Source: Acidobacteriota bacterium
GTDB taxonomy: Bacteria > Acidobacteriota > Terriglobia > Terriglobales > SCQP01
Direction of reading: 5' to 3'
Length of the DNA: 64,000 nt
Assembly (NCBI GenBank): GCA_021789895.1
Contig: JAJYIU010000013.1
Span: 1-64,000, forward strand
Positions 1 to 64,000 of this stretch are shown here, piece by piece (the first letter of the stretch is position 1; each line of letters begins with the position of its first letter). The translations under genes and the position numbers were made by a program. A model generated the notes under the pieces. That model was not told the DNA's origin. It saw only the letters and a list, made by a program, of their open reading frames with translations, and did not search any database.

Positions 1-178
1 GAAGCGAGCAGAGCGAGGCGGGAGGCGCGAGGCAACCGCAGTGTACATGGACGTACATGAGGATTGCCGAGCGACGAACCAACGAAGCTATGCGACGCTT
101 ATCGCTTCGCCCAGCATGGTGAGTGACTGCGGATTGCAGTCCTGCAATTTCTGCTCATCATGCCCGGCGCTTGAATGA
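1..178. other. 5' edge non-coding stretch with small dyad
   Basis: No credible gene is visible before the first coding region. A short dyad, TGTAC-N6-GTACA, lies at 42-57. It could belong to an interspersed repeat or to the 3' region of a gene outside the window, but no second full copy was noticed here. Confidence 0.3.
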
Positions 179-1324
179 ATGAGCTATGATGGCCCGATGA
201 GCGCGCAGCGAGTGCGGAAAAAACGCAAATTCAGGCTCTCGTGGCTGGCGCTGCTGGCGCTGGGTTGGTTCGGCGTGGCGGCGGCGCAAAAGACCCATCC
301 TCGCCCCACAGCCGGCCATGCGCGCAGACGCCCGCCCGCGGCAGCCCGCAGCCCGCGCGCGGTCGGCATCCGGCTGGTGCGCAACCTGCTGGCGCGCAAG
401 CGTTTCGCGCTCGATCACGGCTTTTCTTATATGGAAAGCTGCGCCGGCTACGCCGCGGCGCGCTTTGCGGCCTCCATCGGAGACCGGCGGCTGCTTGCGG
501 CCGTGGAACGTCGCTATGCCGTGCTCCTCACGCCGGCAGGTCGAAAATACCAGCCGGCGCCGCGGCAGGTGGACCAGAGCGTGTTTGGCATTCTCCCGCT
601 CGAACTCTTTCAGCTCGGCGGAGGCCGGGCTTATCGCGCCCTGGGTCTGCGCTATGCGAACGCGCAGTGGAACCATCCGCTGGCCGGCGGGCTCAGCCCG
701 GAAACCAAAGGTTATCTCGACGGCGCCTACAAACTCAGCGCGGTGCAGGCGCATGCCTGGCAGGTGACGCATCGCGCTCGCTATGCGCGCCGCTCCTTGC
801 GCGAGCTGCTCTATTACATTCATCAATTTCAGCGGCCGGACGGCTTGTTCTGGCATGGCGAGAAAGCGCACGTGGTCTGGGGGCGCGGTGACGGATGGAT
901 GGCGTCGGCGCTGGTGGAAGCCCTCTCGGTGCTGCCGCCGGGAACGCCTGGTTACCATCAGGCGCTCGCTAGTTATCGCAAGCTGATGACCGCGCTGGCG
1001 CGCACCCAGGCGCCCGACGGCATGTGGCGGCAGGTGGTGGACGATCCCCGGGCCTGGGAAGAATCTTCGTGCACCGGAATGTTCACCTATGCCCTGGCGA
1101 GCGGGCTGCGCCATGGCTGGATACGCGGCGCACGCTACGAACGGGCCGCGCATCGCGGCTGGCGCGCGCTTTGCCGCGATCTGGACGCCAGGGCCAACGT
1201 GCGCGGCGTCTGCATCCTGACCGAACACGCTGGCAATATCGCTTACTATCTCAGCCGCCCGCGCCAGGACGGCAACCTGCATGGACAGTTCAGCATGCTG
1301 TGGGCGGCAAGAGTTTTGTATTGA
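179..1324 (+). CDS. GH88/GH105-type glycoside hydrolase, secreted
   Basis: Probable unsaturated-uronyl or rhamnogalacturonyl hydrolase of the GH105/GH88 alpha/alpha-barrel group, acting outside the cytoplasm on pectin-like oligosaccharides. The sequence shows a basic N-terminus and a hydrophobic segment ending in AAAQ (about residues 19-37), which fits a signal peptide. Family-like motifs follow: GYLDG near residue 178, WGRGDGW near 234, DGMWRQ near 290, then an ESSCTGMFTYALA block. At 381 residues the length is normal. A second ATG at 197 gives a cleaner signal peptide and may be the true start. The gene stands alone and runs towards the minus-strand FkbM gene. The substrate cannot be told from sequence; the family call is fairly safe, the exact activity is not. 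Confidence 0.75.
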   Translation: MSYDGPMSAQRVRKKRKFRLSWLALLALGWFGVAAAQKTHPRPTAGHARRRPPAAARSPRAVGIRLVRNLLARKRFALDHGFSYMESCAGYAAARFAASIGDRRLLAAVERRYAVLLTPAGRKYQPAPRQVDQSVFGILPLELFQLGGGRAYRALGLRYANAQWNHPLAGGLSPETKGYLDGAYKLSAVQAHAWQVTHRARYARRSLRELLYYIHQFQRPDGLFWHGEKAHVVWGRGDGWMASALVEALSVLPPGTPGYHQALASYRKLMTALARTQAPDGMWRQVVDDPRAWEESSCTGMFTYALASGLRHGWIRGARYERAAHRGWRALCRDLDARANVRGVCILTEHAGNIAYYLSRPRQDGNLHGQFSMLWAARVLY

Positions 1325-1327
1325 TTT

Positions 1328-1361
1328 AAAAAAATGGGACTGCGCGGTCGGGCGCAGCCCC
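1328..1361 (-). terminator. Rho-independent terminator after the FkbM gene
   Basis: On the minus strand a GC-rich stem of about 10 bp with one mismatch and a 6-nt loop is followed by seven T residues. It lies about 60 nt beyond the FkbM stop codon. The plus-strand GH105 gene ends just outside it, so it may act on both sides. Confidence 0.7.
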
Positions 1362-1422
1362 GGTGATTCGAATAATGATTAAGTAGCGCGCCGGCGATGG
1401 CTCTGCAAGTGGAGAAAGCGCT

Positions 1423-2247
1423 TCAGGGTGGGGTTGAGGCATGTAAATGTCCATGCAGAATTCGGCCGGCATCGCCCAAAGTAATCTCGGCCCGGGTCTC
1501 GATATGCCGGCAGCGATAGCCGAGCCAATGAAGCATGGATAGCACCCGGCGGGCGTTCGCCAGCTTGGCTTCGACCCCGATGCCGTGCATTTCCACAACC
1601 AGTTGCGGATGGTATCGCCGCAGGGTTTCGCGCGCGCCGGCCAGGACCTCGGCTTCCATGCCTTCCACATCAATCTTGATCCAGTCCGGCGGCGGCAGAG
1701 AGCGGCGCTGCCGGGCGCCATCCAGCGTTTCCACTTGCGCTTCGCCGGCGCGCAAATCCACTCCCGCCTGCGCCGGGCGGCAGCCGGTGACGGTGCCGCT
1801 GGCGGCGGCGGCGGAGCAGAAATAAAATTCGCGCCGCTCTTCCCGCTCGCCTAAGGCGATGGGCAGCGCCAGCACGTTTTCGAAGCGGTTCAGCCGAAGG
1901 TTGGCTTCGAGGCTGCGAAAGGTATCCGCCAGCGGCTCCCAGGCGACCACCTGGCCGGCGGGGCCGGCGGCGCGCGCGAAATACATGGCCAGCATGCCGT
2001 TGTGTGCGCCCACGTCATAGATGATCTTGCCGCGAAAATCTTGCGCGAGATAGAACTGCTCTTCCAGGCTGAGCGCCGGCGGATGCAGGCGCGGTAGGCC
2101 AAAGCATTCATAACTGCGCAGGCCGCGCGCCAGACCATAGCGAAGCTTGCCGGAATGTTTCCAGAATCGGCGCAGCCAATGGCGCAGCACCTGGTGGTTT
2201 CGGGCAATTTGCCCCTGGCCGAAGTATTGAATTCTGGACAAAATCAA
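1423..2247 (-). CDS. FkbM family methyltransferase
   Basis: SAM-dependent methyltransferase of the FkbM family, usually O-methylating sugars or polyketide-like groups on surface glycans. The SAM-binding motif IIYDVGAHNG lies near residues 75-84, an acidic WEP near 103-105, and the family-typical WIKIDVEGMEAEVL near 205. The length of 274 residues is usual. The start is TTG at 2247; a second in-frame TTG at 2241 is better spaced from the GGGG tract and is equally possible. Both starts directly follow the 3' arm of the upstream hairpin (2239-2288), so the ribosome site may be partly masked. The biological substrate is unknown. Confidence 0.8.
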   Translation of the reverse strand: MILSRIQYFGQGQIARNHQVLRHWLRRFWKHSGKLRYGLARGLRSYECFGLPRLHPPALSLEEQFYLAQDFRGKIIYDVGAHNGMLAMYFARAAGPAGQVVAWEPLADTFRSLEANLRLNRFENVLALPIALGEREERREFYFCSAAAASGTVTGCRPAQAGVDLRAGEAQVETLDGARQRRSLPPPDWIKIDVEGMEAEVLAGARETLRRYHPQLVVEMHGIGVEAKLANARRVLSMLHWLGYRCRHIETRAEITLGDAGRILHGHLHASTPP

Positions 2248-2288
2248 ATCCCCGCCGGCCTAAGTTGAATGCTGAGATGCCGGCGGGG
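2239..2288 (-). terminator. hairpin terminator between biotin carrier and FkbM genes
   Basis: Perfect 10-bp GC stem (2250-2259 with 2279-2288) and 19-nt loop, followed on the minus strand by a T-rich tract. It lies 35 nt beyond the biotin-carrier stop and immediately before the FkbM start. It could end the carboxylase transcript or limit read-through into the FkbM gene. Confidence 0.6.
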
Positions 2289-2322
2289 AAGGTTGCAGCT
2301 ATGCGCCTTTTGTCTTGAGGAG

Positions 2323-2817
2323 CTATTCGATTTCGGCGAGAAGGTCGCCGGCGGCAACGACGCTGCCAGGCTCGACGGCGACGGAGAGCAGGGTGCCCGC
2401 GCGCGGGCTGCGGATGGGGTTTTGCATTTTCATCGCTTCGATGGTCATAAGTTCGTCGCCGGCGGTGAGCGCGGCGCCGGGTTGAACCGGGACCCGCAGC
2501 ACGCGGCCGAACATCGGCGAAACCAGGCGAAGACGGCCGGTGGAATGGATATCGGCATGGGCGGCGCGGCGGCGCGGATCTTGAATCTCGGCCCGCCACT
2601 CGCGGCTGCCCGCGCGCAGTATCCATTCGCCGGCATTGCCAGGCCGGACGCGGAATGCGGCGGCGCCGTCTTCGGACAGAAACGACCAGCAACCGGCTTC
2701 GAGGGCCGCAATATCGAGCGCGAGCTCGCGGCCGTTCACGCACACCCGCCAGCCTGGATTGCGGCGTTCAAGCTCGATGGCATACTCGCAGCCATCCAGG
2801 CGCACGTGATAAAGCAT
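2323..2817 (-). CDS. biotin carboxyl carrier subunit of an acyl-CoA carboxylase
   Basis: Carries the biotin for an ATP-dependent carboxylase. The C-terminal 70 residues form a biotinyl domain with the diagnostic biotinylation motif EAMKM. The first ~85 residues resemble the linker (BT-like) region found between biotin carboxylase and carrier domains in propionyl- or methylcrotonyl-type carboxylases. The ATG at 2817 was chosen because it lies one base after the biotin carboxylase stop, giving a 164-residue protein. A longer 184-residue reading would overlap the upstream gene by 59 nt. The pair therefore looks like a fused alpha subunit split into two coupled genes. No carboxyltransferase is encoded nearby, so the acyl-CoA substrate is unknown. 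Confidence 0.8.
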   Translation of the reverse strand: MLYHVRLDGCEYAIELERRNPGWRVCVNGRELALDIAALEAGCWSFLSEDGAAAFRVRPGNAGEWILRAGSREWRAEIQDPRRRAAHADIHSTGRLRLVSPMFGRVLRVPVQPGAALTAGDELMTIEAMKMQNPIRSPRAGTLLSVAVEPGSVVAAGDLLAEIE

Positions 2818-2818
2818 G

Positions 2819-4333
2819 TCAGCACCCCGTCCAGAAACCGGCGCGGCGCCAGGGGCTGGGGCGGTTATCGGCTGCACCGCCGGTAGAATCCGGGTTGTCC
2901 TCAGCCGCGGCTTCGGCCGCAGCCAGCGCGGCGGCGACCGCGGCTAACTCCGCATTGGGCCATGCCGCCGCGTCGCCGGCGTCCGGGGCGGCGCCATGGC
3001 GGGCGATGTAGCCGGTATCGTAGCGGCCGGCGAGAAATTCCGGCTCGGCAAACAGGCGGCGAAAAAAGGCCAGGTTGTGTTTCGGGCCCTCGAGTTCGTA
3101 TTCAGCCAGGGCGCGGCGCATGCGCGCGCCCGCTTGGTCGCGATCCTCGCCCCAGGCGATCAGCTTCGCCAGCAGCGGATCATATTCCAGCGGCACCGTC
3201 CAGCCTTCATAAATTCCGGAATCTTCCCGCAGTCCGGGGCCGGAGGGAGCGCGGAGGCGGGTGATGCGGCCGGGCGAAGGAAAAAAATCGTTTTCCGGAT
3301 CTTCGGCATAGATGCGGCATTCGAAGGCATGCCCGCGGGACTGCCAATCGGATTGCCGCCAGGCCAGCGGCTCGCCTGCGGCAATGCGGATTTGGGCCTC
3401 GACCAGGTCGCGGCCGGATACCATTTCGGTGACCGGATGCTCCACCTGCAGCCGGGTATTCATCTCGAGAAAGTAAAAGCCGCCGCCGGCATCGAGCAGA
3501 AACTCGATCGTGCCGGCGCTGGTGTAGCCGGCGGCGGCGGCGATGGCGACCGCGGCGCGGCAGATGTTTTCGCGCAGTTCGGAATCGAGCTTGGGGGCGG
3601 GAGTTTCCTCGACGATTTTCTGATGCCGTCGCTGGAGGGAGCATTCCCGCTCGCCCAGGTGCAGGCAGTGGCCATGGTGATCGGCCAGGATTTGCACTTC
3701 GATGTGGCGCGGCGCAACCAGCGCTTTTTCTAGATAAATGCGGCCGTCGGCAAAAGCCGCCAGCGCCTCGCCCGAGACCTGGGCAAAAGCCGATTCCATC
3801 TCCGCTTCGGCGGCGATGCGGCGCATGCCCTTGCCGCCGCCTCCGCCGGCGGCCTTGAGCAAAACCGGGTAGCCGACCTGGCGGGCGCAAGCGCGGGCGG
3901 CGGAGGCGGAGGCGAGCGGTTCCAGCGCTCCCGGCAGCACCGGCGCGCCGGCCTGGGCGGCGGCCTGGCGGGCGGCAATCTTATCGCCCAGCCGTTCCAT
4001 GACTTCCGGCGAAGGCCCGATGAACACCAGGCCGGCATCGCGGCAGGCGCGGGCGAAGCCGGGATTTTCCGCCAGAAATCCGTAGCCGGGGTGAATCGCA
4101 TCGGCGCCGGATCGCCGCGCGGCGTCCAGAATGGCCGCCTGGTTGAGATAGCTCTCCGCGGCCGCAGCGGGGCCCAATCGCACCGCCTCATCGGCCATCA
4201 GTACATGGCGGGCGGCGCGGTCGGCGTCGGAATACACCATCACCGCGGGAATGCCCAGGTCGCGGCAGGCGCGCAACAGCCGCACCGCTATTTCGCCGCG
4301 GTTGGCAATCAGGATTTTGCGGAAGAGCGGCAT
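2819..4333 (-). CDS. biotin carboxylase subunit of acyl-CoA carboxylase
   Basis: ATP-grasp biotin carboxylase that carboxylates carrier-bound biotin with bicarbonate and ATP. The N-terminal KILIANRGEIAVRL motif, the glycine-rich ATP loop GGGGGKGMR near residue 165, and the signature EMNTRLQVEHPVTE near 290 are all present. It has 504 residues, slightly longer than AccC (about 450), because of an alanine-rich C-terminal tail. The next gene on the same strand is the biotin carrier, starting one base after this stop, so the two are translationally coupled. The carboxyltransferase must be elsewhere. AccC of fatty-acid synthesis is possible, but the BT-like carrier favours a propionyl/methylcrotonyl-type enzyme. 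Confidence 0.85.
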   Translation of the reverse strand: MPLFRKILIANRGEIAVRLLRACRDLGIPAVMVYSDADRAARHVLMADEAVRLGPAAAAESYLNQAAILDAARRSGADAIHPGYGFLAENPGFARACRDAGLVFIGPSPEVMERLGDKIAARQAAAQAGAPVLPGALEPLASASAARACARQVGYPVLLKAAGGGGGKGMRRIAAEAEMESAFAQVSGEALAAFADGRIYLEKALVAPRHIEVQILADHHGHCLHLGERECSLQRRHQKIVEETPAPKLDSELRENICRAAVAIAAAAGYTSAGTIEFLLDAGGGFYFLEMNTRLQVEHPVTEMVSGRDLVEAQIRIAAGEPLAWRQSDWQSRGHAFECRIYAEDPENDFFPSPGRITRLRAPSGPGLREDSGIYEGWTVPLEYDPLLAKLIAWGEDRDQAGARMRRALAEYELEGPKHNLAFFRRLFAEPEFLAGRYDTGYIARHGAAPDAGDAAAWPNAELAAVAAALAAAEAAAEDNPDSTGGAADNRPSPWRRAGFWTGC

Positions 4334-4408
4334 GGGAAAGCGCCATCGGCTGGTGAACCGGGCAAGCTTTGCGCTTCGCTCCAGGCCAAAAAAGCTTGGG
4401 CGGAGGCG

Positions 4409-4777
4409 TTAGCCGGCAGTGGCGGCGGGAGCGTGGCGATCCAGCCAGCCGAGTTCGCCGGCCAGGCCCATGATTTCCTCCACGCCGATGTCGTTCCAAT
4501 GGCTGCGGTCGGCGCCGGCGCCGGATTCGATCTGCCGCTTCAAATACAAGCCGGCGAGATCCACTGCCATGCGATCGGCCAGGGGATAGCCGGTGCGGCG
4601 GCGGAACTCAAGCCAGGCCAGGTGAGGCAAGCCCAGCCAGATGCCGCGGCCGTTGACCAGGTATTTGATATCCACCGTGTCGCTGTGGCGGGTGGCGATG
4701 CCGACGATGATGGCCTGATACACGCAATGGTATGAGCGCTGATCGAGCGGGTCCTGGGCGGTGAAGTCTTCGTACAT
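4409..4777 (-). CDS. hypothetical protein, 122 residues
   Basis: I do not recognise a family. The protein starts MYEDFTAQDP and is soluble, with no signal peptide or membrane segment, and it is rich in aromatic and acidic residues. The ATG at 4777 was chosen because a purine-rich GGCAGAG lies about 10 nt upstream; a further 26 residues upstream remain open but are low-complexity. It is followed after 75 nt by the biotin carboxylase on the same strand, so the three genes may be co-transcribed. Codon use matches the neighbours and nothing suggests transfer. Confidence 0.55.
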   Translation of the reverse strand: MYEDFTAQDPLDQRSYHCVYQAIIVGIATRHSDTVDIKYLVNGRGIWLGLPHLAWLEFRRRTGYPLADRMAVDLAGLYLKRQIESGAGADRSHWNDIGVEEIMGLAGELGWLDRHAPAATAG

Positions 4778-4890
4778 AGAACTGGAACTCTGCCGCCGGC
4801 GGGCGCCGGCAAACTGCTCGCCGCGCCCGCCGGACAGCCGGGAACTTAATAGCATAACGCAGCTTATAAAATAAGCAGAGGGGGCGAGGC

Positions 4891-5889
4891 ATGAGCCGGA
4901 AGCTGGTGATCGGCGCGATTGCCGTCCTTGCAGCCGCGGTGGCCGTGGCCGTGATCTACCGGCGGCTGCGCCGGCCGCAGTCGCCGCGCGGGCGGACCTT
5001 GGTCTTCCAGGGAGCCGTGCTGCGCAGCGCCGCCAGCGTAGATAAGCAGGCGCCGATCGCCGGCGTGATCGTATTTGCCCGCAGCGGCGCTTCCGCGGCG
5101 CAGACCCGCACCGGCGCGACCGGCTATTTCCAACTGCGGCTGCCGCGCGTGCTGCCGCAGCATCCGCCCATCGTGCTTCGTTTCCGCCGCCCCGGCTACC
5201 GCCCGCTCGATCTGCAGGGCACGAACGGAAAGCGTTTATTTATCGCCCGGTTGATTTCCACGCGCCCGCCGCCGGCCACGACGGCCGTTGCCGGCCGCAG
5301 CCTCCCCGTCCTGGATATACGCGTTCGCTACACCGTCATGAGCACCTCGTCCGTAAATGTCGGCAGCCTGGTAAAAACCTTCCGGATTCAGAACGCCGGC
5401 AATGTGCCCTGCCGGCAGAATCCCTGTTCGCCCGATGGGCGCTGGCAAGCGGCCGGGCGCTCGCTGACTCTGGATGCCGGCGAAGGCAATGTCTTCCGCA
5501 ACGCGCGCGCTTCCTGCATGGCCGGACCATGCCCATTCACCCAAATTGCGCCGCCTCATTTTCGCCGGCACGGGCGCTTTCTGGATATTCGCGCGCGCGA
5601 CTGGTCCGACACGGCGACATTTTTTATCGAAGCCGAGGTCTTTCATCCCGCCAACAGCACCGAGGTGCGCACCTCGTATCCGGTCATCTTCGGGCGGGAT
5701 TTGAATTTCACCGTGCCGGCCAGCGCCGAAGGCGTCAGCCTGGAGGCGAATGTGGCCGGCACGGCAATCGTTTTTCCCTTGGGACCGGAGCCGAATCCGG
5801 TGCTTCCCTGGGCCAGTTGCACCAGCCGGGTGACGCGGCGCCACTACTCCGAATACCGCTGCTCGCTGCAACCCGGCTATCGTTTTTGA
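4891..5889 (+). CDS. membrane-anchored protein with carboxypeptidase-regulatory-like domain
   Basis: A 332-residue protein of unknown function. Residues 7-24 form one hydrophobic anchor, followed by an Arg-rich stop-transfer patch, so the bulk lies outside the cytoplasmic membrane. Residues about 38-115 resemble a carboxypeptidase-regulatory-like beta fold (PIAGVIVFARSG ... TGYFQLRLPR). The C-terminal two thirds are beta-rich and contain six cysteines in two clusters that could form disulfides. A strong ribosome site (GAGGGGGCGAG) precedes the ATG. It is divergent from the minus-strand carboxylase group and reads towards the GH144-like gene, so the two may be one transcription unit. Confidence 0.6.
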   Translation: MSRKLVIGAIAVLAAAVAVAVIYRRLRRPQSPRGRTLVFQGAVLRSAASVDKQAPIAGVIVFARSGASAAQTRTGATGYFQLRLPRVLPQHPPIVLRFRRPGYRPLDLQGTNGKRLFIARLISTRPPPATTAVAGRSLPVLDIRVRYTVMSTSSVNVGSLVKTFRIQNAGNVPCRQNPCSPDGRWQAAGRSLTLDAGEGNVFRNARASCMAGPCPFTQIAPPHFRRHGRFLDIRARDWSDTATFFIEAEVFHPANSTEVRTSYPVIFGRDLNFTVPASAEGVSLEANVAGTAIVFPLGPEPNPVLPWASCTSRVTRRHYSEYRCSLQPGYRF

Positions 5890-5947
5890 GGCCCCGGCCG
5901 CAACCCGTTGCAGCCGCGCGCGCCAGTATCTTGGCTAAGATGGGCTT

Positions 5948-7354
5948 ATGGGAGCTGCCCTGCCCTCGCGGCGCGCGCTGTTGCGGCAATTGGCGGGCGC
6001 ATGCGCGGGCCTGCCCTGCTTCGCCGGACAAGCCTTGCCGGCAGCGCCGGAAATCGCCCGGCGGCTGGCTTCCCGCCCGATCGGGCAAGCCGGGCATCCG
6101 GCCCCCGTTGCGCCGCTTACACCGGCAGTCGAGCAGTTCCTGGACGAACTCGAGCGGGCTAACTTTAATTTTTTCTGGGAACAATCCAACCCGGTCTCGG
6201 GGCTGGTCAAAGACCGCTGCAACGTGCGCGCGGCCCACGACCAGACCACCGTGGCCAGCATCGCCGCCACCGGCTTCGGCCTGACCGCAATCTGCATTGG
6301 CCATCATCGCGGTTACATCAACCTCGCCCAGGCCCGCCGCCAGGTGCTGCTGACGCTGCGTTTTTTGTGGGAAAAGCTGGCCAATCACCGCGGCTTCTTC
6401 TTTCATTTCGCCGACTGGACCACGGGCGAGCGGCTGTGGGATTCGGAAGTCTCCTCGATTGACACCACCATCCTGTTTTGCGGCGTGCTCACCTGCCGCG
6501 AATACTTCCGCGACGCGGAAATTCGCCGCCTCGCCTTCGCCATCGTCAACCGCGCCGAGTGGATGTGGCTGGCCGAAGACACGCCCCTGCTGTCGCACGG
6601 CTGGATGCCGGAAATCGGGTTTTTGCCCTCCCGCTGGAACGATTACAGCGAGCTGATGATGATGTACCTGCTGGGCATGGGAGCCCACACGCGCCCCCTG
6701 CCCGCCAGTACCTGGACCTCGTGGAAGCGCATCATCTTCGAGTACGACGGGCTGCGCTATATCGGCTCCTACGCCCCGCTCTTCGTGCATCAGTACTCGC
6801 AGGCCTGGTTCGATTTTCGCGGCGTGCACGACCGTTATGCGGATTATTTTCTTAACTCCGCCCTGGCCACCGAGGCCCACCGCGACTTTTGCCTGGCGCT
6901 GGCCCCCCAGTTTCCCGATTACAGCAGCAACTTGTGGGGCATTACCGCCTCGGATTCGGCTTCCGGCGATTACGTGGTCTGGGGCGGGCCGCCGCAGATC
7001 GGCCCGATTGACGGCACCGTGGTGCCCAGCGCGGCTGGAGGCTCGCTGGCGTTTTTACCCGGCCCCACCCTGGCGGTGCTGCAACACATCCGCCGGCAAT
7101 TTGCGCAGCCGGCGTGGAGCCGCTATGGTTTCGTAAACGCCTTCAATCCGCTGTCGAAGTGGTTTGACCCGTTCGTCATCGGAATTGATACCGGCATCAC
7201 GCTGCTGATGGCCGAAAACCTGCGCAGCGGGCTGGTGTGGCGGGTGTTTATGCGCAATCCCGAAGCGCGGCGCGGAATGACGCGCGCCGGCTTTCAGCGC
7301 TACACTCCGCCGCCGGTGAACTCGGTCAAAAGCGCGTTGGTGGCGGATCTGTAA
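5948..7354 (+). CDS. glycoamylase-domain (GH144-like) secreted enzyme
   Basis: Matches the putative glycoamylase domain family, whose characterised members include GH144 endo-beta-1,2-glucanases. The recognisable opening LDELERANFNFFWEQ starts near residue 62, then DRCN, VSSIDTT and the SRWNDYSELMMMYLLG block follow. The N-terminus has a Tat-like pattern (SRRALLRQLAG) and a hydrophobic core ending near AGQALPA, so export as a folded protein is likely. The length of 468 residues is normal. The gene runs towards gatA and ends 40 nt from its stop. Substrate specificity (beta-1,2-glucan or another glucan) is inferred only from the family. Confidence 0.75.
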   Translation: MGAALPSRRALLRQLAGACAGLPCFAGQALPAAPEIARRLASRPIGQAGHPAPVAPLTPAVEQFLDELERANFNFFWEQSNPVSGLVKDRCNVRAAHDQTTVASIAATGFGLTAICIGHHRGYINLAQARRQVLLTLRFLWEKLANHRGFFFHFADWTTGERLWDSEVSSIDTTILFCGVLTCREYFRDAEIRRLAFAIVNRAEWMWLAEDTPLLSHGWMPEIGFLPSRWNDYSELMMMYLLGMGAHTRPLPASTWTSWKRIIFEYDGLRYIGSYAPLFVHQYSQAWFDFRGVHDRYADYFLNSALATEAHRDFCLALAPQFPDYSSNLWGITASDSASGDYVVWGGPPQIGPIDGTVVPSAAGGSLAFLPGPTLAVLQHIRRQFAQPAWSRYGFVNAFNPLSKWFDPFVIGIDTGITLLMAENLRSGLVWRVFMRNPEARRGMTRAGFQRYTPPPVNSVKSALVADL

Positions 7355-7394
7355 TTGAGCCGCCGGGCCGATGCGGGAGCGGTGAAGCCGCGGG

Positions 7395-8864
7395 CTAGGC
7401 CGCGGACGATTCCAGCGCCTGGCCGAGGCGCAGCAGCAGCGATTCCTGGAAGTGGCGGCCAACGAGTTGCAGCCCGACCGGCAAGCCGCCGGCTTGGCCG
7501 CAGGGCAGCGAGATGCCCGGCAATCCGGCCAGCGAAGCGGGGACGGTGTAGATGTCGGCGAGGTACATGGCCAGCGGGTCGCCGGTTTTTTCACCCAGGC
7601 GAAAAGCCGGCGTTGGGGTGGTGGGCAGCGCGAGCGCGTCGCAGCCGGCCAGCGCGGCGGCAAAATCCTGCGCCAGCAGGGTGCGCGCCTGCTGCGCCTT
7701 GCGGTAATAGGCATCGTAGTAGCCGGCGCTGAGCACGTACGTGCCGAGCAGGATGCGGCGCTTGACTTCGGGGCCGAAGCCGCGGTCGCGGGTGCGGCGG
7801 TACATTTCACTCAAGCTGCCCGCGTCGGGGGCGCGATAGCCATAGCGTACGCCGTCATAGCGCGCCAGGTTAGAACTGGCTTCGGCGGTGGCGAGGATGT
7901 AGTAGATGGCGATGGCGGCATCGAGGCGCGGCAGCGAAACCTCGATGAACCGGCAGCCAAGCGTTTCCAGGCGCGCGATCGCCTGGCGCACGGCAGTTTC
8001 GACGCCGCTATCGAGGCCTGCGCGCCAGCTTTCTTTCACCACGCCCAGGCGGATGCCGGCCAGCGGCTTGGAGCCGGCCGATGATGCCCGCCACGCGGCC
8101 AACTCGGCGGCATAATCCGGCACCGGGAGGGACGAGGTGGTGGCATCGCGCAGATCGCGGCCGGCAATGACGTGCAGAACGGCGGCGGCATCGGCGACGC
8201 TGCGCGCCAGCGGGCCGATGCGGTCGAGGGAAGAGCCGAAGGCGGTCAGGCCGAAGCGGGATACGCGGCCGTAGGTGGGCATCACGCCGACCACGCCGCA
8301 GAACGCGGCGGGTTGGCGGATGCTGCCGCCGGTATCGGAACCGAGCGTCGCCAGGGCGGTACGCGCCGCGACGGCGGCGGCCGAGCCGCCGCTGGAGCCG
8401 CCGGGAACGCGTTCCGGGTCGCGCGGGTTGCGCACCGGCCCGAAGGCGGAATTTTCGTTGGATGATCCCATGGCGAACTCGTCGCAGTTGAGTTTGCCGA
8501 GAAAGATCGCCCCGGCGGCATCGAGCCGCTCAATCACGGTGGCATCGTAGGGGGCGATGTAGTTTTCGAGTATGCGCGAGCCGCAGGTGGCGCGCACGCC
8601 GCGTACCGAGATCACGTCCTTGATGCCAAGCGGTGCGCCGGCCAGCGGCGGTAATGGCGAGCCGGCGGTGGCCAGCCGGTCGAGGCGTTCGGCCTGCTGC
8701 AGCGCGCGCTCCCGGCTGAGCGTCAGGTAGGCATGGATGCCGGGGTCGCCGCGCTCAATCTCGGCGTAATAGGCTTCGGCCAGCTCCACGGCACGCAGCC
8801 GGCCCGCGGCCAGCGCGGCGCGAATTTCCGCGATCGAGAGTTGTAGCAGATCGTTCACCGGCAT
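7395..8864 (-). CDS. gatA: Asp/Glu-tRNA amidotransferase subunit A
   Basis: Catalytic amidase of the GatCAB complex, which converts Glu-tRNA(Gln) or Asp-tRNA(Asn) to the amidated forms in the cytoplasm. The amidase signature is intact: the catalytic Lys is in GIKDVIS, and the Ser/cis-Ser pair lies in PGGSSGGSAAA and GSDTGGSIRQPA. At 489 residues it is full length. The start codon overlaps the gatC stop (TGATG), so the two are translationally coupled. gatB is not in this window, which is common because gatB is often elsewhere. Confidence 0.95.
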   Translation of the reverse strand: MPVNDLLQLSIAEIRAALAAGRLRAVELAEAYYAEIERGDPGIHAYLTLSRERALQQAERLDRLATAGSPLPPLAGAPLGIKDVISVRGVRATCGSRILENYIAPYDATVIERLDAAGAIFLGKLNCDEFAMGSSNENSAFGPVRNPRDPERVPGGSSGGSAAAVAARTALATLGSDTGGSIRQPAAFCGVVGVMPTYGRVSRFGLTAFGSSLDRIGPLARSVADAAAVLHVIAGRDLRDATTSSLPVPDYAAELAAWRASSAGSKPLAGIRLGVVKESWRAGLDSGVETAVRQAIARLETLGCRFIEVSLPRLDAAIAIYYILATAEASSNLARYDGVRYGYRAPDAGSLSEMYRRTRDRGFGPEVKRRILLGTYVLSAGYYDAYYRKAQQARTLLAQDFAAALAGCDALALPTTPTPAFRLGEKTGDPLAMYLADIYTVPASLAGLPGISLPCGQAGGLPVGLQLVGRHFQESLLLRLGQALESSAA

Positions 8865-9166
8865 CAGCCTCGCTCAATCACCCGCGGCACTTTGAAACAG
8901 GCTTCTCCCGCCAGTGGCGCATTCGCCAGCGCGGCTTCGGCGCCCAGGCCGGGAGCTTCTTCATCGGGGCGCAACGCCGGCGTTTCCGCCTCGCCGGCCG
9001 TGGCATGCGACATCGGCTCCACGCCTTGGGTCGGTAGAAGGTCGAGCTGGGCGACGTATTCAAGAATGTTGCCCAGATCGCGCCGCATGGGCTCGAGCTC
9101 TTCGGGAGCCAGCTCCAGATTGGCCAGTTCGGCAATGCGTAAAACGTCTTCGGTTTGAATTTTCAT
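8864..9166 (-). CDS. gatC: Asp/Glu-tRNA amidotransferase subunit C
   Basis: Small structural subunit that holds GatA and GatB together. The ATG at 9166 gives a 100-residue protein opening MKIQTEDVLRIAELANLEL, the typical GatC N-terminus, and a C-terminal region typical of the family (FKVPRVIE). It overlaps gatA at the stop/start and begins 4 nt after the upstream DciA-like gene, so all three form one operon. Confidence 0.92.
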   Translation of the reverse strand: MKIQTEDVLRIAELANLELAPEELEPMRRDLGNILEYVAQLDLLPTQGVEPMSHATAGEAETPALRPDEEAPGLGAEAALANAPLAGEACFKVPRVIERG

Positions 9167-9170
9167 GCGC

Positions 9171-9470
9171 TCACTCCGGCGCGGCGGCGGATGGAATCTC
9201 GCCCGGCCGCACCCAGGCCAGCCGCCCGACACGCCCGGGGCCGAGGATCTGGCGCAGGCGGGCGAGCAGCTCGGGCTCCAGCCGGCGCAGCTCGGCTTCC
9301 CATTCCGGGCGTTGCACTTCCAGCCACAGGCAGCCGTTTTCGAAGCGGCTGGCCGGGGCCTGGCGGCTGATCGCCGCACCGGCGGCCAGCGGCCAGGCCA
9401 GCAGCGGGGCCTCTTCCGACTCCGGCAGGCCGGCCAGCCATTGGGCGAGCACTTGGCGCAATTCTTCCAT
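9171..9470 (-). CDS. dciA: DUF721/DciA-like protein
   Basis: A 99-residue protein resembling the DUF721 (DciA) domain, whose characterised members help load the replicative helicase DnaB. Visible family-like features are the early W, the conserved ENGCLWLEVQRPEWEAEL stretch near residues 43-60, and the following LRRLEPELLARLRQILG helix. It is shorter than many DciA proteins but covers the core domain. It heads a tight operon with gatC and gatA, and the ATG lies in a short region shared with the plus-strand yjbQ. The gene name is given by family resemblance only. Confidence 0.65.
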   Translation of the reverse strand: MEELRQVLAQWLAGLPESEEAPLLAWPLAAGAAISRQAPASRFENGCLWLEVQRPEWEAELRRLEPELLARLRQILGPGRVGRLAWVRPGEIPSAAAPE

Positions 9471-9568
9471 AACCGCTGCAGCAACCTAATCGTTCATGAT
9501 AGCGCGGGCCGCGGCAGAAGCATTTGTGGGGCTGCGCCCGGCCTCGGCCGGGCCGGTAAGATGAAGGC

Positions 9569-9982
9569 ATGAAATTTCACACCGAATACCTGACTTTCAA
9601 TACGCGCGCGAAGCGCGAGTATGTCAATATCACCGCCCGGGTGGAGGCGGCGGTGGCGAAGTCGCGCATACAGGATGGCATGGCGCTGGTCTCCGCCATG
9701 CACATTACCGCCGGCGTCTGGGTCAACGACGCCGAGGACGGCCTGCTGCGCGACATCGACGCCTGGCTGGAGAAGCTGGCGCCGTTTCACCAGGATTACG
9801 AGCATCACCACACCGGCGAAAGCAACGGCGACGCGCATTTGAAAAGCCTGCTGGTGCATCATGAAGTCATCGTGCCGATTACCGGCGGCAAGCTCGATTT
9901 CGGCCCCTGGCAGCAGATCTATTACGCCGAATTCGACGGCCGGCGGCCCAAACGGGTGATTATCAAGGTGATGGGAGAATAA
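9569..9982 (+). CDS. yjbQ: YjbQ/UPF0047 family protein
   Basis: A 137-residue member of the UPF0047/YjbQ family, small trimeric proteins annotated as possible thiamine-phosphate synthase-like enzymes. The conserved histidine pattern is visible: SAMHITAGV, then [23 protein letters not shown], and a C-terminal [13 protein letters not shown]. The Glu and His residues in the HHHTGE-type stretch probably form the active or metal site. The stop overlaps the ribosome site of the following glycosyltransferase, so the two are probably co-transcribed. The biological role in this organism is not known. Confidence 0.88.
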
Positions 9983-9983
9983 A

Positions 9984-11027
9984 TTGCGCTGCGCCGCGCC
10001 TGAACTTATGACCCGCCGGCTCCTCATTTTTTTCGGGCAGTTGGGCGATGCGGTGCTCTCGCTGCCGGCGGCACGCGCCTTGCGGGATCACGATCCGCAG
10101 TCTCCGCTCACCGTGCTTGCCTCCGACAGCGCGGCCCAGATTTACCGGCTGGCCGGTTTCGACGAGGTTTGGGAAGCGGATCGAAGCGGCTGGAAGCATC
10201 ATCCCTTGCGCGCGGCGCGGGAAATTCCGGAATTGATCTGGCGATTGCGCCGGCAGCGGTTCGCGCTTTCGGTCGAACTGCACAGCTTTGCCGAGATGAA
10301 TTTGCTGGCCTGGCTGGTGGGCATTCCGCGCCGGGTGGCCATGCTGCGCCGCACGCGTTCGATCCCGTGGCTGATCACGGACCGTCCGCCGTGGGATGAC
10401 GAAGCGGGTGCGCTTCTGGACCGCTATTGCACCGTCCTGACGCCCTTGGGCATTTCGGTTCACGATCGCCGCCCGCGGCTTTCGGCAAGCGGGGAAGCTC
10501 GCACGCAGGTGAGGGCAGCGCTTGGGGATTGGAACGGGCAGCCGTTGTTGGGCATTTGTCCCGGTGCCGGGCATCCCGGGCGGCGCTGGCCGGCGGACCG
10601 CTTTGCCGCGCTGATTGCCGCATTGCGGAGCGAAGATTCTTCCCTGAAGGCGCTGGTGTTTGCCGGGCCGGAGGAGCCGCAGGAAATGATCGCGGCGCTG
10701 GCGGCCGTGCCGGGCACGCGCATTTTTCGAGCGCGCGGCATAGACGAGCTGGCGGCGGGGTTGGAGTCCTGCCGGCTGGTGGTAAGCAACCCGACGGGTC
10801 CGTCGCATATCGCTGCGGCGGTGGGGACGCGGCTGGTGAGCTTGGGCGAAATTCCGGCCTTCGACCCGGTCGGGCACAGCCCGGATCAGGTTCGCATTGT
10901 ACGCGCGATGGGAAGCATCAGCAGCATCCCACTCGAAGCGGCGCTGCAGAGCTGCCGCGCGCAGTGGCGAAATAAGGCACAGCGAGACACGATATCTTCG
11001 GCCGCGACGGGAGTAAAGCTGGATTGA
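9984..11027 (+). CDS. glycosyltransferase family 9 (heptosyltransferase-like)
   Basis: GT-B enzyme of family 9, normally transferring heptose or a related sugar onto the lipopolysaccharide core on the inner face of the membrane. An N-terminal RRLLIFFGQLGDAVLSLPA motif, the donor-side GHPGRRWPADRFAAL near residue 190, and the C-terminal VSNPTGPSHIAAAVGT near 265 are seen. The start is placed at TTG 9984, 6 nt after a GGGAG site that overlaps the yjbQ stop. An ATG at 10008 begins the conserved domain but has no clear ribosome site. Length (347 residues) is normal. No other LPS core gene is nearby. Confidence 0.82.
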   Translation: MRCAAPELMTRRLLIFFGQLGDAVLSLPAARALRDHDPQSPLTVLASDSAAQIYRLAGFDEVWEADRSGWKHHPLRAAREIPELIWRLRRQRFALSVELHSFAEMNLLAWLVGIPRRVAMLRRTRSIPWLITDRPPWDDEAGALLDRYCTVLTPLGISVHDRRPRLSASGEARTQVRAALGDWNGQPLLGICPGAGHPGRRWPADRFAALIAALRSEDSSLKALVFAGPEEPQEMIAALAAVPGTRIFRARGIDELAAGLESCRLVVSNPTGPSHIAAAVGTRLVSLGEIPAFDPVGHSPDQVRIVRAMGSISSIPLEAALQSCRAQWRNKAQRDTISSAATGVKLD

Positions 11028-11111
11028 AAAAAGACAAGATTGATTTTTGAAAAAACGCTTATCGTAGATTTATTCGGCGAAAACGGCACCTGGGCTTGAG
11101 CCCTTTCATTC

Positions 11112-11579
11112 TCAGCCGGAAGTTTTTCTGGCTTGCTCCGCCTCTCCCAGCCACCCGGTGCGGAGGTTATCCGGCGCAACCTTCGAGAGGACCGGCTTGA
11201 GATCGAGAATCGGCGTCCCCTCCAGCATGTCAATCCCGCGAACGTGAAGCCGCGTACCGTCTCGCCGGAGGAGTTCAACCACCGTCAGCCCGATCGGATT
11301 GGGGCGCCGCGGGGATCGTGTGGCGAATACGCCATGCTGCCGGTTGTCGCTGGGCGGCGCTCCCAGCAAATCAAATCCTTCGGCCCGGTCGAAAGCCCAG
11401 AGCACATAAAGGTGTGAAAATCCCTCAATGTCCGTCAGCCCGGCTTCGAGTTCAGGCTTGATTTCGAGGACTCCTTCCGCTTCATGTTTCGCGCCCAGGC
11501 CCCTGGGAATTTGAGCCGTGGTTTGATAGGGGCTGCGGACAAATCCGATGGGCTTCATTTCAAGATGAACGTCTGTCAT
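11112..11579 (-). CDS. trmO: tRNA (t6A37) methyltransferase TrmO
   Basis: SAM-dependent enzyme (TsaA/TrmO family) that N6-methylates threonylcarbamoyladenosine at position 37 of tRNAs reading ACY codons. The family pattern is clear: MKPIGFVRSPY at the start, IEGFSHLYVLWAFDRAE near residue 52, and the FATRSPRRPNPIGLTVVELL SAM-binding block near 85. At 155 residues it is typical. A good ribosome site (AGGAGA) precedes the ATG. The gene is divergent from the S9 peptidase and convergent with the GT9 gene, so it is probably transcribed alone. Confidence 0.92.
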   Translation of the reverse strand: MTDVHLEMKPIGFVRSPYQTTAQIPRGLGAKHEAEGVLEIKPELEAGLTDIEGFSHLYVLWAFDRAEGFDLLGAPPSDNRQHGVFATRSPRRPNPIGLTVVELLRRDGTRLHVRGIDMLEGTPILDLKPVLSKVAPDNLRTGWLGEAEQARKTSG

Positions 11580-11763
11580 TCGTTGTTTCTCCTGTCATGG
11601 CCGGAATTTCTCGCGGGTTGAGAAAACATGCGGCCCCCGTCTTCCCAGATTTGATTTTGCGCCGCATTTTTACTTTTTTATGGATGTACCGCGGGGCGAT
11701 TGACTCCAGCCGGGCAAACAAGACAAGCTGAACCTGATCCGACACTTTCAGGGAGGGTTGAAT

Positions 11764-13998
11764 TTGCCGCGCCATCGTCTTTTGCCGCGATCGTTTTCAA
11801 TGCCGTTGATTCTGCTTGCCGCCGCACTGAGCGGGCAACTGGGCGCGCAGTCGGTACCGGCGCCGCCGCGATTCACTTTACAGAGAATCTTTTCCCGGCG
11901 CGGCATTCTCCCTCCCGCGCCCGGCGCACTGGAATGGACGCCCGACAGCCGCCACGTTTCCTTTTTCGAGCGTCTGCCCGGCCACAAGCACGCCAACTTG
12001 TACTGGGTGGACGCGGCTACCGGACGGCGCCGGGAGTTGGCCACGCATGCGTTATTTGGCCGCGGCCCGAGCGCGGCCCGGCAATACCGCATTCATCTGA
12101 GCGAGCCGGCCAGCCTCTACCACGCCCCCGGCTACCACTGGTCGCCGAGCGGCGACGGAATTCTATACACCGCCGGCAACCAGTTGCAGTTTTATTCCCT
12201 GCGCGCCCGCATGGCCATGAAGTTGACCCGCGGCGAGGGGATCAAATTCGACGCCAGGCTTTCGCCCGACCAGCACTGGCTGTCCTACGTCGTGCACCAT
12301 CAACTTATGCTCCAGCCGCTGCGGGGCGGCGGGCTGGTGCAGCCCGCCGGCCCGGCATTTGCCGCCATCCCGGCCGCGGCGGGAGTGTATGAAGGCGGGC
12401 TGGATTGGGTTTATCCGGAAGAATTGAACATCCGTTCGGGCTACGCCTGGTCGCCCGACAGCCGGCGGTTGCTCATCCTGCAACTGGATGAGCGCCCGGT
12501 GCACGCGTTTCCGATCGAAAACTATCTGCCCCACCTGGGCGAGGTCTTTCGGCAAAAGTATCCTCAGGCGGGCGATGCCAATCCCCTTGCGCGGCTGGGC
12601 ATCTACTCGCTCGCGCAACGGCGCGTGGTCTGGACGCAGTTGGCCGGGAATCAGAACACTTATCTGCCGCGCTTCGGCTGGCTGGCCGGCGGCAAGACCG
12701 CCTACGCGCTGGTGGTCAACCGGCGGCAGACGCGCGAGACGCTGTACCTGATCAACCCGAAAAGCGGCGCTGCGCGCAGCCTGCTCACCGAAACCACGCC
12801 TTACTGGATCGGCGTGGAACACGATTTACGCTTTCTGCGCAACGGTTTTCTTTGGGGCTCGAACCGCGGCGGCTGGCATCATCTTTACTTCTACAGTCTG
12901 GATGGCCGCCGGGTGCTCCAGCTCACTTCCGGGCCGCACAATGACGCGCTCGAGGGGATGGGCCATGGCTGGGTGTATTTCCGCACGACAGCTTCGCTGC
13001 CCTATAACACCGTGCTCGAGCGAGTGCGCTTGCGCGGCGGCGCGCCGCAGCGCTTGAGCCGGCCCTCCGGCTGGCAAACGCTCGCGCTCTCGCCCGATGG
13101 CACGCGCTTCCTGGAAACCCGCTCCGACGCGACGCACCCGCCGGAAATCCTCTTGCGCGCCGCCGGCGGCGGCTCCCGCCGCGTGCTGGCGCCCGCCGCC
13201 GATATGAGCGCCTGGAAACTGGAGGCGCCGCGCTATTTCCAGGTAACGACCGCCGACGGGCATACGCGGCTGTGGGCGGAGATGCTGGTCCCGCCCGGCT
13301 ACAACCCCCGGCATCGCTACCCGGTGATCATGTACCAGTACGGCGGGCCGGGATCGCAGGTCGTGTGGAATCGCTGGGGCGGCAACATGATGCTCTACAA
13401 CCAGGTGCTGGCGCGCCAGGGTTTTATCGTGTTCATGGCCGACAACCGCTCTTCGACTGCCTACTCCACGCTGCCGGAGCGCGCCCTGATCCAGGGTCAC
13501 TTCGGGCCGGTCGAGAAAGCCGACCAGGAAGCGGCGGCGCGCTGGCTGAAGTCGCAGCCTTTCGTCAACCCGCGGCGGGTAGGCATTTGGGGCTGGAGCT
13601 TTGGCGGTTATATGACCACGCTGGAGATGACCACCACGCGGCATCTCTGGCATGCGGCCGTAGCGGTGGCGCCGGTGGTCGATTGGCGCGATTACGACAC
13701 CATCTACACCGAGCGCTATATGGGGCTGCCGGAAGCCAACCCGGGCGGCTATCACGACAGCTCCTCGATCAACTATGCCGCCCAGCTACACGGCAAATTC
13801 CTGCTTTGCCAGGGCACCAGCGACGACAACGTGCATTTTCAAAACTCGGTGCAGTTCATCGAGGCGCTGATCCAGGCGCAGCGGCCGTTCCAGTTGATGA
13901 TTTTTCCGCTAAAAACCCATCACATCGGCGGCAGCGCCGACCAGACCTATCTCTTCCGGCGGATGGACCGGTTCTGGCGGCATCAACTGCTGCACTGA
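11764..13998 (+). CDS. S9 family dipeptidyl-peptidase IV-like protease, secreted
   Basis: Prolyl-oligopeptidase superfamily enzyme (DPP IV/S9B type) with a beta-propeller N-terminal half and an alpha/beta-hydrolase C-terminal half. The nucleophile Ser is in GWSFGGYMT; the acid and base residues are in GTSDDNVHF and KTHHIGG. The N-terminal 30 residues form a signal peptide ending near GQLGAQ, so it is exported. TTG at 11764 is chosen because a GGGAGGG ribosome site lies 5 nt upstream; another TTG at 11758 is too close to that site, and the first ATG at 11800 would truncate the signal. Likely role: removing dipeptides from proline-containing peptides in the periplasm. Confidence 0.88.
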   Translation: MPRHRLLPRSFSMPLILLAAALSGQLGAQSVPAPPRFTLQRIFSRRGILPPAPGALEWTPDSRHVSFFERLPGHKHANLYWVDAATGRRRELATHALFGRGPSAARQYRIHLSEPASLYHAPGYHWSPSGDGILYTAGNQLQFYSLRARMAMKLTRGEGIKFDARLSPDQHWLSYVVHHQLMLQPLRGGGLVQPAGPAFAAIPAAAGVYEGGLDWVYPEELNIRSGYAWSPDSRRLLILQLDERPVHAFPIENYLPHLGEVFRQKYPQAGDANPLARLGIYSLAQRRVVWTQLAGNQNTYLPRFGWLAGGKTAYALVVNRRQTRETLYLINPKSGAARSLLTETTPYWIGVEHDLRFLRNGFLWGSNRGGWHHLYFYSLDGRRVLQLTSGPHNDALEGMGHGWVYFRTTASLPYNTVLERVRLRGGAPQRLSRPSGWQTLALSPDGTRFLETRSDATHPPEILLRAAGGGSRRVLAPAADMSAWKLEAPRYFQVTTADGHTRLWAEMLVPPGYNPRHRYPVIMYQYGGPGSQVVWNRWGGNMMLYNQVLARQGFIVFMADNRSSTAYSTLPERALIQGHFGPVEKADQEAAARWLKSQPFVNPRRVGIWGWSFGGYMTTLEMTTTRHLWHAAVAVAPVVDWRDYDTIYTERYMGLPEANPGGYHDSSSINYAAQLHGKFLLCQGTSDDNVHFQNSVQFIEALIQAQRPFQLMIFPLKTHHIGGSADQTYLFRRMDRFWRHQLLH

Positions 13999-14020
13999 TG
14001 CAACCGTCCGGCGGCGAAAA

Positions 14021-14755
14021 TCAATCGCGGGCGCAGAGAGCGAGGAAACGGTCCAGCCGCGGCGGGCGGCGCACCGCGGCGCCCAGGCGGCGCATGCGCT
14101 CAAGCGACAGTTCGACCATTCGCGCGGCCTGCGCCGGCCTCATGTTTTTCAGAATAAGAATGGCCGATTCGCCCTCATAGGGCAGCGCCAGCACGCATGC
14201 TTGCGGGCCGAGGGCGCGGTGGGCGAGGCTCTCCCAGGCGCCGGGGGTGAGATAAAGGCGGGTGAGCGAGTCGTGCGCGCCCCAGTCGGAATGGCGCTCG
14301 GCGGCGGCGATATTGGAGACGAACACCGCCAGGCGGGCAACGCGATGGAGCTCCGCCAGGGCATCCGCCGCCGCGTGGCCGTCGAGGTATTGCAGCACGC
14401 CATTGGACCAGACCAGGTCGAAAGAGCGCGCGCGAAAGGGCAGGCGGCCGACATCGGCGCGGCAGCTCAGCTCGCCGCCGCCGCGGCGGCGGGCGTGCGC
14501 GAGGGCATAAGCGCTGCGGTCGGCGGCGAAGACGCGCAGCCCGAGCGCGCGGCGGGCATATTCGGCCAGCGCGCCTTTGCCGCAGCCGGCATCGAGCAGG
14601 CTGCGCGCGCCGGCGACTTCGGCGAGCGAGGCGAGTTGGGCTTCGACGATGGGGAAATAATCGGGATAGTAGCCGTAGCCGGCGACCTCGTCGCCGCCCT
14701 TGAGCCCGGGCGGAAAATCGGGATCTTCGAAATAGCGGCGCTCAAACTCGGACAT
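14021..14755 (-). CDS. class I SAM-dependent methyltransferase
   Basis: A 244-residue class I methyltransferase. Motif I, LLDAGCGKGALAEYA, lies near residue 54; the acidic residue of strand 2 follows in VFAADRS; and the post-motif VWSNGVLQYLDG near 120 is typical of UbiE/small-molecule methyltransferases. The substrate is not evident. Its start is 3 nt beyond the MoaD-like stop, so it is the last gene of a three-gene operon with the BNR-repeat protein and the MoaD-like protein, which suggests a shared but unknown pathway. Confidence 0.75.
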   Translation of the reverse strand: MSEFERRYFEDPDFPPGLKGGDEVAGYGYYPDYFPIVEAQLASLAEVAGARSLLDAGCGKGALAEYARRALGLRVFAADRSAYALAHARRRGGGELSCRADVGRLPFRARSFDLVWSNGVLQYLDGHAAADALAELHRVARLAVFVSNIAAAERHSDWGAHDSLTRLYLTPGAWESLAHRALGPQACVLALPYEGESAILILKNMRPAQAARMVELSLERMRRLGAAVRRPPRLDRFLALCARD

Positions 14756-14758
14756 GGC

Positions 14759-15067
14759 TCAATCGCCGCCGCAGCCGCCGGCGATCGCGCCGATAATCAG
14801 CAGCGGCTCGCCGCCGCGGGCGATGACGTCGGGCAGGGGCGCGGCGAGCGGGTCGTTGGAAAGGTCCTGTTCGCAGGCGTAAAAGCGGATGAAGGGGCGG
14901 CGCTGGCCCGTGATCGCGTCGCGGATGGCGCCGCGCAGCATCGGATAGCGGGCCTCGAGCGCGTCGAGAACGGCGGCCAGGGTCGCGGGCGGGGCGACTT
15001 CGAGCTGCACTTCCGGGCCCACGCCAGCCAGCGTGCGCAAATGAAACGGCAACTCGACGCGTATCAT
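14759..15067 (-). CDS. MoaD/ThiS-like sulfur-carrier protein with extended tail
   Basis: A 102-residue ubiquitin-like protein of the MoaD/ThiS superfamily ([20 protein letters not shown] at the start, [16 protein letters not shown] in the middle). Such proteins normally end in Gly-Gly, which is adenylated and thiocarboxylated. Here the end reads AIAGGCGGD, so the usual Gly-Gly is buried four residues from the C-terminus and the last residue is Asp. It would need trimming before it could act as a sulfur carrier, or it may have another role. The ATG at 15067 overlaps the stop of the BNR-repeat gene (ATGA), and the methyltransferase follows directly. No E1-like or JAMM protease gene is nearby. 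Confidence 0.8.
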
Positions 15068-16179
15068 GTTGACAACGTCTGCGCCTCGACGGAGAAGACC
15101 GCCGGCAGGTCGCGCGCTACCGGCTGCCAGCTTTCGCCTTCGTCGGCGGAAGCGTACACCTGCCCGCCGGTGGTGCCGAAGTAAATGCCGCAAGGCTCCA
15201 GCCGGTCCACCGACATGGCCCCGCGCAGCACGTTGACATAGCAGTCGTTGGGCAGCCCCTTGGACAACTCTTCCCATTCGTTGCCGCCGGCGCGGCTGCG
15301 ATAAACGCGCAAGTGGCCGTCGAGGGGGAAATGCTCCGAATCGCTCTTGATCGGCACGACATACACCGTTTCCGGCTGATGCGCGTGGACGCCCAGGGCG
15401 AAGCCGAAGTCGGTGGGCAGATTGCCGCTGACTTCATGCCAGTTCGAGCCGGCGTCATCGCTGCGCAATACATCCCAGTGCTTTTGCATGTACAGCGTTT
15501 GCGGACGGCCGGGATGCAGGGCGATGCGGTGCACGCAATGTCCGGTTTCGGCGTCGGGATCGGGAATGTATTGCGACCTCAAGCCGCGGTTGATCGGCTG
15601 CCAGCTCGCGCCGCCGTCGCTCGAGCGAAACGCCCCGGCGGCCGAGATGGCCACGTACAGCCGCTTGGGATCGGAAGGATCCTGCACGATGGTATGCAGG
15701 CAGAGTCCGCCGGCGCCGGGATGCCATTCCGGTGCGGACGAGTGATTGCGCAGCCCCGGCAGCTCTTGCCAGTTCCTGCCGCCATCGGTCGAGCGAAACA
15801 GCGCCGCGTCTTCCACGCCGGCATACACGGTTTCCGGCTCGGTCAGCGACGGCTCCAGATGCCATACGCGCTTGAACTCCCAGGGATGCGGCGTATCGTC
15901 GTACCACTTGTGCGGGCCGGGCTTGCCTTCATAGGCGAAGACGTTGCCCACCGGTTCCCAGTTCCGGCCGCCGTCGTCGGAGCGCTGCAACTGCTGCCCG
16001 AACCAGCCGCTGGTCTGGGAGGCATAAATGCGGTTCGGATTCAGCGGCGAGCCTTTGAGGTGGTACAGCTCCCAACCGGCAAAAAACGGGCCGGCGATGT
16101 TCCAATCCCGGCGCTTGCCATCGGAACTCAAAATGAACGCGCCTTTGTGCGTCCCTACCAGTAAACGAATGCCGCTCAT
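15064..16179 (-). CDS. BNR/Asp-box repeat protein (sialidase-like propeller)
   Basis: A 371-residue protein with at least five Asp-box (BNR) motifs: [32 protein letters not shown] and SADEGESW. It is therefore predicted to fold as a beta-propeller of the sortilin/exo-sialidase/YVTN type. It has no signal peptide, so it is probably cytoplasmic, and the catalytic Arg triad of true sialidases is not obvious. The ATG at 16179 is chosen because AAGGAG lies 8 nt upstream; the open frame extends 14 codons further without a ribosome site. It heads an operon with the MoaD-like protein and a methyltransferase. Function unknown; the sialidase name sometimes given to this family is probably misleading. 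Confidence 0.75.
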
Positions 16180-16207
16180 CAAATCCACTCCTTGGCGCCC
16201 GAATGAA

Positions 16208-16249
16208 TTGATCGAGGTCAATTTTGGGGCGGGATGGGATCAGTATAAT
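16208..16249 (+). promoter_or_regulatory. possible FNR-type class II promoter
   Basis: TTGATCGAGGTCAA (16208-16221) matches the FNR-family half-site pattern TTGA-N6-TCAA. A perfect -10 hexamer TATAAT lies at 16244-16249, and no good -35 is present. The centre of the box is 29.5 bp before the -10, which puts it at about -41.5, the standard class II activator position. It reads towards the outer-membrane protein gene at 16423. Confidence 0.5.
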
Positions 16250-16422
16250 TGGGCCGAACCCCGGGCGTTTAACCGAATCCTTGGACTGGAATAGAAATTT
16301 TTCTACCTTGCATGCCACTACAAAAATTCACAATTGGCCGCAAGTCCTTAGCCAAATTATTGAAATATAAGGAGTTCATTGCCAGGCGTGGATTTGGCCG
16401 CCGGCGTGCAAACAATTCCAAC

Positions 16423-17388
16423 ATGAAACCGCAAAAAAATGACCCCTGGCGGCGCGTGCGGTTCATCGTGCTGTCATTGTTACTCAGTGGAGGTCTTTGG
16501 GCGCAGACACAATCCGGTTCCGCCTCCGCCAACGGGCAAAGCAGCAGTGGGCAATCCAGCAGCAGCCAACAGCCGGCCGGCAGCGGCTGGGAACAGCAGT
16601 TCTTCTGGATGGAAGGCTTACAGTTTTCCAGCAACCATTACGGCCGCATCTGGGTGCTCAACAACGCCGCCGGCTTTCATCTCACCAAGCGGTTGAGCCT
16701 GGAGGTAGGCTTACCTTTTTATAATGTCAACAGCTCGCAGGGCAATGTCAGCGGGCTGGGCGATGTTTACGCGCAACTGGAGTTGCTGACTGCGCTGCCC
16801 GCCGCCCGCCTGACCACCAGCCTGACCGTGACCGCGCCCACCGGCAACAAGAGCGCCGGCTTATCGAGCGGGCGGCCGACGGTGGATTTCACCAACGGCC
16901 TCGCCCACCGCTGGAGCATGATCGGCTTGTTCGGCAACGCCGGCGTTGCCGACACGATCGCCAACTCGGCCTATTTCGTACGGCCGGTATCCAGTTACGG
17001 CTGGGTGGGGCATTTTGAAGCCGGCGGCGAGCTGTTTCCGAACGGGCACATCGGCGTGGGCGCCGCCGCCTATGACATCCTGCCTTTCGGCTCGCAGACT
17101 ATCTATCAGCGCGGCAACGGCAATGGCAACGTATTGGGTTCATTGATGGGCGGCAGCGGATCGGGCATGGGCGGCGGTCTGCTGGGAGGCGGCATGGGCC
17201 ATAGCGGCGCCAAGGCGACCGGCAGCTCCGGCCTCGATCGCGATAACGGCGGCGCCGCCTGGGTGGATATTTCCCCGATCCGGTCTATCAATATCGAGCT
17301 GAGCTATAGCCGCAGCGTGCACTTTGATCTGAACACGTTCGCGGTTTCCATCAATAGCAACATCTGGTCCCTGATCCACTCGCATTGA
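16423..17388 (+). CDS. outer-membrane beta-barrel protein
   Basis: A 321-residue exported protein. The first 28 residues form a signal peptide (basic start, hydrophobic core, end at GLWAQ), followed by a Ser/Gln-rich linker (about 29-55) and then alternating polar/aromatic beta-strand segments typical of an outer-membrane barrel. A glycine-rich loop with MGGG repeats lies near residues 245-270, and the last strand ends LIHSH rather than in the usual aromatic residue. The ATG at 16423 has no clear ribosome site, whereas GGAG lies 4 nt before an in-frame ATT at 16378, so the start is uncertain. A possible FNR-type promoter lies upstream. It may be a porin-like or phenol-degradation-type MetA protein. 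Confidence 0.6.
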   Translation: MKPQKNDPWRRVRFIVLSLLLSGGLWAQTQSGSASANGQSSSGQSSSSQQPAGSGWEQQFFWMEGLQFSSNHYGRIWVLNNAAGFHLTKRLSLEVGLPFYNVNSSQGNVSGLGDVYAQLELLTALPAARLTTSLTVTAPTGNKSAGLSSGRPTVDFTNGLAHRWSMIGLFGNAGVADTIANSAYFVRPVSSYGWVGHFEAGGELFPNGHIGVGAAAYDILPFGSQTIYQRGNGNGNVLGSLMGGSGSGMGGGLLGGGMGHSGAKATGSSGLDRDNGGAAWVDISPIRSINIELSYSRSVHFDLNTFAVSINSNIWSLIHSH

Positions 17389-17409
17389 CCTAATCGCAAA
17401 ATTGAAAAT

Positions 17410-17439
17410 GCGGCCGCCGGCGCGGGACACGGCGGCCGC
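17410..17439 (+). terminator. GC-rich hairpin after the barrel gene
   Basis: Perfect 9-bp inverted repeat (17410-17418 with 17431-17439) with a 12-nt loop, 22 nt after the stop. The following tract is AT-rich but not a clean T run, so it is a weak terminator candidate. Confidence 0.45.
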
Positions 17440-17457
17440 AATCGCCTTAAAAATATT

Positions 17458-17486
17458 TTGGCCAACCGGACTTTTCCCCTTATACT
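17458..17486 (+). promoter_or_regulatory. sigma-70-like promoter for the lipoprotein gene
   Basis: TTGGCC (17458-17463), exactly 17 bp spacer, then TATACT (17481-17486), about 48 bp before the lipoprotein ATG. Close to consensus in both boxes and in spacing. Confidence 0.55.
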
Positions 17487-17533
17487 GCGTCAACGGCGGT
17501 CCAGCGGCCGACGCTGACCGTTCAGGAAAACTT

Positions 17534-17998
17534 ATGCGCTTGCGTTGGTTTTGGCTATCTCTTGCTTTGCTGCCGCTGGCAGGCTGCCATGCGGGAGCCG
17601 GCGGATTCCTTTCGGCCACACAGCATGCTCCGCTGGCCCAGGGCGTGCAACTGGGCCGCTATCATTGCGCTTCCCAACTCGGCGGCGGCTGGACCCCCGG
17701 GCCGGTGATCCTGCTTTATACCGGCGGTTTTGAGATCACCAGCGGCGACACTTACAATTTCGTGGACAACCATCACAACGTCAGCGGCGACAGCGGCAGC
17801 TACACCTTCCAAGCCAGCCGAAAATGCGGCGCGCATTGTCCCGGTAACCTGGTATTCACCTCCGGCACGCTGAAAGGCTCGCATGCCGCCCTCAATTTGC
17901 AAAATCACGAGCTCTACCTGGTACGGGCGCAATTTGCCGGCAAGCCGAACGCCAACCTGGCGGCGCTATCGTGCTGGCATACCCGGCCGTCGAAATAA
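17534..17998 (+). CDS. small lipoprotein of unknown function
   Basis: A 154-residue protein with a lipoprotein signal peptide: basic start, hydrophobic core, then the lipobox LPLAGC with the acceptor Cys at residue 17. It is therefore lipid-anchored on the periplasmic side or outer membrane. The mature part has two further close Cys residues (KCGAHC) and looks beta-rich; no domain is recognised. ATG 17534 follows AGGAAA and sits 48 bp after a good promoter. The open frame begins much earlier (17402), but that stretch covers the promoter and is not coding. Confidence 0.7.
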   Translation: MRLRWFWLSLALLPLAGCHAGAGGFLSATQHAPLAQGVQLGRYHCASQLGGGWTPGPVILLYTGGFEITSGDTYNFVDNHHNVSGDSGSYTFQASRKCGAHCPGNLVFTSGTLKGSHAALNLQNHELYLVRAQFAGKPNANLAALSCWHTRPSK

Positions 17999-18024
17999 CC
18001 GCAACGAAATCAAAAGATGCGTCG

Positions 18025-18046
18025 AAGGGTGAAAATTTCACCCCTT
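18025..18046. other. near-perfect 22-bp palindrome
   Basis: AAGGGTGAAA/ATTTCACCCCTT, symmetric except for one extra C, 27 bp after the lipoprotein stop. It could be a terminator hairpin with a poor T tract, or a protein-binding site. Confidence 0.4.
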
Positions 18047-18058
18047 ATAAAGATTTGT

Positions 18059-18087
18059 TTGCGGTCACGTTTTAAGTTGACTACAAT
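18059..18087 (+). promoter_or_regulatory. orphan sigma-70-like promoter
   Basis: TTGCGG (18059-18064), 17-bp spacer, TACAAT (18082-18087). It points into the 3' end of the minus-strand PLP enzyme gene and no plus-strand gene is evident downstream, so it might make an antisense or small RNA. It could also be chance in an AT-rich patch. Confidence 0.3.
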
Positions 18088-18211
18088 CACAGCCGCTGGA
18101 GCTGGCGGCAGCTCCCATGCCGATCTGGCCGATATATCCGCCGATCTGCAAACCATGCAGCCGATCTCGAACCGCGTGCCCTAGGCCGGGGTGGCTGAAG
18201 CGATCCGCCGG

Positions 18212-19459
18212 CTACGTCGCGGCGGCGCCGCTCCGGGCGAGCGCCTGGTCGAGATCTTCGCGCAGGTCTTCAACCGCCTCGATGCCGCAACTCAGCCGCA
18301 CCAGGTTATCGCCAATGCCGATGTCGCGGCGCTGGCGCGGAGAAAGATCGCGGTGCGAGCTGGAAGCGGGATAGAGCGCCAGCGACTGCACATCGCCCAG
18401 GCTGGTGGCGGGCAGCACGATGCGCAGTGCATCGAGGAAACGGAAGACTTCGCCGCGGCCGGCGCCGCGCAACTCGAAGGCCAGAATGCCGCCATACAGC
18501 CCGGACGGAAACAGGCGATGGGCGACGGCGTGGTCGGGGTGGCAAGCCAGGCCGGGATAGTGCACCCGCTCGACGGCGGGATGGGAGCTGAGAAAGCCGG
18601 CCAACGCGAGCGCGGTGCGGCACTGGCGTTCGAGGCGCAGCGGCAAGGTTTTCAGTCCGCGCAGCACGAGCCAGGCCTCGAAGGGGCCGAGGGCGGCGCC
18701 GGCCAGCTTGCGCTGCAGCTCCAGCGCGGCCGCGTCGGCGGCGCGCGCCAGCGCCAGCCCGCCCAGCACGTCGCCATGGCCGGCGAGGAACTTGGTGGCG
18801 CTATGCACCACGAAATCGGCGCCCAATTCCAGCGGGCGGCAGAGGAGCGGGGTGGTAAAGCTGGAATCCACCAGCAGGCGGGCGCCGGCGGCGTGCACCG
18901 CGTTGGCCAGCGCCGCCAGGTCGGCGACGCGCAGCAGCGGATTGGAGATAGTTTCGACCATCACCAACCGCGGGCGCGCCGCGGCCAGCAGCCCCGCCCA
19001 ACGCTCCGGGCCGGCAAACGACGCCAGGTGCAGCCGTATGCCGAGCGGCTCGAAGATCGTGCGCAGCAGAGCCAGCGTGGCGCCGTAAATATCTTGCGAA
19101 CACAGCACCGCATCGCCGGACTGTATGCCGGCCGCCAAAATAGCCGCATGCAGCGCGGCCATGCCCGAGGCGAAGCTGACCGCCGCGACGGCATCGTTTG
19201 CATCCGCGCCGCTGTTCCCTTCTCCTGGCGCTTCTTCACCGCCTTCGAGCGCGGCCACGGCCAGCTCCAGCGCGCGCCCGGTGGGATGTGCATAGCGGCT
19301 GTACATGTATCCGGGCTGGTCGCCGGCGGCCACCCGGTCGAGGTCGGCAAAATCCGGGTAGATATAGGTGGCGCTGGGGTAGATGGGAGTGGTGACGGAT
19401 TTCCAGCCGGCGGGCGCAAGGCGCTCGCCGGCATGCACGGCGCGGGTGGCTAATCGCAT
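18212..19459 (-). CDS. trans-sulfuration PLP enzyme (Cys/Met metabolism)
   Basis: Member of the cystathionine gamma-synthase / beta-lyase / O-acetylhomoserine sulfhydrylase family, a PLP-dependent cytoplasmic enzyme of methionine and cysteine metabolism. The family signature with the PLP lysine (HSATKFLAGHGDVLGG) is near residue 210. Other landmarks are YSRYAHPTGRALE near 53, the SFASGMAALHAA cofactor loop near 94 and the C-terminal IVLPATSLGDVQSL. Its 415 residues are slightly long because of an inserted GEEAPGEGNSGADAND stretch near 75-90. It appears monocistronic. MetB, MetC, MetZ and methionine gamma-lyase cannot be separated by eye. Confidence 0.85.
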   Translation of the reverse strand: MRLATRAVHAGERLAPAGWKSVTTPIYPSATYIYPDFADLDRVAAGDQPGYMYSRYAHPTGRALELAVAALEGGEEAPGEGNSGADANDAVAAVSFASGMAALHAAILAAGIQSGDAVLCSQDIYGATLALLRTIFEPLGIRLHLASFAGPERWAGLLAAARPRLVMVETISNPLLRVADLAALANAVHAAGARLLVDSSFTTPLLCRPLELGADFVVHSATKFLAGHGDVLGGLALARAADAAALELQRKLAGAALGPFEAWLVLRGLKTLPLRLERQCRTALALAGFLSSHPAVERVHYPGLACHPDHAVAHRLFPSGLYGGILAFELRGAGRGEVFRFLDALRIVLPATSLGDVQSLALYPASSSHRDLSPRQRRDIGIGDNLVRLSCGIEAVEDLREDLDQALARSGAAAT

Positions 19460-19476
19460 GCCTGCTATTGTCGGGC

Positions 19477-19577
19477 AAAATGCGGTGGAGGAAAGAAAGC
19501 GATCGCCCGCCGGCCTCAGCTTTCAGCCGGAGAGTTGTCAGCCCTAAAGCCGGCGCTGATCGCTTCCACCACCGCTT
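19477..19577 (-). terminator. long imperfect hairpin downstream of actE
   Basis: Arms at 19482-19504 and 19558-19575 pair over two 8-bp blocks separated by a 5-nt bulge, enclosing a 53-nt internal segment with a further small hairpin. Read on the minus strand it lies just after the actE stop and ends in ATTTTG. It is probably the 3' end of the act operon transcript and is unusually large for a terminator. Confidence 0.4.
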
Positions 19578-20434
19578 TAATAAAAGTGGGTTTTCAGGCG
19601 CGATTCGGGGCCGTCATCCTGCAGTAACTTCTGATGGGCTTGCGTTTCGGCGGCCACCTGGGCCTGGCGTTTGCGCCGGCGCTCGCTGCCGGCCTGGCCG
19701 GCGAGGGCCAGGGCCGCCAGGAAAAACAGCGACAGGCTGACGTAGTTCGGGATGTAGGGCAAGGGGAAATCGCGGCCAGGGTCGGGCCGCCGCGGCGGCG
19801 GGTGCAGCCAGGCGTAAATCTGCCGCGCCTGCGCCGGGCTGAGCTGCGCGGCAGCGAAGGCGGGCATCAGGCCGCCGCCATGCCGCACCTGAAAAAGGAA
19901 TTTCGCCTGCGGCAAGGCGGTGTTGAGGATGCCCGGGCCGATGCCGCCGCGGGCTTCGGCGCCGTGGCAGGCAAGGCAATTTTGCTGGAAAACGAGCGCG
20001 CCGGGAGCTTTGGGATCCGGCGGCGGCAGCAACGCCGCGGCCGGCGGCGGCGGCAGGCGGTTGACGTAAGTTAGCAGTTGCGCCAGTTGCGCGCCGGAAA
20101 TCTTCGCCGGCGGAAATGCCGGCATCACCAGCCCGCCCTGGCGGACCTGCAGATTGAAGACCGCGGCGGACCAGGAGCGCGCCGCAATTTGCGGGCCGAT
20201 GCGCCCGGCGCCGCGAGTGCCGTGGCAGGGGGAGCAGTTTTGGGCAAACAGCGCGCCGGTCCGCGGGCCGGCGGGCGCGGCGGGAGTCGGCAGAACGGCG
20301 GCGGCCGGCACTGCCGGTGCGGGGACGCGGCGCGGCAGCGCATAGCTGGCGGCGGTGGCGGCGGCGAGCGCGCCGAGCAGGGGCAGGAAAAGGCAGCCGA
20401 GGCGCGATGTTGGCGGAAGCGATAAGCGACGCAT
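19577..20434 (-). CDS. actE: diheme cytochrome c, Act complex subunit E type
   Basis: A 285-residue cytochrome with two haem-binding motifs, CSPCH (near residue 68) and CLACH (near 154), each followed by a methionine-containing segment (VMPAFPP and LMPAFAAAQ) that may give the sixth ligand. Residues 12-33 are a signal anchor, and a second hydrophobic segment near 230-250 (LSLFFLAALALAG) makes it a membrane-held periplasmic protein. ActE of known complexes is usually monohaem, so this looks like a tandem duplication of the cytochrome domain. AGGGGAG precedes the ATG, and the gene closes the act operon after a 17-nt gap. Confidence 0.75.
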   Translation of the reverse strand: MRRLSLPPTSRLGCLFLPLLGALAAATAASYALPRRVPAPAVPAAAVLPTPAAPAGPRTGALFAQNCSPCHGTRGAGRIGPQIAARSWSAAVFNLQVRQGGLVMPAFPPAKISGAQLAQLLTYVNRLPPPPAAALLPPPDPKAPGALVFQQNCLACHGAEARGGIGPGILNTALPQAKFLFQVRHGGGLMPAFAAAQLSPAQARQIYAWLHPPPRRPDPGRDFPLPYIPNYVSLSLFFLAALALAGQAGSERRRKRQAQVAAETQAHQKLLQDDGPESRLKTHFY

Positions 20435-20451
20435 AAGATCTCCCCTGGCGA

Positions 20452-20946
20452 TCAGCGGGCGGGATCGAGCGCGGCCAGCAATTGCCGCGCCTGCCAGGCC
20501 TGCTCGGCATCGCTGCAGGCGACGCAGACAATCGCTTCGCCGAAGTTGAGTTCGGGATGTTCCACGGCGCGGCGGCCGGGTCCGAGCCGGGCGCCGAGCA
20601 GCAGATGGAGCAGCATCGCGATGATCGAGCCCAGCAAAGTCATTTCGTAGGTAATGACGCCGATGGGCAGGGGCGAGATCAGCGGCATGCCGCCGGTGTG
20701 CAGGCGATAGCCGAGCGTCATCGCCACGATCGCGCCGATGGCGGCGCTGAAGCCGAAGAGCGCGCCGAGGATGCCCAGCTTCGACATGGAGCTTGGCGGC
20801 GGGGGAAATTCCGGCAGCGGCTCGCGGCTGAGCACCTGGATGCGGCGTTCGGCGATGCCTTCCCGGCGCAGCCGCGCCACGAGGCCGGGCAGGCCGGCGC
20901 CGCCGGGCGGCGGATCCAAGGCTACGCGCAGGCTGACTTCAATCAC
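20452..20946 (-). CDS. actD: Act complex subunit D (DUF3341)
   Basis: Small membrane subunit of alternative complex III. It reads from a GTG at 20946 that overlaps the actC stop (GTGA), giving 164 residues. Two transmembrane helices are clear (about residues 57-80 and 96-118), flanked by soluble ends, which is the DUF3341 plan. A longer reading frame upstream is only an overlap with actC in another frame. It keeps the operon order of known act clusters. Confidence 0.82.
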   Translation of the reverse strand: MIEVSLRVALDPPPGGAGLPGLVARLRREGIAERRIQVLSREPLPEFPPPPSSMSKLGILGALFGFSAAIGAIVAMTLGYRLHTGGMPLISPLPIGVITYEMTLLGSIIAMLLHLLLGARLGPGRRAVEHPELNFGEAIVCVACSDAEQAWQARQLLAALDPAR

Positions 20947-22289
20947 GACTGACCTCCCGATTCGGCCGCGGCGGCGTGCTTGCCGCCGCCCAGTTCCCAG
21001 ATGGAGATGATGGGGAAAATTTTCGAAAAGATCATATAAAGCAACGCCATGGCCGCTAGCGTCGCCAGCGAGAGGCTGATTTCGGTCCAGTGCGGGTAAT
21101 AGCCGAACCAGGAATTGAAGCTCAGGCGCTGGTTGGCGGCGCCGGGTACGACGATCAGAAACCGTTCCAGCCACATGCCCAGGGTGATGGTGATCGAGGC
21201 GATCACGGTTCCGGAAATGGTGCGCAGCCGCTTGATGGCGAGCAGCGGAAACGGAATGACGAAGTTGCACAGCACCATGGCCCAGAACAGCGGCGCGAAA
21301 TGGCCGCTGATCTTGCTCCAGAAGGTGCCCATTTCGTCGGGCAAATTGCCATACCAGGTGGTGATCATCTCGGCGACGACGAAGTAGCCCCAGAGTAGCG
21401 TCATGGTGAGCAGCAGCTTGCCCAGATTGGAAAAGTGCTTGGGCTGGAGATAGGCCTCGAGGTGATAGACGCGGCGCAGGATGGCCATGATGATGATCAG
21501 CGCGGCAATGCCGCTGAAGATGGCGCCGGCGACGAAGTAGGGCCCGAAGATGGTGGAATGCCAACTGGGCACGACCGCCATGGCGAAATCCCAACTCACG
21601 ATGGTGTGCACCGAAACGGCGATGCCGATCACCACCGCGGCCATCAACTGGATGGCGAGCTCCAGCCGGTGCCATTGTTGCTGCGTCCCGCGCCAGCTCA
21701 TCGCCAGGAAGCGGTAGAGGCGCTGCCGCCAGCCGCGGGTGCGGTCGCGCGCCAGCGCCAGGTCGGGCAGCAGCGGCAGGAACAGGTAGATCGAGCTGGC
21801 GGTGATGTAGGTGGAGATGGCGAAGAAATCCCATTCCAGCGGCGAACGGAAATTGGGCCAGATCAGCCGCTCGTTGGGATAGGGCGCCAGCCAGAAGAAC
21901 AGCCAGGGACGGCCCAAGTGAATGATGGGGAAAATGCCGCCGATCATCAGCGCGAAAACGGTGATCGCCTCGGCGGCGCGGGTGACGGCATAGCGCCAGG
22001 TGGCGTTGGTCAGCCGCAGGATGGCCGAAATCAGCGTGCCGGCGTGGCTGATGCCGATCCAGAAGACGAAATCGGTGACGAAAAAACCCCAAAACACCGG
22101 ACGCCGCAGCCCGGTGACGCCCAGGCCGACTATCGCCTGGTAGAGAAAGCAGAACAGGCCCCAGCCGATTACCGCCAGCAGCAACAGACTCATGCGGCGG
22201 TACGCCTTGCCGGTAAACAGCATCGGCCGCATCAGCGTCTGGGCGGCGGCTTGGGGTGGTTCGTTGACGGCGACTGTCACGGTGCTCAT
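20943..22289 (-). CDS. actC: Act complex subunit C (NrfD-like quinol-oxidising membrane subunit)
   Basis: A 448-residue polytopic membrane protein of the NrfD/PsrC family with about ten predicted helices. In alternative complex III this subunit holds the quinol site and passes electrons to the iron-sulfur ActB. Family landmarks seen include FVFWIGISHAGTLISAILRL near residue 73 and IFPIIHLGRPW near 119, where the conserved His and Arg/Asp-type residues lie. Its ATG overlaps the upstream FeS subunit stop (ATGA). The electron route, quinol to ActB to ActA/ActE cytochromes, is family knowledge. Confidence 0.88.
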   Translation of the reverse strand: MSTVTVAVNEPPQAAAQTLMRPMLFTGKAYRRMSLLLLAVIGWGLFCFLYQAIVGLGVTGLRRPVFWGFFVTDFVFWIGISHAGTLISAILRLTNATWRYAVTRAAEAITVFALMIGGIFPIIHLGRPWLFFWLAPYPNERLIWPNFRSPLEWDFFAISTYITASSIYLFLPLLPDLALARDRTRGWRQRLYRFLAMSWRGTQQQWHRLELAIQLMAAVVIGIAVSVHTIVSWDFAMAVVPSWHSTIFGPYFVAGAIFSGIAALIIIMAILRRVYHLEAYLQPKHFSNLGKLLLTMTLLWGYFVVAEMITTWYGNLPDEMGTFWSKISGHFAPLFWAMVLCNFVIPFPLLAIKRLRTISGTVIASITITLGMWLERFLIVVPGAANQRLSFNSWFGYYPHWTEISLSLATLAAMALLYMIFSKIFPIISIWELGGGKHAAAAESGGQS

Positions 22290-23053
22290 GCTTCCACCTC
22301 CGCGGTGGGAGTTGGAGCGGCGGCCAGCCGGCTATCGGGCGGGGTGACGCGGCGCGCATAGCGAACCTTCGGCCGGGTGCCGACCTCGGGCAGCAGCACT
22401 TCCAGCCCGGAGGAATCCCAGGCCGCGCCCACCGCGCCACCGGGATTGTTCAAATCGCCGAACCGCAGCGCCTCCGCCGGGCAGGACTGCGCGCAGGCGG
22501 GCTGAATATCGCGCTCGCGCAAGGCGCGTTTTTCCAGCTCCGCCTGGCGCTCGGCGGCGAGGATGCGTTGGATGCAGAAGCTGCATTTTTCCATGATGCC
22601 GCGCGTGCGCCGGCTGACGTCGGGATTCAACTGCACTTCCATCGGCGAGGGCCAGGCGTAGTCGAACCAGTTGAAAAAGCGCCCCTGGTAGGGACAGTTG
22701 AGCCCGCAGTAGCGGGTGCCCACGCAGCGGTTGTACACCTGCACGCTGATGCCTTCCGCGTTGGTGTAGGTGGCCAGCACGGGACAGACCGGCTCGCAGG
22801 GGGCCGCGTCGCACTGCTGGCAGTTGACCGGCCGGTTTTCCACCCGGAAGTTGCGCCCCGACCCGGTCCAGGTGCGCTCGATCCGCATCCATTGCAGCGT
22901 GCCGTTGTAGGCGGCTTCCTTGGCCCCGGCGATGGCGATGTTGTTCTCCGCCCGGCAGGCGACCGCGCAGGCGGAACAGCCGGTGCAGGCGTTCAGGTCA
23001 ATGATCATTCCCCAGCGGGGCGTGGCAGCGGGCTTGGAGTCCGTTTGCGACAT
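22286..23053 (-). CDS. actB2: Act complex iron-sulfur subunit (C-terminal half of ActB)
   Basis: Four-cluster ferredoxin-like subunit. The Cys motifs are visible in order: CTGCSACAVAC, CQQCDAAPCEPVCP, CVGTRYCGLNCP, and CSFC with CAQSCP, as expected for four iron-sulfur clusters of the polyferredoxin chain. In most alternative complex III systems this domain is fused to the molybdopterin-like ActB; here it is a separate gene. ATG 23053 is taken as the start; a TTG at 23071 overlaps the upstream stop (TTGA) and is an alternative. It lies between the molybdopterin-like half and actC. Confidence 0.85.
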   Translation of the reverse strand: MSQTDSKPAATPRWGMIIDLNACTGCSACAVACRAENNIAIAGAKEAAYNGTLQWMRIERTWTGSGRNFRVENRPVNCQQCDAAPCEPVCPVLATYTNAEGISVQVYNRCVGTRYCGLNCPYQGRFFNWFDYAWPSPMEVQLNPDVSRRTRGIMEKCSFCIQRILAAERQAELEKRALRERDIQPACAQSCPAEALRFGDLNNPGGAVGAAWDSSGLEVLLPEVGTRPKVRYARRVTPPDSRLAAAPTPTAEVEA

Positions 23054-23067
23054 AAGGTCAGTCAGCC

Positions 23068-25347
23068 TCAACGATGCAGAATTTCCTGGTGCAAACTATG
23101 GCCGAACAGCGGCAGCGGCAAGCGGCGTCCGGAAGCCGACAGGCGAACTCGATTCGCCTTCCAGGCCAGCGCGCCGGTGGCCGGATCGCGCAGGTCGGCC
23201 AGCAGCCGGAAAGGGTTGGCGCCGCGATTGGTGGGCGCGTCGCCCGCGCTGTGTCCCTGGCCGGCCGGAATCGCGACCGTGTCGGGGCGCAAGCCGGGAT
23301 AGAGAAAGACCGGCAACTCGATGCGGCCGGCGGCAGATTCCACCCACGCGCCATCGCCCTGGCGCAAGCCCAGCTTGGCGGCCAATTGCGGGTGCACCTC
23401 GACCCAGTTGCACCACATCGCGGAAGTGGTCGGGTCGGGCAGCTCCTGCAGCCAGGTCAGCCAGCTCCCCGTCCCGTCGCCCATCAGCGGCGATTCGTAA
23501 AGATCCAAATACAACGGATATTCCGAACTCGCGGGCGCAGTCGGCGCGGTCAGAGCCGAAGGCTGCGCCGGGAGCTGCAGCCGGCGGGCGGCAGAGGAAG
23601 GCGCTGCCGCGGCGGCATTCGGGGTATTCGCCGGGGCGGGCGCGGTCCAGAAGCCGCCCCGCTCGAGGGCCGCCGGCCAGAAATCGGCAAACGGCTGCCG
23701 CGGCGCATAACGCTGCTGTATGGCATGCCAGTGGCGGCGGATTGCCAACTCGGCGGCGCCGGCGGGCGCGGCGGCAGCGACCGCCGCAATTGCAGGAGCT
23801 GCGGATGAAGCCGAGGCGGTCGCGGCAGGCGCGGTCTTGGCGGACGCGGCGGGCGCCGCCGGCACCGCCGGCGGCGATAGCTCGGTCACGATTTCGATGA
23901 GCGAGCGCGTGTCGTGCAAGGGCTGCATCGCGGGCGGATTCAGGCTGGCGACGAAACCGGCGGCGGTGACGCGCTCGTCGTCCGCCCAGCTTTCGAGCGT
24001 GGTTGAAAGCGGCAGCACCAAATGCGCCATCTGCGCGGTTTCGTCCGGCATCGTGCCGAGCACCGCCACGTAAGGGATGGAGGCCAGCCAGGCTTCGAGT
24101 TTCCAGCCCGGAGGCGCGGAAAAGACCGGATTGGCCTCGTGCACGATCAAGACTCGCGGCGCGGGCTGGCCGGCAGGCATGGAAAACGCGCTGGGCGTTG
24201 CGGGCGCGCCGGACTTGTGCGGCTGGGCTGCGGCAGGCGAAGACGCCGCCGGCAGTGCGGCCGCGGGCGACGCTTCGCCTTCCGCCAGGCTCGCCAGGAA
24301 ACCGATCGCCGCGGCTTGAAACGCGGCGTGCTCGTGGGCGTAAGCGCCGGGGCCGCCAAGCACCAGCGGCTGCCGCGCGGCCGCCAGCCGCCGGGCGGCG
24401 GCGCGCAGTTGCGAGGCAGGCACGCCGCAGATGCGGCCCGCCCGCTGCGGGGTGTACGGCCGCAGCCAGGCCGGCACCGACGACTCGCCGCCGCGCAAGG
24501 CAATCCACTGCGCCGCCAGCGCCAGTGCGAAGACGCCCTCGGCGCCCGGCCGCAGCGCGATCCATTGATCGGCGTTGGTGCCGGTCAGCGACAGCCGCGG
24601 CTCGGCCTGTAGGAAGACGCTGCCGGGACGGCGGCGGAAACGGCTATAGGCGCGGATGGCGCCCGCCTGGCCGGGCCAGGCTTCCAGAAAATTGCCGAAG
24701 GAAAGCAGGCAATCGGCCTGCGGCAGGCGCTCGAGCCGGAGCGCGTCGGCGGCGGCGCGCGGCGCGGGCAGCGCCTCGTATTCCCACCAGCGCGCCTGCA
24801 GCCGCGTCAACCAGGCGCCCGTTAGCTCGGCTTCGGTGGCGCGCAGCGGGCGCCCCAACCAGGCCACTTCGCCGGGACGCGCCGCCTGCAACTGCCGCCG
24901 CAGCCGGTCGCCGGCCGCGCTCCAGCTCAGGCGCTGCAGCGGCGCGCCGGGCCGCGTCCGTTCGCCCGGCGCCGCCAACCGGCGGGGATGATAGGTCGCT
25001 TCCAAGCCGGCCTGCCCGCGCGCGCAGAGCCCGCCCTGGTTCAGCGGATGCTCGGGATTGCCTTCCAGCTTCTTCGCCACCAGGCGCGCCTGGCGGAACG
25101 CCTGCCCGTCGCGCTCGAGCGGCACGATCGCCTGCATGCGCTTCACCAGCACGCCGCAGCCGGCGCCGCATTGGCGGCAAAGCCCGCGCGACCAGTAGGC
25201 CGTTCCCGGCACGATCGTCTCTTCCGGAATCAGCAGCGGCGCCAGCTCGCGGCCCTGGGTGTGGCAGCCGGCGGCGGCCGCGCTCGCTGAACCGACTAGC
25301 GTGAGCTTGACAAAATCGCGGCGCGGGAGTGAAAACCGATCGCTCAT
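23068..25347 (-). CDS. actB1: Act complex molybdopterin-oxidoreductase-like subunit (N-terminal half of ActB)
   Basis: A 759-residue member of the molybdopterin oxidoreductase superfamily, exported by the Tat route: PRRDFVKLTLVG near residue 8 is a twin-arginine signal, and a Cys at 28 after SAAAAG could be lipidated. A CxxCxxxC pattern at 57/60/64 with a further Cys at 108 resembles the iron-sulfur ligand set of true molybdoenzymes. Residues about 370-400 and 500-540 are Ala/Pro-rich, low-complexity insertions. In known alternative complex III the homologous domain has no Mo cofactor, so its role is structural. A strong GAGGAGG ribosome site precedes the ATG. Together with the FeS gene it replaces the usual single ActB. 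Confidence 0.85.
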   Translation of the reverse strand: MSDRFSLPRRDFVKLTLVGSASAAAAGCHTQGRELAPLLIPEETIVPGTAYWSRGLCRQCGAGCGVLVKRMQAIVPLERDGQAFRQARLVAKKLEGNPEHPLNQGGLCARGQAGLEATYHPRRLAAPGERTRPGAPLQRLSWSAAGDRLRRQLQAARPGEVAWLGRPLRATEAELTGAWLTRLQARWWEYEALPAPRAAADALRLERLPQADCLLSFGNFLEAWPGQAGAIRAYSRFRRRPGSVFLQAEPRLSLTGTNADQWIALRPGAEGVFALALAAQWIALRGGESSVPAWLRPYTPQRAGRICGVPASQLRAAARRLAAARQPLVLGGPGAYAHEHAAFQAAAIGFLASLAEGEASPAAALPAASSPAAAQPHKSGAPATPSAFSMPAGQPAPRVLIVHEANPVFSAPPGWKLEAWLASIPYVAVLGTMPDETAQMAHLVLPLSTTLESWADDERVTAAGFVASLNPPAMQPLHDTRSLIEIVTELSPPAVPAAPAASAKTAPAATASASSAAPAIAAVAAAAPAGAAELAIRRHWHAIQQRYAPRQPFADFWPAALERGGFWTAPAPANTPNAAAAAPSSAARRLQLPAQPSALTAPTAPASSEYPLYLDLYESPLMGDGTGSWLTWLQELPDPTTSAMWCNWVEVHPQLAAKLGLRQGDGAWVESAAGRIELPVFLYPGLRPDTVAIPAGQGHSAGDAPTNRGANPFRLLADLRDPATGALAWKANRVRLSASGRRLPLPLFGHSLHQEILHR

Positions 25348-25371
25348 TGCGCCTCCTCGGCGGCCCGTGGA

Positions 25372-25866
25372 TCAAACATGACAATCCTCACAACCGGTTT
25401 TGGCGCCGTGCTGACGATGGCAGGCGATGCAAACCCCCATCGGCATCGGCTTCCACACCCGCGCCGTCGCGAGGCGCCGCATGTCGCCGTGGCAGGTGCG
25501 GCAGGCCAGCCCGGCGGCGAGATGCAGGTTATGGCGAAAGCGCAGGTGCGCCGACGCCGGGTAAACATACACCCGCTGCCAGGGGATTTCGATTCCGCGC
25601 CGGGCATAGTCCATCACCTGGCGGATGAGCGGAGAGCGGGCGCGGAGGCGCTGATGGCAGAGGGCGCACTCGCGCACGCTGGGCAGCCCGGCCCGGTTCG
25701 AGACCGCGGCGTCGCGGTGGCAATCGGCGCAATGCATGCCGGCCTGCAGATGCAGGTTGTGGGGGAAGGCGATCGGCTGGCGCGGGGCGCGGAGCCCCAG
25801 GCGAGGGTAGGCGGCGCCTAAGCCCGCCAACACCAGCGCCGCCAGCGCATATTTCCATCGCTTCAT
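25372..25866 (-). CDS. actA: pentahaem cytochrome c, Act complex subunit A
   Basis: First gene of the act operon. Five CxxCH haem motifs are seen in about 165 residues (CADCH, CALCH, CRTCH, CIACH, CEDCH), the count expected for ActA. One N-terminal hydrophobic segment (WKYALAALVLAGLGAA) anchors or exports it to the periplasmic side. ATG 25866 is chosen; a GTG three codons earlier is possible and the ribosome site is weak. Several extra histidines (FPHNLH, FRHNLH) are likely distal haem ligands. It is separated from actB1 by 24 nt and divergent from the cytochrome/cupredoxin fusion gene. Confidence 0.88.
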   Translation of the reverse strand: MKRWKYALAALVLAGLGAAYPRLGLRAPRQPIAFPHNLHLQAGMHCADCHRDAAVSNRAGLPSVRECALCHQRLRARSPLIRQVMDYARRGIEIPWQRVYVYPASAHLRFRHNLHLAAGLACRTCHGDMRRLATARVWKPMPMGVCIACHRQHGAKTGCEDCHV

Positions 25867-26213
25867 AAAAAACACTCGTCGTTCGGGGATATCTCCCGGC
25901 GGGACGGCCGCGGGCGGGAGGACTCGAACCGCGCGCGGCCGTTCCGGCCGTGGAGCTTGCAGCCAGGGCGCGCGCCGGCGGCGGCGCCGAGGCCATCACC
26001 TCATTCCGTGATTCCGGTCAAGCAGCACCGGTCTGAATGTGACCTTACCGGGCTGGCGGCTAAAATTCCGTGACTACAGCCAAAGCAAAGCGTGACTGCA
26101 AACACTCATAGCCGCGTGGAGAGTGACCCGAATCACATCCGCGCGTAAGCCGGCGCAATGACAGCCCCGCGGCGGCGTGCTGGAATGATGGCAGGACGCT
26201 ACTGGAGGATGCG
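25867..26213. other. divergent intergenic region between act operon and cytochrome genes
   Basis: About 350 bp with no gene. It should hold the promoters of both divergent groups. A CRP/FNR-family palindrome lies at 26122-26137 (listed separately). A GGTTCGAGTC-like element on the minus strand near 25920 looks like a tRNA T-loop but has no matching acceptor stem. No clear -10/-35 pair was found. Confidence 0.5.
26122..26137. promoter_or_regulatory. CRP/FNR-family operator candidate
   Basis: GTGA-CCCGAA-TCAC is a perfect dyad matching the CRP core GTGA-N6-TCAC. It is in the region between the divergent act operon and the cytochrome/cupredoxin gene, where a redox or energy regulator would make sense. 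Confidence 0.4.
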
Positions 26214-27137
26214 ATGCCGCGATGCGGATGGCGATTGGGTGCCGGGCTGGCGCTGCTGGCCGGCACGCTGGCGGGCCAGGCGCAGCTTTCCGGGCGGGTG
26301 CAGTTGCCGGCGGCGCGCCGGACGCCGCTGCCGGGCGCTTGGGCCGCCGCCGCGGCTCCGCCGGCCGCGGTCTATCTGGCGCCGCAGCGGCTGCTAACGG
26401 CCGCCGGCCGGCCTTCGTTCCAGCTCAACGTTACCTGGAACCGCTTTACGCCGGCGCTGCTGGCGGTGCCGGCGGGGGCGCAGGTGATTCTGGCAAACCG
26501 CGGCACCGTCCGCGAGCCGCTCGAACTGCTGCGGCTGCGCGGCCAGGAGCGGTTTCAACAGCACTGCGCCATCTGCCATGGCTCCAATGGCGAGGCGCTG
26601 ACCCCGGTGGGGTCCAGCATGCAACCCCACGCGCTCAACCTGACCTCGCCCGGCATTCAGGCCTGGAGCGAGGCCCACATGGCGCAGGTGGTCTGGCACG
26701 GCATCCCCGGCAGCGGCATGCCGCAATGGCAGCGGGTGCTGCGCTACCGCGACCTGCTCAACATCGTGCATTACGTCAAGCAACTGCCCGCGATCAACCG
26801 CGGCACCGCCCTGCCACCCGCTTCCGGGCCGGCCCGCCGCGCCGCCGGCTGGGTGAGCGATCGCCTGGGCACGCTCGCCCCGGGCGAGACGCGGACGCGC
26901 AATTTCCCCCTGCCCGGCATTTATCCGGTGGATATCGCCTCGCAGCCCGGCGAGCCCGCCTACATCGTGGTCGCCCCCAGCCCGTACTGCACCATCACCG
27001 ATGTGGCCGGCCGTTACCGCCTGCCGCCGGCGCCGCCGGGACATTATCAGCTCGTGGTCTGGCAGCCGGGCAGCCCCGCCATCGTGCGCAATCTCGTGCT
27101 CCAGGCCAATACCAATCTCAGTTTGAATTTGCACTGA
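26214..27137 (+). CDS. cytochrome c domain inserted in a cupredoxin-like protein with a carboxypeptidase-regulatory-like end
   Basis: A 307-residue exported protein with an unusual domain order. After a signal peptide (about 1-23), residues 68-107 look like the first half of a plastocyanin-like cupredoxin (FTPALLAVPAGAQVILANRG). A mono-haem cytochrome c domain follows (CAICH at 118-122, probable axial Met at 169). The second cupredoxin half then resumes at about 222-253 (LAPGETRTRNFPLPGIYPVD, AYIVV) and runs into TDVAGRYRLPPAPPGHYQLVVW (262-283), the usual carboxypeptidase-regulatory-like tail of such proteins. The Cys, His and Met positions that bind copper in relatives are replaced (PVDIASQPGEP), so it should not bind copper. 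TGGAGG precedes the ATG, and a small cytochrome c follows. Confidence 0.7.
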   Translation: MPRCGWRLGAGLALLAGTLAGQAQLSGRVQLPAARRTPLPGAWAAAAAPPAAVYLAPQRLLTAAGRPSFQLNVTWNRFTPALLAVPAGAQVILANRGTVREPLELLRLRGQERFQQHCAICHGSNGEALTPVGSSMQPHALNLTSPGIQAWSEAHMAQVVWHGIPGSGMPQWQRVLRYRDLLNIVHYVKQLPAINRGTALPPASGPARRAAGWVSDRLGTLAPGETRTRNFPLPGIYPVDIASQPGEPAYIVVAPSPYCTITDVAGRYRLPPAPPGHYQLVVWQPGSPAIVRNLVLQANTNLSLNLH

Positions 27138-27176
27138 GATCGAATATTCCCTGCTTTGAAGGAGGACCCCAACATC

Positions 27177-27551
27177 ATGCTTCAGCTACGTACTTCATCT
27201 CCGGCGCGCCGCTTCAGCCTGGCCGCCGCGCTGTCGTTGGCCCTGGGCGGCGGCCTCGCCCTGGCGGCGCACGGCCGCGGCGGTTCCGGCAGCTCTGCGC
27301 TGGCCGCCGGCCGCAGCCTGTTCATGTCCAAATGCGCTGTTTGCCATAAACCCGACGGCAGCGGGCAAAGCTATCTCGGTCCCAAGGCCAATCTGCATCG
27401 CACCGCGGTGCAGAAAAAATCCGACGCCGAGTTGGAAGCGTTCATTAAAAAAGGTTTTCCCCCGATGCCGGCCTGGAATGGAGTGCTGACCGAGACCCAG
27501 ATCAAGTCGGTCGTCCGCTATATCCGCACCTTTAAATCCGGCAAGCATTAA
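27177..27551 (+). CDS. small monohaem cytochrome c
   Basis: A 124-residue periplasmic cytochrome c. The signal peptide spans about 1-30, and the haem motif CAVCH is near residue 52. A GPKANL stretch and PPMPAWN with the probable axial Met follow. AAGGAGG lies about 11 nt before ATG 27177, so this is the chosen start; the open frame runs 7 codons further up. It is 39 nt after the cupredoxin/cytochrome fusion and may be co-transcribed. It closely resembles the cytochrome at 62222-62542. Probable role: soluble electron carrier between the Act complex and a terminal acceptor. Confidence 0.85.
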   Translation: MLQLRTSSPARRFSLAAALSLALGGGLALAAHGRGGSGSSALAAGRSLFMSKCAVCHKPDGSGQSYLGPKANLHRTAVQKKSDAELEAFIKKGFPPMPAWNGVLTETQIKSVVRYIRTFKSGKH

Positions 27552-27586
27552 GCGCAGCCCTGCGCCCTCCGCCGCTTGTCCGGCGC

Positions 27587-27612
27587 GCGCCGCCCGGATC
27601 CCCGGGCGGCGC
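27587..27612. terminator. GC-rich hairpin between convergent genes
   Basis: Perfect 11-bp stem (27587-27597 with 27602-27612) and 4-nt loop between the cytochrome c gene and the minus-strand small membrane protein. No T tract is seen on either side, but the position between convergent genes fits a bidirectional stop or block. Confidence 0.45.
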
Positions 27613-27626
27613 TATGGCCATCGTCT

Positions 27627-27818
27627 TCAACGCCGCGGCCGCGCGCGCCAGGCGAGTAGCAGCATGCCCACGCCGAAGGCGGCCAACACCACGCCCCAGA
27701 GCAGATCTACATTCACGCCCTGGCGCACCATGCCGGCGCCGGCGTGGGCGACGCCATAGACGGACAGCAGCAGTCCGAAAAAAGTGAACAGCAAGCCAAT
27801 CGCTTGTCGGAGATCCAT
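27627..27818 (-). CDS. small two-helix membrane protein
   Basis: A 63-residue protein with two hydrophobic helices (about residues 6-27 and 37-58), a short loop, and an Arg-rich C-terminus. No named family is assigned with confidence. It lies 23 nt downstream of the sodium:solute symporter on the same strand with a purine-rich ribosome site (GGAAAGG). Small membrane proteins next to SSS-family transporters are known (for example YhdT with PanF), so a subunit or modulator role is plausible. Confidence 0.65.
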   Translation of the reverse strand: MDLRQAIGLLFTFFGLLLSVYGVAHAGAGMVRQGVNVDLLWGVVLAAFGVGMLLLAWRARPRR

Positions 27819-27841
27819 CGGCGTACCCGCCTTTCCGCGAT

Positions 27842-29509
27842 TTAGCGGAACCAGAGGTTTAAAAAGATCAATACCGCGGCCACCGCGGCGGCCAGCCCGA
27901 CGGGACGGCGGTACCAGGGCGCCGCCTCGGCCGGCGGCCGCGGCGTGAGCGAGCGCACCAGCCCCGCCAGTTCGGTTTCCGAGCGCGGCGCGGTGAACAG
28001 GCTGATGCCAATCGTGACTAGCAGGCAGAGGCTCCAGGCCCAGATCGCGCCCCAGAAATTCTGCGCCATGCTGCTGGGGTAAGTGTGCAGCACGCCCAGC
28101 CAGCCGCCCGGGCCGCCGAGCGAGCGGGTGAGCGAGAAGTGTCCGGCGGCGGCGGCGATGCCGGCCAGCAGTCCCCAGAAAGCGCCATGGCCGGTGGTGC
28201 GTTTCCAGAACATGCCGAGCAGGAAGGTGGCGAACAGCGGCGCGTTGACGAAGCTGAAGACCAGTTGCATGTAGTCCATCAGGCTGTTGAAATTGCCCAC
28301 CAGGTAAGCGCCGCCGATCGAGATCAGGATGCCGCCGAGCGTGGCCCAGCGTCCGACCTGCAGGTAATGGCGGTCGGAGCGTCCGGGGCGGAGGTAGCTC
28401 TGGTAGATGTCATAGGTCCAGACGGCGTTGAAGGCGGTGACATTGCCCGCCATGCCGGACATGAAGCTGGCCAGCAGCGCCACCAGGCCGAGGCCGATCA
28501 TGCCCGAAGGATAGAAGCGCGCGATCATCAGCGACAGCGCCTGGTTGTAATTGACGTGGCCGCCGGCCTGCGGCCACTGCGCCAGCGGCACCAGCGCGAT
28601 GGCCAGAATGCCGGGAACGATCACGATGAAGGGAAACAGCATTTTGGGGAAGGCGGCGATCAGCGGCGTGCGCCGCGCGGCGTTCATGTTTTCGGCCGCC
28701 ATCGCGCGCTGGATCACCAGGAAATCGGTGCACCAGTAGCCGAACGAGAGCACGAAGCCGAGCCCCATCACCAGGCCGAACCATTCGATCCCCATCGGGT
28801 TCTGGCCGGGATGGGTCATGTTGCGCCACATGTGCAGATAGCCGTGCAGATGCAGCCCCGCCAGGCGCGCCCGCAGCCCGCTCCAGCCGTGGACTTCGCG
28901 CAGCCCCAGCCAGGTGAGCGGGGCGAAGCCGAAGACGATCAGGAAAAACTGCAGCACCTCGTTGTAGATCGAGGAGGTGAGGCCGCCGGTGATGGTGTAG
29001 GCGAGTACGATGCCGGCCGAAAGCCAGTAGCTGAGGCTCATGCTCCAGCCCAGCACCGCCTGAAACAGCAGCGCCATGGCGTACATATTGATGCCGCTCA
29101 TCAGCAGAGTCATGACCGCGAAGGTGACGGCGTTCAGCGCGCGCGTCTTTTCGTCGAAGCGCAGGCGGAGGTATTCCGGCACCGAGCGGGCGCGGCTGCC
29201 GTAGTAGAACGGCATCATGAACAGCGCCACGAAGATCATCGCCGGCACCGCCCCTACCCAGTAAAAGTGGCTGGTGAGCATGCCGTACTCGGCGCCGGAG
29301 GCGGCCATGCCGATCATTTCCAGCGCGCCGAGGTTGGCGGAAAGGAAGGCCAGGCCGGTGATCCAGGCGGGAACGCGGCGCCCGGAAAGGAAGAAGTCCT
29401 CGCTGGTGCGCATCTGGCCGCGCAGCCGGAAGCCGATCGCCACGACGAAGGCGAAGTAAAGGACGATGATCAGGATGTCAATCCAGTGCAGTTGGAGATG
29501 GAGGGGCAA
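27842..29509 (-). CDS. sodium:solute symporter (SSS family)
   Basis: A 555-residue polytopic transporter of the SSS family, which couples uptake of sugars or similar solutes to sodium. The N-terminal helix WIDILIIVLYFAFVVAIGF, the RTSEDFFLSGRRVPAW motif near residue 34 and AGIVLAYTITGGLTSSIYNEVLQFFL near 165-190 are family landmarks, and thirteen or so helices follow. The start is TTG at 29509, 6 nt after AGGAG. The nearest relatives appear to be sugar (SGLT-like) members, but the substrate cannot be read from the sequence. Confidence 0.85.
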   Translation of the reverse strand: MPLHLQLHWIDILIIVLYFAFVVAIGFRLRGQMRTSEDFFLSGRRVPAWITGLAFLSANLGALEMIGMAASGAEYGMLTSHFYWVGAVPAMIFVALFMMPFYYGSRARSVPEYLRLRFDEKTRALNAVTFAVMTLLMSGINMYAMALLFQAVLGWSMSLSYWLSAGIVLAYTITGGLTSSIYNEVLQFFLIVFGFAPLTWLGLREVHGWSGLRARLAGLHLHGYLHMWRNMTHPGQNPMGIEWFGLVMGLGFVLSFGYWCTDFLVIQRAMAAENMNAARRTPLIAAFPKMLFPFIVIVPGILAIALVPLAQWPQAGGHVNYNQALSLMIARFYPSGMIGLGLVALLASFMSGMAGNVTAFNAVWTYDIYQSYLRPGRSDRHYLQVGRWATLGGILISIGGAYLVGNFNSLMDYMQLVFSFVNAPLFATFLLGMFWKRTTGHGAFWGLLAGIAAAAGHFSLTRSLGGPGGWLGVLHTYPSSMAQNFWGAIWAWSLCLLVTIGISLFTAPRSETELAGLVRSLTPRPPAEAAPWYRRPVGLAAAVAAVLIFLNLWFR

Positions 29510-29663
29510 GGGGCGCTCCTGTCGCGCGTACGCCGGCGCGCGGCCGATGCGCAGGACGCGCCGGGCGGAAATATAGCATAGCGGCAGGGCTGATCGGGAT
29601 CGTGCAGGGTGGAGCGATGCTCAACGGTGGTCTCGTGGGCCGCCGCTGATGGCGCCGGGAGTT

Positions 29664-29682
29664 GCCGGGTTCAAACCCCGGC
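29664..29682 (-). other. hairpin spanning the GT4 stop codon
   Basis: GCCGGG and CCCGGC arms with a 7-nt loop that contains the TGA stop of the glycosyltransferase gene. It resembles a tRNA T-arm but no tRNA body is present. It may be a stop-codon-proximal RNA hairpin acting in termination. Confidence 0.35.
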
Positions 29683-30858
29683 TACCAGCGCGCGCGGGGC
29701 GGCGGCGGCGACCTGCTGATAAATGTCGCGCAGGCTGGCGGCGGCCAGATCCCAGCTATAGCGCGCCGCCTGGGCATAGCCTGCCTGGATCAGATGGGCG
29801 CGCAGTTCTTCGTCGAACAGGCAGCGGCGCAGGCCGCGCATGATGTCGTACACGTTATCGGGATTGACCAGCAGCGCCGCCTGCTGCAGCACTTCGGCGA
29901 GCGAGCTGGTGTTGGAAGTCACCACCGGAGTGCCGTGCGCCATGGCCTCGAGCGGCGGCAGGCCGAAGCCTTCGTAGAGCGAGGGGAACGCGAAGACGCG
30001 GGCGGTGTCGTAGAAGACGCGCAGCACGTCCACCGGGACGAAGCCGAGGAAGCGAACTTCGTTTTGCATGCGGCAGCGGACCACGGCGCGGCGCAGCGCG
30101 GGCTGGCGCGAAACTTCGTCGCCGATGACAATTAGTTTCAAGTCGGCCTGCGCGGTGCCGGCCAGCTCGGCTTTCAACGCGGCGAAGGCCTCGATCAGGC
30201 GCACGACGTTCTTGTGCGGGCGCACGCTGCCGGTGTACAGCACGAAGGGCGCGTCAATGGCGTAGCGGGCGGCGACCGCGGCGCGCTCCGCCGGGCTGGC
30301 ATGGCCGCGCAGGAAGCGCTCGTCAATGGCGTTATAGACGACGGTGATGCGCTCGGCGGGCACGCCGAAGGTGCGTTGAATGTCCCTGCGGGTCGTGCGC
30401 GAAACGGCGATGATGCGCCCGGCGCGGAGCAGCGAACGGCGGATGAGCTGGTATTTCAGCCAGCGCGACACCCGGCGGCCGGGAGGATTGGGATAGAGGA
30501 AATCCACCAGGTCATGCACCGTGACCACGTGCGGGCAGGGCAAGTGCTGCGGAATCCAGTCGTAATGCGGCACGTGCAGCAGGTCGGCGCCGTGGCGGCG
30601 CAGCAGCCAATACAGGGCATAGAGATTGCGCGGCGAGGCTTCGGCCAAGGGATAGCGCACCGGCTCGAAATTCGGCGGCAGGCCGTCGGCCAGGTGGCGG
30701 TCGCCGCCCAGCAGCAGGTAGCGGGTGGAGCGGTCGAAGCGGGCCAGGCTGCGCACCACATTGCGGATATAGGTGCCGTAGCCGAATTGATTGACGCGGC
30801 GCATATCGAGCGCCACCGTCAATGAAGGCCCGGCGAGCCTGGATTGCGCGGCATTCAT
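29671..30858 (-). CDS. GT4 family glycosyltransferase
   Basis: A 395-residue GT-B glycosyltransferase of family 4. The donor-binding signature PSLYEGFGLPPLEAMAHGTPVV is near residue 300, preceded by the GSVRPHKNVVRLIEAF motif near 210. The N-terminal domain contains VTVHDLVDFLYPNPP near 115. It should transfer a sugar from an activated nucleotide donor during surface polysaccharide synthesis. No other polysaccharide gene is adjacent and the glyA gene lies 56 nt upstream, so co-transcription is possible but not required. The ATG has no clear ribosome site. Confidence 0.82.
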   Translation of the reverse strand: MNAAQSRLAGPSLTVALDMRRVNQFGYGTYIRNVVRSLARFDRSTRYLLLGGDRHLADGLPPNFEPVRYPLAEASPRNLYALYWLLRRHGADLLHVPHYDWIPQHLPCPHVVTVHDLVDFLYPNPPGRRVSRWLKYQLIRRSLLRAGRIIAVSRTTRRDIQRTFGVPAERITVVYNAIDERFLRGHASPAERAAVAARYAIDAPFVLYTGSVRPHKNVVRLIEAFAALKAELAGTAQADLKLIVIGDEVSRQPALRRAVVRCRMQNEVRFLGFVPVDVLRVFYDTARVFAFPSLYEGFGLPPLEAMAHGTPVVTSNTSSLAEVLQQAALLVNPDNVYDIMRGLRRCLFDEELRAHLIQAGYAQAARYSWDLAAASLRDIYQQVAAAAPRALVAGV

Positions 30859-30914
30859 AGGGGATGGCAGCCGAACCCGGCGGAAAAAACGCCCATCTTT
30901 AAAACAGATGCCGA

Positions 30915-32180
30915 TCAGGCGACCGGGGCGGGCCGGCGCGCGGCGTAGAGTGGAAATGCGTCCGCCAGCTCGAGCACCTGCCGCTGGACGGCAGCCGCCA
31001 CCGCGGCATCCCGGGGCGCGCGCAGCACGCGCGCGATCCAGGCGGCGATGCGCCGCATTTCCGGTTCGCGCATGCCGCGGGCGGTGAGCGCCGGGGTGCC
31101 GAGGCGTATGCCGCTGGGGTTGAGCGGCGGATTGGAGTCGAAGGGGATGGCGTTTTTGTTGACGGTGATATTGGCGGCGTGCAGGGCGTCTTCGGCTTCG
31201 CGGCCGCGAACGCCGCCGGCGTTGACGTCCACCAGGAAAAGATGGGTGTCGGTGCCGCCGGAAACCACCCGCCAGCCTTCTTCCTGCAGGGCGGCGGCGA
31301 GGGCGCGGGCGTTGGTCACCACCTGGGCGGCGTAGGCGCGGAATTCCGGCTGCAGCGCCTCGCGGAAACAGACCGCCTTGGCGGCCACGATGTGCACCAG
31401 CGGGCCCCCCTGCTGGCCGGGGAAGACGGCCTTATCCACTGCGGCGGCCAGTTCCTGGCGGCAGAGAATCATGCCGGCGCGCGGCCCGCGCAAGGTTTTG
31501 TGGGTGGTGGTGGTGACCAGATCGCAGTCCGGCACCGGACTGGGATGCACGCCCGCGGCGACCAGGCCGGCAAAATGCGCCATGTCCACCATCAGCCGCG
31601 CGCCCACCTCGTCGGCCGCTGCGCGCATGCGGGCAAAATCAATGATGCGGGAATACGCGCTGCCGCCGCCGACGATCAGCTTGGGTCGGTGCTCGCGCGC
31701 CAGCGCCAGCAGCGCATCATAGTCAATCGTCTCGGTTTCGCGCGCCACGCCGTAACCGTGAAAGCGGTAGAGCTTGCCGGAAAAATTCAGCGGATGCCCG
31801 TGCGTCAGATGGCCGCCGTGCGCCAGATCCATGCCTAGCACGCTGTCGCCGGGCTGCAGCACCGCGGCGTAGGCGGCGGCGTTGGCCTGGGAGCCGGAAT
31901 GCGGCTGCACGTTGATGTGTTCGGCGCCGAATAATTGCTTGGCGCGCTGCCGCGCCAGCTCTTCCACCCGGTCGGCATTCTCGCAGCCGCCGTAATAACG
32001 TTTGCCGGGATAGCCCTCGGCATATTTATTGGTCAATACCGAGCCGGCGGCTTCCAGCACCGCTTCGCTGACGAAATTCTCCGAGGCGATCAGTTCCAGG
32101 TGCTCGTGCTGGCGCAAGGTTTCCGCCTGTATGGCGGCGGCAACTTCCGGATCGAAGGCGGCAAGAGGGGTCTCTGGCAT
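30915..32180 (-). CDS. glyA: serine hydroxymethyltransferase
   Basis: PLP enzyme interconverting serine and glycine with tetrahydrofolate, the main source of one-carbon units. The start [13 protein letters not shown], the [11 protein letters not shown] motif near residue 57, and the PLP lysine in [14 protein letters not shown] near 225 are all present. At 421 residues it is full length with no odd insertions. It is preceded by a 330-bp region containing the holA terminator, so it has its own promoter. Confidence 0.95.
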
Positions 32181-32511
32181 GGCCTATTTTACAGTTTTCA
32201 GTTTTTGCTTGTCAGGCAGTGTCGCGTTTAGCCGCCGGCCGCTGTGGCAGTGGCCGCTGCAGCGCGCCGGGACGCGAGCGGCGGTAGAAAAAAAATCCGG
32301 AAGATCGGGTTGCGATCTTCCGGTCAGTGGTCGTTGCCCTTTCGGGCACGGTCAAGTGTGTGGATAAATGTATTTTACACGTTTTCGAAATCCGTAAAAC
32401 AGAATTTTTCCGCGGTGGAAAATAATACACTCTGCTTGATTTTGGTGACAGTCCAGCCTTGCGGTCCGGCCGCTGTCGGAAAAAATAAAGGCTTAAGAAT
32501 CTTATCTTTGC
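32181..32511. other. intergenic region upstream of glyA
   Basis: About 330 bp without a gene. It contains the strong holA terminator (32288-32323), a second short hairpin TGCCC-N4-GGGCA at about 32334-32347, and AT-rich stretches that may hold the glyA promoter. No riboswitch was recognised. Confidence 0.5.
32288..32323 (-). terminator. Rho-independent terminator after holA
   Basis: Perfect 10-bp stem (32297-32306 with 32314-32323) and 7-nt loop, followed on the minus strand by a T and eight further Ts. It is the best intrinsic terminator in the window. Confidence 0.85.
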
Positions 32512-33657
32512 TTATGCTTTGCTGATTTCGAAGATCAGGCCCTCGAAGAGCCAGCGGCTGGAAACCGGGCTGGAGCGCAGTTCTAGATCGATATGTTGCA
32601 GGCGAACCAGCGCGCGGCCTATCAGCGCCTCGCTCCAGTTGCGGCCGAGTTCGATGATGGCGTCGGCAAGGAAGGGCGGAGGTTTGAGTCCGGGCGGGAG
32701 CAGGCGATAAAGCGAGCCGCGGTCGAAGACCTTGAACTGCTTCGCCAGCAGGCCCTGTTTTAGCGCGCGGCTGAGCTGATAGACCAGCGGGATGGCGGCG
32801 CTGTCGCCCTGATCGAGCCAGATCAGGTTGAGCACTTCGAGCAGGCGGCGGCGGTCGCGGCGGGCCAGCGGCGGCAGCAGGTCGGGGAGCGAGCGCTGGC
32901 GCAGGGCGGCGGAGGAAGCCAGCACCAATTCGGCGTTGGCAGGGCGGCCGCCGGCCAGCAAGGCCAGTTTTTCCAGCTCCGGCTCGAGTTGCGAAAGATC
33001 GTAATCCACCAGCTCGAGCAAAAGCTCCGCGGCCTCGGGCTCGAGTTTCAGGCCGCGCTCGGCGGCCAGTTCGGACAGGACCAGGACGGTATCTTCCGGC
33101 GGAAACGGCCGGCATTGCACGATCGGGCACAAATCCGCGAAGACTTTCTCGATGCGCTCGAAACGGGTGCGATCGTCGTAGCTCATGCGCCGCGGGTCGG
33201 CGGTGAGGTGTACATGTCCGGCGACGAGCAGCAGATGGGTATCGGCGCTGGGCGCGGCGAGATAGGCGGCGAGATTGCGGGGGAAATCGCCGTGCTTTCG
33301 CGCGCCGCGACGCGGGCGCGGCTCGGCCTCTTCTTCCTGCCCGCCTGCGGCAGCGTCGCCGCCGCCGCGGGCAAACAACTCGGCCACATTGCGCACCAGG
33401 AAGACTTGCGCCGGCGACATCAGCGGGCGGTTGCGGGCGCGGCCGAGAATTTCATCCAGCGGCTCGCGCTCGAGATCGCAATCGAAGCTGGCCAGCGGGC
33501 GCAGCGGCTCGGGCAGGACGCGATCCAGCAGGGCGCGGCGAAACCGCGCCTGGAGAAACAGGTTGTCGCCCAGCAGCAGGTAAGCCGGCTCGAGGCGCTC
33601 TTGCCGCAGCGGCGCCAGCCAGAGCTCGAGCGGATTGTAGGCCGCGGCCGGGGACAT
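32512..33657 (-). CDS. holA: DNA polymerase III delta subunit
   Basis: Clamp-loader delta subunit that opens the sliding clamp during replication. The family N-terminus (PAYLLLGDNLFLQARFRRALLD) is followed by FLVRNVAELF. An Arg-rich loop (PRPRRGARKHGD) near residue 125 may be an insertion, and a C-terminal helical domain follows (QGLLAKQFKVFD, ALVRLQHIDLELRSS). At 381 residues it is a little longer than usual owing to this loop. It is followed by a strong terminator and divergent from the DUF2520 gene. Confidence 0.85.
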   Translation of the reverse strand: MSPAAAYNPLELWLAPLRQERLEPAYLLLGDNLFLQARFRRALLDRVLPEPLRPLASFDCDLEREPLDEILGRARNRPLMSPAQVFLVRNVAELFARGGGDAAAGGQEEEAEPRPRRGARKHGDFPRNLAAYLAAPSADTHLLLVAGHVHLTADPRRMSYDDRTRFERIEKVFADLCPIVQCRPFPPEDTVLVLSELAAERGLKLEPEAAELLLELVDYDLSQLEPELEKLALLAGGRPANAELVLASSAALRQRSLPDLLPPLARRDRRRLLEVLNLIWLDQGDSAAIPLVYQLSRALKQGLLAKQFKVFDRGSLYRLLPPGLKPPPFLADAIIELGRNWSEALIGRALVRLQHIDLELRSSPVSSRWLFEGLIFEISKA

Positions 33658-33850
33658 GGATGGACTATTGTTTCAAAGCCGGCATGCGAGAACAAGTGTG
33701 GCGCGGCCGAGAGCGAGGCGCTGCGAGGCGCTGCAATGCACTCCGCCCGGCAAGGCGGAGGTGGGCCGCGCGCCTCGAGCCCGCGGGCCGGCCGGGCTCC
33801 GGGCGCGCATGTTTCTACACGCCGGTCGCACACGCTTCTACACTACAGCT

Positions 33851-34681
33851 ATGCCGCGGATGGTCATCGTCGGCACCGGACGCCTGGCGCAGGCGCTTGC
33901 CGCCTGGGCGCCGCGCGCCGGCTACACGCTCGCGGCGATCGTCAGCCGCGATGCGCGGCGCGCCCGCGCCCTGGCGCGCCGGCTTCATGCCGGCCGGGGA
34001 CTAGCGCTGGGCCAGCCGCTGCCGCAGGCGGAGCTGTACTGGCTGGCGGTGCCGGACGACGCCCTGGCGCGCACCGCGCGGCGGCTGGCCTCAGCGCCGG
34101 CGGATTGGCGGGGGCGGGTGGCGCTGCATTCGAGCGGGCTGCGCGACCGCGGCGTGCTGGCGCCGCTGGCCGCCCGCGGCGCCGCCACCGGCAGCCTGCA
34201 TCCGCTGATGAGTTTTGCCGCCGGCGTGGCGGTCGAGCCGCGCGGCATCCTGTTCGGCTTCGAAGGCGCAGCCGGCGCGCGGCGCAGGGCGAAAGCGATG
34301 GTCGTGCGCTGGGGCGGCGAATGGCTGGAGCTGCCCGCCGCCGCCAAGCCCGCCTATCACCTGGCCGCCACGCTGGCTTCACCCGGATTGGTGGCCCTGC
34401 TGGCGGCGGCGCAGTGGGCCGGCGGGCGGCGCCTGCCGGCGCGCAGCCGAAAAAAACTCTGGCGCGGCCTGCAGCGGCTGATGGCGCAGACGGCGCAAAA
34501 CCTGGCGCGCCCGGGAGCGCGGCCGGCCGGCGCCTGGACCGGTCCGCTCGCGCGCGGCGACCGGCAAACGCTGCGCCGGCACCTGCAGACCGCCCGCGAA
34601 CTGGGCCTGGCCGATTTCTACCGCGCGCAAGCGCGCCTGGCGCGCCGCCTGCTGCCTTCGCAAGGGCAGGCGAAGCGATAA
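33851..34681 (+). CDS. Rossmann/DUF2520-type protein
   Basis: A 276-residue protein with an N-terminal NAD(P)-binding Rossmann fold (MVIVGTGRLAQALAAWAPRAG, the GxGxxA-type motif) and a C-terminal DUF2520 domain. Such proteins are often annotated as oxidoreductase-like and their substrate is unknown. The LHSSGLRDRGVLAPL and GSLHPLMSFA segments are typical of the group. ATG 33851 is chosen because it begins the Rossmann strand; the open frame extends 65 codons upstream over a poorly conserved stretch. No strong ribosome site is seen. The gene is divergent from holA. Confidence 0.7.
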   Translation: MPRMVIVGTGRLAQALAAWAPRAGYTLAAIVSRDARRARALARRLHAGRGLALGQPLPQAELYWLAVPDDALARTARRLASAPADWRGRVALHSSGLRDRGVLAPLAARGAATGSLHPLMSFAAGVAVEPRGILFGFEGAAGARRRAKAMVVRWGGEWLELPAAAKPAYHLAATLASPGLVALLAAAQWAGGRRLPARSRKKLWRGLQRLMAQTAQNLARPGARPAGAWTGPLARGDRQTLRRHLQTARELGLADFYRAQARLARRLLPSQGQAKR

Positions 34682-34723
34682 GCGCCGCCCGGCCGCGCTC
34701 CGCCCCGGCGGCGGAAAATCAAT

Positions 34724-35908
34724 TCATTCCTGGCCGGCGCGCTCGCGGATGCCGAGCGGCACCTGCTCGACGATTTCCAGGCCGTAACCGTCGAGGCCGG
34801 CGAGGCGGCGGGGATGGTCGGTGAGCAGGCGGATCTGGCGGCAGCCGAGATCGCGCAAAATCTGCGCGCCCAGGCCGGTCTGGCGCTGGATCTGGCGCTC
34901 GCGCTCGTGGCCGGGCTCGAGCGCAGTGGAACCGTGGCGGATGACCCCGTGCTCGATTGCCCAGCCGGGCGAGGTCTGATGGAGGTAGATGAAGATGCCT
35001 TCGCCCTGGGCGGCGATCAGCTCCAGGGCGCGCTCGATGGCGCGCCCGCAGGTGCAATCGGTGGCGCGCAAGACCGCCCCGGCGAAGCAGTGGGTCTGCA
35101 CGCGCACCAGCACCGGGCGTTCGCCCGAGGGCCGGCCCAGAATCAGGGCGCTGTGCATTTCGGCATCGAGATCGCTGCGATAGGCCAGCAGCCGGCCTTC
35201 GCCCTGCTCCAGGCGCAGCCGGGTTTCGCCGACGCGATGGCAATAGCGCTCGTTCTGCAGCCGGTGGCGGATGAGATCGGCGACGGTGATCATTTTCAGG
35301 CCGTGGCGGCGGCAGAATTCTTCAAGATGCTGCGCGCGCGCCATGGTGCCGTCGTCGTTCATGATTTCGCAGATGACGCCGGCGGGATGCAGGCCGGCAA
35401 GCCGGGCCAGATCCACGGCGGCCTCGGTCTGGCCGGCGCGGGCGAGCACGCCGCCGGGATTGGCGCGCAGGGGAAAGATGTGGCCGGGCCGGGCGAGATC
35501 GTGGGGACGCGTGGCCTCGTCCACTAGCGCCTGGATGGTGCGGGCGCGGTCGGCGGCGGAGATGCCGGTGCTGACTCCGGCGCGGGCGTCCACCGATTCG
35601 CAGAAGGCGGTGCCGAAGCGCGAGGTATTGTGCTCGGTCATCATCCGAATTTGCAGTTGATCGAGCCGCTCGGGGGTCAGGGCGGCGCAGATCAGGCCGC
35701 GTCCCTGGGCGGCCATGAAGGCCACCGCCTCGGGCGTAATCCGGTCGGCGGCGAGGGTCAAGTCGCCCTCGTTTTCGCGGTCGGGGTCGTCCACCACCAC
35801 CACCATGCGCCCGGCGCGCAGCTCGGCGATGGCGGCTTCAATCGAGGCAAAGCGGTCGCCGCAAGCGGCCGGCGTGGCCGTTTCCAAAGTTGGCGGGTTT
35901 GTGCCCAT
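34724..35908 (-). CDS. ribBA: RibBA-like protein with degenerate GTP-cyclohydrolase half
   Basis: A 394-residue riboflavin-pathway protein. The N-terminal DHBP-synthase half (about 20-215) has DDPDRENEGDL near residue 40, PGHIFPL near 143 and the following GGVLARAGQTEAAVDL. Relatives usually have GHTEA at this last site, so a metal-binding His may be Gln here. The C-terminal half resembles GTP cyclohydrolase II and keeps the three zinc-binding Cys (HCFAGAV...DCTCG). The catalytic QEGRGIGL region is replaced by HQTSPGWAIEHG, and the DTVEAN/ERDYG part is altered. The GTP cyclohydrolase activity is therefore probably lost, as reported for RibBX-type variants. A separate GTP cyclohydrolase II would then be needed. 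Confidence 0.85.
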   Translation of the reverse strand: MGTNPPTLETATPAACGDRFASIEAAIAELRAGRMVVVVDDPDRENEGDLTLAADRITPEAVAFMAAQGRGLICAALTPERLDQLQIRMMTEHNTSRFGTAFCESVDARAGVSTGISAADRARTIQALVDEATRPHDLARPGHIFPLRANPGGVLARAGQTEAAVDLARLAGLHPAGVICEIMNDDGTMARAQHLEEFCRRHGLKMITVADLIRHRLQNERYCHRVGETRLRLEQGEGRLLAYRSDLDAEMHSALILGRPSGERPVLVRVQTHCFAGAVLRATDCTCGRAIERALELIAAQGEGIFIYLHQTSPGWAIEHGVIRHGSTALEPGHERERQIQRQTGLGAQILRDLGCRQIRLLTDHPRRLAGLDGYGLEIVEQVPLGIRERAGQE

Positions 35909-36087
35909 GCGCTTTTATGCCGATTTTAGCAAAGGCGGCAAGCAACCCCGCAAGCCGCCCGCTCGAATGCGGCCGGCATCGGCGGGCGAATTCCCCCCGG
36001 CATGGCGGTTCCCTGCCGTTCATCTTTTTCGCTTCCGGAGGCGTTTGGCTTAGAATCAAACTTCGAAATCTCATTTGGAACTTGGCC

Positions 36088-37113
36088 ATGTTTATGCGTC
36101 TTCTTCGCTGCGCGCTGTTCAGCCTGCCGGTCGGGCTGCTGCTGTTTTCCGCCGCCTGCCACAAGGCCGCCAGCGCCGGTCTGGCGGCGCGGGTGGGCAA
36201 CGAAACCATCACCATGGCGAAGCTCGATCAGGTGTACAAGTACCAGACGCTCGGCCGGCCGCAGAAGGTCTCGGCCAACGAAGAGAAGTTGATGAAGCTC
36301 AGCCTGTTGAACCGGCTGATTGACCGCCGCATCCTGATGAGCTACGCGGCCGCGCTGCATATCGCCATCCCGCCGGCGGAGCTGAACCAGCGCGTGGCGC
36401 AGGATGAGGCGATGTATCCGAAAATTCCGCCGGCGGTGGTGCGCGAAGACGCGCTGGCGACGCTGACCGAAGATCATCTCTACCAGCGCGAAATCAGCAG
36501 CCGGGTGCAGGTCACGCCGGCCCAGATCGAGGCTTTCTACAACGCCCACCGCGGCAATTTCCAGATTCAGCAGCCGGAATACCACGTGGCCGAAATCGAG
36601 GTGACGTCGCAGCCCAGCCCGGTCAACAACCTCGCCAGCAACAAAGCCGGCACCCCCGCCCAGGCGCGGCAGAAGATTCGCATGATCGCCGGCCGCCTGC
36701 GCCAGGGGGCCGATTTCGCGCAGTTGGCGCAGCAGTATTCGGAAAACCCGAACAATGCCGCCAGCGGCGGCGACCTGGGAATCATCACCCTGCCGGAGCT
36801 GTCGTCGCAGCAGGTGCAGCCGCAATTGCGCAACGCCATCCTCAAGCTCAAGCCCGGCCAGATCTCGCCGGTGGTGCAGGTCTTCAACCAGGGCGTCAAC
36901 CGCTATTACATATTCAAGCTGCTGGAATATATTCCCGCCGGCCGGCGGCAGTTTACCGATCCCAACGTGCAAGCGGCCATCCGGCAAGCGCTGGTGCGCA
37001 CGCGGCAGCAGTTGCTGCGGGCGGCGTTTTTAACCGCGCTGCGCGACCGCGCCCGTGTGCATAACTATTACGCCGAGCGGCTGCTGCGGCAAGCCGGCGT
37101 CAAGCTGCCGTAA
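36088..37113 (+). CDS. peptidyl-prolyl cis-trans isomerase (SurA/PpiC-like) lipoprotein
   Basis: A 341-residue exported protein with a lipobox (SAAC, acceptor Cys near residue 22), then a SurA-N-like helical region (ARVGNETITMAKLDQVYK). A parvulin-type rotamase domain follows at about 175-290 (GADFAQLAQQYSENPNNAASGGDLG, ISPVVQVFN). It should help outer-membrane protein folding in the periplasm. ATG 36088 is used; ATG 36094 is an alternative. No strong ribosome site is seen. The gene is divergent from ribBA. Confidence 0.78.
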   Translation: MFMRLLRCALFSLPVGLLLFSAACHKAASAGLAARVGNETITMAKLDQVYKYQTLGRPQKVSANEEKLMKLSLLNRLIDRRILMSYAAALHIAIPPAELNQRVAQDEAMYPKIPPAVVREDALATLTEDHLYQREISSRVQVTPAQIEAFYNAHRGNFQIQQPEYHVAEIEVTSQPSPVNNLASNKAGTPAQARQKIRMIAGRLRQGADFAQLAQQYSENPNNAASGGDLGIITLPELSSQQVQPQLRNAILKLKPGQISPVVQVFNQGVNRYYIFKLLEYIPAGRRQFTDPNVQAAIRQALVRTRQQLLRAAFLTALRDRARVHNYYAERLLRQAGVKLP

Positions 37114-37139
37114 GCGCCATCCGCAGCGCCCGCGGGCGG

Positions 37140-37979
37140 TCATTCCTCGCCGCCGTAATAAATTTCCAGGCGCGCGAAACGGCGCACCGCCAGCCCGGCC
37201 AGGACGCCGCTGAGGGCGAGCAGCCAGGCCGCGGCGGCGGCGATCGAAATCGGCGGCGGCACGAAGCCCCAGGCGTGCTGCGGCAGGGCGCCGGGGCGGA
37301 GGGCGTGGAGATAGTAAATCATGCTGCAGCGCTGCAGCCAGGAAGGCAGCAGGAAATTGATCTGCTCCCAGCCATAGAAGGCGAGCGCGGGAAACAGCGC
37401 CTGGCGGAAGCAGGCGCCAAAGAGAAAAAACACCGCGCCATAGCCCAGACAGGCGAGGGCGGCGGCGCCGGCATAGCCGAACAGGGAGCGCAGCGCGGGC
37501 GCCGCCAGCAGCGGCTGGCCGCGCAGCCAGAGCAGCAGCAGGCGCGACAGCAGCGTGCCGCCGGCAAAGATCGCGAGCGCGGCCAGCTCGCCCGCCAGGT
37601 ACTTGCCCCAGCCCAGGCGGCTGCGGCGCACCGGCGCCAGCCAGGCGTAATGCAGGGTACGGCCGGTGAGCTCGCCGCGCACCAGTTGGATGAACAGCCA
37701 GGCGCAGCCTAGAAAGATCACCGTTTTCAGCTCCAGCTCGAACAGGCTGGCGTAAAAGCCGGGACTCATCATGGCGCCCGCCTCGGCGCCGTGCAGCCGC
37801 GCCACCCACCCCAGCAAGCCCACCGCCAGCGCCGGCAGCAGCGCCAGCGCGTAGAGCGCGGCGGCGCGGCGCGGGCGCAGCGCGCGGGCCAGTTCGTAGC
37901 CGACCCAGGCGCGGGCGCCGCGCGCAGGCTCGCGGGCCGGCAGGGCGCCGGGCGCTTCGAGGCGGGCGGCGGAGCTCAT
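37140..37979 (-). CDS. ABC transporter permease (second)
   Basis: A 279-residue ABC-2 type permease with six predicted helices and a long Arg-rich start. It is the last gene of a four-gene ABC operon: ATPase 1, permease 1, ATPase 2, permease 2. Its ATG overlaps the ATPase 2 stop (ATGA). No substrate-specific feature is seen; antibiotic or lipid export is a guess. Confidence 0.72.
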   Translation of the reverse strand: MSSAARLEAPGALPAREPARGARAWVGYELARALRPRRAAALYALALLPALAVGLLGWVARLHGAEAGAMMSPGFYASLFELELKTVIFLGCAWLFIQLVRGELTGRTLHYAWLAPVRRSRLGWGKYLAGELAALAIFAGGTLLSRLLLLWLRGQPLLAAPALRSLFGYAGAAALACLGYGAVFFLFGACFRQALFPALAFYGWEQINFLLPSWLQRCSMIYYLHALRPGALPQHAWGFVPPPISIAAAAAWLLALSGVLAGLAVRRFARLEIYYGGEE

Positions 37980-38968
37980 GCGGGTTCCTCTTCGACCAGG
38001 TAGCGATAGACCGCGTCGAGGTTGTCGTCGGCGGGTGTGACGGTTTCCACTTCAATCTCGCCGCGGGCAATCCAATCGTTGAGCGCCAGAAAGAAGGCGG
38101 CGGGCGCCGCGGTGGCCAGCAGCAGGGCGGGCTCGGGCCGGTCGAAGATGCGCACCTGATTGCATAGCGGGCGGCCATCCCCGGCGCGGGCTTCAAGCCC
38201 CAGGGCGGCCAGCCGCGCCGGGCGCGGGCAGCGGATCAGCCATTGCAGGTCGTGTTCGCGAATGTCTTCGCGCACGGCGGCGATGCCGCCTTCGCCGGCC
38301 AGGTAGCCATCGCGCAGCAGGATCACGCGGTCGGAGAGTGCCTCGAGCTCATGCAGGATGTGGCTGGAAATCAGCAGCCCGCGGCCTTCGCCGGCGAGGG
38401 CGCGAAACAGCGCCGCCATCTCGGAGCGGGCGAGCGGATCGAGGCCGTTGAGCGGCTCGTCGAGAATCAACAGCCGCGGCTCGTACGCCAGAATCTGCGC
38501 CAGGCGGATGCGCTGGCGCATGCCCTTGCTGTAGCTTTCCAGCCGCCGCCCGGCGGCTTCGGTCATGCCCACGCGCGCCAGCGCCCGCTCGGCCAGCGCC
38601 TCGGCATCGGCGCGGCGGTAGCCGTGCAGCCGCAGATTTTGACGCACCCACTCGCGGCCCCGCGCGCCGGCGGGAAACGAGTCGTACTGGGTGCAGAAGC
38701 CGAGCTGGGAAAACAAAGCCTCGGCGTCGCCCGGATCGTGCCCGAGCACGGTGATGCGGCCGCGTGTCGGCCGGATCAGCCCGGCGATCAGGTTCAGCAG
38801 CGTGCTCTTGCCCGCGCCGTTGGGGCCGATCAGGCTGGTGATGCCGGCGCCGATTTCCAGGCTGATGCGGTTGACGCCGAGCACGTCGCCATAGAAGCGC
38901 GAGACCGATTCCAGGCGGATCAGGGGCGCATCGCCCGCAGGCGGCCGGATTGGCGCCGGGGTAGGCAC
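37976..38968 (-). CDS. ABC transporter ATP-binding protein (second)
   Basis: A 330-residue nucleotide-binding subunit. Walker A is in GPNGAGKS near residue 53, the signature is YSKGMRQRI near 146, and Walker B is LLILDEPLNGLDP near 166. A C-terminal extension of about 100 residues follows the ATPase domain. The start is GTG at 38968, 3 nt after the permease 1 stop. It should energise export with the adjoining permease. Confidence 0.88.
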   Translation of the reverse strand: MPTPAPIRPPAGDAPLIRLESVSRFYGDVLGVNRISLEIGAGITSLIGPNGAGKSTLLNLIAGLIRPTRGRITVLGHDPGDAEALFSQLGFCTQYDSFPAGARGREWVRQNLRLHGYRRADAEALAERALARVGMTEAAGRRLESYSKGMRQRIRLAQILAYEPRLLILDEPLNGLDPLARSEMAALFRALAGEGRGLLISSHILHELEALSDRVILLRDGYLAGEGGIAAVREDIREHDLQWLIRCPRPARLAALGLEARAGDGRPLCNQVRIFDRPEPALLLATAAPAAFFLALNDWIARGEIEVETVTPADDNLDAVYRYLVEEEPA

Positions 38969-38971
38969 GCT

Positions 38972-39883
38972 TCAGCCGCGCACCCCGCGCAGCGGCTCCA
39001 AGCGCCGCCAGAGGATGGCGGCGGAGAGCGCACAGATCGCCACAATGACGAAATACGCGCTCCCGGCCGGCACCGGATGGATGGCCTGCATGACCATGCG
39101 GCCGCGGTAAAACATCGGCCGGACGGCCGGCTGGGGCAATTGGAAGAGGCCGCGCCAGGCGATCTTGATCAGGCTGGAGGGGCTGATCAGGTCTCCCCAG
39201 GGAGTGGTCAGGCCGCGGTTGACGATGCCGGCAAAGATGCCGGGAACGAGAAACCATCCAATCAGGGCGGCAGTGGCGGAAAGGCGGCGGCGGGTCCAGG
39301 CGGAGATGGCCGCCGCCGGCAGGGCGATGATCGCGATCCAGAGCAGGCTGCCGAGGAACAGTGCAAGGGCGATGCGGCCGTGCCGGGCGCCCCAGCCGCT
39401 ACCGGCCAGCCCGGCCTGCAGGCCAAAGAGCAACAGGCCGGGGAGCCAGGTCACGGCCGACAACAGAGTCGTGGCCACGATCAGCTTGCCGCATACATAT
39501 TCCAGCTTCGAAAGCGGCCGGGAAAGATAATAGGGCAGCGCCTGATGCGCCAGGTCGCGCGAGAAGACGGGCGGAATGATCAGCAGGACCAGGAAGAACG
39601 CCAGCATCGCCTGAATGCCGAGAAACGTATGGAAGAAGCCGGCGTTGATCGGAATCAGGTGATTCACGGCAATCTGCAGCAGAGCAATCGCGCCGGTGTT
39701 GAAGTGCAGGTAAATGAGGATGGCAAAAACCAGCCAGGAGATCGCCGCCGCGCTGAGCAGCATGATCAGCAGGCGCGAGCTGCGCACCTGGCGCCAGCTC
39801 AGCCGGGCCAGCACCCAGGGGCGCGCGCTCTGCGCCGTCAGCGGGCCTGGATAGGGCCCGAACTTGAGTTCATGAATGGGCAG
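38972..39883 (-). CDS. ABC transporter permease (first), start uncertain
   Basis: An ABC-2 type permease of about 300 residues with six predicted helices. The conserved N-terminal core KFGPYPGPLT begins just after the upstream ATPase stop. No ATG, GTG or TTG lies in frame close to that core: only CTG 39883 or ATT 39877 precede it, and a GTG at 39814 would remove it. An ATG at 39873 overlaps the ATPase stop but is in another frame. The real start is therefore unclear, and a coupled or non-standard start, or a 1-nt error, is possible. The operon position is between the two ATPases. Confidence 0.7.
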   Translation of the reverse strand: MPIHELKFGPYPGPLTAQSARPWVLARLSWRQVRSSRLLIMLLSAAAISWLVFAILIYLHFNTGAIALLQIAVNHLIPINAGFFHTFLGIQAMLAFFLVLLIIPPVFSRDLAHQALPYYLSRPLSKLEYVCGKLIVATTLLSAVTWLPGLLLFGLQAGLAGSGWGARHGRIALALFLGSLLWIAIIALPAAAISAWTRRRLSATAALIGWFLVPGIFAGIVNRGLTTPWGDLISPSSLIKIAWRGLFQLPQPAVRPMFYRGRMVMQAIHPVPAGSAYFVIVAICALSAAILWRRLEPLRGVRG

Positions 39884-40847
39884 AAATGGCCTCGCTTCCG
39901 GGCGCGCCCGCGGGGGCGGCTTCGATGGCGCGTAAAAAAATCGCTTCCAGGTCGTCGCGCTTGGGCTCGAGGCGGCGAATCTGCAGGCTGTAGCGCTGCG
40001 CCAAGGCATAGAGCTCGAGCGCGCTGCCATCGGCGGGCATGGCAATCCGCAGTCGTCCGCCGGGCAGATCGCCGACTTCGCGCCCCTGGCGCCGGAGCTC
40101 GTCCAGCCAGGCCTCGCGCGCGCCCGGGGCGCCGCCGGCCAACTGTACCTGCCAATAACCGCGCCGCGACTGGCGCTCGGCTTCCAAATCGCGGATGGCG
40201 GCGATGCGGCCGCGGTGCAGAATCAGGATTTCATCGCACACTTCCTCGACGTCATGCAACAGGTGGGAACTGAGCACCAGCCGGGTTTGGCCGCCGTCGC
40301 GCATTGCGCGGATCAAGTGCAGCATGCGCCGCCGCGCGGCCGGATCGAGCCCGTTGGTGGGCTCGTCGAGAAACACCAGGCGCGGCCCGTGTACGATCGC
40401 CTGCGCCAGCTTCAAAGCCTGTTTCATGCCGGTCGAGTAGGTTTCGACCCGGCGGTAGCGGGCTTCGCCCAGCCCGGCATGAAACAACGCCTCGTGCGCC
40501 CGTTCCAGCGCCGCTTCCGCGGGCAAGCCGGAAAGCTCGGCCATCAGGCGAACGAACTCCACGCCGGAAAGGCCGGGCACATAGGCGTCGTATTCGGGCA
40601 TATAGCCCAGGTGCGCCAGACGGGTTTTGTCGCGCCCGCCAATCGGGGCGCCGAGCACCCGGGCGCCGCCGCTCGAGGGCGAAAAAAATCCCAGCAGCGT
40701 GTGGATCAGGGTGGATTTCCCCGCCCCGTTCGGGCCCAGCAGCCCGATGGCGGCGCCATGCAGCTCGCCCGAGAGCGAGTGCAAAATCTCGCGCCCGCCG
40801 AGGCGCACGCTCAGGCCGTTGAGCTGGATGATGGGATCGGAGGGCAT
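39870..40847 (-). CDS. ABC transporter ATP-binding protein (first)
   Basis: A 325-residue nucleotide-binding subunit. GPNGAGKS is near residue 38, the signature YSTGMKQALKLAQ near 134, and the Walker B stretch LVFLDEPTNGLDP near 158. The C-terminal extension is again about 100 residues, so this ATPase and the second one are paralogues. It heads the operon. The upstream region has a TATGGT box but no clear promoter. Confidence 0.88.
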   Translation of the reverse strand: MPSDPIIQLNGLSVRLGGREILHSLSGELHGAAIGLLGPNGAGKSTLIHTLLGFFSPSSGGARVLGAPIGGRDKTRLAHLGYMPEYDAYVPGLSGVEFVRLMAELSGLPAEAALERAHEALFHAGLGEARYRRVETYSTGMKQALKLAQAIVHGPRLVFLDEPTNGLDPAARRRMLHLIRAMRDGGQTRLVLSSHLLHDVEEVCDEILILHRGRIAAIRDLEAERQSRRGYWQVQLAGGAPGAREAWLDELRRQGREVGDLPGGRLRIAMPADGSALELYALAQRYSLQIRRLEPKRDDLEAIFLRAIEAAPAGAPGSEAISAHS

Positions 40848-41399
40848 GGGCGATAATAGCCTGTCCGTAGCCAGGATGCCGGGCGCAACTCTTTACCATA
40901 CGTGAATTTAGATTGAAAGTTTCAAGCAGAGCGGGTGATGGTGAGGCCGAGTTTTCGCATCCTGCAGCACGTCGCGCTCTACATCAGTTAACCGCTTTGG
41001 TTCAGAGCATCTCGCTGATTCCAAAGAACTTAAATTTTTATGACACTGTAGTATTAGCAGGCTGCTGAAAAAGTACAAACAAGTGTAGCCGACGGGTTGA
41101 ATGGCGGCATGCAAGCATTTGAAAAATTCCTTCGCAGCGCGTCGTCTGGCTATTCGCCTTTGGCGGCGGTCCGCCAGTCTACCGTTGGGAGTTGTACATG
41201 CCGAGGGCGACTGGGAAGATCGGAATTTAGCCGCTCCGGGGAGGAGTGTGGCGGCAATGTGGCGGCAATTTTTATTTTGCCGCCACACGTAAGGCTTTGA
41301 ATTTAAATTATTTAAGTGGCGTGTGGCGGCAGCGCAAGCAATTTGACAAAAGTCCTTCTCGCAGTTCTTCTTTTAGCGGCTCGCCTTCCGGCTTTAGCG
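40848..41399. other. repeat-bearing gap, possibly a decayed mobile-element end
   Basis: About 550 bp without a convincing gene. The AGCAGGCTGCTGAAAAAGT string at 41056-41074 resembles terminal sequence of some insertion elements, and four GTGTGGCGGCA-type copies lie at 41246-41332. A small reading frame on the minus strand (40908-41288) shows no family likeness. Base composition is more AT-rich than the neighbours. Confidence 0.45.
41246..41332. repeat. GTGTGGCGGCA repeats with hairpin
   Basis: Direct copies at 41246-41257, 41258-41268 and 41321-41331, plus an inverted copy at 41277-41288. Copies two and four form a 10-bp stem with an 8-nt AT loop. It may be an IS or repeat-element scar, or a terminator. 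Confidence 0.5.
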
Positions 41400-42269
41400 T
41401 TACCTTGCGCCTGTCACAATAGTTGCCGTGATCGCGATCGCCATGCATTGGTGAAACGCCACGATGATGCCCGGATTTTTCGGTTTTAGATTGACCGCAT
41501 GGAAGAGCAGGAAGCCGGTCGCGATCTGCCCGACGGCCAAATAAAAAGCCACCGGGTAGGCCGGCATGAGCCAGCCCAGTGTGGCCACCACCAACAGCGC
41601 CGAAAGTAAATGGGCGGCCAGGGTCCAATGGGCCGCCCGCTGCGGCAGGTAAAAAGGGCCGATCGGCTGGCCGAAGCCGCGCTGCCCGGTGGTCATGCCT
41701 CCCAGAAACACCGCCAAGAGCACGGGATGGAGGGCGGCCATGCTGCCAAGGTAAGACCAGAAGGCCACCCCGGGGAGCGCCAGGCCGCTGAGATAGCAGA
41801 GAAAAACGCCGTAGGCGAGCAGGCCATGAATCCCGTGCACGAAGGCTGGCATTCGGCCGGCTAGTACGTGCAGCGTGCCGATGCCCAACAGCGCGGTGAC
41901 GATCACCAGCCCCAGTCCATTCAAGCTCGTCGAAGCCGGCGCGAGAATCGCCAGCGCTACCGCGATCACGCCGGCCAGCGTCGCCACCACGCGATGCGCC
42001 GCTTCGGGATCGCCCTGGATCATCAACACCACGATGTTCCGGGTAAAGGGCCAGCGCGTCCCCAGCGAGAGTCCATAGCCGAACCCTTCGACCAGGCTTC
42101 CCAGCAGAATCAGGATGCCGGCCAGCAGCGTTTCACTCAGATAGAGGCTGCTCACCAGCGCCGTGGTTCCCGGCTGAGGGCTGGCGCTCCATCTCCAGGC
42201 GCCAGCCGCGATTGCGCCTACCACCAGGGCGGCAATCAGGAATCTGACCGCGCGCACCATGGGTGTCAT
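41400..42269 (-). CDS. CtaA/Cox15-like membrane protein
   Basis: A polytopic protein of about 289 residues with eight predicted helices. An ExxHR motif (DPEAAHRVVATLAG) and further paired His in later helices (LHVLAGRMPAFVHGIHG, AAHWTLAAH, LLFHAVN, AFHQCM) recall heme A synthase CtaA/Cox15, where such His bind haem. A function in haem A synthesis or another membrane haem protein is likely, but sequence identity appears low. ATG 42269 follows AAGGAG closely and ATG 42260 is an alternative. No cytochrome oxidase genes are adjacent. Confidence 0.55.
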   Translation of the reverse strand: MTPMVRAVRFLIAALVVGAIAAGAWRWSASPQPGTTALVSSLYLSETLLAGILILLGSLVEGFGYGLSLGTRWPFTRNIVVLMIQGDPEAAHRVVATLAGVIAVALAILAPASTSLNGLGLVIVTALLGIGTLHVLAGRMPAFVHGIHGLLAYGVFLCYLSGLALPGVAFWSYLGSMAALHPVLLAVFLGGMTTGQRGFGQPIGPFYLPQRAAHWTLAAHLLSALLVVATLGWLMPAYPVAFYLAVGQIATGFLLFHAVNLKPKNPGIIVAFHQCMAIAITATIVTGAR

Positions 42270-42450
42270 CTCTCCTTCGATGGGTAGAGAGATCGCTGTT
42301 TTCGCCGGCTTCCGGTTTCGCATGGCCGCAACGACGGGGCTGCGCTCTGGCTTCAACTCAGTCTCTCCGATCTTCAAGTGGCGATCCCACTCTGATCGTA
42401 GCAATGACCTGCGCGCGAGGGTAACGGTAAAATTCGCAATCACATCCCCT

Positions 42451-44187
42451 TTATTGCAGCAGGCTGGCTTTGAGGACATAGGAGGTGAAAGCGTCGTTGA
42501 GCTGCATATTGATAGTGGGCGTGCCGTTCATGAGCAGTGTATCGGTGACGATGTCGCCCAGGATATAGGTGCCCGATCCGGAGTTGCCGCTCAGGGTGAA
42601 GGTGTCATTGAAGGCGGTGGGGGCGGTCGCGCAGCCCTCGCCCGAGCCGGCGGTGGCGGAGGCGCACTGGTGGAAATACATATCGCCCATGAGCAGCATC
42701 TGGCCGCCGCCGCCCCAATTGCCGTTGGCGGCCGCGGCGGAACGGTCTTGAAAGAACAGCATGCCGTGCGCCGGGTAGGTGGCGCCGGCGCTATCCACGG
42801 TAAAGGTGCCGTAGGCGCCGCTACAGGGGCCCATCAGCACCGAGCCGGATAAGGTGGAGGGCAGGCTCAGGGCGGCATCGGGCGGCAGCCCGCCCGGGCA
42901 GGTCACGCCCGGTACGGTGGAAGTAAAGACGTTGCCGGAAGGGTCGGTGTAAATGTAAGTCGCGCCGGCGGTCGGATAGGGATCAATGATGCGGGAGCCG
43001 GAGTTGGCGGCTACCGAAACCGAGCTGACGCCGGAGAAATAGAAAGTCGCGCCGCCGCTGCCATCGCCGGCGAGGCCGCTGGGCCGCACCATGGAATTGG
43101 CATCGAGGCTGAGGCCGCCGGCGAGGTAATACAAACCTGGATCGAAAATTCCGGTGCTATTTTTCACCTGGATTCCGGTCGGGTAGTAGCCGGGGGAGTA
43201 TTCGGTGCAGCCGCTGGGATCGGGGCAGCCATCCTGCTTGTAATTCACCAGGCAGCCGGCGGCGTTGGTGCAGCCATAGTTGGGCCGGAGTCCGCCAATG
43301 GCAAGCGGCGGATCGGGAGCGGCCAGGGTGGCAAACGGATCGGTAAGCGGCGATTGCGGCGAGTCCCAACTGCCGGAATTCTGGGTAAGGAAGCCGGCGG
43401 GCGGCAGGGCGGGACCGCCGAAGACGCCCAGGCTGCTCCCATTGAACAGCGGGCCGCCGCGCATGAGGTTGATGATCGCGGAGCCTTGAATATCTACCGC
43501 ATTGGGATCGGAAGAGTTTACCTGGATGCTGGTATTGGGGCCGCCCACCAGGCGAATGATGGGGGTACCGTAGATGTAGAGCGAGTGCGGGTTATAGGGG
43601 TGCAGCACCAGGATGGGCACCGGCGCCTTGGCCAGGACCAGGCCACAGACGGATTGGGCATGCACGTCCTGGGTGCGGGCGGCGGTCAGCAGGGCCATAA
43701 AGAATACGCGCACCCGGTCCGCGACATCCACCCGGATGTAGGGAGAGTTGCCGGCGAGGTTGGGCGGCGGCAGCGGAATGCCGTTGAGCGAGGCGGGAAA
43801 GCTGACGGCGACGTCGTTGGAAGCCTGGCCGGGCTGCAGCCCGGCGCCGTTATAGCCGTTCAGCGCGGCATATGCGCAAGGCGTGACCGCGCCGGCGGAG
43901 CCGGCGCAATCGAAAGCGCTGCCCAGGGTGAATCCGCCCTGATTGACGGCGCCGCCGGCGCGGTCCACCAGCATATCCATCGCGCCGGCGGTGCAGGCGG
44001 CATCGGCGGCGGTCTGCGCTGCCTGGCGGTGAAACCACAGCCCGGCAACGTCCACCGCAAACCCCATCGCGGCGAGCAGAAAAATGCCCAGCGCCAAAAC
44101 CACAAAGACGCTGACCTGGCCGCGCTGGCCGCGGTGGCGGCCGGCGGCGGGAGAAACGGCGCAAACGACAAGCTGGAAGCGAAACAT
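42451..44187 (-). CDS. tadG: TadG-like pilus-associated protein
   Basis: A 578-residue protein. The N-terminal region after a short basic start has the TadG/TadE-type hydrophobic segment RGQVSVFVVLALGIFLLAAMGFAVDVAG, followed by a AAQTAADAACTAGAMDML stretch typical of the Tad domain. The rest is a long exported region rich in Gly, Ser, Asn and Pro, with a Cys-containing part (CPDPSGCTEY). It may sit at the base of, or in, the pilus secretion channel. ATG 44187 is chosen 22 nt after tadE2. The last gene of a minus-strand operon with the sigma-54 activator. Confidence 0.72.
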   Translation of the reverse strand: MFRFQLVVCAVSPAAGRHRGQRGQVSVFVVLALGIFLLAAMGFAVDVAGLWFHRQAAQTAADAACTAGAMDMLVDRAGGAVNQGGFTLGSAFDCAGSAGAVTPCAYAALNGYNGAGLQPGQASNDVAVSFPASLNGIPLPPPNLAGNSPYIRVDVADRVRVFFMALLTAARTQDVHAQSVCGLVLAKAPVPILVLHPYNPHSLYIYGTPIIRLVGGPNTSIQVNSSDPNAVDIQGSAIINLMRGGPLFNGSSLGVFGGPALPPAGFLTQNSGSWDSPQSPLTDPFATLAAPDPPLAIGGLRPNYGCTNAAGCLVNYKQDGCPDPSGCTEYSPGYYPTGIQVKNSTGIFDPGLYYLAGGLSLDANSMVRPSGLAGDGSGGATFYFSGVSSVSVAANSGSRIIDPYPTAGATYIYTDPSGNVFTSTVPGVTCPGGLPPDAALSLPSTLSGSVLMGPCSGAYGTFTVDSAGATYPAHGMLFFQDRSAAAANGNWGGGGQMLLMGDMYFHQCASATAGSGEGCATAPTAFNDTFTLSGNSGSGTYILGDIVTDTLLMNGTPTINMQLNDAFTSYVLKASLLQ

Positions 44188-44209
44188 ATAGCCTGCAACC
44201 TCGGAATGA

Positions 44210-44683
44210 TCAATAGGCAATGCGCCCCGCGGCAGCCGCATGCACGACGATAGCCGGCCAGCCAAAATGAATCAGCGGCTGGTAGGGATAGCTGGCCGTG
44301 ACCTGCACCCGGTCGGCGGCATTGGCGGCGCCATCGGGATATGCCACGGTCACGGTCAGGCTGGAAAGGTCATGAAACGACAAAGCCGCATAACGGGTGA
44401 CGACCGCTTCGACATTGGCGCCGGTGGGATCGCCGCCGGACATGCCGGCACAAGCGCCGCTGAAGCCGGCGACATCGCAGCCGTGCACGATCGCATAACG
44501 GACCCCCTCTTTGGCCGCGTCGCCGAGAACGTCATAGGTGTACACCATCATCACCACTTCGAAGATCATGAAAACCAGCAGGATCATCAGCAGCACGCTG
44601 AACAGGAACTCGATCGTCGCCTGGCCGCGGCGTCCGCGCCGGCCTTGGCCATGGATGGAATTCAAACTGCGCCGGATCAACAT
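44210..44683 (-). CDS. tadE: TadE-like minor pilin 2
   Basis: A 157-residue pseudopilin-like protein. The Tad/TadE segment RGQATIEFLFSVLLMILLVFMIFEVVMMVY, with the conserved Glu, is near residues 20-48. The rest is a soluble domain with two Cys (HGCDVAGFSGAC). ATG 44683 lies 8 nt after the first TadE-like gene. Minor pilins of this kind prime or regulate Flp pilus assembly. Confidence 0.75.
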   Translation of the reverse strand: MLIRRSLNSIHGQGRRGRRGQATIEFLFSVLLMILLVFMIFEVVMMVYTYDVLGDAAKEGVRYAIVHGCDVAGFSGACAGMSGGDPTGANVEAVVTRYAALSFHDLSSLTVTVAYPDGAANAADRVQVTASYPYQPLIHFGWPAIVVHAAAAGRIAY

Positions 44684-44691
44684 ACTGACCC

Positions 44692-45297
44692 TTAATTCAT
44701 CGCCCGCATCAGCGCCCGGCGCCGGAACGTGCAGCTCAAATTGCCTCCGGAGACGGCGCAGGCCGGCATCGGCAGCAGGCCGAGATTGAACCAGACGCTG
44801 GGAAACAAGGGCTGGAATTGGTAAACGATCGTCACGCGATTGAGCACGAAAGCGGGAGCTTCCGGATCGGGCGGGGGCGGGGGAAAATTGGCCGCGGCGC
44901 CATAGCTGGCGCAGTTGGCTACTTGGGCGGCGCCGAGGCCGCTGACGCCTTCCGACTGGCTGCACACCTCGAGGGGGGAATTGGCGGTGGCCGGCAGCGC
45001 TCCGCTCAGGTCGAGATAAGTAAGGCTGGAAACCGGTCCGGGCGGCGGCAGGGCCATGCAGGAGGGGGTCGAGCCGCCCATAATGGAGTAGAGCGCGCCG
45101 CTGCGCGGGGCGGCGGCGAGATTGATGGCGGTTAAAAAGACGTAGCCGAAGTTCACGGCATTGAAGACCAGCACGACGAGAAATGGAACCAGGAGGGCGG
45201 TTTCGATCAGGCTTTGACCGGCATCGCGGAAGCCACGCGGCGCGCGGGGCAAGGCGGGCGCGAATCGCTGGAACCGGCTTGGCTCGCCCGTTTTCAT
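44692..45297 (-). CDS. tadE: TadE-like minor pilin 1
   Basis: A 201-residue paralogue of the next gene, with the TadE segment GQSLIETALLVPFLVVLVFNAVNFGYVF near residues 27-54, and several Cys in the exported part. Its start overlaps the activator stop (ATGA), so regulator and pilins are co-translated. It probably acts as a minor pilin or assembly factor for the Tad pilus encoded at 50-58 kb. Confidence 0.75.
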   Translation of the reverse strand: MKTGEPSRFQRFAPALPRAPRGFRDAGQSLIETALLVPFLVVLVFNAVNFGYVFLTAINLAAAPRSGALYSIMGGSTPSCMALPPPGPVSSLTYLDLSGALPATANSPLEVCSQSEGVSGLGAAQVANCASYGAAANFPPPPPDPEAPAFVLNRVTIVYQFQPLFPSVWFNLGLLPMPACAVSGGNLSCTFRRRALMRAMN

Positions 45298-46733
45298 GCG
45301 GTACTGAGTTGGGATTCGGCCGCGGCCGGGGGCGGCGCCAGGGCTTCTTCGCCGCTCATCTCCAGTTCGCGGAGCAGGCGATGCAGATAGCCGCGGCTGA
45401 TTTGCAATTCCCGCGCGGCGCGCAGCTTGTTGCCGCCATGCAGGCGCAGCGCCTTGCGCACCATCTCGCGCTTGAAGGCGCGCAGGCCCTGATGAAACGA
45501 GCCGCCCGGCCAGGCGGCGGCGGCGAAGGGGCGGATTTCCGGCGGTAGGTCTTTGACGCCCAGCTCGGCCGCTTCGGAGAGCACGACGCCGCGCTCGATG
45601 ATGTTTTGCAACTGGCGCACGTTGCCGGGCCAGTCATAGCCGGCCAGGGCGCAGAGGTACCCGGGGGACATGCTGCGCGCAGGGCGGTGATAGCGGGCGG
45701 CGTACTGGCGCAGGAAGTAACCCGCCAGCAGCGGAATGTCTTCGATGCGCTCGCGCAGCGGCGGCAGCTCGATGCGCACCACGGCGATGCGAAAAAACAG
45801 GTCGCGGCGGAAGCGCTGCTCCGCTTCCAGGGCGTCCAGCGGCCGATTGGTGGCGCAGATGACGCGCACGTCGAGCGCGACGTTCTGGTTGGAGCCGAGG
45901 CGCTGCAGCGTGCGATCCTGCAGGACGCGCAGTAGCTTGGGTTGCAGCGCGAGTGCGAGATCGCCGATTTCATCCAAAAAAATGGTGCCGCCCTGGGCTT
46001 CTTCAAAGCGGCCGACCCGGGGCTGCAGCGCGCCGGTGAAGGCGCCTTTGGCATGGCCGAACAGCTCATCTTCGATCAAGGCCTCGTTTAAGGCGCAGAT
46101 CGAAAAGGCGACGAAGGGACCCATGGCGCGGGGGCTCAACTGGTGTATGGCCCGTGCCGCCAATTCCTTGCCGGTGCCGCTTTCGCCGGTGATCAGCACG
46201 CTGGTTGAGACCGGCGCCACCTGATGAATCATCTGGTGTATGCGCTGCATGCGCTTGCTGGTGCCCAGCAGGCCGGGAACGGCGCAGTGGGGAGCGAGGG
46301 CGCGCATGCGGTCGAGATCCTGCATCAGCTCCAGCCGGCGGCCGGCGCGCAACAGGCCGAACCTGAGCTCCTGCACATCGAGCGGCTGGGGAAAGAAATC
46401 GGTACCGCCCCAGCGCAAAAACTGCAGCGCATTTTCGCGGCGCGGATCCCAGCCGAAGGCGAGCAGAGGCAGCGAGCGCGGCAGGGCCGCCAAGCGGTCC
46501 ATCAGCGCCGGAAAGCGCGGCGCGGCGGGCGAGTCGCCATGGCCGTTGGCTGGAGTGCGATCCCAGTTGATCAACACGATATCCACCCCGCCGGCAGTTA
46601 CCAGCTCGATCAACTGCGATTCATTGGCGGTGGACTGTATCTGGTAGTTGGCGCTCAGCAGGCTTTTCAATAAAGCCCCAAACGCCGGATTTTGATCGAG
46701 CAGTGCGATGCGGAGGCTGGGGGAGGCGTCCAT
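45294..46733 (-). CDS. sigma-54-dependent activator with a degenerate receiver
   Basis: A 479-residue bacterial enhancer-binding protein. The AAA+ core is intact: Walker A GESGTGKE (183-190), the sigma-54 contact loop GAFTGA (230-235), Walker B GTIFLDEIGD (249-258), and a C-terminal Fis-type helix-turn-helix. The N-terminal domain (1-120) resembles a receiver, but the phospho-acceptor Asp is Asn56 (VDIVLINWDRT) and the conserved Lys is Gln116 (FPQPLD), so it should not be phosphorylated in the normal way. It is the first gene of an operon with tadE and tadG. It likely activates Tad genes, perhaps under signal- or ligand-type control. Confidence 0.85.
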   Translation of the reverse strand: MDASPSLRIALLDQNPAFGALLKSLLSANYQIQSTANESQLIELVTAGGVDIVLINWDRTPANGHGDSPAAPRFPALMDRLAALPRSLPLLAFGWDPRRENALQFLRWGGTDFFPQPLDVQELRFGLLRAGRRLELMQDLDRMRALAPHCAVPGLLGTSKRMQRIHQMIHQVAPVSTSVLITGESGTGKELAARAIHQLSPRAMGPFVAFSICALNEALIEDELFGHAKGAFTGALQPRVGRFEEAQGGTIFLDEIGDLALALQPKLLRVLQDRTLQRLGSNQNVALDVRVICATNRPLDALEAEQRFRRDLFFRIAVVRIELPPLRERIEDIPLLAGYFLRQYAARYHRPARSMSPGYLCALAGYDWPGNVRQLQNIIERGVVLSEAAELGVKDLPPEIRPFAAAAWPGGSFHQGLRAFKREMVRKALRLHGGNKLRAARELQISRGYLHRLLRELEMSGEEALAPPPAAAESQLSTA

Positions 46734-46760
46734 TGCGGGTGGGATGGGCGTTGATTCACC

Positions 46761-46791
46761 CCATGGCCGCAGGCCGAGCCTGCGGCCATGG
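46761..46791. promoter_or_regulatory. 14-bp perfect inverted repeat upstream of the activator gene
   Basis: CCATGGCCGCAGGC and its exact complement separated by CGA, 28 bp before the activator start. It would form a very stable RNA hairpin in the 5' leader or bind a dimeric regulator. Confidence 0.45.
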
Positions 46792-46872
46792 CAGTCCGGT
46801 ATTCCCCGCGACTCAAAGAGGAATCCTCAGCAAGAGATGTAGATGGACCTGCCTGCGGCTGTTTAGTGTTCT

Positions 46873-46906
46873 CAAAATGGTCATTTTGGAAGTGTCCCGG
46901 CGGGAC
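46873..46906. promoter_or_regulatory. two adjacent short dyads
   Basis: CAAAATG-GT-CATTTTG (46873-46888) and GTCCCG-G-CGGGAC (46894-46906) lie six bp apart. They may be operator sites of the divergent region. Confidence 0.35.
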
Positions 46907-47122
46907 CGGACGGCAATCTAAACGCCGCCCGAATGCCGCTCCCCGATGTGTACTTCCGCTGACAGCCGGCATCCCGCGCTGGCATAGAAAAAAGACATCG
47001 GTATTTCAGCCCAGGCGGCGCGCAATCATTCGAGCGGCAGAAACGCCGTAAGAAAGTGAATCTCGCCGGCAACGGCTCATGTATGTCTGGAAATGGCCAT
47101 CAATCTGCAGCAATGAAGACTT

Positions 47123-48619
47123 ATGGCTTCTGTCCTCCAGCCGGCTGCCGCCGGGGAGTCCGCCGGCGAAAATCCCGGCACACGGCTGCGGCTGCTGTCG
47201 TTTCCCGTGCTGCTGCTGGCCATCGTAGTGTTTCTGGCAGCTTATCTCGCCGGCAACAAGCTCCCCGACCCGGATCTTTGGTGGCACCTGAGCGATGCCG
47301 CCCGCATGCTCGCCACGGGCCATTTCATCCGCCGCGATTTTCTCAGCTTCACCGTGCCTGGACGTTCCTGGATGGATACGGAATGGCTGGCGGAGCTGCC
47401 CTATTACCTGGGCTGGCGCCTGGCCGGCCTGGCGGGCCTGCAGGCGGTGATGACGCTGGTGCTGGCGGCGCTCGCGCTGGGCATCGCCGGTCTGGCCTGG
47501 CAGCGCACGCGCCATTGCAAGGCGGCCGCGGCAGCGACGGTTTGGAGCCTGCTGCTGGCGACGGTGAGCTTTGGGCCGCGCACCATATTGTTTGGCTACT
47601 TGTGCCTGCTGGCGCTGCTGGGGCTGCTGGAGCGCTTCCGGCAAAAAGGACAGGCGCCACTCTGGTTGTTGCCGCCGCTTTTCGCCTTTTGGATCAATCT
47701 GCACGGCTCGTGGGCGTTGGGCTTGCTCGTACTGCTGCTGTTCATCGCCGGCGGATGGCGGCAGGGAGTTTGGGGCTGGCTCTACGCCGAGGGCTGGACG
47801 CGGCGGCAAAAACGGCAGCTTATGTTGGCGTTTGCCGGGAGTTGCTTGGCGCTGCTGCTCAACCCCTATGGCTATCACCTGCTGCTCTATCCGCTGGCGC
47901 TGGCTTTTCGCGAAGGCATCGCGGTGGCGCACGTGCAGGAATGGCGGACGGTGGATTTGCATCAGTTGCGGGGCAAACTGGCCTTGCTGCTGGTGGCGGC
48001 GTTGTTCGCGCTGACCCTGGTGCGGCGCCGTCGCTGGCGGCTGGGCGACTTGCTGCTGACCGGTTTTGCGCTTTATTGCGGCCTGACGTATGAGCGGTTT
48101 CTGGCCTTCGCCGCCATCGCCGCCGCTGCGCCTTTAGCCGAACTGCTGGATTTTCTTCCGGCCTACAGGCCGGAACTCGACCGGCGGGGTATCAATCTGG
48201 CGATGCTGCTGGGGCTGGCGGCCATGCTGCTCTACGCCTATCCCCGCCCGCGCCGGCTCGGGCGCGAAATCAGCCGCACATTCCCCGCCGGCGCGGCGCA
48301 GTATCTCCGCCGCCACCGGGGCGGCCCGGTGCTGCACTCGTATGACTGGGGCGGCTATCTGGATTGGCAGACGCCCGGCTTTCATGATTTCATTGATAGC
48401 CGCGCCGATATTTTCGTCAGCGCCGGAGTGTTTCAGGATTACCTGGCCGTGCTGCGCCTGCGGCGCCTGCCGGCGCTGCTGGCGGAGTACCGCATCCGCC
48501 GGGTGCTCTTCCCTTCCCAATCGCCGGTCACGCTCTCTCTCGAGCGCGATCCCGGCTGGCGAATCCGGTACCGGGGAAAGATCAGCACATTACTGGAGCA
48601 GCGCGTACCCGCTCTATGA
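47123..48619 (+). CDS. polytopic membrane protein, GT39/PMT-like
   Basis: A 498-residue integral membrane protein with about eleven hydrophobic segments. A DPDLWWHLSDAARML motif near residue 48, just after the first helix, is the spot where GT39/ArnT-type enzymes carry an acidic catalytic loop. A soluble C-terminus follows (HSYDWGGYLDWQTPGFHDFIDSR). It may transfer a sugar from a lipid carrier on the outer face of the membrane. It overlaps the following gene (ATGA at 48616-48619). The role may be pilin or surface-protein glycosylation. Confidence 0.6.
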   Translation: MASVLQPAAAGESAGENPGTRLRLLSFPVLLLAIVVFLAAYLAGNKLPDPDLWWHLSDAARMLATGHFIRRDFLSFTVPGRSWMDTEWLAELPYYLGWRLAGLAGLQAVMTLVLAALALGIAGLAWQRTRHCKAAAAATVWSLLLATVSFGPRTILFGYLCLLALLGLLERFRQKGQAPLWLLPPLFAFWINLHGSWALGLLVLLLFIAGGWRQGVWGWLYAEGWTRRQKRQLMLAFAGSCLALLLNPYGYHLLLYPLALAFREGIAVAHVQEWRTVDLHQLRGKLALLLVAALFALTLVRRRRWRLGDLLLTGFALYCGLTYERFLAFAAIAAAAPLAELLDFLPAYRPELDRRGINLAMLLGLAAMLLYAYPRPRRLGREISRTFPAGAAQYLRRHRGGPVLHSYDWGGYLDWQTPGFHDFIDSRADIFVSAGVFQDYLAVLRLRRLPALLAEYRIRRVLFPSQSPVTLSLERDPGWRIRYRGKISTLLEQRVPAL

Positions 48620-50292
48620 ACGCTTCCCGGCTGAACCTGGAAGGGCTCGGGCCGGAAGCCACGGCCCACGGCGCCGGAGTGGAGTTGCCCGTAAGCCGGC
48701 GGCGGGAGGGGGCGATTGCCTGCGCGGCGGCTTTGCTGGCAGCCGGGTATCTGCTGGTTTACCTGCATTACGACGTGTTGCACGCGGATGAAGGGATCGG
48801 GCTGGAGGCGGCGGAGCGGATTCTGCGCGGGCAGGTGATGTACCGCGATTTTTTCAGCTTTTTTACCCCCGGCTCGGGCTATTGGCTGGCGCTGCTGTTT
48901 CGCGTCTTTGGCGATTCGATGACTACGGCGCATGCCGCTTTGGTCGGCTACGGCGCGGCTTTTTCCGGGCTGGTGTACCTGATTGCGCGCCGCGCCGCCT
49001 CGCGCCGGATGGCGCTGCTGGCCGCCGGCCTGGTCGCGCTCGATTCCCTGCCCTTCCGTTTTCTGATGCTGCACAACTGGGACAGTACCTTATTGGCCCT
49101 GGCCGGTTATTATGCCGTGCTGCGATGGTGGCAGCGCCCGCGCCAGGCATTCGCCCTCGCCGCCGGCGCGCTTACCGCGCTCACGTTCCTGTTCAACCAG
49201 GCGAAGGGCGCCGGACTGGCGGCGGGATTGTTGTTGGGCTGGGCCTTGCTGGCGCGCATCGAGGGCAGAACGCGCTGGAACCGGCGCCAGGCGGCGGCGT
49301 TCACGCTCGGCTTGCTGGGGCCTTTGGCGCTGACGGCGGGATATTTTGCCGCGCAGCATTGCCTCGGCCTCATGCTGCGGGATTGGTTTTGGCCGCTGGC
49401 GCATTACCGGACGCCGAATGCCTGTCCGTATGGTTATTTTCCGCCGGGGCCGGGACGGGTCTCGATCTTATCGGCGGGTTCCGGGCCGGCGCGCCTGTTG
49501 ATCGCCTGGCTATTGAGCCCCTTGCTGGTGGTTGACCTGTTGCCCTGGCTGGCCGCCGGGATTGTCGCATTTCTATTCTGCGGCTGCCGCGCGGCCGCGC
49601 CCTCCGGCGCCCGGCGCGCCTATTTCGCCCTGATCGCCAGCTTGATGACCGGCAGCCTGTTCGGCTTATTGGCCACGAATCGGCCCGGGGGAGCGGAACT
49701 GCTGATGGCATTTCCGCTCTACGCCCCGGCCCTGGCTTGGCTGCTCGACCGGCCGTCCGCCAGCCGGCTGCGGCGGATCGCGCCCGCAGCCGCGGTGCTC
49801 GTCGGCCTGTCTTTTTCCTGCCTGGGCTTGGCCTGGCTTTGGCCGCGGCGGGCCGCGCGCATCGGGCTGGTGACGCGCCGCGGCCGCCTGGTCCTGCCGC
49901 AGACCGACCGCGTGCTTCCCTATCTCACCGCGCATACCCGGCCGGGAAACCGTATCTATGTCTATCCCTACCAGCCGGTCTATTACTATTTGAGCGCCAC
50001 CCGCAATCCCACCCGCTACGAATTCCTGGCGCTGGGCCAGAACACCCGCCGCCAATATCTACGCGCGGTGGCCGAGCTGAAACGGCACCCGCCCCGGCTG
50101 GTTTTATACGATCCCGGGTTTTATGCGCAAAACGGCGCCGACTGGCCGTCCATCGCCCTCCCTGCTTTCGCCCGCATCACGCCGGTCGAACAGTATCTGC
50201 TGCGGCAATTTCAACCCTGCCGGCGGCTGTGCTCGGCCACCGGCTGGAATTACCTGCTGCTGGCGCCGCGGCGACAGGCCTGCCCCCGGTGA
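48616..50292 (+). CDS. GT39-like membrane glycosyltransferase
   Basis: A 558-residue polytopic protein. HADEGIGLEAAERILRGQVMYRDFF lies near residues 57-80, just past the first helix, with the acidic DE pair typical of dolichyl- or polyprenyl-phosphate-dependent enzymes (GT39/PMT/ArnT). A second hydrophobic half and a soluble tail with YQPVYYYLSATRNPTRYE follow. It is translationally coupled to the preceding gene and both precede the Tad operon. They are good candidates for surface or pilin glycosylation. Confidence 0.6.
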   Translation: MNASRLNLEGLGPEATAHGAGVELPVSRRREGAIACAAALLAAGYLLVYLHYDVLHADEGIGLEAAERILRGQVMYRDFFSFFTPGSGYWLALLFRVFGDSMTTAHAALVGYGAAFSGLVYLIARRAASRRMALLAAGLVALDSLPFRFLMLHNWDSTLLALAGYYAVLRWWQRPRQAFALAAGALTALTFLFNQAKGAGLAAGLLLGWALLARIEGRTRWNRRQAAAFTLGLLGPLALTAGYFAAQHCLGLMLRDWFWPLAHYRTPNACPYGYFPPGPGRVSILSAGSGPARLLIAWLLSPLLVVDLLPWLAAGIVAFLFCGCRAAAPSGARRAYFALIASLMTGSLFGLLATNRPGGAELLMAFPLYAPALAWLLDRPSASRLRRIAPAAAVLVGLSFSCLGLAWLWPRRAARIGLVTRRGRLVLPQTDRVLPYLTAHTRPGNRIYVYPYQPVYYYLSATRNPTRYEFLALGQNTRRQYLRAVAELKRHPPRLVLYDPGFYAQNGADWPSIALPAFARITPVEQYLLRQFQPCRRLCSATGWNYLLLAPRRQACPR

Positions 50293-50580
50293 GCTGCCGG
50301 CTAATTCGGCTGATGTCTCCTCGCGGAGATAGAGAGTGTCCACATTTGTCTCCAGCCGGGCAATTGGGACGATGCCGCGGGTCGCGGTGCGAAGCCATGT
50401 GCCATCCGCGCCGCTCATGCCAAATACGGAGACTGCGCTCCGGGTTGAGTCACTTAATGCCAATTCGGCCGCCCAGTCGCGGCCGCGGGAACCCCGCGTG
50501 CATTAACAGCCTGCGGCTCGCGTCCACTTCCCGAGCGGAGCGGGCGGCAGGAAGAAGAAGAAAGAGGAGGAAAGTTTCCA

Positions 50581-50769
50581 ATGAGCAAAGTCATGCGTGA
50601 GTTGGTGGGACGGTTGCACCGGGACGAATCCGGCCAGGGTTTGATCGAGTATGTCCTGCTGGTGGCGCTGATCGCCTTCGCCGCCACCGCGGGCATGAGC
50701 TCGCTGGCGTCGTCCATCAACAGCGCCTTCTTGAAGGTCGGCACCTTCCTGGCGCAATACATTTCGTAA
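50581..50769 (+). CDS. flp: Flp type IVb pilin
   Basis: A 62-residue prepilin, the building block of the Tad pilus. The leader ends at ESG, then cleavage before QGLIEYVLLVALIAF gives a mature pilin whose fifth and sixth residues are the conserved Glu and Tyr. An AAAGAGGAGG-type purine tract lies just upstream of the ATG. It is the first gene of the tad operon. The pre-peptidase that should process it, TadV, is encoded next. Confidence 0.92.
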   Translation: MSKVMRELVGRLHRDESGQGLIEYVLLVALIAFAATAGMSSLASSINSAFLKVGTFLAQYIS

Positions 50770-50823
50770 ACGGCCGGGGGGGCAGCGCCAAAGCGGGGCG
50801 TCTGCCGCCTGGAATGCCGCTAC

Positions 50824-50861
50824 CGGCGCCGGCCCGCGCTGCGGGATGCGGGCCGGCGCTG
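50824..50861 (+). terminator. strong hairpin between flp and tadV
   Basis: Perfect 12-bp GC stem (50826-50837 with 50848-50859), extendable by two more pairs, with a 10-nt loop. No T run follows. It may partly end or stabilise the flp transcript so that pilin is made in excess over the assembly proteins. Confidence 0.6.
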
Positions 50862-50876
50862 GAAATGTAGATATCC

Positions 50877-51404
50877 ATGAACACGCCACTCATGGCCGCG
50901 GCCGCCGTCTGCGCCTTTGCCGGCGCGGGCTACGATCTTCGGCGCGGCAGGATTCCAAACTGGCTGAGCTACGGCGGCCTGGGGCTGGGGCTGGCGGCGA
51001 GGGCGGCGCTGGGCGGCTGGCGGGGAGAAATGGATGGGCTGCTGGGGGCGTTGGCCGGGGCGGGCCTGCTGCTGGCATTTTTTCTGCGCGGCGGCATGGG
51101 CGGAGGCGACGTCAAGCTGATGGCGGCGGTCGGCGCGCTGGCCGGGACGCAGCGCAGTCTGCAAATTTTACTCTCCACCGGCCTCGCCGGCGGATTGATG
51201 GCGGCGGCGGCAATGCTGGCCCGGCGCCGCGTCCGGCGCACGCTCGGCAATACCTGGAAGCTGCTGCGCTTTCATCTGAACCCGCGGCTGCGGCCGCACC
51301 CGGAGCTGAATCTCGGCGCGCCCGGGGCGTTTCGCCTGCCCTATGCCGTGGCGATCGCGCTGGGAACGGCTGCCTGCCTGTTGCTCAAAACGGGCTGGAG
51401 GTGA
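50877..51404 (+). CDS. tadV: prepilin peptidase TadV/CpaA
   Basis: A 175-residue A24-family aspartic prepilin peptidase. The two catalytic Asp are in YDLRRGRIPN near residue 19 and GGGDVKL near 78, as in TadV. Several helices follow. It should cleave the Flp leader at the cytoplasmic face. Its stop overlaps the ribosome site of cpaB. Confidence 0.88.
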   Translation: MNTPLMAAAAVCAFAGAGYDLRRGRIPNWLSYGGLGLGLAARAALGGWRGEMDGLLGALAGAGLLLAFFLRGGMGGGDVKLMAAVGALAGTQRSLQILLSTGLAGGLMAAAAMLARRRVRRTLGNTWKLLRFHLNPRLRPHPELNLGAPGAFRLPYAVAIALGTAACLLLKTGWR

Positions 51405-51407
51405 GTT

Positions 51408-52223
51408 ACGAATCCACGCAGGGTTGCCATTGCACTCATCGCGGCGCTCACGCTGGCAACCGGCGCCACCTATCTGCTCTACCGCTGGCTGAACCACGGA
51501 GGCGCGCCGGCGCTGCACACGGTGACGGTGGTGGCGGCGGCCAAGGCGCTGCCGGCGGGCATGGCCTTGCAGGCCGCCGACCTGCAACTGGTCAACTGGC
51601 CGGTGAACATTCCGCTGCCGGGCGCCTATCATGCGATTCCGCCGCTGGCCGGACGGCCGCTGATTTATCCGCTCAGCGCGAGCGAGCCGGTGTTGAAAAA
51701 AGACCTGGCCGTTCCCGGCGCCGGCATCGGGCTCGCGGTACGAATCCCGCCGGGGATGCGGGCCGCCTCGGTGCGATCGAACGCGGTGGTGGGCGTGGCC
51801 GGGTTTCTGTTTCCCGGCTCGCGGGTGGACGTGCTGGCGACGTTCAATCGCCCCCCCGGGGTGCAGCAACAACAGCCATTGACCCAGACCATTCTCCAAA
51901 ACGTGGAAGTGCTGACGGCGGGGGAGGAGATCCAGCCCGACCCGGCCGGCAAGCCGCACGCGGTCAGCGTGGTGACGCTGCTGTTGAAGCCGGTGGACGC
52001 GGAAAAACTGCTGCTCGCCAGCAGCAGCGGCAGCATCCAGTTCGTGCTGCGCAACGGCGCCGACGGCAAGACCCTGCAACCGCCGCCGGTGCGCCTGGGG
52101 CAGTTGATGAGCGGCACCAATCCCCGCCGGGCGCGGCGCGGGAGCTGGCATCCCCGGCCGCGGCGCCGGCGCATGGTGGTGCAGATGATTCAGGGCACGA
52201 AACAAAGCGAGATCAAATTTTGA
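51408..52223 (+). CDS. cpaB: CpaB/RcpC pilus assembly protein with apparent ACG start
   Basis: A Tad pilus assembly protein of the CpaB/RcpC family with a SAF-like domain (ALPAGMALQAADLQLVNWP near residue 46). The whole N-terminus, including the typical RVAIALIAALTLATGATYLLY anchor, is open only if translation begins at ACG 51408. That codon is 6 nt after an ideal GGAGG site overlapping the tadV stop, and no ATG, GTG or TTG is available before the GTG at 51522. The 271-residue length fits the family. It is placed in the outer-membrane channel part of the machine. Confidence 0.82.
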   Translation, partial: TNPRRVAIALIAALTLATGATYLLYRWLNHGGAPALHTVTVVAAAKALPAGMALQAADLQLVNWPVNIPLPGAYHAIPPLAGRPLIYPLSASEPVLKKDLAVPGAGIGLAVRIPPGMRAASVRSNAVVGVAGFLFPGSRVDVLATFNRPPGVQQQQPLTQTILQNVEVLTAGEEIQPDPAGKPHAVSVVTLLLKPVDAEKLLLASSSGSIQFVLRNGADGKTLQPPPVRLGQLMSGTNPRRARRGSWHPRPRRRRMVVQMIQGTKQSEIKF

Positions 52224-52228
52224 CAGCC

Positions 52229-53644
52229 ATGCGCAACCGGTATCTTTTGCTTTGGGCCGCCCTGGCGTTGGCGGCGGCGCCGGCGGCGGCCAAGCGGCCG
52301 GGGGCCGCGGCGGCGGCTCGGGCCCGCATTGCGCTGCCGCAACGCCCGCCGCTGCACCTGCGCCTGGGCGGTTCGGTGGTGGTCGAAATGGACGCGCCGC
52401 TCGAACGCGTGTTGATCAGCGACCCCAGCGTGGCGGCCGCAGTCGCGGTCTCGCCCCACCAGGTGGTGGTCGAGGCGCGCAAGGCGGGGACGTGCAGCCT
52501 GATTCTCTGGAGCCATGGCGGGGCCTATCAGATGATGCCCATCCATGTGGACGTGCCGATTCGAGCCTTGCGCGCCGCGATTGCGCGCGCCTGGCCCGGG
52601 CTCAAGGTGCAGGCGCGCGCCGATGGCGCTCGCATCCTGCTCGCCGGCATGGCGCCGGATGCGGCCACGGCGAAGGCGCTGGCGGCGCTGGCGCGGCTGT
52701 ACTCGCCCAAGGTGATCAGCACCCTGCAAATCGATCCGCCGGCGCCGCTGCGCCAGATTCTGCTGAAGGTGCGCTTCGTCGAAATTGACCGCGCCCGGCT
52801 GCGGCAGTTGGGCGTGAACCTGCTCAGCACCGGCGCGGGCAACACTCCGGGAACGGTCACCACTCAGCAATTTGGCGCGATCGCGGGCGAAGGCGGCCAG
52901 CCGCTGAAGCTCACCGGCATCATCGGCGCGCCGCTGGAAGGCGCCAAAACGCAGTTCGGGCTCGATAACCTGCTCAACATCTTCTTTTTCCGTCCCGACA
53001 TCAATCTCGGCGCCGAATTGCAACTGCTGGAACAGAAAAACGTTTTGCAGATCCTGGCGCAACCCAACCTGATGGCGCTGGATGGGGCGGCGGCGAATTT
53101 TTTGGCGGGGGGCGAGATTCCGGTGCCGGTGGTGCAAGGCGGGGTGAATGTCGGGGCGGTGACCATCATGTACCGTCCGTTCGGGGTGCGTTTGACCTTC
53201 ACCGGAACGATCGAGCCGGATCAGATCGTGCGGCTGCAGGTCAAGCCCGAGGTCAGCACGCTGGACTATGCCAACGCGGTCACGATTTCCGGCTTTACGG
53301 TGCCGGCGTTTTCAACCCGCAGCGCGGAGTCGGTGATCGAGCTGAAAAACGGCCAGGCCTTCGGGATTGCCGGATTGCTCGACCAGCGGGTGACGGCGGA
53401 GTTCCGCAAGCTGCCCGGCATCGGCGACATCCCCATCCTGGGCCACCTGTTTCGCTCGCATTCTCTCGACCAGTCGCGCACCGAGCTGATGGTGCTGGTG
53501 CAGCCGTTCATCGTGGACCCGGCGCATGCCGGGGCCGCGCCGCCGCGCCCGCCCGTCCCGGCTCTGCCCTTCTTGAGCTCGCCCGGATACGACCGGCATT
53601 TGCCCGGGAGCCGGCCGCGGCCGGTGAAACCGCGCCAACCCTGA
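52229..53644 (+). CDS. cpaC: Tad secretin CpaC/RcpA
   Basis: A 471-residue outer-membrane secretin that forms the pilus exit channel. A signal peptide (1-22) is followed by an N-terminal domain with repeated VVVE motifs near residues 50-95. A secretin domain at about 190-440 (IGAPLEGAKTQFGLDNLLNI, LQILAQPNLMALDGAAANFLAGGEIPVPVV, FGIAGLLDQRVTAEFRKLPGIGDIPILGHLF) completes it. Position and neighbours match the Tad plan. It starts 5 nt after cpaB ends. Confidence 0.9.
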   Translation: MRNRYLLLWAALALAAAPAAAKRPGAAAAARARIALPQRPPLHLRLGGSVVVEMDAPLERVLISDPSVAAAVAVSPHQVVVEARKAGTCSLILWSHGGAYQMMPIHVDVPIRALRAAIARAWPGLKVQARADGARILLAGMAPDAATAKALAALARLYSPKVISTLQIDPPAPLRQILLKVRFVEIDRARLRQLGVNLLSTGAGNTPGTVTTQQFGAIAGEGGQPLKLTGIIGAPLEGAKTQFGLDNLLNIFFFRPDINLGAELQLLEQKNVLQILAQPNLMALDGAAANFLAGGEIPVPVVQGGVNVGAVTIMYRPFGVRLTFTGTIEPDQIVRLQVKPEVSTLDYANAVTISGFTVPAFSTRSAESVIELKNGQAFGIAGLLDQRVTAEFRKLPGIGDIPILGHLFRSHSLDQSRTELMVLVQPFIVDPAHAGAAPPRPPVPALPFLSSPGYDRHLPGSRPRPVKPRQP

Positions 53645-53650
53645 ACTTCC

Positions 53651-54907
53651 ATGGACAACTTCCACAACCCCGTCCTGAATTCCGCCCAGCCGCTGAACGC
53701 GGTCTCGCTCGGCTTCGATGCGGAAACGGCCGAAGCGCTGCGCCGGCTGGAAGAAAACGGCGCCGGGCTGCGCCTTCGGAGCGCGCTCGAGCTGGCGCTG
53801 CTGGAGCCGGGGGAAGGGCTGCTGGACCGGCTCGACGGCGCCCAGGCCGATCTTTGCCTGATCGATTTCGAAGCCGATCCGGAGGCGGCCGCGCGCGCGG
53901 CGGAGCATCTGCGCGCCCAGCGCCCGCGGGTGGCGCTGATGGCGGTGGCGCGCCAGTTCCGGCCGGAAGCCATGCTGGCGGCGATGCGCAGCGGCTGCGG
54001 CGAATTCCTGACCACCCCGCTGGCGGAAGCCGAGCTGCGGCAGGCGCTGTTGCGGGTGCGCAGCCGCCGGCGCGACCAGGAAGCGCCCCGCGCCAGTGGG
54101 CAAATATTGCTGTTCATGGGCAGCAAGGGCGGGACGGGGACGACCACGCTGGCGACGCAACTGGGAGCGCGGCTGGCGCGGGGAGGCGGCCGCCGGGTGC
54201 TGCTGGCCGAGCTGAAACCGTTTGGCGGCGATGCCGGGCTGTATTTGGGCCTCGACCGGCACGCCTACCATTTTTTCGATCTCGCCGACAATGCCGCCCG
54301 GCTGGATTACGAGTTGCTGCAAAGTTTTCTCGCCCGCCATGCCAGCGGCCTGGACGTTTTGCCCGGCCCGGATAGCGCCGAGCCGGCGCGGGTGGCGCCG
54401 GCCGCGGTGCTGCACACGCTGGAATTCCTGCGCCGTCATTACGAGTTCCTGTTGCTGGACTGCGCTTACGGGCTGGATGAGCTCAACCTGGAGCTGGCGC
54501 GTTTTTGCCAGCAGTTTTACCTGGTGACGGTGGCCGAGATTGCCGCGCTGCGCAACGCCGCCCGCCTGATCCAGCAGTTGAGCGGAAAAGGCGTGCCGCC
54601 GGAAAAAATCCGGGTGGTGCTCAATCGCTACGCGCGCAAGTCGGCCATCGGCGAGGAACAGATCGCGCGCGCGCTCAAGCAGGAACTGGACCGCAAGATT
54701 CCCAATCAATATCAGCAGGCGGCGCGGGCGACCGGAACGGGCGATGCCGCGCCGCTTTCGGCCTCCGAACTGGGCCGCAGCCTGCAGGCGTGGGCGGAGC
54801 AGTTGACCGAGGCCGCCGCCGCGCCCGCCCCGCGCCGGCCGGCGCGCGGGCTGCTGAGCTGGTTTGCCCGCGCCGCCGCGCCCGCCGGCGCGCGCCCGCA
54901 GTCGTGA
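53651..54907 (+). CDS. cpaE: CpaE/TadZ localisation ATPase
   Basis: A 418-residue ParA/MinD-like protein with an N-terminal receiver-like domain (about 1-120) and an ATPase domain whose deviant Walker A is FMGSKGGTGTTTLA near residue 156. The second, signature Lys of typical MinD proteins is missing, as is usual for CpaE/TadZ. It positions the Tad machine at the cell pole or surface. Spacing to neighbours is short. Confidence 0.85.
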   Translation: MDNFHNPVLNSAQPLNAVSLGFDAETAEALRRLEENGAGLRLRSALELALLEPGEGLLDRLDGAQADLCLIDFEADPEAAARAAEHLRAQRPRVALMAVARQFRPEAMLAAMRSGCGEFLTTPLAEAELRQALLRVRSRRRDQEAPRASGQILLFMGSKGGTGTTTLATQLGARLARGGGRRVLLAELKPFGGDAGLYLGLDRHAYHFFDLADNAARLDYELLQSFLARHASGLDVLPGPDSAEPARVAPAAVLHTLEFLRRHYEFLLLDCAYGLDELNLELARFCQQFYLVTVAEIAALRNAARLIQQLSGKGVPPEKIRVVLNRYARKSAIGEEQIARALKQELDRKIPNQYQQAARATGTGDAAPLSASELGRSLQAWAEQLTEAAAAPAPRRPARGLLSWFARAAAPAGARPQS

Positions 54908-54915
54908 GGGACACG

Positions 54916-56244
54916 ATGCAGCCGGAACGAGCCTTGTCGCGCGGAGAAAACGGCAAAAAAAGCCTGCAGGACCTGAAGGCCTACCAGGAGCTGAAGACCA
55001 GCCTGCATCGCGACCTGCTGACCCGCATTGACCTGGAAAAGGTGGCCCGGCTGCGCGACAACACCGTGCGCCAGCAGGTGTTCGGGGTGGTGCAGGAGCT
55101 GGTCGGGCGGCTCAGCATGCCGCTGAGCGGCAGCGAGCGTGAACGCCTGGCGCGCGAGGTGCTGGACGAGGTCTTCGGGCTGGGGCCGCTCGAGCCGCTG
55201 CTGCAGGACGCCACCATCGCCGACATCCTGGTGAACAACTATCGCAGCGTGTATGTCGAGCGCAACGGCATGTTGGAAGAATCCCCGGTGGTCTTCAAAG
55301 ACGACGTGCATTTGATGCACATCATCGAGAAGATCGTCTCCGGAGTGGGCCGGCGGGTGGATGAATCCTCGCCAATGGTGGATGCGCGGCTGGCGGATGG
55401 CTCGCGCGTCAACGTGATCATTCCGCCGCTGGCGCTGGACGGGCCGGCGCTTTCCATCCGGCGCTTCGGCCGCGTGCCGATCACCGCCGAAAACTTGTTG
55501 GAAAATCACACCCTTACCGCGCCGATGCTGGAACTGCTGCGCGGCGCAGTCAAGGCGCGGCTGAGCATGGTGATTTCGGGGGGCACCGGGGCGGGCAAAA
55601 CCACCCTGCTCAACGTGCTTTCCGGCTTCATCTCGCAGCGCGAACGGATTGTCACCATCGAGGACTCGGCCGAGCTCCAGCTCAAGCAAAAACACGTGGT
55701 GCGGCTGGAATGCCGCCCGCCCAATGTAGAGGGCAAAGGAGCGGTGCGGCAGCGGCAGTTGGTGATCAACGCGCTGCGCATGCGTCCCGACCGCATCGTG
55801 GTGGGCGAAGTGCGCGGCGAAGAAGCCCTGGACATGCTGCAGGCGATGAACACCGGGCACGACGGCTCGCTCACCACCGTCCACGCCAACAGCCCGCGCG
55901 ACGCCATCTCGCGCATCGAAACCATGGCGCTGATGGCCAATCTCAACCTGCCGGAGCGGGCGCTGCGCCAGCAAGTGGCCTCGGCCATCGCGCTGCTGGT
56001 GCAAATCGCCCGGCTCAGCGACGGCAGCCGGCGGATCACTCATATCACCGAAATCGCCGGAATGGACGAGGAAGTGGTCAGCCTGCAGGATATTTTCGTG
56101 TTTGAGAAAAAAGGGATCAACGAGGAGGGCAAAATTCTGGGCACCTTCATGGCTACCGGCATCCGTCCGCGGTTTGCCGAGAAGCTGAAAATCATCGGTA
56201 TCCACCTGCCGCCGAACCTGTTTCAGCATGGAACGCGGATTTAG
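54916..56244 (+). CDS. cpaF: Tad assembly ATPase CpaF/TadA
   Basis: A 442-residue secretion ATPase that powers pilus extension. Walker [10 protein letters not shown] lies at residues 222-230, Walker B/Asp box and His box follow ([47 protein letters not shown]). N-terminal helices precede. A GTGAGGG site lies about 5 nt before the ATG. The core is highly conserved and the protein full length. Confidence 0.94.
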
Positions 56245-56272
56245 CCGGAGCCGCCGCTAGCGGGAGCGCCGC

Positions 56273-57241
56273 ATGTCATGGTTTACGCTGATGCTGATTT
56301 TTCTGCTGCTGCTGCTGCTCTCGTTTGCAGCGGCGGCGTTGGCGTTGCGTCCCAGCCGCGGCGAAGCCGATCTGCTGCGCCAGCTCGAGCAGATCGGCCA
56401 TATTCCCAGCGCCGCGGTGGCGGCGGAGACGATTCTGAAGCCGCCGCAGTTGAGCGCCCTGCCCTGGCTGCACGATCTGCTGCGCGCCCTGCCGGGCGCC
56501 TCCCGGCTGCAGCGGCTGCTGACGCAGGCGGGCGCCGGCGCGCGCTGGACGGTGGCCCGGGTGCTGTTCAGCTCGCTGGCGGCCGGCCTCGGGCTGGCGC
56601 TGCTGCTGCGGCTGCTGGGAGTGGAAACCCTGGCCTGGCTGGGCCTGCTCGCCGGCGCGGGCGTGCCCGCGCTGACCCTGCTGCTGAAACGGCATGCCCG
56701 TTTCCGGACAATCGAGGCGCAGTTGCCGGAGACCATTGACCTGCTGTCCCGCGCGCTCAAGGCCGGACACGCCGTCACCGCGGCGATTGAAATGGCGGCG
56801 GAAGAGATGCCGCTGCCGATCAGCGGCGAGTTCCGCATCCTGTTCAAGCAGCAAAGCCTGGGGCTGCCGCTGCGCGACGGCCTGCAAGCCCTGCTGGAGC
56901 GGGTGCCGGTTGAGGATGTGCGCTTTTTAGTCGCCGCCATCCTGATCCAGCGCGAAACCGGCGGCAACCTGGCCGAAATCCTCGATAAGACCGCGCACTT
57001 GATGCGCGAGCGCATCCGGCTGCGCGGGCAGTTGCGGATTTATTCCGCCCAGGGCCGGCTTACCGGCTGGATCCTGTGCCTGCTGCCGTTTGTGATGTTT
57101 ACCCTGCTGGATGCGGTCAATCCGCGCTATGAGCGCCTGCTGTTGACCAATCCGGCCGGGCGGCACCTGGTGATCGCGGCGCTGGTGATGATGGCGCTGG
57201 GAGTGATGGTGATGCGCAAGATTCTGGACATCCGGGTATAA
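56273..57241 (+). CDS. tadB: Tad inner-membrane protein TadB
   Basis: A 322-residue inner-membrane platform protein of the T2SS-F family. A single N-terminal helix, a long cytoplasmic part, and the conserved LPETIDLLSRALKAGHAVTAAIEMAAEEMP segment near residue 150 are followed by two C-terminal helices. It pairs with TadC as the assembly base. Confidence 0.88.
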   Translation: MSWFTLMLIFLLLLLLSFAAAALALRPSRGEADLLRQLEQIGHIPSAAVAAETILKPPQLSALPWLHDLLRALPGASRLQRLLTQAGAGARWTVARVLFSSLAAGLGLALLLRLLGVETLAWLGLLAGAGVPALTLLLKRHARFRTIEAQLPETIDLLSRALKAGHAVTAAIEMAAEEMPLPISGEFRILFKQQSLGLPLRDGLQALLERVPVEDVRFLVAAILIQRETGGNLAEILDKTAHLMRERIRLRGQLRIYSAQGRLTGWILCLLPFVMFTLLDAVNPRYERLLLTNPAGRHLVIAALVMMALGVMVMRKILDIRV

Positions 57242-57245
57242 CGCC

Positions 57246-58133
57246 ATGCTGACGTGGATCATCCTGCTGGCCCTCTTCATGCTGGCGGGAAGCTTTGGGC
57301 TGTTCCTCTGGGCCGGACGGGAAACGGCCGAGAGCCGGCGCCTGGCGGCGTTGACTCAGGCCGAGGCGGGAAGCGAGAACGCGCGCCGGCCGCTCGACCG
57401 GTTGCTGGCCCCGCTCAACTTGCTGCGGCGGCTGTTTGGCAGCGAGCGCGATCCGCGGCTGCTTCGCCGCCTGATGCTGGCCGGCTACCGCCATCCCTCC
57501 GCCGCCGACGTGTTCCAGGGCACGCGGTTGGTGCTGCCGGTGCTGACTGCGGTGGCGCTTTCGCTGCTGGTCAGCCAATCGTTGCTGCTGTGGCTGATCG
57601 TGGGCGTGGTGAGCAGCCTGCTGCTGCCCGAAATCTGGCTCAACCGGCGGATTGTGCAGCGCCGCGAGCGCATCCGCCTGGCCCTGCCCGACGCGCTCGA
57701 TCTGCTCTCGATCTCGATGGAAGCGGGGCTTGGCCTGGACCAGGCGATTATCCGCGTCGCCCAGGATATTGCCGTCAGCCATCCCGACCTCAGCCAGGAA
57801 TGGATGCAGGTCAGCCACGAGCAAAGCGCCGGCAACCCGCGCCTGCTGGCCTGGCGCAATCTGGCCGAACGGGTGAACGATGCCGGGGTGCAATCGTTCG
57901 TCAACATGCTGGTGTACACCGAACGCTTTGGCACTCCGGTCTCGCGCGCGCTGGCGACCTATTCGGAAGCGCTGCGCACCCAGCGCCGCCAGAAAGCCGA
58001 GGAGCTGGGGGCAAAGACCACCATCAAGCTGGTGGTGCCGCTGATCTTTTTCATATTTCCCAGCATTTTCATCGTCACCATCGCCCCCGCGGTGATTGAC
58101 ATCATTCATGGATTTGCCCGGCTGAACCGCTGA
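57246..58133 (+). CDS. tadC: Tad inner-membrane protein TadC
   Basis: A 295-residue T2SS-F family protein, partner of TadB. The conserved LPDALDLLSISMEAGLGLDQAIIRVAQD block is near residue 148 and the C-terminal AEELGAKTTIKLVVPLIFFIFPSIFIV helix is near 258. It starts 4 nt after tadB and ends the tad assembly genes, followed by a small membrane protein. Confidence 0.9.
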   Translation: MLTWIILLALFMLAGSFGLFLWAGRETAESRRLAALTQAEAGSENARRPLDRLLAPLNLLRRLFGSERDPRLLRRLMLAGYRHPSAADVFQGTRLVLPVLTAVALSLLVSQSLLLWLIVGVVSSLLLPEIWLNRRIVQRRERIRLALPDALDLLSISMEAGLGLDQAIIRVAQDIAVSHPDLSQEWMQVSHEQSAGNPRLLAWRNLAERVNDAGVQSFVNMLVYTERFGTPVSRALATYSEALRTQRRQKAEELGAKTTIKLVVPLIFFIFPSIFIVTIAPAVIDIIHGFARLNR

Positions 58134-58173
58134 ACGGATTCTGCCGGAGCTGCGCAAAGGAGAACGGCAACTT

Positions 58174-58272
58174 ATGGACAACGTCACCTTGATCCGCGTG
58201 GTATCGGGCATCATGGCCGTGGTCGTGCTCGTGATTCTGGTGTACCGGATGAAGCGCCGCGCGCCCCGGTAA
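58174..58272 (+). CDS. 32-residue single-helix membrane microprotein
   Basis: A short gene starting ATG 58174 with AAAGGAG 11 nt upstream. The product has one hydrophobic helix (residues about 9-24) and a basic C-terminal tail (RMKRRAPR). It lies 40 nt after tadC and 110 nt before the DUF192 gene on the same strand, so it may belong to the tad operon. It may help assemble or regulate the inner-membrane part of the pilus machine. No family is assigned. Confidence 0.55.
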   Translation: MDNVTLIRVVSGIMAVVVLVILVYRMKRRAPR

Positions 58273-58382
58273 GCGGCGCGCCGGCGGGAGCCAGGCCGAG
58301 CGCCCTTGACCAGCATCGCGCGCCACCGGGCGCGCCGCCGCCGCCCGGCAACGGCAGCGGCGCGGCCCGGTGTGGGAGAGCT

Positions 58383-58778
58383 ATGCCTCGGGAATTATTC
58401 GTTTATAACCGCTCGAAAGAGACTTTCCTGGGGAGTCATATCCGCCTGGCGGACACCTATTTCAGCCGCCTGATCGGGTTGCTGGGGCAGACGTCGCTGG
58501 CCCCCGACACCGGCTTGTGGATCGTGCCCGGCAACTCGATTCATACTTTCGGGCTCACCTTCCCGATTGACCTGGTGCTGCTCGACCGCCGGAAAAAAGT
58601 GGTGGGAGTGCGCGAATATGTGCGGCCATTTTCCATTACCCGGCCGCGGCTGAACGTCCATAGCCTGATCGAGTTGCCGGCGCACACTATCTACCGCAGC
58701 CGCACGGAGCCGGGCGATCAACTGGTCATTGATGATTTCGAAACCGTGGCCGCAGCGGGCGCTGGCCAAAAAGATTGA
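58383..58778 (+). CDS. DUF192 family protein
   Basis: A 131-residue DUF192 protein. Family landmarks are RLADTYFSRLIGLLGQTSL near residue 21, WIVPGNSIHTFGLTFPIDLVLLD near 46 and VVGVREYVRPFS near 73. It has no signal peptide. GGGAG precedes the ATG. The following glycosyltransferase starts 4 nt after its stop. DUF192 proteins are often found by Tad loci, and their function is unknown. Confidence 0.85.
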   Translation: MPRELFVYNRSKETFLGSHIRLADTYFSRLIGLLGQTSLAPDTGLWIVPGNSIHTFGLTFPIDLVLLDRRKKVVGVREYVRPFSITRPRLNVHSLIELPAHTIYRSRTEPGDQLVIDDFETVAAAGAGQKD

Positions 58779-58782
58779 AGCG

Positions 58783-59799
58783 ATGCCGATGCAGCCCATC
58801 CGGAAACTGAGCGGCGAGCGCAGCGGGCAGAGCTTTCGCCGCCGGCAACGCGCTCCGCGGCCGATCGCGGCCGCAACCCGCCGCCTGGCGCTGATCGTGC
58901 CGGTGTATAACGAAGCCGCCGTGCTGCCGCAATTTTTAACCCGCGCCGCCGGAGCGCTCGCCGGCCTGCCCTACGACTGGCGCATCACCTTTGTGGACGA
59001 CGGCAGCAGCGACGGCAGCGCCCGGCTGCTGGCCGGCTTTGCCGCCGCCGACCCGCGGCATGTACGCGTGTTGACGCTGTCGCGCAATTTCGGCCAGCAA
59101 CTGGCCATCAGCGCCGGCCTGGAGCATACCCGCGCCGACGCGCTGATCATCAGCGACGCCGATTTGCAGGATCCGCCCGAGCTGATTCCGGCGCTGGTGG
59201 CGCAGTGGGAGCAAGGCTACGAAGTGGTGCATGCGGTGCGCAGCGGGCGCCAAGGCGAGAGCTGGTTCAAGCGCCTGAGCGCGGCGGCATTTTATAAGCT
59301 CATGCGGCGGCTTGCCGGAGTGGAGCTGCCGGAAAACAGCGGCGATTTCAAGCTGATTGACCGCCAGGTGGCGCGCACGCTGCGCCGCATGCCCGAGCCC
59401 CACCGCTTCCTGCGCGGCATGATCGCCTGGGTGGGTTTTCGCCAGGCGCGGGTTGATTTCGTGCGCCCTCCGCGGCAGGCCGGCGAGACGAAATATCCGC
59501 TCGGCAAGATGCTCCACCTGGCCATGGATTCGGCCGTTTCGTTCTCGATCTTGCCGCTGCGGCTGGCGACGCTGACCGGCGCCGCGGCGGGCCTGGCCAG
59601 CCTGGCTACTCTCGCCTGGGTGCTGGTGGCCCGGCTGGCCTGGCGCGCGACCATCCCGGGTTGGGCCTCGCTGATGACCATCGTCTTGCTGCTCGGCGGC
59701 GTGCAGTTGCTGACGGTCGGGATTCTGGGCGAGTACCTCGGCCGCGCTTTCCAGCAGGGCAAGCAGCGGCCACTCTACGTCCTGCGCCGCCGCGGCTAG
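58783..59799 (+). CDS. GT2 polyprenyl-phosphate glycosyltransferase
   Basis: A 338-residue GT2 enzyme of the dolichyl/polyprenyl-phosphate mannosyltransferase type (DPM1-like) that makes lipid-linked sugar. LIVPVYNEAAVLPQ near residue 36, the DDGSSDGSA motif near 70, DADLQDPPELIPAL near 125, and two C-terminal helices near 250-300 identify it. ATG 58783 is chosen because it follows the DUF192 stop by 4 nt. It could supply the sugar donor for the GT39-like enzymes at 47-50 kb. Confidence 0.82.
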   Translation: MPMQPIRKLSGERSGQSFRRRQRAPRPIAAATRRLALIVPVYNEAAVLPQFLTRAAGALAGLPYDWRITFVDDGSSDGSARLLAGFAAADPRHVRVLTLSRNFGQQLAISAGLEHTRADALIISDADLQDPPELIPALVAQWEQGYEVVHAVRSGRQGESWFKRLSAAAFYKLMRRLAGVELPENSGDFKLIDRQVARTLRRMPEPHRFLRGMIAWVGFRQARVDFVRPPRQAGETKYPLGKMLHLAMDSAVSFSILPLRLATLTGAAAGLASLATLAWVLVARLAWRATIPGWASLMTIVLLLGGVQLLTVGILGEYLGRAFQQGKQRPLYVLRRRG

Positions 59800-59804
59800 C
59801 CGCC

Positions 59805-60560
59805 ATGGATGCGCGCCTCTATCAATTGTTTTACCAGCAGGAAAACCGCCATTGGTGGTTTCAGGCCCGGAAGCGGATCGTCCTGGCGCAGATCCGGCGC
59901 TGGCTGGGGGCGTCGCGCCGGCTCTCGATTCTCGACCTCGGCTGCGGCACCGGCATGATCCTGGAGGCGATGCGGCCGCTGGGCGAGGTGTGGGGGCTGG
60001 ATGCCAGCCGCCAGGCGCTGGATTTCTGCCGCCGGCGCGGGCTGCGCCGGCTGCTGGAAGTGCAGTTCCCCGGCGCGATGCCGGCCGGCGGACCCCGGGA
60101 ACTTGACCTGGTCACCGCGCTGGACGTGCTCGAACACCTGCCCGACGACCGCGGCGCGCTGCGGCAGATTTTCCAGTTGCTGCGCCCGGGCGGATTCCTG
60201 CTGCTGACAGCGCCCGCTTACGACTTTCTCTGGTCGCCCCACGATGCCGCCAATCATCATCTGCGGCGCTATGCGCGTCGCCAGTTGCAAGAGCGCCTCA
60301 CCGCCGCCGGCTTTCAGGTGCGCAAGCTGACGTACTACAATTTTTTCCTGTTTGCGCCGATCTGGCTGCGCAAGCGGCTCGATCGCCGCCGCTATGGCAG
60401 CCAGCCGTTCAGCCATCTCGAAACCCCGCCGCCGGCCGCGCTCGGACGCGTCCTCGAAGGCATCCTCTGGCTGGAAAGCCTGGCGCTGCGAAAACTTTCG
60501 TTCCCGTTCGGGGTTTCGCTGCTCGCGGTGGCGCAGAAGCCGGACAATATGACGCCCTGA
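59805..60560 (+). CDS. class I SAM-dependent methyltransferase
   Basis: A 251-residue methyltransferase: motif I LSILDLGCGTGMILEAM near residue 41, LDASRQALDFC near 66, and the downstream LDVLEHLPDDRGAL near 106 and LLRPGGFLLLTAPAYDFLWSPHDAANHHLRRY. It starts 5 nt after the GT2 gene, so both and DUF192 are one operon. The substrate may be a sugar or lipid of the same pathway. Confidence 0.8.
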   Translation: MDARLYQLFYQQENRHWWFQARKRIVLAQIRRWLGASRRLSILDLGCGTGMILEAMRPLGEVWGLDASRQALDFCRRRGLRRLLEVQFPGAMPAGGPRELDLVTALDVLEHLPDDRGALRQIFQLLRPGGFLLLTAPAYDFLWSPHDAANHHLRRYARRQLQERLTAAGFQVRKLTYYNFFLFAPIWLRKRLDRRRYGSQPFSHLETPPPAALGRVLEGILWLESLALRKLSFPFGVSLLAVAQKPDNMTP

Positions 60561-60588
60561 ACGCCGCCGCTCCGGCCGGTGCGCCGTT

Positions 60589-62064
60589 CTATGGAGACGG
60601 ATGGGCGCCGTCCGTAGCTCCGGCAATGCCCAACTGCTGCAAAATCGCGGGATTCGGCGATTGCACCGCCAGCGGGTTGTGACACACGGTGCAATCCTGG
60701 GTCAGCACCTGGCCGGCCTGCCCGGCCAGGTGCAAATTGCCATGGCAGCGGAAGCAGCCGGGAGAATTGACGTGTCCCAGGTTGTTGGGGTAATAGCCCC
60801 AGCCGATTTTCATGCTGGGAAAGACGTTTTCACGGTAAATGCGCATGATAGCGGCGGCGGAGGCGGCAATCGCGTTGCGTTTTTGCGCCGCCAGGGCCGG
60901 ATATTTCGCCGCGTAAAAGCGTTGCAGCGCCCGCGGAATCGCGCGCGCGGCGGCCTGCCGGCTCGGATAGCCGGCCTCGAGCAGCGCCACCCCCTGTTGC
61001 TTGAGGTAAGGCAGGGTGGCGTCCATGCTGCCCGCGGCGAGCGCCGCGTTCAAGGCCTCATTGGGGAGATGGAAGGTATGCGACGGCTGGTTATGGCAGT
61101 CAATGCAATCCATCGTGCGGCCGGATTGCAGATTGACGCTTTGCGGCGGCGTCGCATCGTCCACATAAAGCCGTTTCTTGCCGGTGAGAGTGTTGACGTA
61201 TTCCACCCAATGCACCTTCTGCCGGCTGGCGTCGGCGCCATAGACGATATGAACGCCGGCGGCGACGTGCGCGCCGTGAATGCCGCCCTGGCCGTTGCCG
61301 CCGCCGATATGCATCAGCAGCACGGTGGTGGTGCGCGTGTTCGCCGCATCCGCGGCGTAATGCGGAATCGTCACCAGGCGATTGCCCTCAAATCGCGCCG
61401 GCCAATGGCACTGCTCGCAGGTTTCGCGGGCCGGGCGGAGATTGGTGATCGGCACCGGTATCGGCCGCGGATAAGTGTTGAACAGCACCGCAAAGACCTG
61501 ATGCACGCCGGAGAGCTTGCTGCGCACAAACCAGGAGGCGCCCGGCCCGATGTGGCATTGCACGCAGGCCACCCGCGCATGCGGCGAATGCAGGTAGGTG
61601 ACATATTCCGGCTGCATCACCGTGTGACAGGTGCGGCCGCAGAAGGTGACGCTGTCCATGTAATTGACGCCGCTGTAAACGAGCTGGCTGCCGATGACGA
61701 TGTTGGCGCAGGTGGCGATGGCGACAAAGCCCACCAGGCGGCGGAAATCCCGGTTGGTGAAGTCGAGCGGGGGAAAATTCGCGGGATAGATGCCGCGGCG
61801 CAATTCGCGATGCTTTTGCCAGGCCACGCCGGCGGCAATCAGCAGCAGGCCGCCAAAGAACACCGCCGGTAGTCCTAGAAAAATCAAAATCCCGATGTAG
61901 GGGTGCACCACCTCGCCGCGCAGCGCGGCCGGCAGCAGATAAAGCCAAAACACGCCGCCGACCGTGACCATGACCACGCCGATGCGGCTGATCAGGTTGC
62001 TGGAAAGATGCACGATCGGCAAAAACCACTCGCGAAATCTGTCCGAGGCGGTGTTCTGAGTCAT
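60589..62064 (-). CDS. membrane-bound multihaem cytochrome c (NapC/NirT-like)
   Basis: A 491-residue protein with three N-terminal hydrophobic segments and six haem motifs: CGRTCH (142-147, a CX3CH type), CVQCH near 167, CEQCH near 216, CIDCH, CFRCH and CTVCH. The CGRTCHTVMQPEY...HARVACVQCHIGPGA part is typical of quinol-oxidising NapC/NirT-family cytochromes. It should take electrons from the quinol pool and pass them to periplasmic acceptors. A small cytochrome c gene lies 157 nt upstream on the same strand. It could partner or compete with the Act complex. Confidence 0.85.
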   Translation of the reverse strand: MTQNTASDRFREWFLPIVHLSSNLISRIGVVMVTVGGVFWLYLLPAALRGEVVHPYIGILIFLGLPAVFFGGLLLIAAGVAWQKHRELRRGIYPANFPPLDFTNRDFRRLVGFVAIATCANIVIGSQLVYSGVNYMDSVTFCGRTCHTVMQPEYVTYLHSPHARVACVQCHIGPGASWFVRSKLSGVHQVFAVLFNTYPRPIPVPITNLRPARETCEQCHWPARFEGNRLVTIPHYAADAANTRTTTVLLMHIGGGNGQGGIHGAHVAAGVHIVYGADASRQKVHWVEYVNTLTGKKRLYVDDATPPQSVNLQSGRTMDCIDCHNQPSHTFHLPNEALNAALAAGSMDATLPYLKQQGVALLEAGYPSRQAAARAIPRALQRFYAAKYPALAAQKRNAIAASAAAIMRIYRENVFPSMKIGWGYYPNNLGHVNSPGCFRCHGNLHLAGQAGQVLTQDCTVCHNPLAVQSPNPAILQQLGIAGATDGAHPSP

Positions 62065-62221
62065 CGTTCAGTTACTCTTGAGATAGAAGTATCGCATTGA
62101 TGATCCCTTGAGACGCAAGTCCGCCGCCCCGGGCAGAAAACAACGGCGCTGGACTGCGCCGTCCTTGCGCCTGGGCGGCGGATGATGGTCAAGATCAGGA
62201 AAGGCGGCGGGCCGGGCGGCG

Positions 62222-62542
62222 CTACTTATGCTGCAGCGCGCGCACGTAGGCCACCAGCGCCCGGATTTGCGCCGGCGAGAGCGAGTTATAGGCGGGCATG
62301 GGCGACGCGCCTTTGCGGATGATGGCGGCGATCTGGGCGTTGGTTTTTTTCTTCGCGGCCGGCGTCAGCAGGTTCGTTTTGGGGCCCATGAAGCTCACCC
62401 CGCCGCCGCTGCTGCCGTGGCAGCCGGCGCATTTGGCGGTATAAAGCTTATGTCCCGCCGCCGGCTTGGCGGCCTGAGCCGTAACCAGCCCTATCCCCAG
62501 CGCCAGGGCTGCGATTCCAATCCATTGCTGCATGCGTGTCAT
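62222..62542 (-). CDS. small monohaem cytochrome c
   Basis: A 106-residue periplasmic cytochrome c: signal peptide to about residue 24, haem motif CAGCH near residue 38, then GPKTNL and the probable axial Met in SPMPAYN. It is clearly related to the cytochrome at 27177-27551. AAAGGAATGG precedes the ATG. It is followed on the same strand by the six-haem cytochrome and may be a carrier for it. Confidence 0.85.
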   Translation of the reverse strand: MTRMQQWIGIAALALGIGLVTAQAAKPAAGHKLYTAKCAGCHGSSGGGVSFMGPKTNLLTPAAKKKTNAQIAAIIRKGASPMPAYNSLSPAQIRALVAYVRALQHK

Positions 62543-63096
62543 AGTCCATTCCTTTCACCGGCAATGCTGCCGCCGGCTGCAGTTCTATTGTCGGCCAGGC
62601 GCGGCGGCGCGGCTGTGATGCCGGTCATGCGTGCGCACCGCGGCGCTTACTTCGGTGCGTGCGCGGTAAAGCGCGAGCAGCCTGTGCGCGGAAATGCCGG
62701 CTACGCTGGCCGTTCTAGCTGGGGGTGGCATCCGGTTGCGGGTTCGATTTCTACGCAATAGATTTGCTGCCGGGAATCACACGATATAGTCATTTGGTAT
62801 TACGCTGACTGGTAGCTAAAATATTGCCGGCAGAACCGCAGACGAATAGTAAGCGTCGGTCAGGGAACATTTTAGATATTTTAATTTTTCCCTGATTGCC
62901 AGCAGGTTTGTGGTATGGTAATTGAGCCGAGCGGCTGTGGCATTACCCCTTCGGCACAGTTTCCATCACCACGGAAGTATCACCCGGTTGCCGACTCAGT
63001 GCATGCACCGGTGAATCGAGCATTGCGGTTTCCCCCTCGAGCCATTCACTGGCAGCGGAAGTTGATTCCCCGGTCCATGGCTTGCTGCAGGAGCTT
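62543..63096. other. long intergenic region before the NHL-repeat gene
   Basis: About 550 bp with no gene seen. It is more AT-rich than the neighbours. A promoter-like pair lies at 62794-62822 and a 7-bp hairpin near 62633-62665. The rest is unassigned. Confidence 0.5.
62794..62822 (+). promoter_or_regulatory. sigma-70-like promoter for the NHL-repeat gene
   Basis: TTGGTA (62794-62799), a 17-bp spacer and TAAAAT (62817-62822), pointing to the NHL gene 274 bp away. The leader would be long. Confidence 0.4.
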
Positions 63097-64000
63097 ATGT
63101 TATTGCGTTACTTTTCTTTCCCCCCACGCCGTTCCCCGTCCGCCCCGCCGCAACCGCGGCGCAGGCCTCTCCGCCGGCTGAGGCTGCTGACGCTGTTGCT
63201 GGCCGCAGCCGGATTGATGCTGGCGAGCCGAACGCCATTGCGCGCGCAGAATATTGCCTCCGGCAGCGTCACACTGGCGAACCGCGTCCAGCTCATCGCC
63301 GGCGCAGGCGGCGGCGCCGCCAGCACCACGCCGGGCAGTCCGTTCGTCAGCTTCTCGCAAGTTCGCAAGGTTGCCGTGGACGCTTCCGGCAACATCTACA
63401 TTGCCGATACCGGCACCAGCGAAATTTACGAACTCTACGCCGCGACTGGCAAACTGGCCGTGATTGCCGGCGGCGGCTCGACTGCTCCCAGCGCCACGCC
63501 CATCGCCGCCACCTCGATCAGCATGATCTCGCCCACTGGCTTGGCCGTGGACGCATCGGGCAATGTTTACATTGCCGACGCCGGTCTGGGGGAAATTTAC
63601 GAGGTTTACGCCTCCAGCGGCAATCTGGTGTTGCTGGCTGGCGGCGGAGCCAGTGCGCCCGCCACCACGGCCGCCAGTCCCACCGGCGTCAGCCTGAGCA
63701 ACCCTAGCGGCGTGGCCGTGGATGCGGCCGGCAACCTGTACATCGCCGACAACGGAAACAACGAAATCGAAGAGCTCTATGCCGCTGGCGTCAACAGCGG
63801 CAACCTGGCAGTGATCGCCGGCGGCGGCGCCGGCTCTCCCAGCACCACCGCTTCGCCGGCAACCACGGTTGCTTTAAACGGCCCCGTCGATGTTGCGCTC
63901 GATGCCGCCGGCAATCTCTATATCGCCGATAGCTGGAACAACGAGATTGAAGAGCTCTACGCTTCCGGCGTGAATCAAGGCCAGTTGGCGGTCATCGCCG
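63097..64000 (+). CDS. secreted NHL-repeat protein, 5' part only
   Basis: Starts at ATG 63097 after GCAGGAG and runs past the window edge. A signal peptide spans about residues 1-51 (Arg-rich start, LLLAAAGLMLA, ending LRAQ). The rest is made of repeats with AVDASGNIYIAD-type and LAVIAGGG motifs, starting near 63376, 63547, 63718 and 63898, that is every 171, 171 and 180 bp. These are NHL-type beta-propeller blades; the protein is probably large, secreted or surface-bound. Partner or ligand unknown. Confidence 0.75.
   Translation, partial: MLLRYFSFPPRRSPSAPPQPRRRPLRRLRLLTLLLAAAGLMLASRTPLRAQNIASGSVTLANRVQLIAGAGGGAASTTPGSPFVSFSQVRKVAVDASGNIYIADTGTSEIYELYAATGKLAVIAGGGSTAPSATPIAATSISMISPTGLAVDASGNVYIADAGLGEIYEVYASSGNLVLLAGGGASAPATTAASPTGVSLSNPSGVAVDAAGNLYIADNGNNEIEELYAAGVNSGNLAVIAGGGAGSPSTTASPATTVALNGPVDVALDAAGNLYIADSWNNEIEELYASGVNQGQLAVIA

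Follow-up and report, generated by a model that had tools for sequence, protein, structure and literature searches.

We identified a secreted protein in which a class I cytochrome c domain is inserted into a plastocyanin-like cupredoxin that has lost all four of its copper ligands. The gene lies in the window (the whole stretch of DNA analysed, 64,000 nucleotides). We give a probability of about 0.5 to the reading that this chimera carries electrons in the periplasm for a Cyc2-like chain, probably one linked to Fe(II), haem having replaced copper and the cupredoxin being kept as a docking scaffold. The gene and its parts were assigned as follows.

26214-27137, + strand: chimera gene P0001, an exact open reading frame from ATG to stop (307 aa); secreted protein with the order signal peptide, cupredoxin N half, cytochrome c, cupredoxin C half, carboxypeptidase-regulatory-like (CpdR-like) tail
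26214-26282, + strand: signal peptide, residues 1-23, recognised by inspection (basic N-terminus, hydrophobic core)
26283-26534, + strand: cupredoxin N half, residues ~24-107, with Glu at the position of the first copper-ligand His of relatives
26535-26846, + strand: class I cytochrome c insert plus linker, residues ~108-211 (Pfam PF13442, AF2 model)
26565-26579, + strand: residues 118-122, the CAICH motif for haem c attachment, whose C, C and H do not vary among orthologues
26718-26720, + strand: Met169 of GSGMP, probable distal haem ligand, invariant in chimeras
26847-26981, + strand: cupredoxin C half, residues ~212-256, with the Cys/His/Met ligands replaced by Ile/Gln/Glu
26982-27134, + strand: carboxypeptidase-regulatory-like tail, residues 257-307 (PF13620), common to the insert-less paralogues

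Long antisense open reading frames were common throughout this high-GC window, also over the chimera gene.

A Pfam search with the chimera returned Cytochrome_CBB3 at residues 109-188 (1e-8), CarboxypepD_reg at residues 243-306 (3.4e-7; 31.0 bits, just below the gathering score of 32.3 bits) and a sub-threshold match to Cupredoxin_1 at residues 52-110. The cytochrome part was modelled confidently by AlphaFold (pLDDT about 70-93 across most of it), and model residues 88-171 adopted the class I fold, with 7o38 as the best PDB match (Z 12.8, rmsd 1.5 over 79 residues). C118 and H122 of the attachment motif and M169 were kept in all orthologues, and Met169 occupied the same alignment column as the Met in other class I cytochromes c, giving the insert both the CxxCH and the distal Met of this class. 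The motif is intact, and the chimera is predicted to bind haem c covalently. Among the fetched loci, the nearest relatives of the insert (about 40%) were a 158-aa monohaem protein on contig C54 of the same genome and cytochromes of genomes G009 and G013.

We then compared the flanks with insert-less relatives. Two insert-less paralogues of the same genome, on contigs C26 and C54, matched the chimera collinearly on both sides of the insert (C26: residues 39-104, then 214-306; C54: residues 69-101, then 214-306). When the five full-length chimeras (that of the window and four intact orthologues, from separate MAGs) were aligned by hhalign with 24 insert-less relatives taken from the order, the probability was 99.5 and the E value 1.3e-22; the alignment covered both flanks and left the cytochrome as a gap. 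Pfam Copper-bind (plastocyanin/azurin, PF00127) was found in 23 of the 24 relatives, and the PDB matches of this insert-less family were amicyanin, plastocyanin and CuNiR cupredoxin domains. The two flanks, joined without the tail, scored 34.3 bits against the insert-less profile (15.9 and 21.2 bits for the halves singly), compared with 3.9 bits for the best of 1000 shuffles, so the flanks are related to cupredoxins by sequence. These comparisons confirm, at the level of sequence homology, that the flanks are collinear halves of one plastocyanin-like cupredoxin. The earlier note, which had described a complete CAICH cytochrome c between two plastocyanin-like halves with a carboxypeptidase-regulatory-like tail, was thus borne out by Pfam, the paralogues and hhalign. 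Its boundaries for the halves (residues 68-107 and 222-283) were close but are better drawn as in the list above.

To the same note the copper positions looked lost, and the alignments agreed. The copper ligands H/C/H/M were present in 24/24 insert-less relatives and in 0/5 full-length chimeras, in which the corresponding residues were E or V, I, Q, and E or A. The loss is visible where a paralogue reading TVKHN...LRCTLHPDM aligns with TVREP...PVDIASQPGEPA in the window chimera. The structural residues N and G at aligned cupredoxin positions were kept in the chimeras. Since the type 1 copper ligands are gone, the chimera is a cupredoxin-derived protein and not a blue copper protein.

The AlphaFold runs were informative mainly for the insert. 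A first run with 5 alignment rows gave a pLDDT of 41; a second, with cytochrome rows added, reached a pTM of 0.60 with a good cytochrome and poor flanks, whose pLDDT with these rows was mostly <50 save in the strands beside the insert. Foldseek and VIA-align matched the cytochrome almost exclusively and returned no clear cupredoxin, a result that is not evidence against a cupredoxin. That both flanks pack into a single beta-sandwich is therefore predicted from homology and not from the model.

The chimera was present in 6/14 genomes of the window's uncultured family. Full-length orthologues were found in G003 (66% identical to the window chimera), G008 (59%), G005 (59%) and G006 (59%), and a fragment in G004. 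The named records (JAKASR010000008, JAKAZV010000001, DAHVCP010000007, DAHUYO010000095) are all metagenome assemblies. A contig search with the chimera profile recovered four orthologous loci, and one with the P0001 sequence alone gave no match. The domain order, which the earlier note proposed to look for in other Acidobacteriota, was found within the family; outside it, the profile detected no chimera in samples of 397 genomes of the order and 396 of the phylum (best 5 candidates per genome scored). A search of viral contigs for insert-less cupredoxins found none.

The neighbours of the chimera gene in the window were as follows.

27177-27551, + strand: small monohaem cytochrome c (PF13442), 39 nt past the chimera stop; ATG with GGAGG upstream
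19577-25875, - strand: divergent operon resembling alternative complex III (ACIII) and Qrc, 338 nt from the chimera
25372-25875, - strand: pentahaem c of this operon
23068-25347, - strand: Mo-oxidoreductase-like subunit of this operon
22286-23071, - strand: FeS subunit of this operon
20943-22289, - strand: NrfD-like subunit of this operon
20452-20946, - strand: small subunit of this operon
19577-20434, - strand: dihaem c of this operon

The chimera was always followed by the small cytochrome c, and close orthologues of the latter occurred in exactly the 6 chimera genomes among the 14 (p 0.0003, ignoring relatedness). A second small cytochrome c, at 62225-62554 on the - strand of the window, shared 47% identity with the small cytochrome c that follows the chimera. 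The divergent operon holds the subunits that define alternative complex III (multihaem c, Mo-like/FeS, NrfD-like and cytochrome c subunits); its best-scoring NCBIfam models were mostly Qrc and Dsr subunits, all under cut-offs.

Comparison of the orthologous loci revealed a porin gene in the same block. In G003, G005 and G006 the porin separated the chimera from complex III and was oriented head-to-head with the former. The adjoining complex was ACIII-like in G003 and bc-type (cytochrome b, Rieske, dihaem c) in G005 and G006, which belong to another genus, g4; in G003, as in the window, the chimera had the ACIII/Qrc-like operon as its neighbour. In G007 and G008 the porin adjoined an ACIII-like operon and the chimera was elsewhere or not assembled. 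Cytochrome b matches in these two genomes held in-frame stops, which may reflect a mis-set query start. The G008 chimera and porin were on different contigs, which counts against the link to the porin, as do the fragmented genome G004, in which no chimera-clade porin was found, and the window site itself, where 25876-26213 holds no porin. The G003 counterpart of that site (L030:8459-10132) has the porin between chimera and ACIII-like operon, and the window genome carries a close copy (84%) on contig C13 with no complex III beside it, so the porin seems to have moved. Across the 14 related genomes the association between chimera and porin clade was modest (p 0.026, or 0.10 when the G013 sister is counted). 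We also observed, divergent from the G008 chimera (L031:1633-2706) where porin and complex III would stand, a multihaem cytochrome with ten CxxCH motifs.

The porins resembled Cyc2, which is recognised by AXPXFAR[Q/K][T/Y] before CXXCH and PXL after it (PMC8406198), together with a C-terminal outer-membrane beta-barrel and a length >365 aa. Cyc2-like monohaem porins gave 22 matches in 11/14 genomes of the family (for example L030:8559-10040, L032:9149-10636 and L057:7446-8876) and were sporadic in the phylum (8/297 genomes; for example L116:7871-9403), often beside a copper plastocyanin. Their haem motif, single and N-terminal, matched the one published for Cyc2 or closely resembled it, and a PEL motif was present as well; trimmed rows were 422-447 aa long, and complete ones ended in Phe. 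The full motif was found in several plastocyanin-linked porins (AVPSFARQTGLPCSRCHITFPEL); some others began it with G or had Y in place of F. In the clade linked to the chimera the motif read [FY]SRQT, that is, [FY]S where the Cyc2 motif has FA. Homologues on plasmids included one of Acidithiobacillus ferrooxidans (35.7% over 96%). We call the linked porins Cyc2-like, with a putative C-terminal barrel; their electron donor would probably be Fe(II).

The insert-less relatives of the chimera were themselves tied to such porins. In 8/8 porin-linked family loci an insert-less plastocyanin with its copper ligands present lay directly upstream of the porin on the same strand; the C26 plastocyanin gene is linked to a Cyc2-like porin. 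The second copper plastocyanin of the window genome (G000:C54:24347-24949; L004, L058:14336-14950), 75% identical to that on C26, had no adjoining porin. The porin tree separated a copper-plastocyanin-linked clade (8 rows, 100/99) from a chimera/complex III-linked clade (7 rows with the G013 sister, 100/100). Outside the family, related copper plastocyanin, porin and cytochrome b genes were clustered in 6/9 porin loci, with a Rieske gene in four (L115-L118). At L113:4008-13040 and L116:1424-9403 the block appeared to comprise genes for plastocyanin, Rieske, cytochrome b, the porin and an octahaem protein, together with a large ORF resembling an FeS-flavoprotein; through such a set, electrons from iron might reach NAD(P)H.

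This gene order bears on the partner of the chimera. One alternative, which we regard as unlikely, is that the chimera simply accepts electrons from the adjacent quinol:acceptor oxidoreductase, or is an accessory subunit of it, and feeds an oxidase in forward respiration, with the porin incidental. The divergent position of the window chimera next to the ACIII-like operon and the bc-type operon beside the g4 block agree with this, and the inserted cytochrome resembles monohaem subunits of the ACIII structures 6lod, 8k9e and 6f0k. However, the kind of complex III differs between genera while the pair of chimera and small cytochrome persists, and an ACIII-like operon stood beside the copper paralogue, the porin-tied form, in only 1/8 family loci (L069). 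The earlier suggestion of an Act-like partner therefore holds as an adjacency within the window genus, but in the other genus the complex is bc-type, and the link to the porin is the more consistent one. Judged by gene order, the partner is probably not only an Act-like complex.

The divergence of the chimeras bears on the cupredoxin flanks. Between orthologues, the cytochrome was the best conserved segment (72-78% identity), compared with about 48-65% for the flanking cupredoxin segments, and in the cupredoxin tree the chimeras formed one clade on a long branch. Flanks that diverge faster than the cytochrome, on such a branch, would fit a remnant with no binding role, a tolerated leftover beside a cytochrome that does all the work. 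We consider this improbable: flanks and tail were intact in 5/5 full-length chimeras, the structural N and G were retained, and dN/dS was mostly <1, indicating purifying selection, the exception being the P-L011 comparison, with values of 0.84-1.01 for the C half and the tail. An assembly or binning artefact can be set aside almost entirely, for although the named records are all metagenome assemblies, the same fusion with the same boundaries and the same downstream gene recurs at 57-66% identity in separate assemblies of three genera.

The chimera is descended from the plastocyanin family. Its N-terminal PGAxP segment is common to the chimeras and the family's own plastocyanins and absent from another family's proteins, which points to a duplication inside this family. 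We give somewhat less than even odds to a cofactor swap on one scaffold, in a lineage whose copper plastocyanin serves a Cyc2-like outer-membrane oxidase: a duplicated plastocyanin would have lost its copper, acquired a cytochrome c in the loop next to where the copper had been bound, and taken over the same task with haem, leaving a haem chain parallel to a copper chain in the same cell. The chimera gene sits where related bacteria keep a copper protein beside the porin, and so it looks like a natural exchange of copper for haem. The ancestor would have been a plastocyanin-like protein of the periplasm, paired with a Cyc2-like monohaem porin in the outer membrane. After gene duplication, a class I cytochrome c would have entered the loop following the first copper-ligand strand, and with the loss of all four ligands the redox centre would now be a His/Met haem c, making the protein a one-electron carrier. 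The copper-less beta-sandwich and tail would remain as a scaffold for docking and presentation to a partner of the same kind. Together with the downstream small cytochrome c, the chimera would pass electrons between the porin, probably Fe(II)-fed, and complex III (ACIII-like or bc-type, by genus) or an oxidase. Haem loading, docking, the direction of electron flow and Fe(II) as donor are what we infer. The scaffold or docking role that the earlier note proposed for the cupredoxin is plausible and fits these data, and in that role the cupredoxin may present the haem.

Several known systems share parts of this arrangement. The C26 and C54 plastocyanins (PF00127 and PF13620) have the collinear halves, tail and PGAxP segment of the chimera, but they keep H/C/H/M and have no insert, whereas in the chimera those ligands are missing and a haem motif is present. 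Class I cytochromes c (PF13442) are alike in CxxCH, distal Met and modelled fold, but they are free or terminal and not inside another domain. In A. ferrooxidans, rusticyanin, a cupredoxin, receives electrons from Cyc2 and supplies either the downstream branch through cytochrome c4/aa3 or the upstream branch through bc1 (PMC10654088); complexes between cytochrome c4 and cupredoxins also form there (PMC5982212). As in the present loci, genes for an outer-membrane monohaem porin, a cupredoxin, a cytochrome c and complex III stand together there (PMC10654088, PMC8406198, PMC5982212), but in that chain the cupredoxin and the cytochrome are two distinct proteins, each redox-active, whereas the chimera is one polypeptide with a haem site only. 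Three-domain CuNiRs also join cupredoxin and cytochrome c naturally, a cytochrome c or cupredoxin being tethered in one chain (PMC13324648). Their tether is terminal and their copper sites are kept, in contrast to the inserted cytochrome and lost ligands found here. Our literature search, which covered few subscription papers, turned up only fusions of the two domains at a terminus, and no account of a cupredoxin, copper-less or not, that carries a cytochrome c within it. Both domains of the chimera are of ordinary kinds.

Haem and copper carriers interchange in many electron transport chains, plastocyanin and cytochrome c6 among them, normally as separate proteins. Here the exchange of haem for copper seems to have taken place inside a single polypeptide that retains its original fold, and the chimera makes it testable which part of a cupredoxin docking needs once the metal is gone. 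The Cyc2-like porin, plastocyanin and complex III form a recurrent gene block in Acidobacteriota, a phylum in which iron oxidation was little documented in the literature searched, and the function proposed for the chimera would be notable if confirmed.
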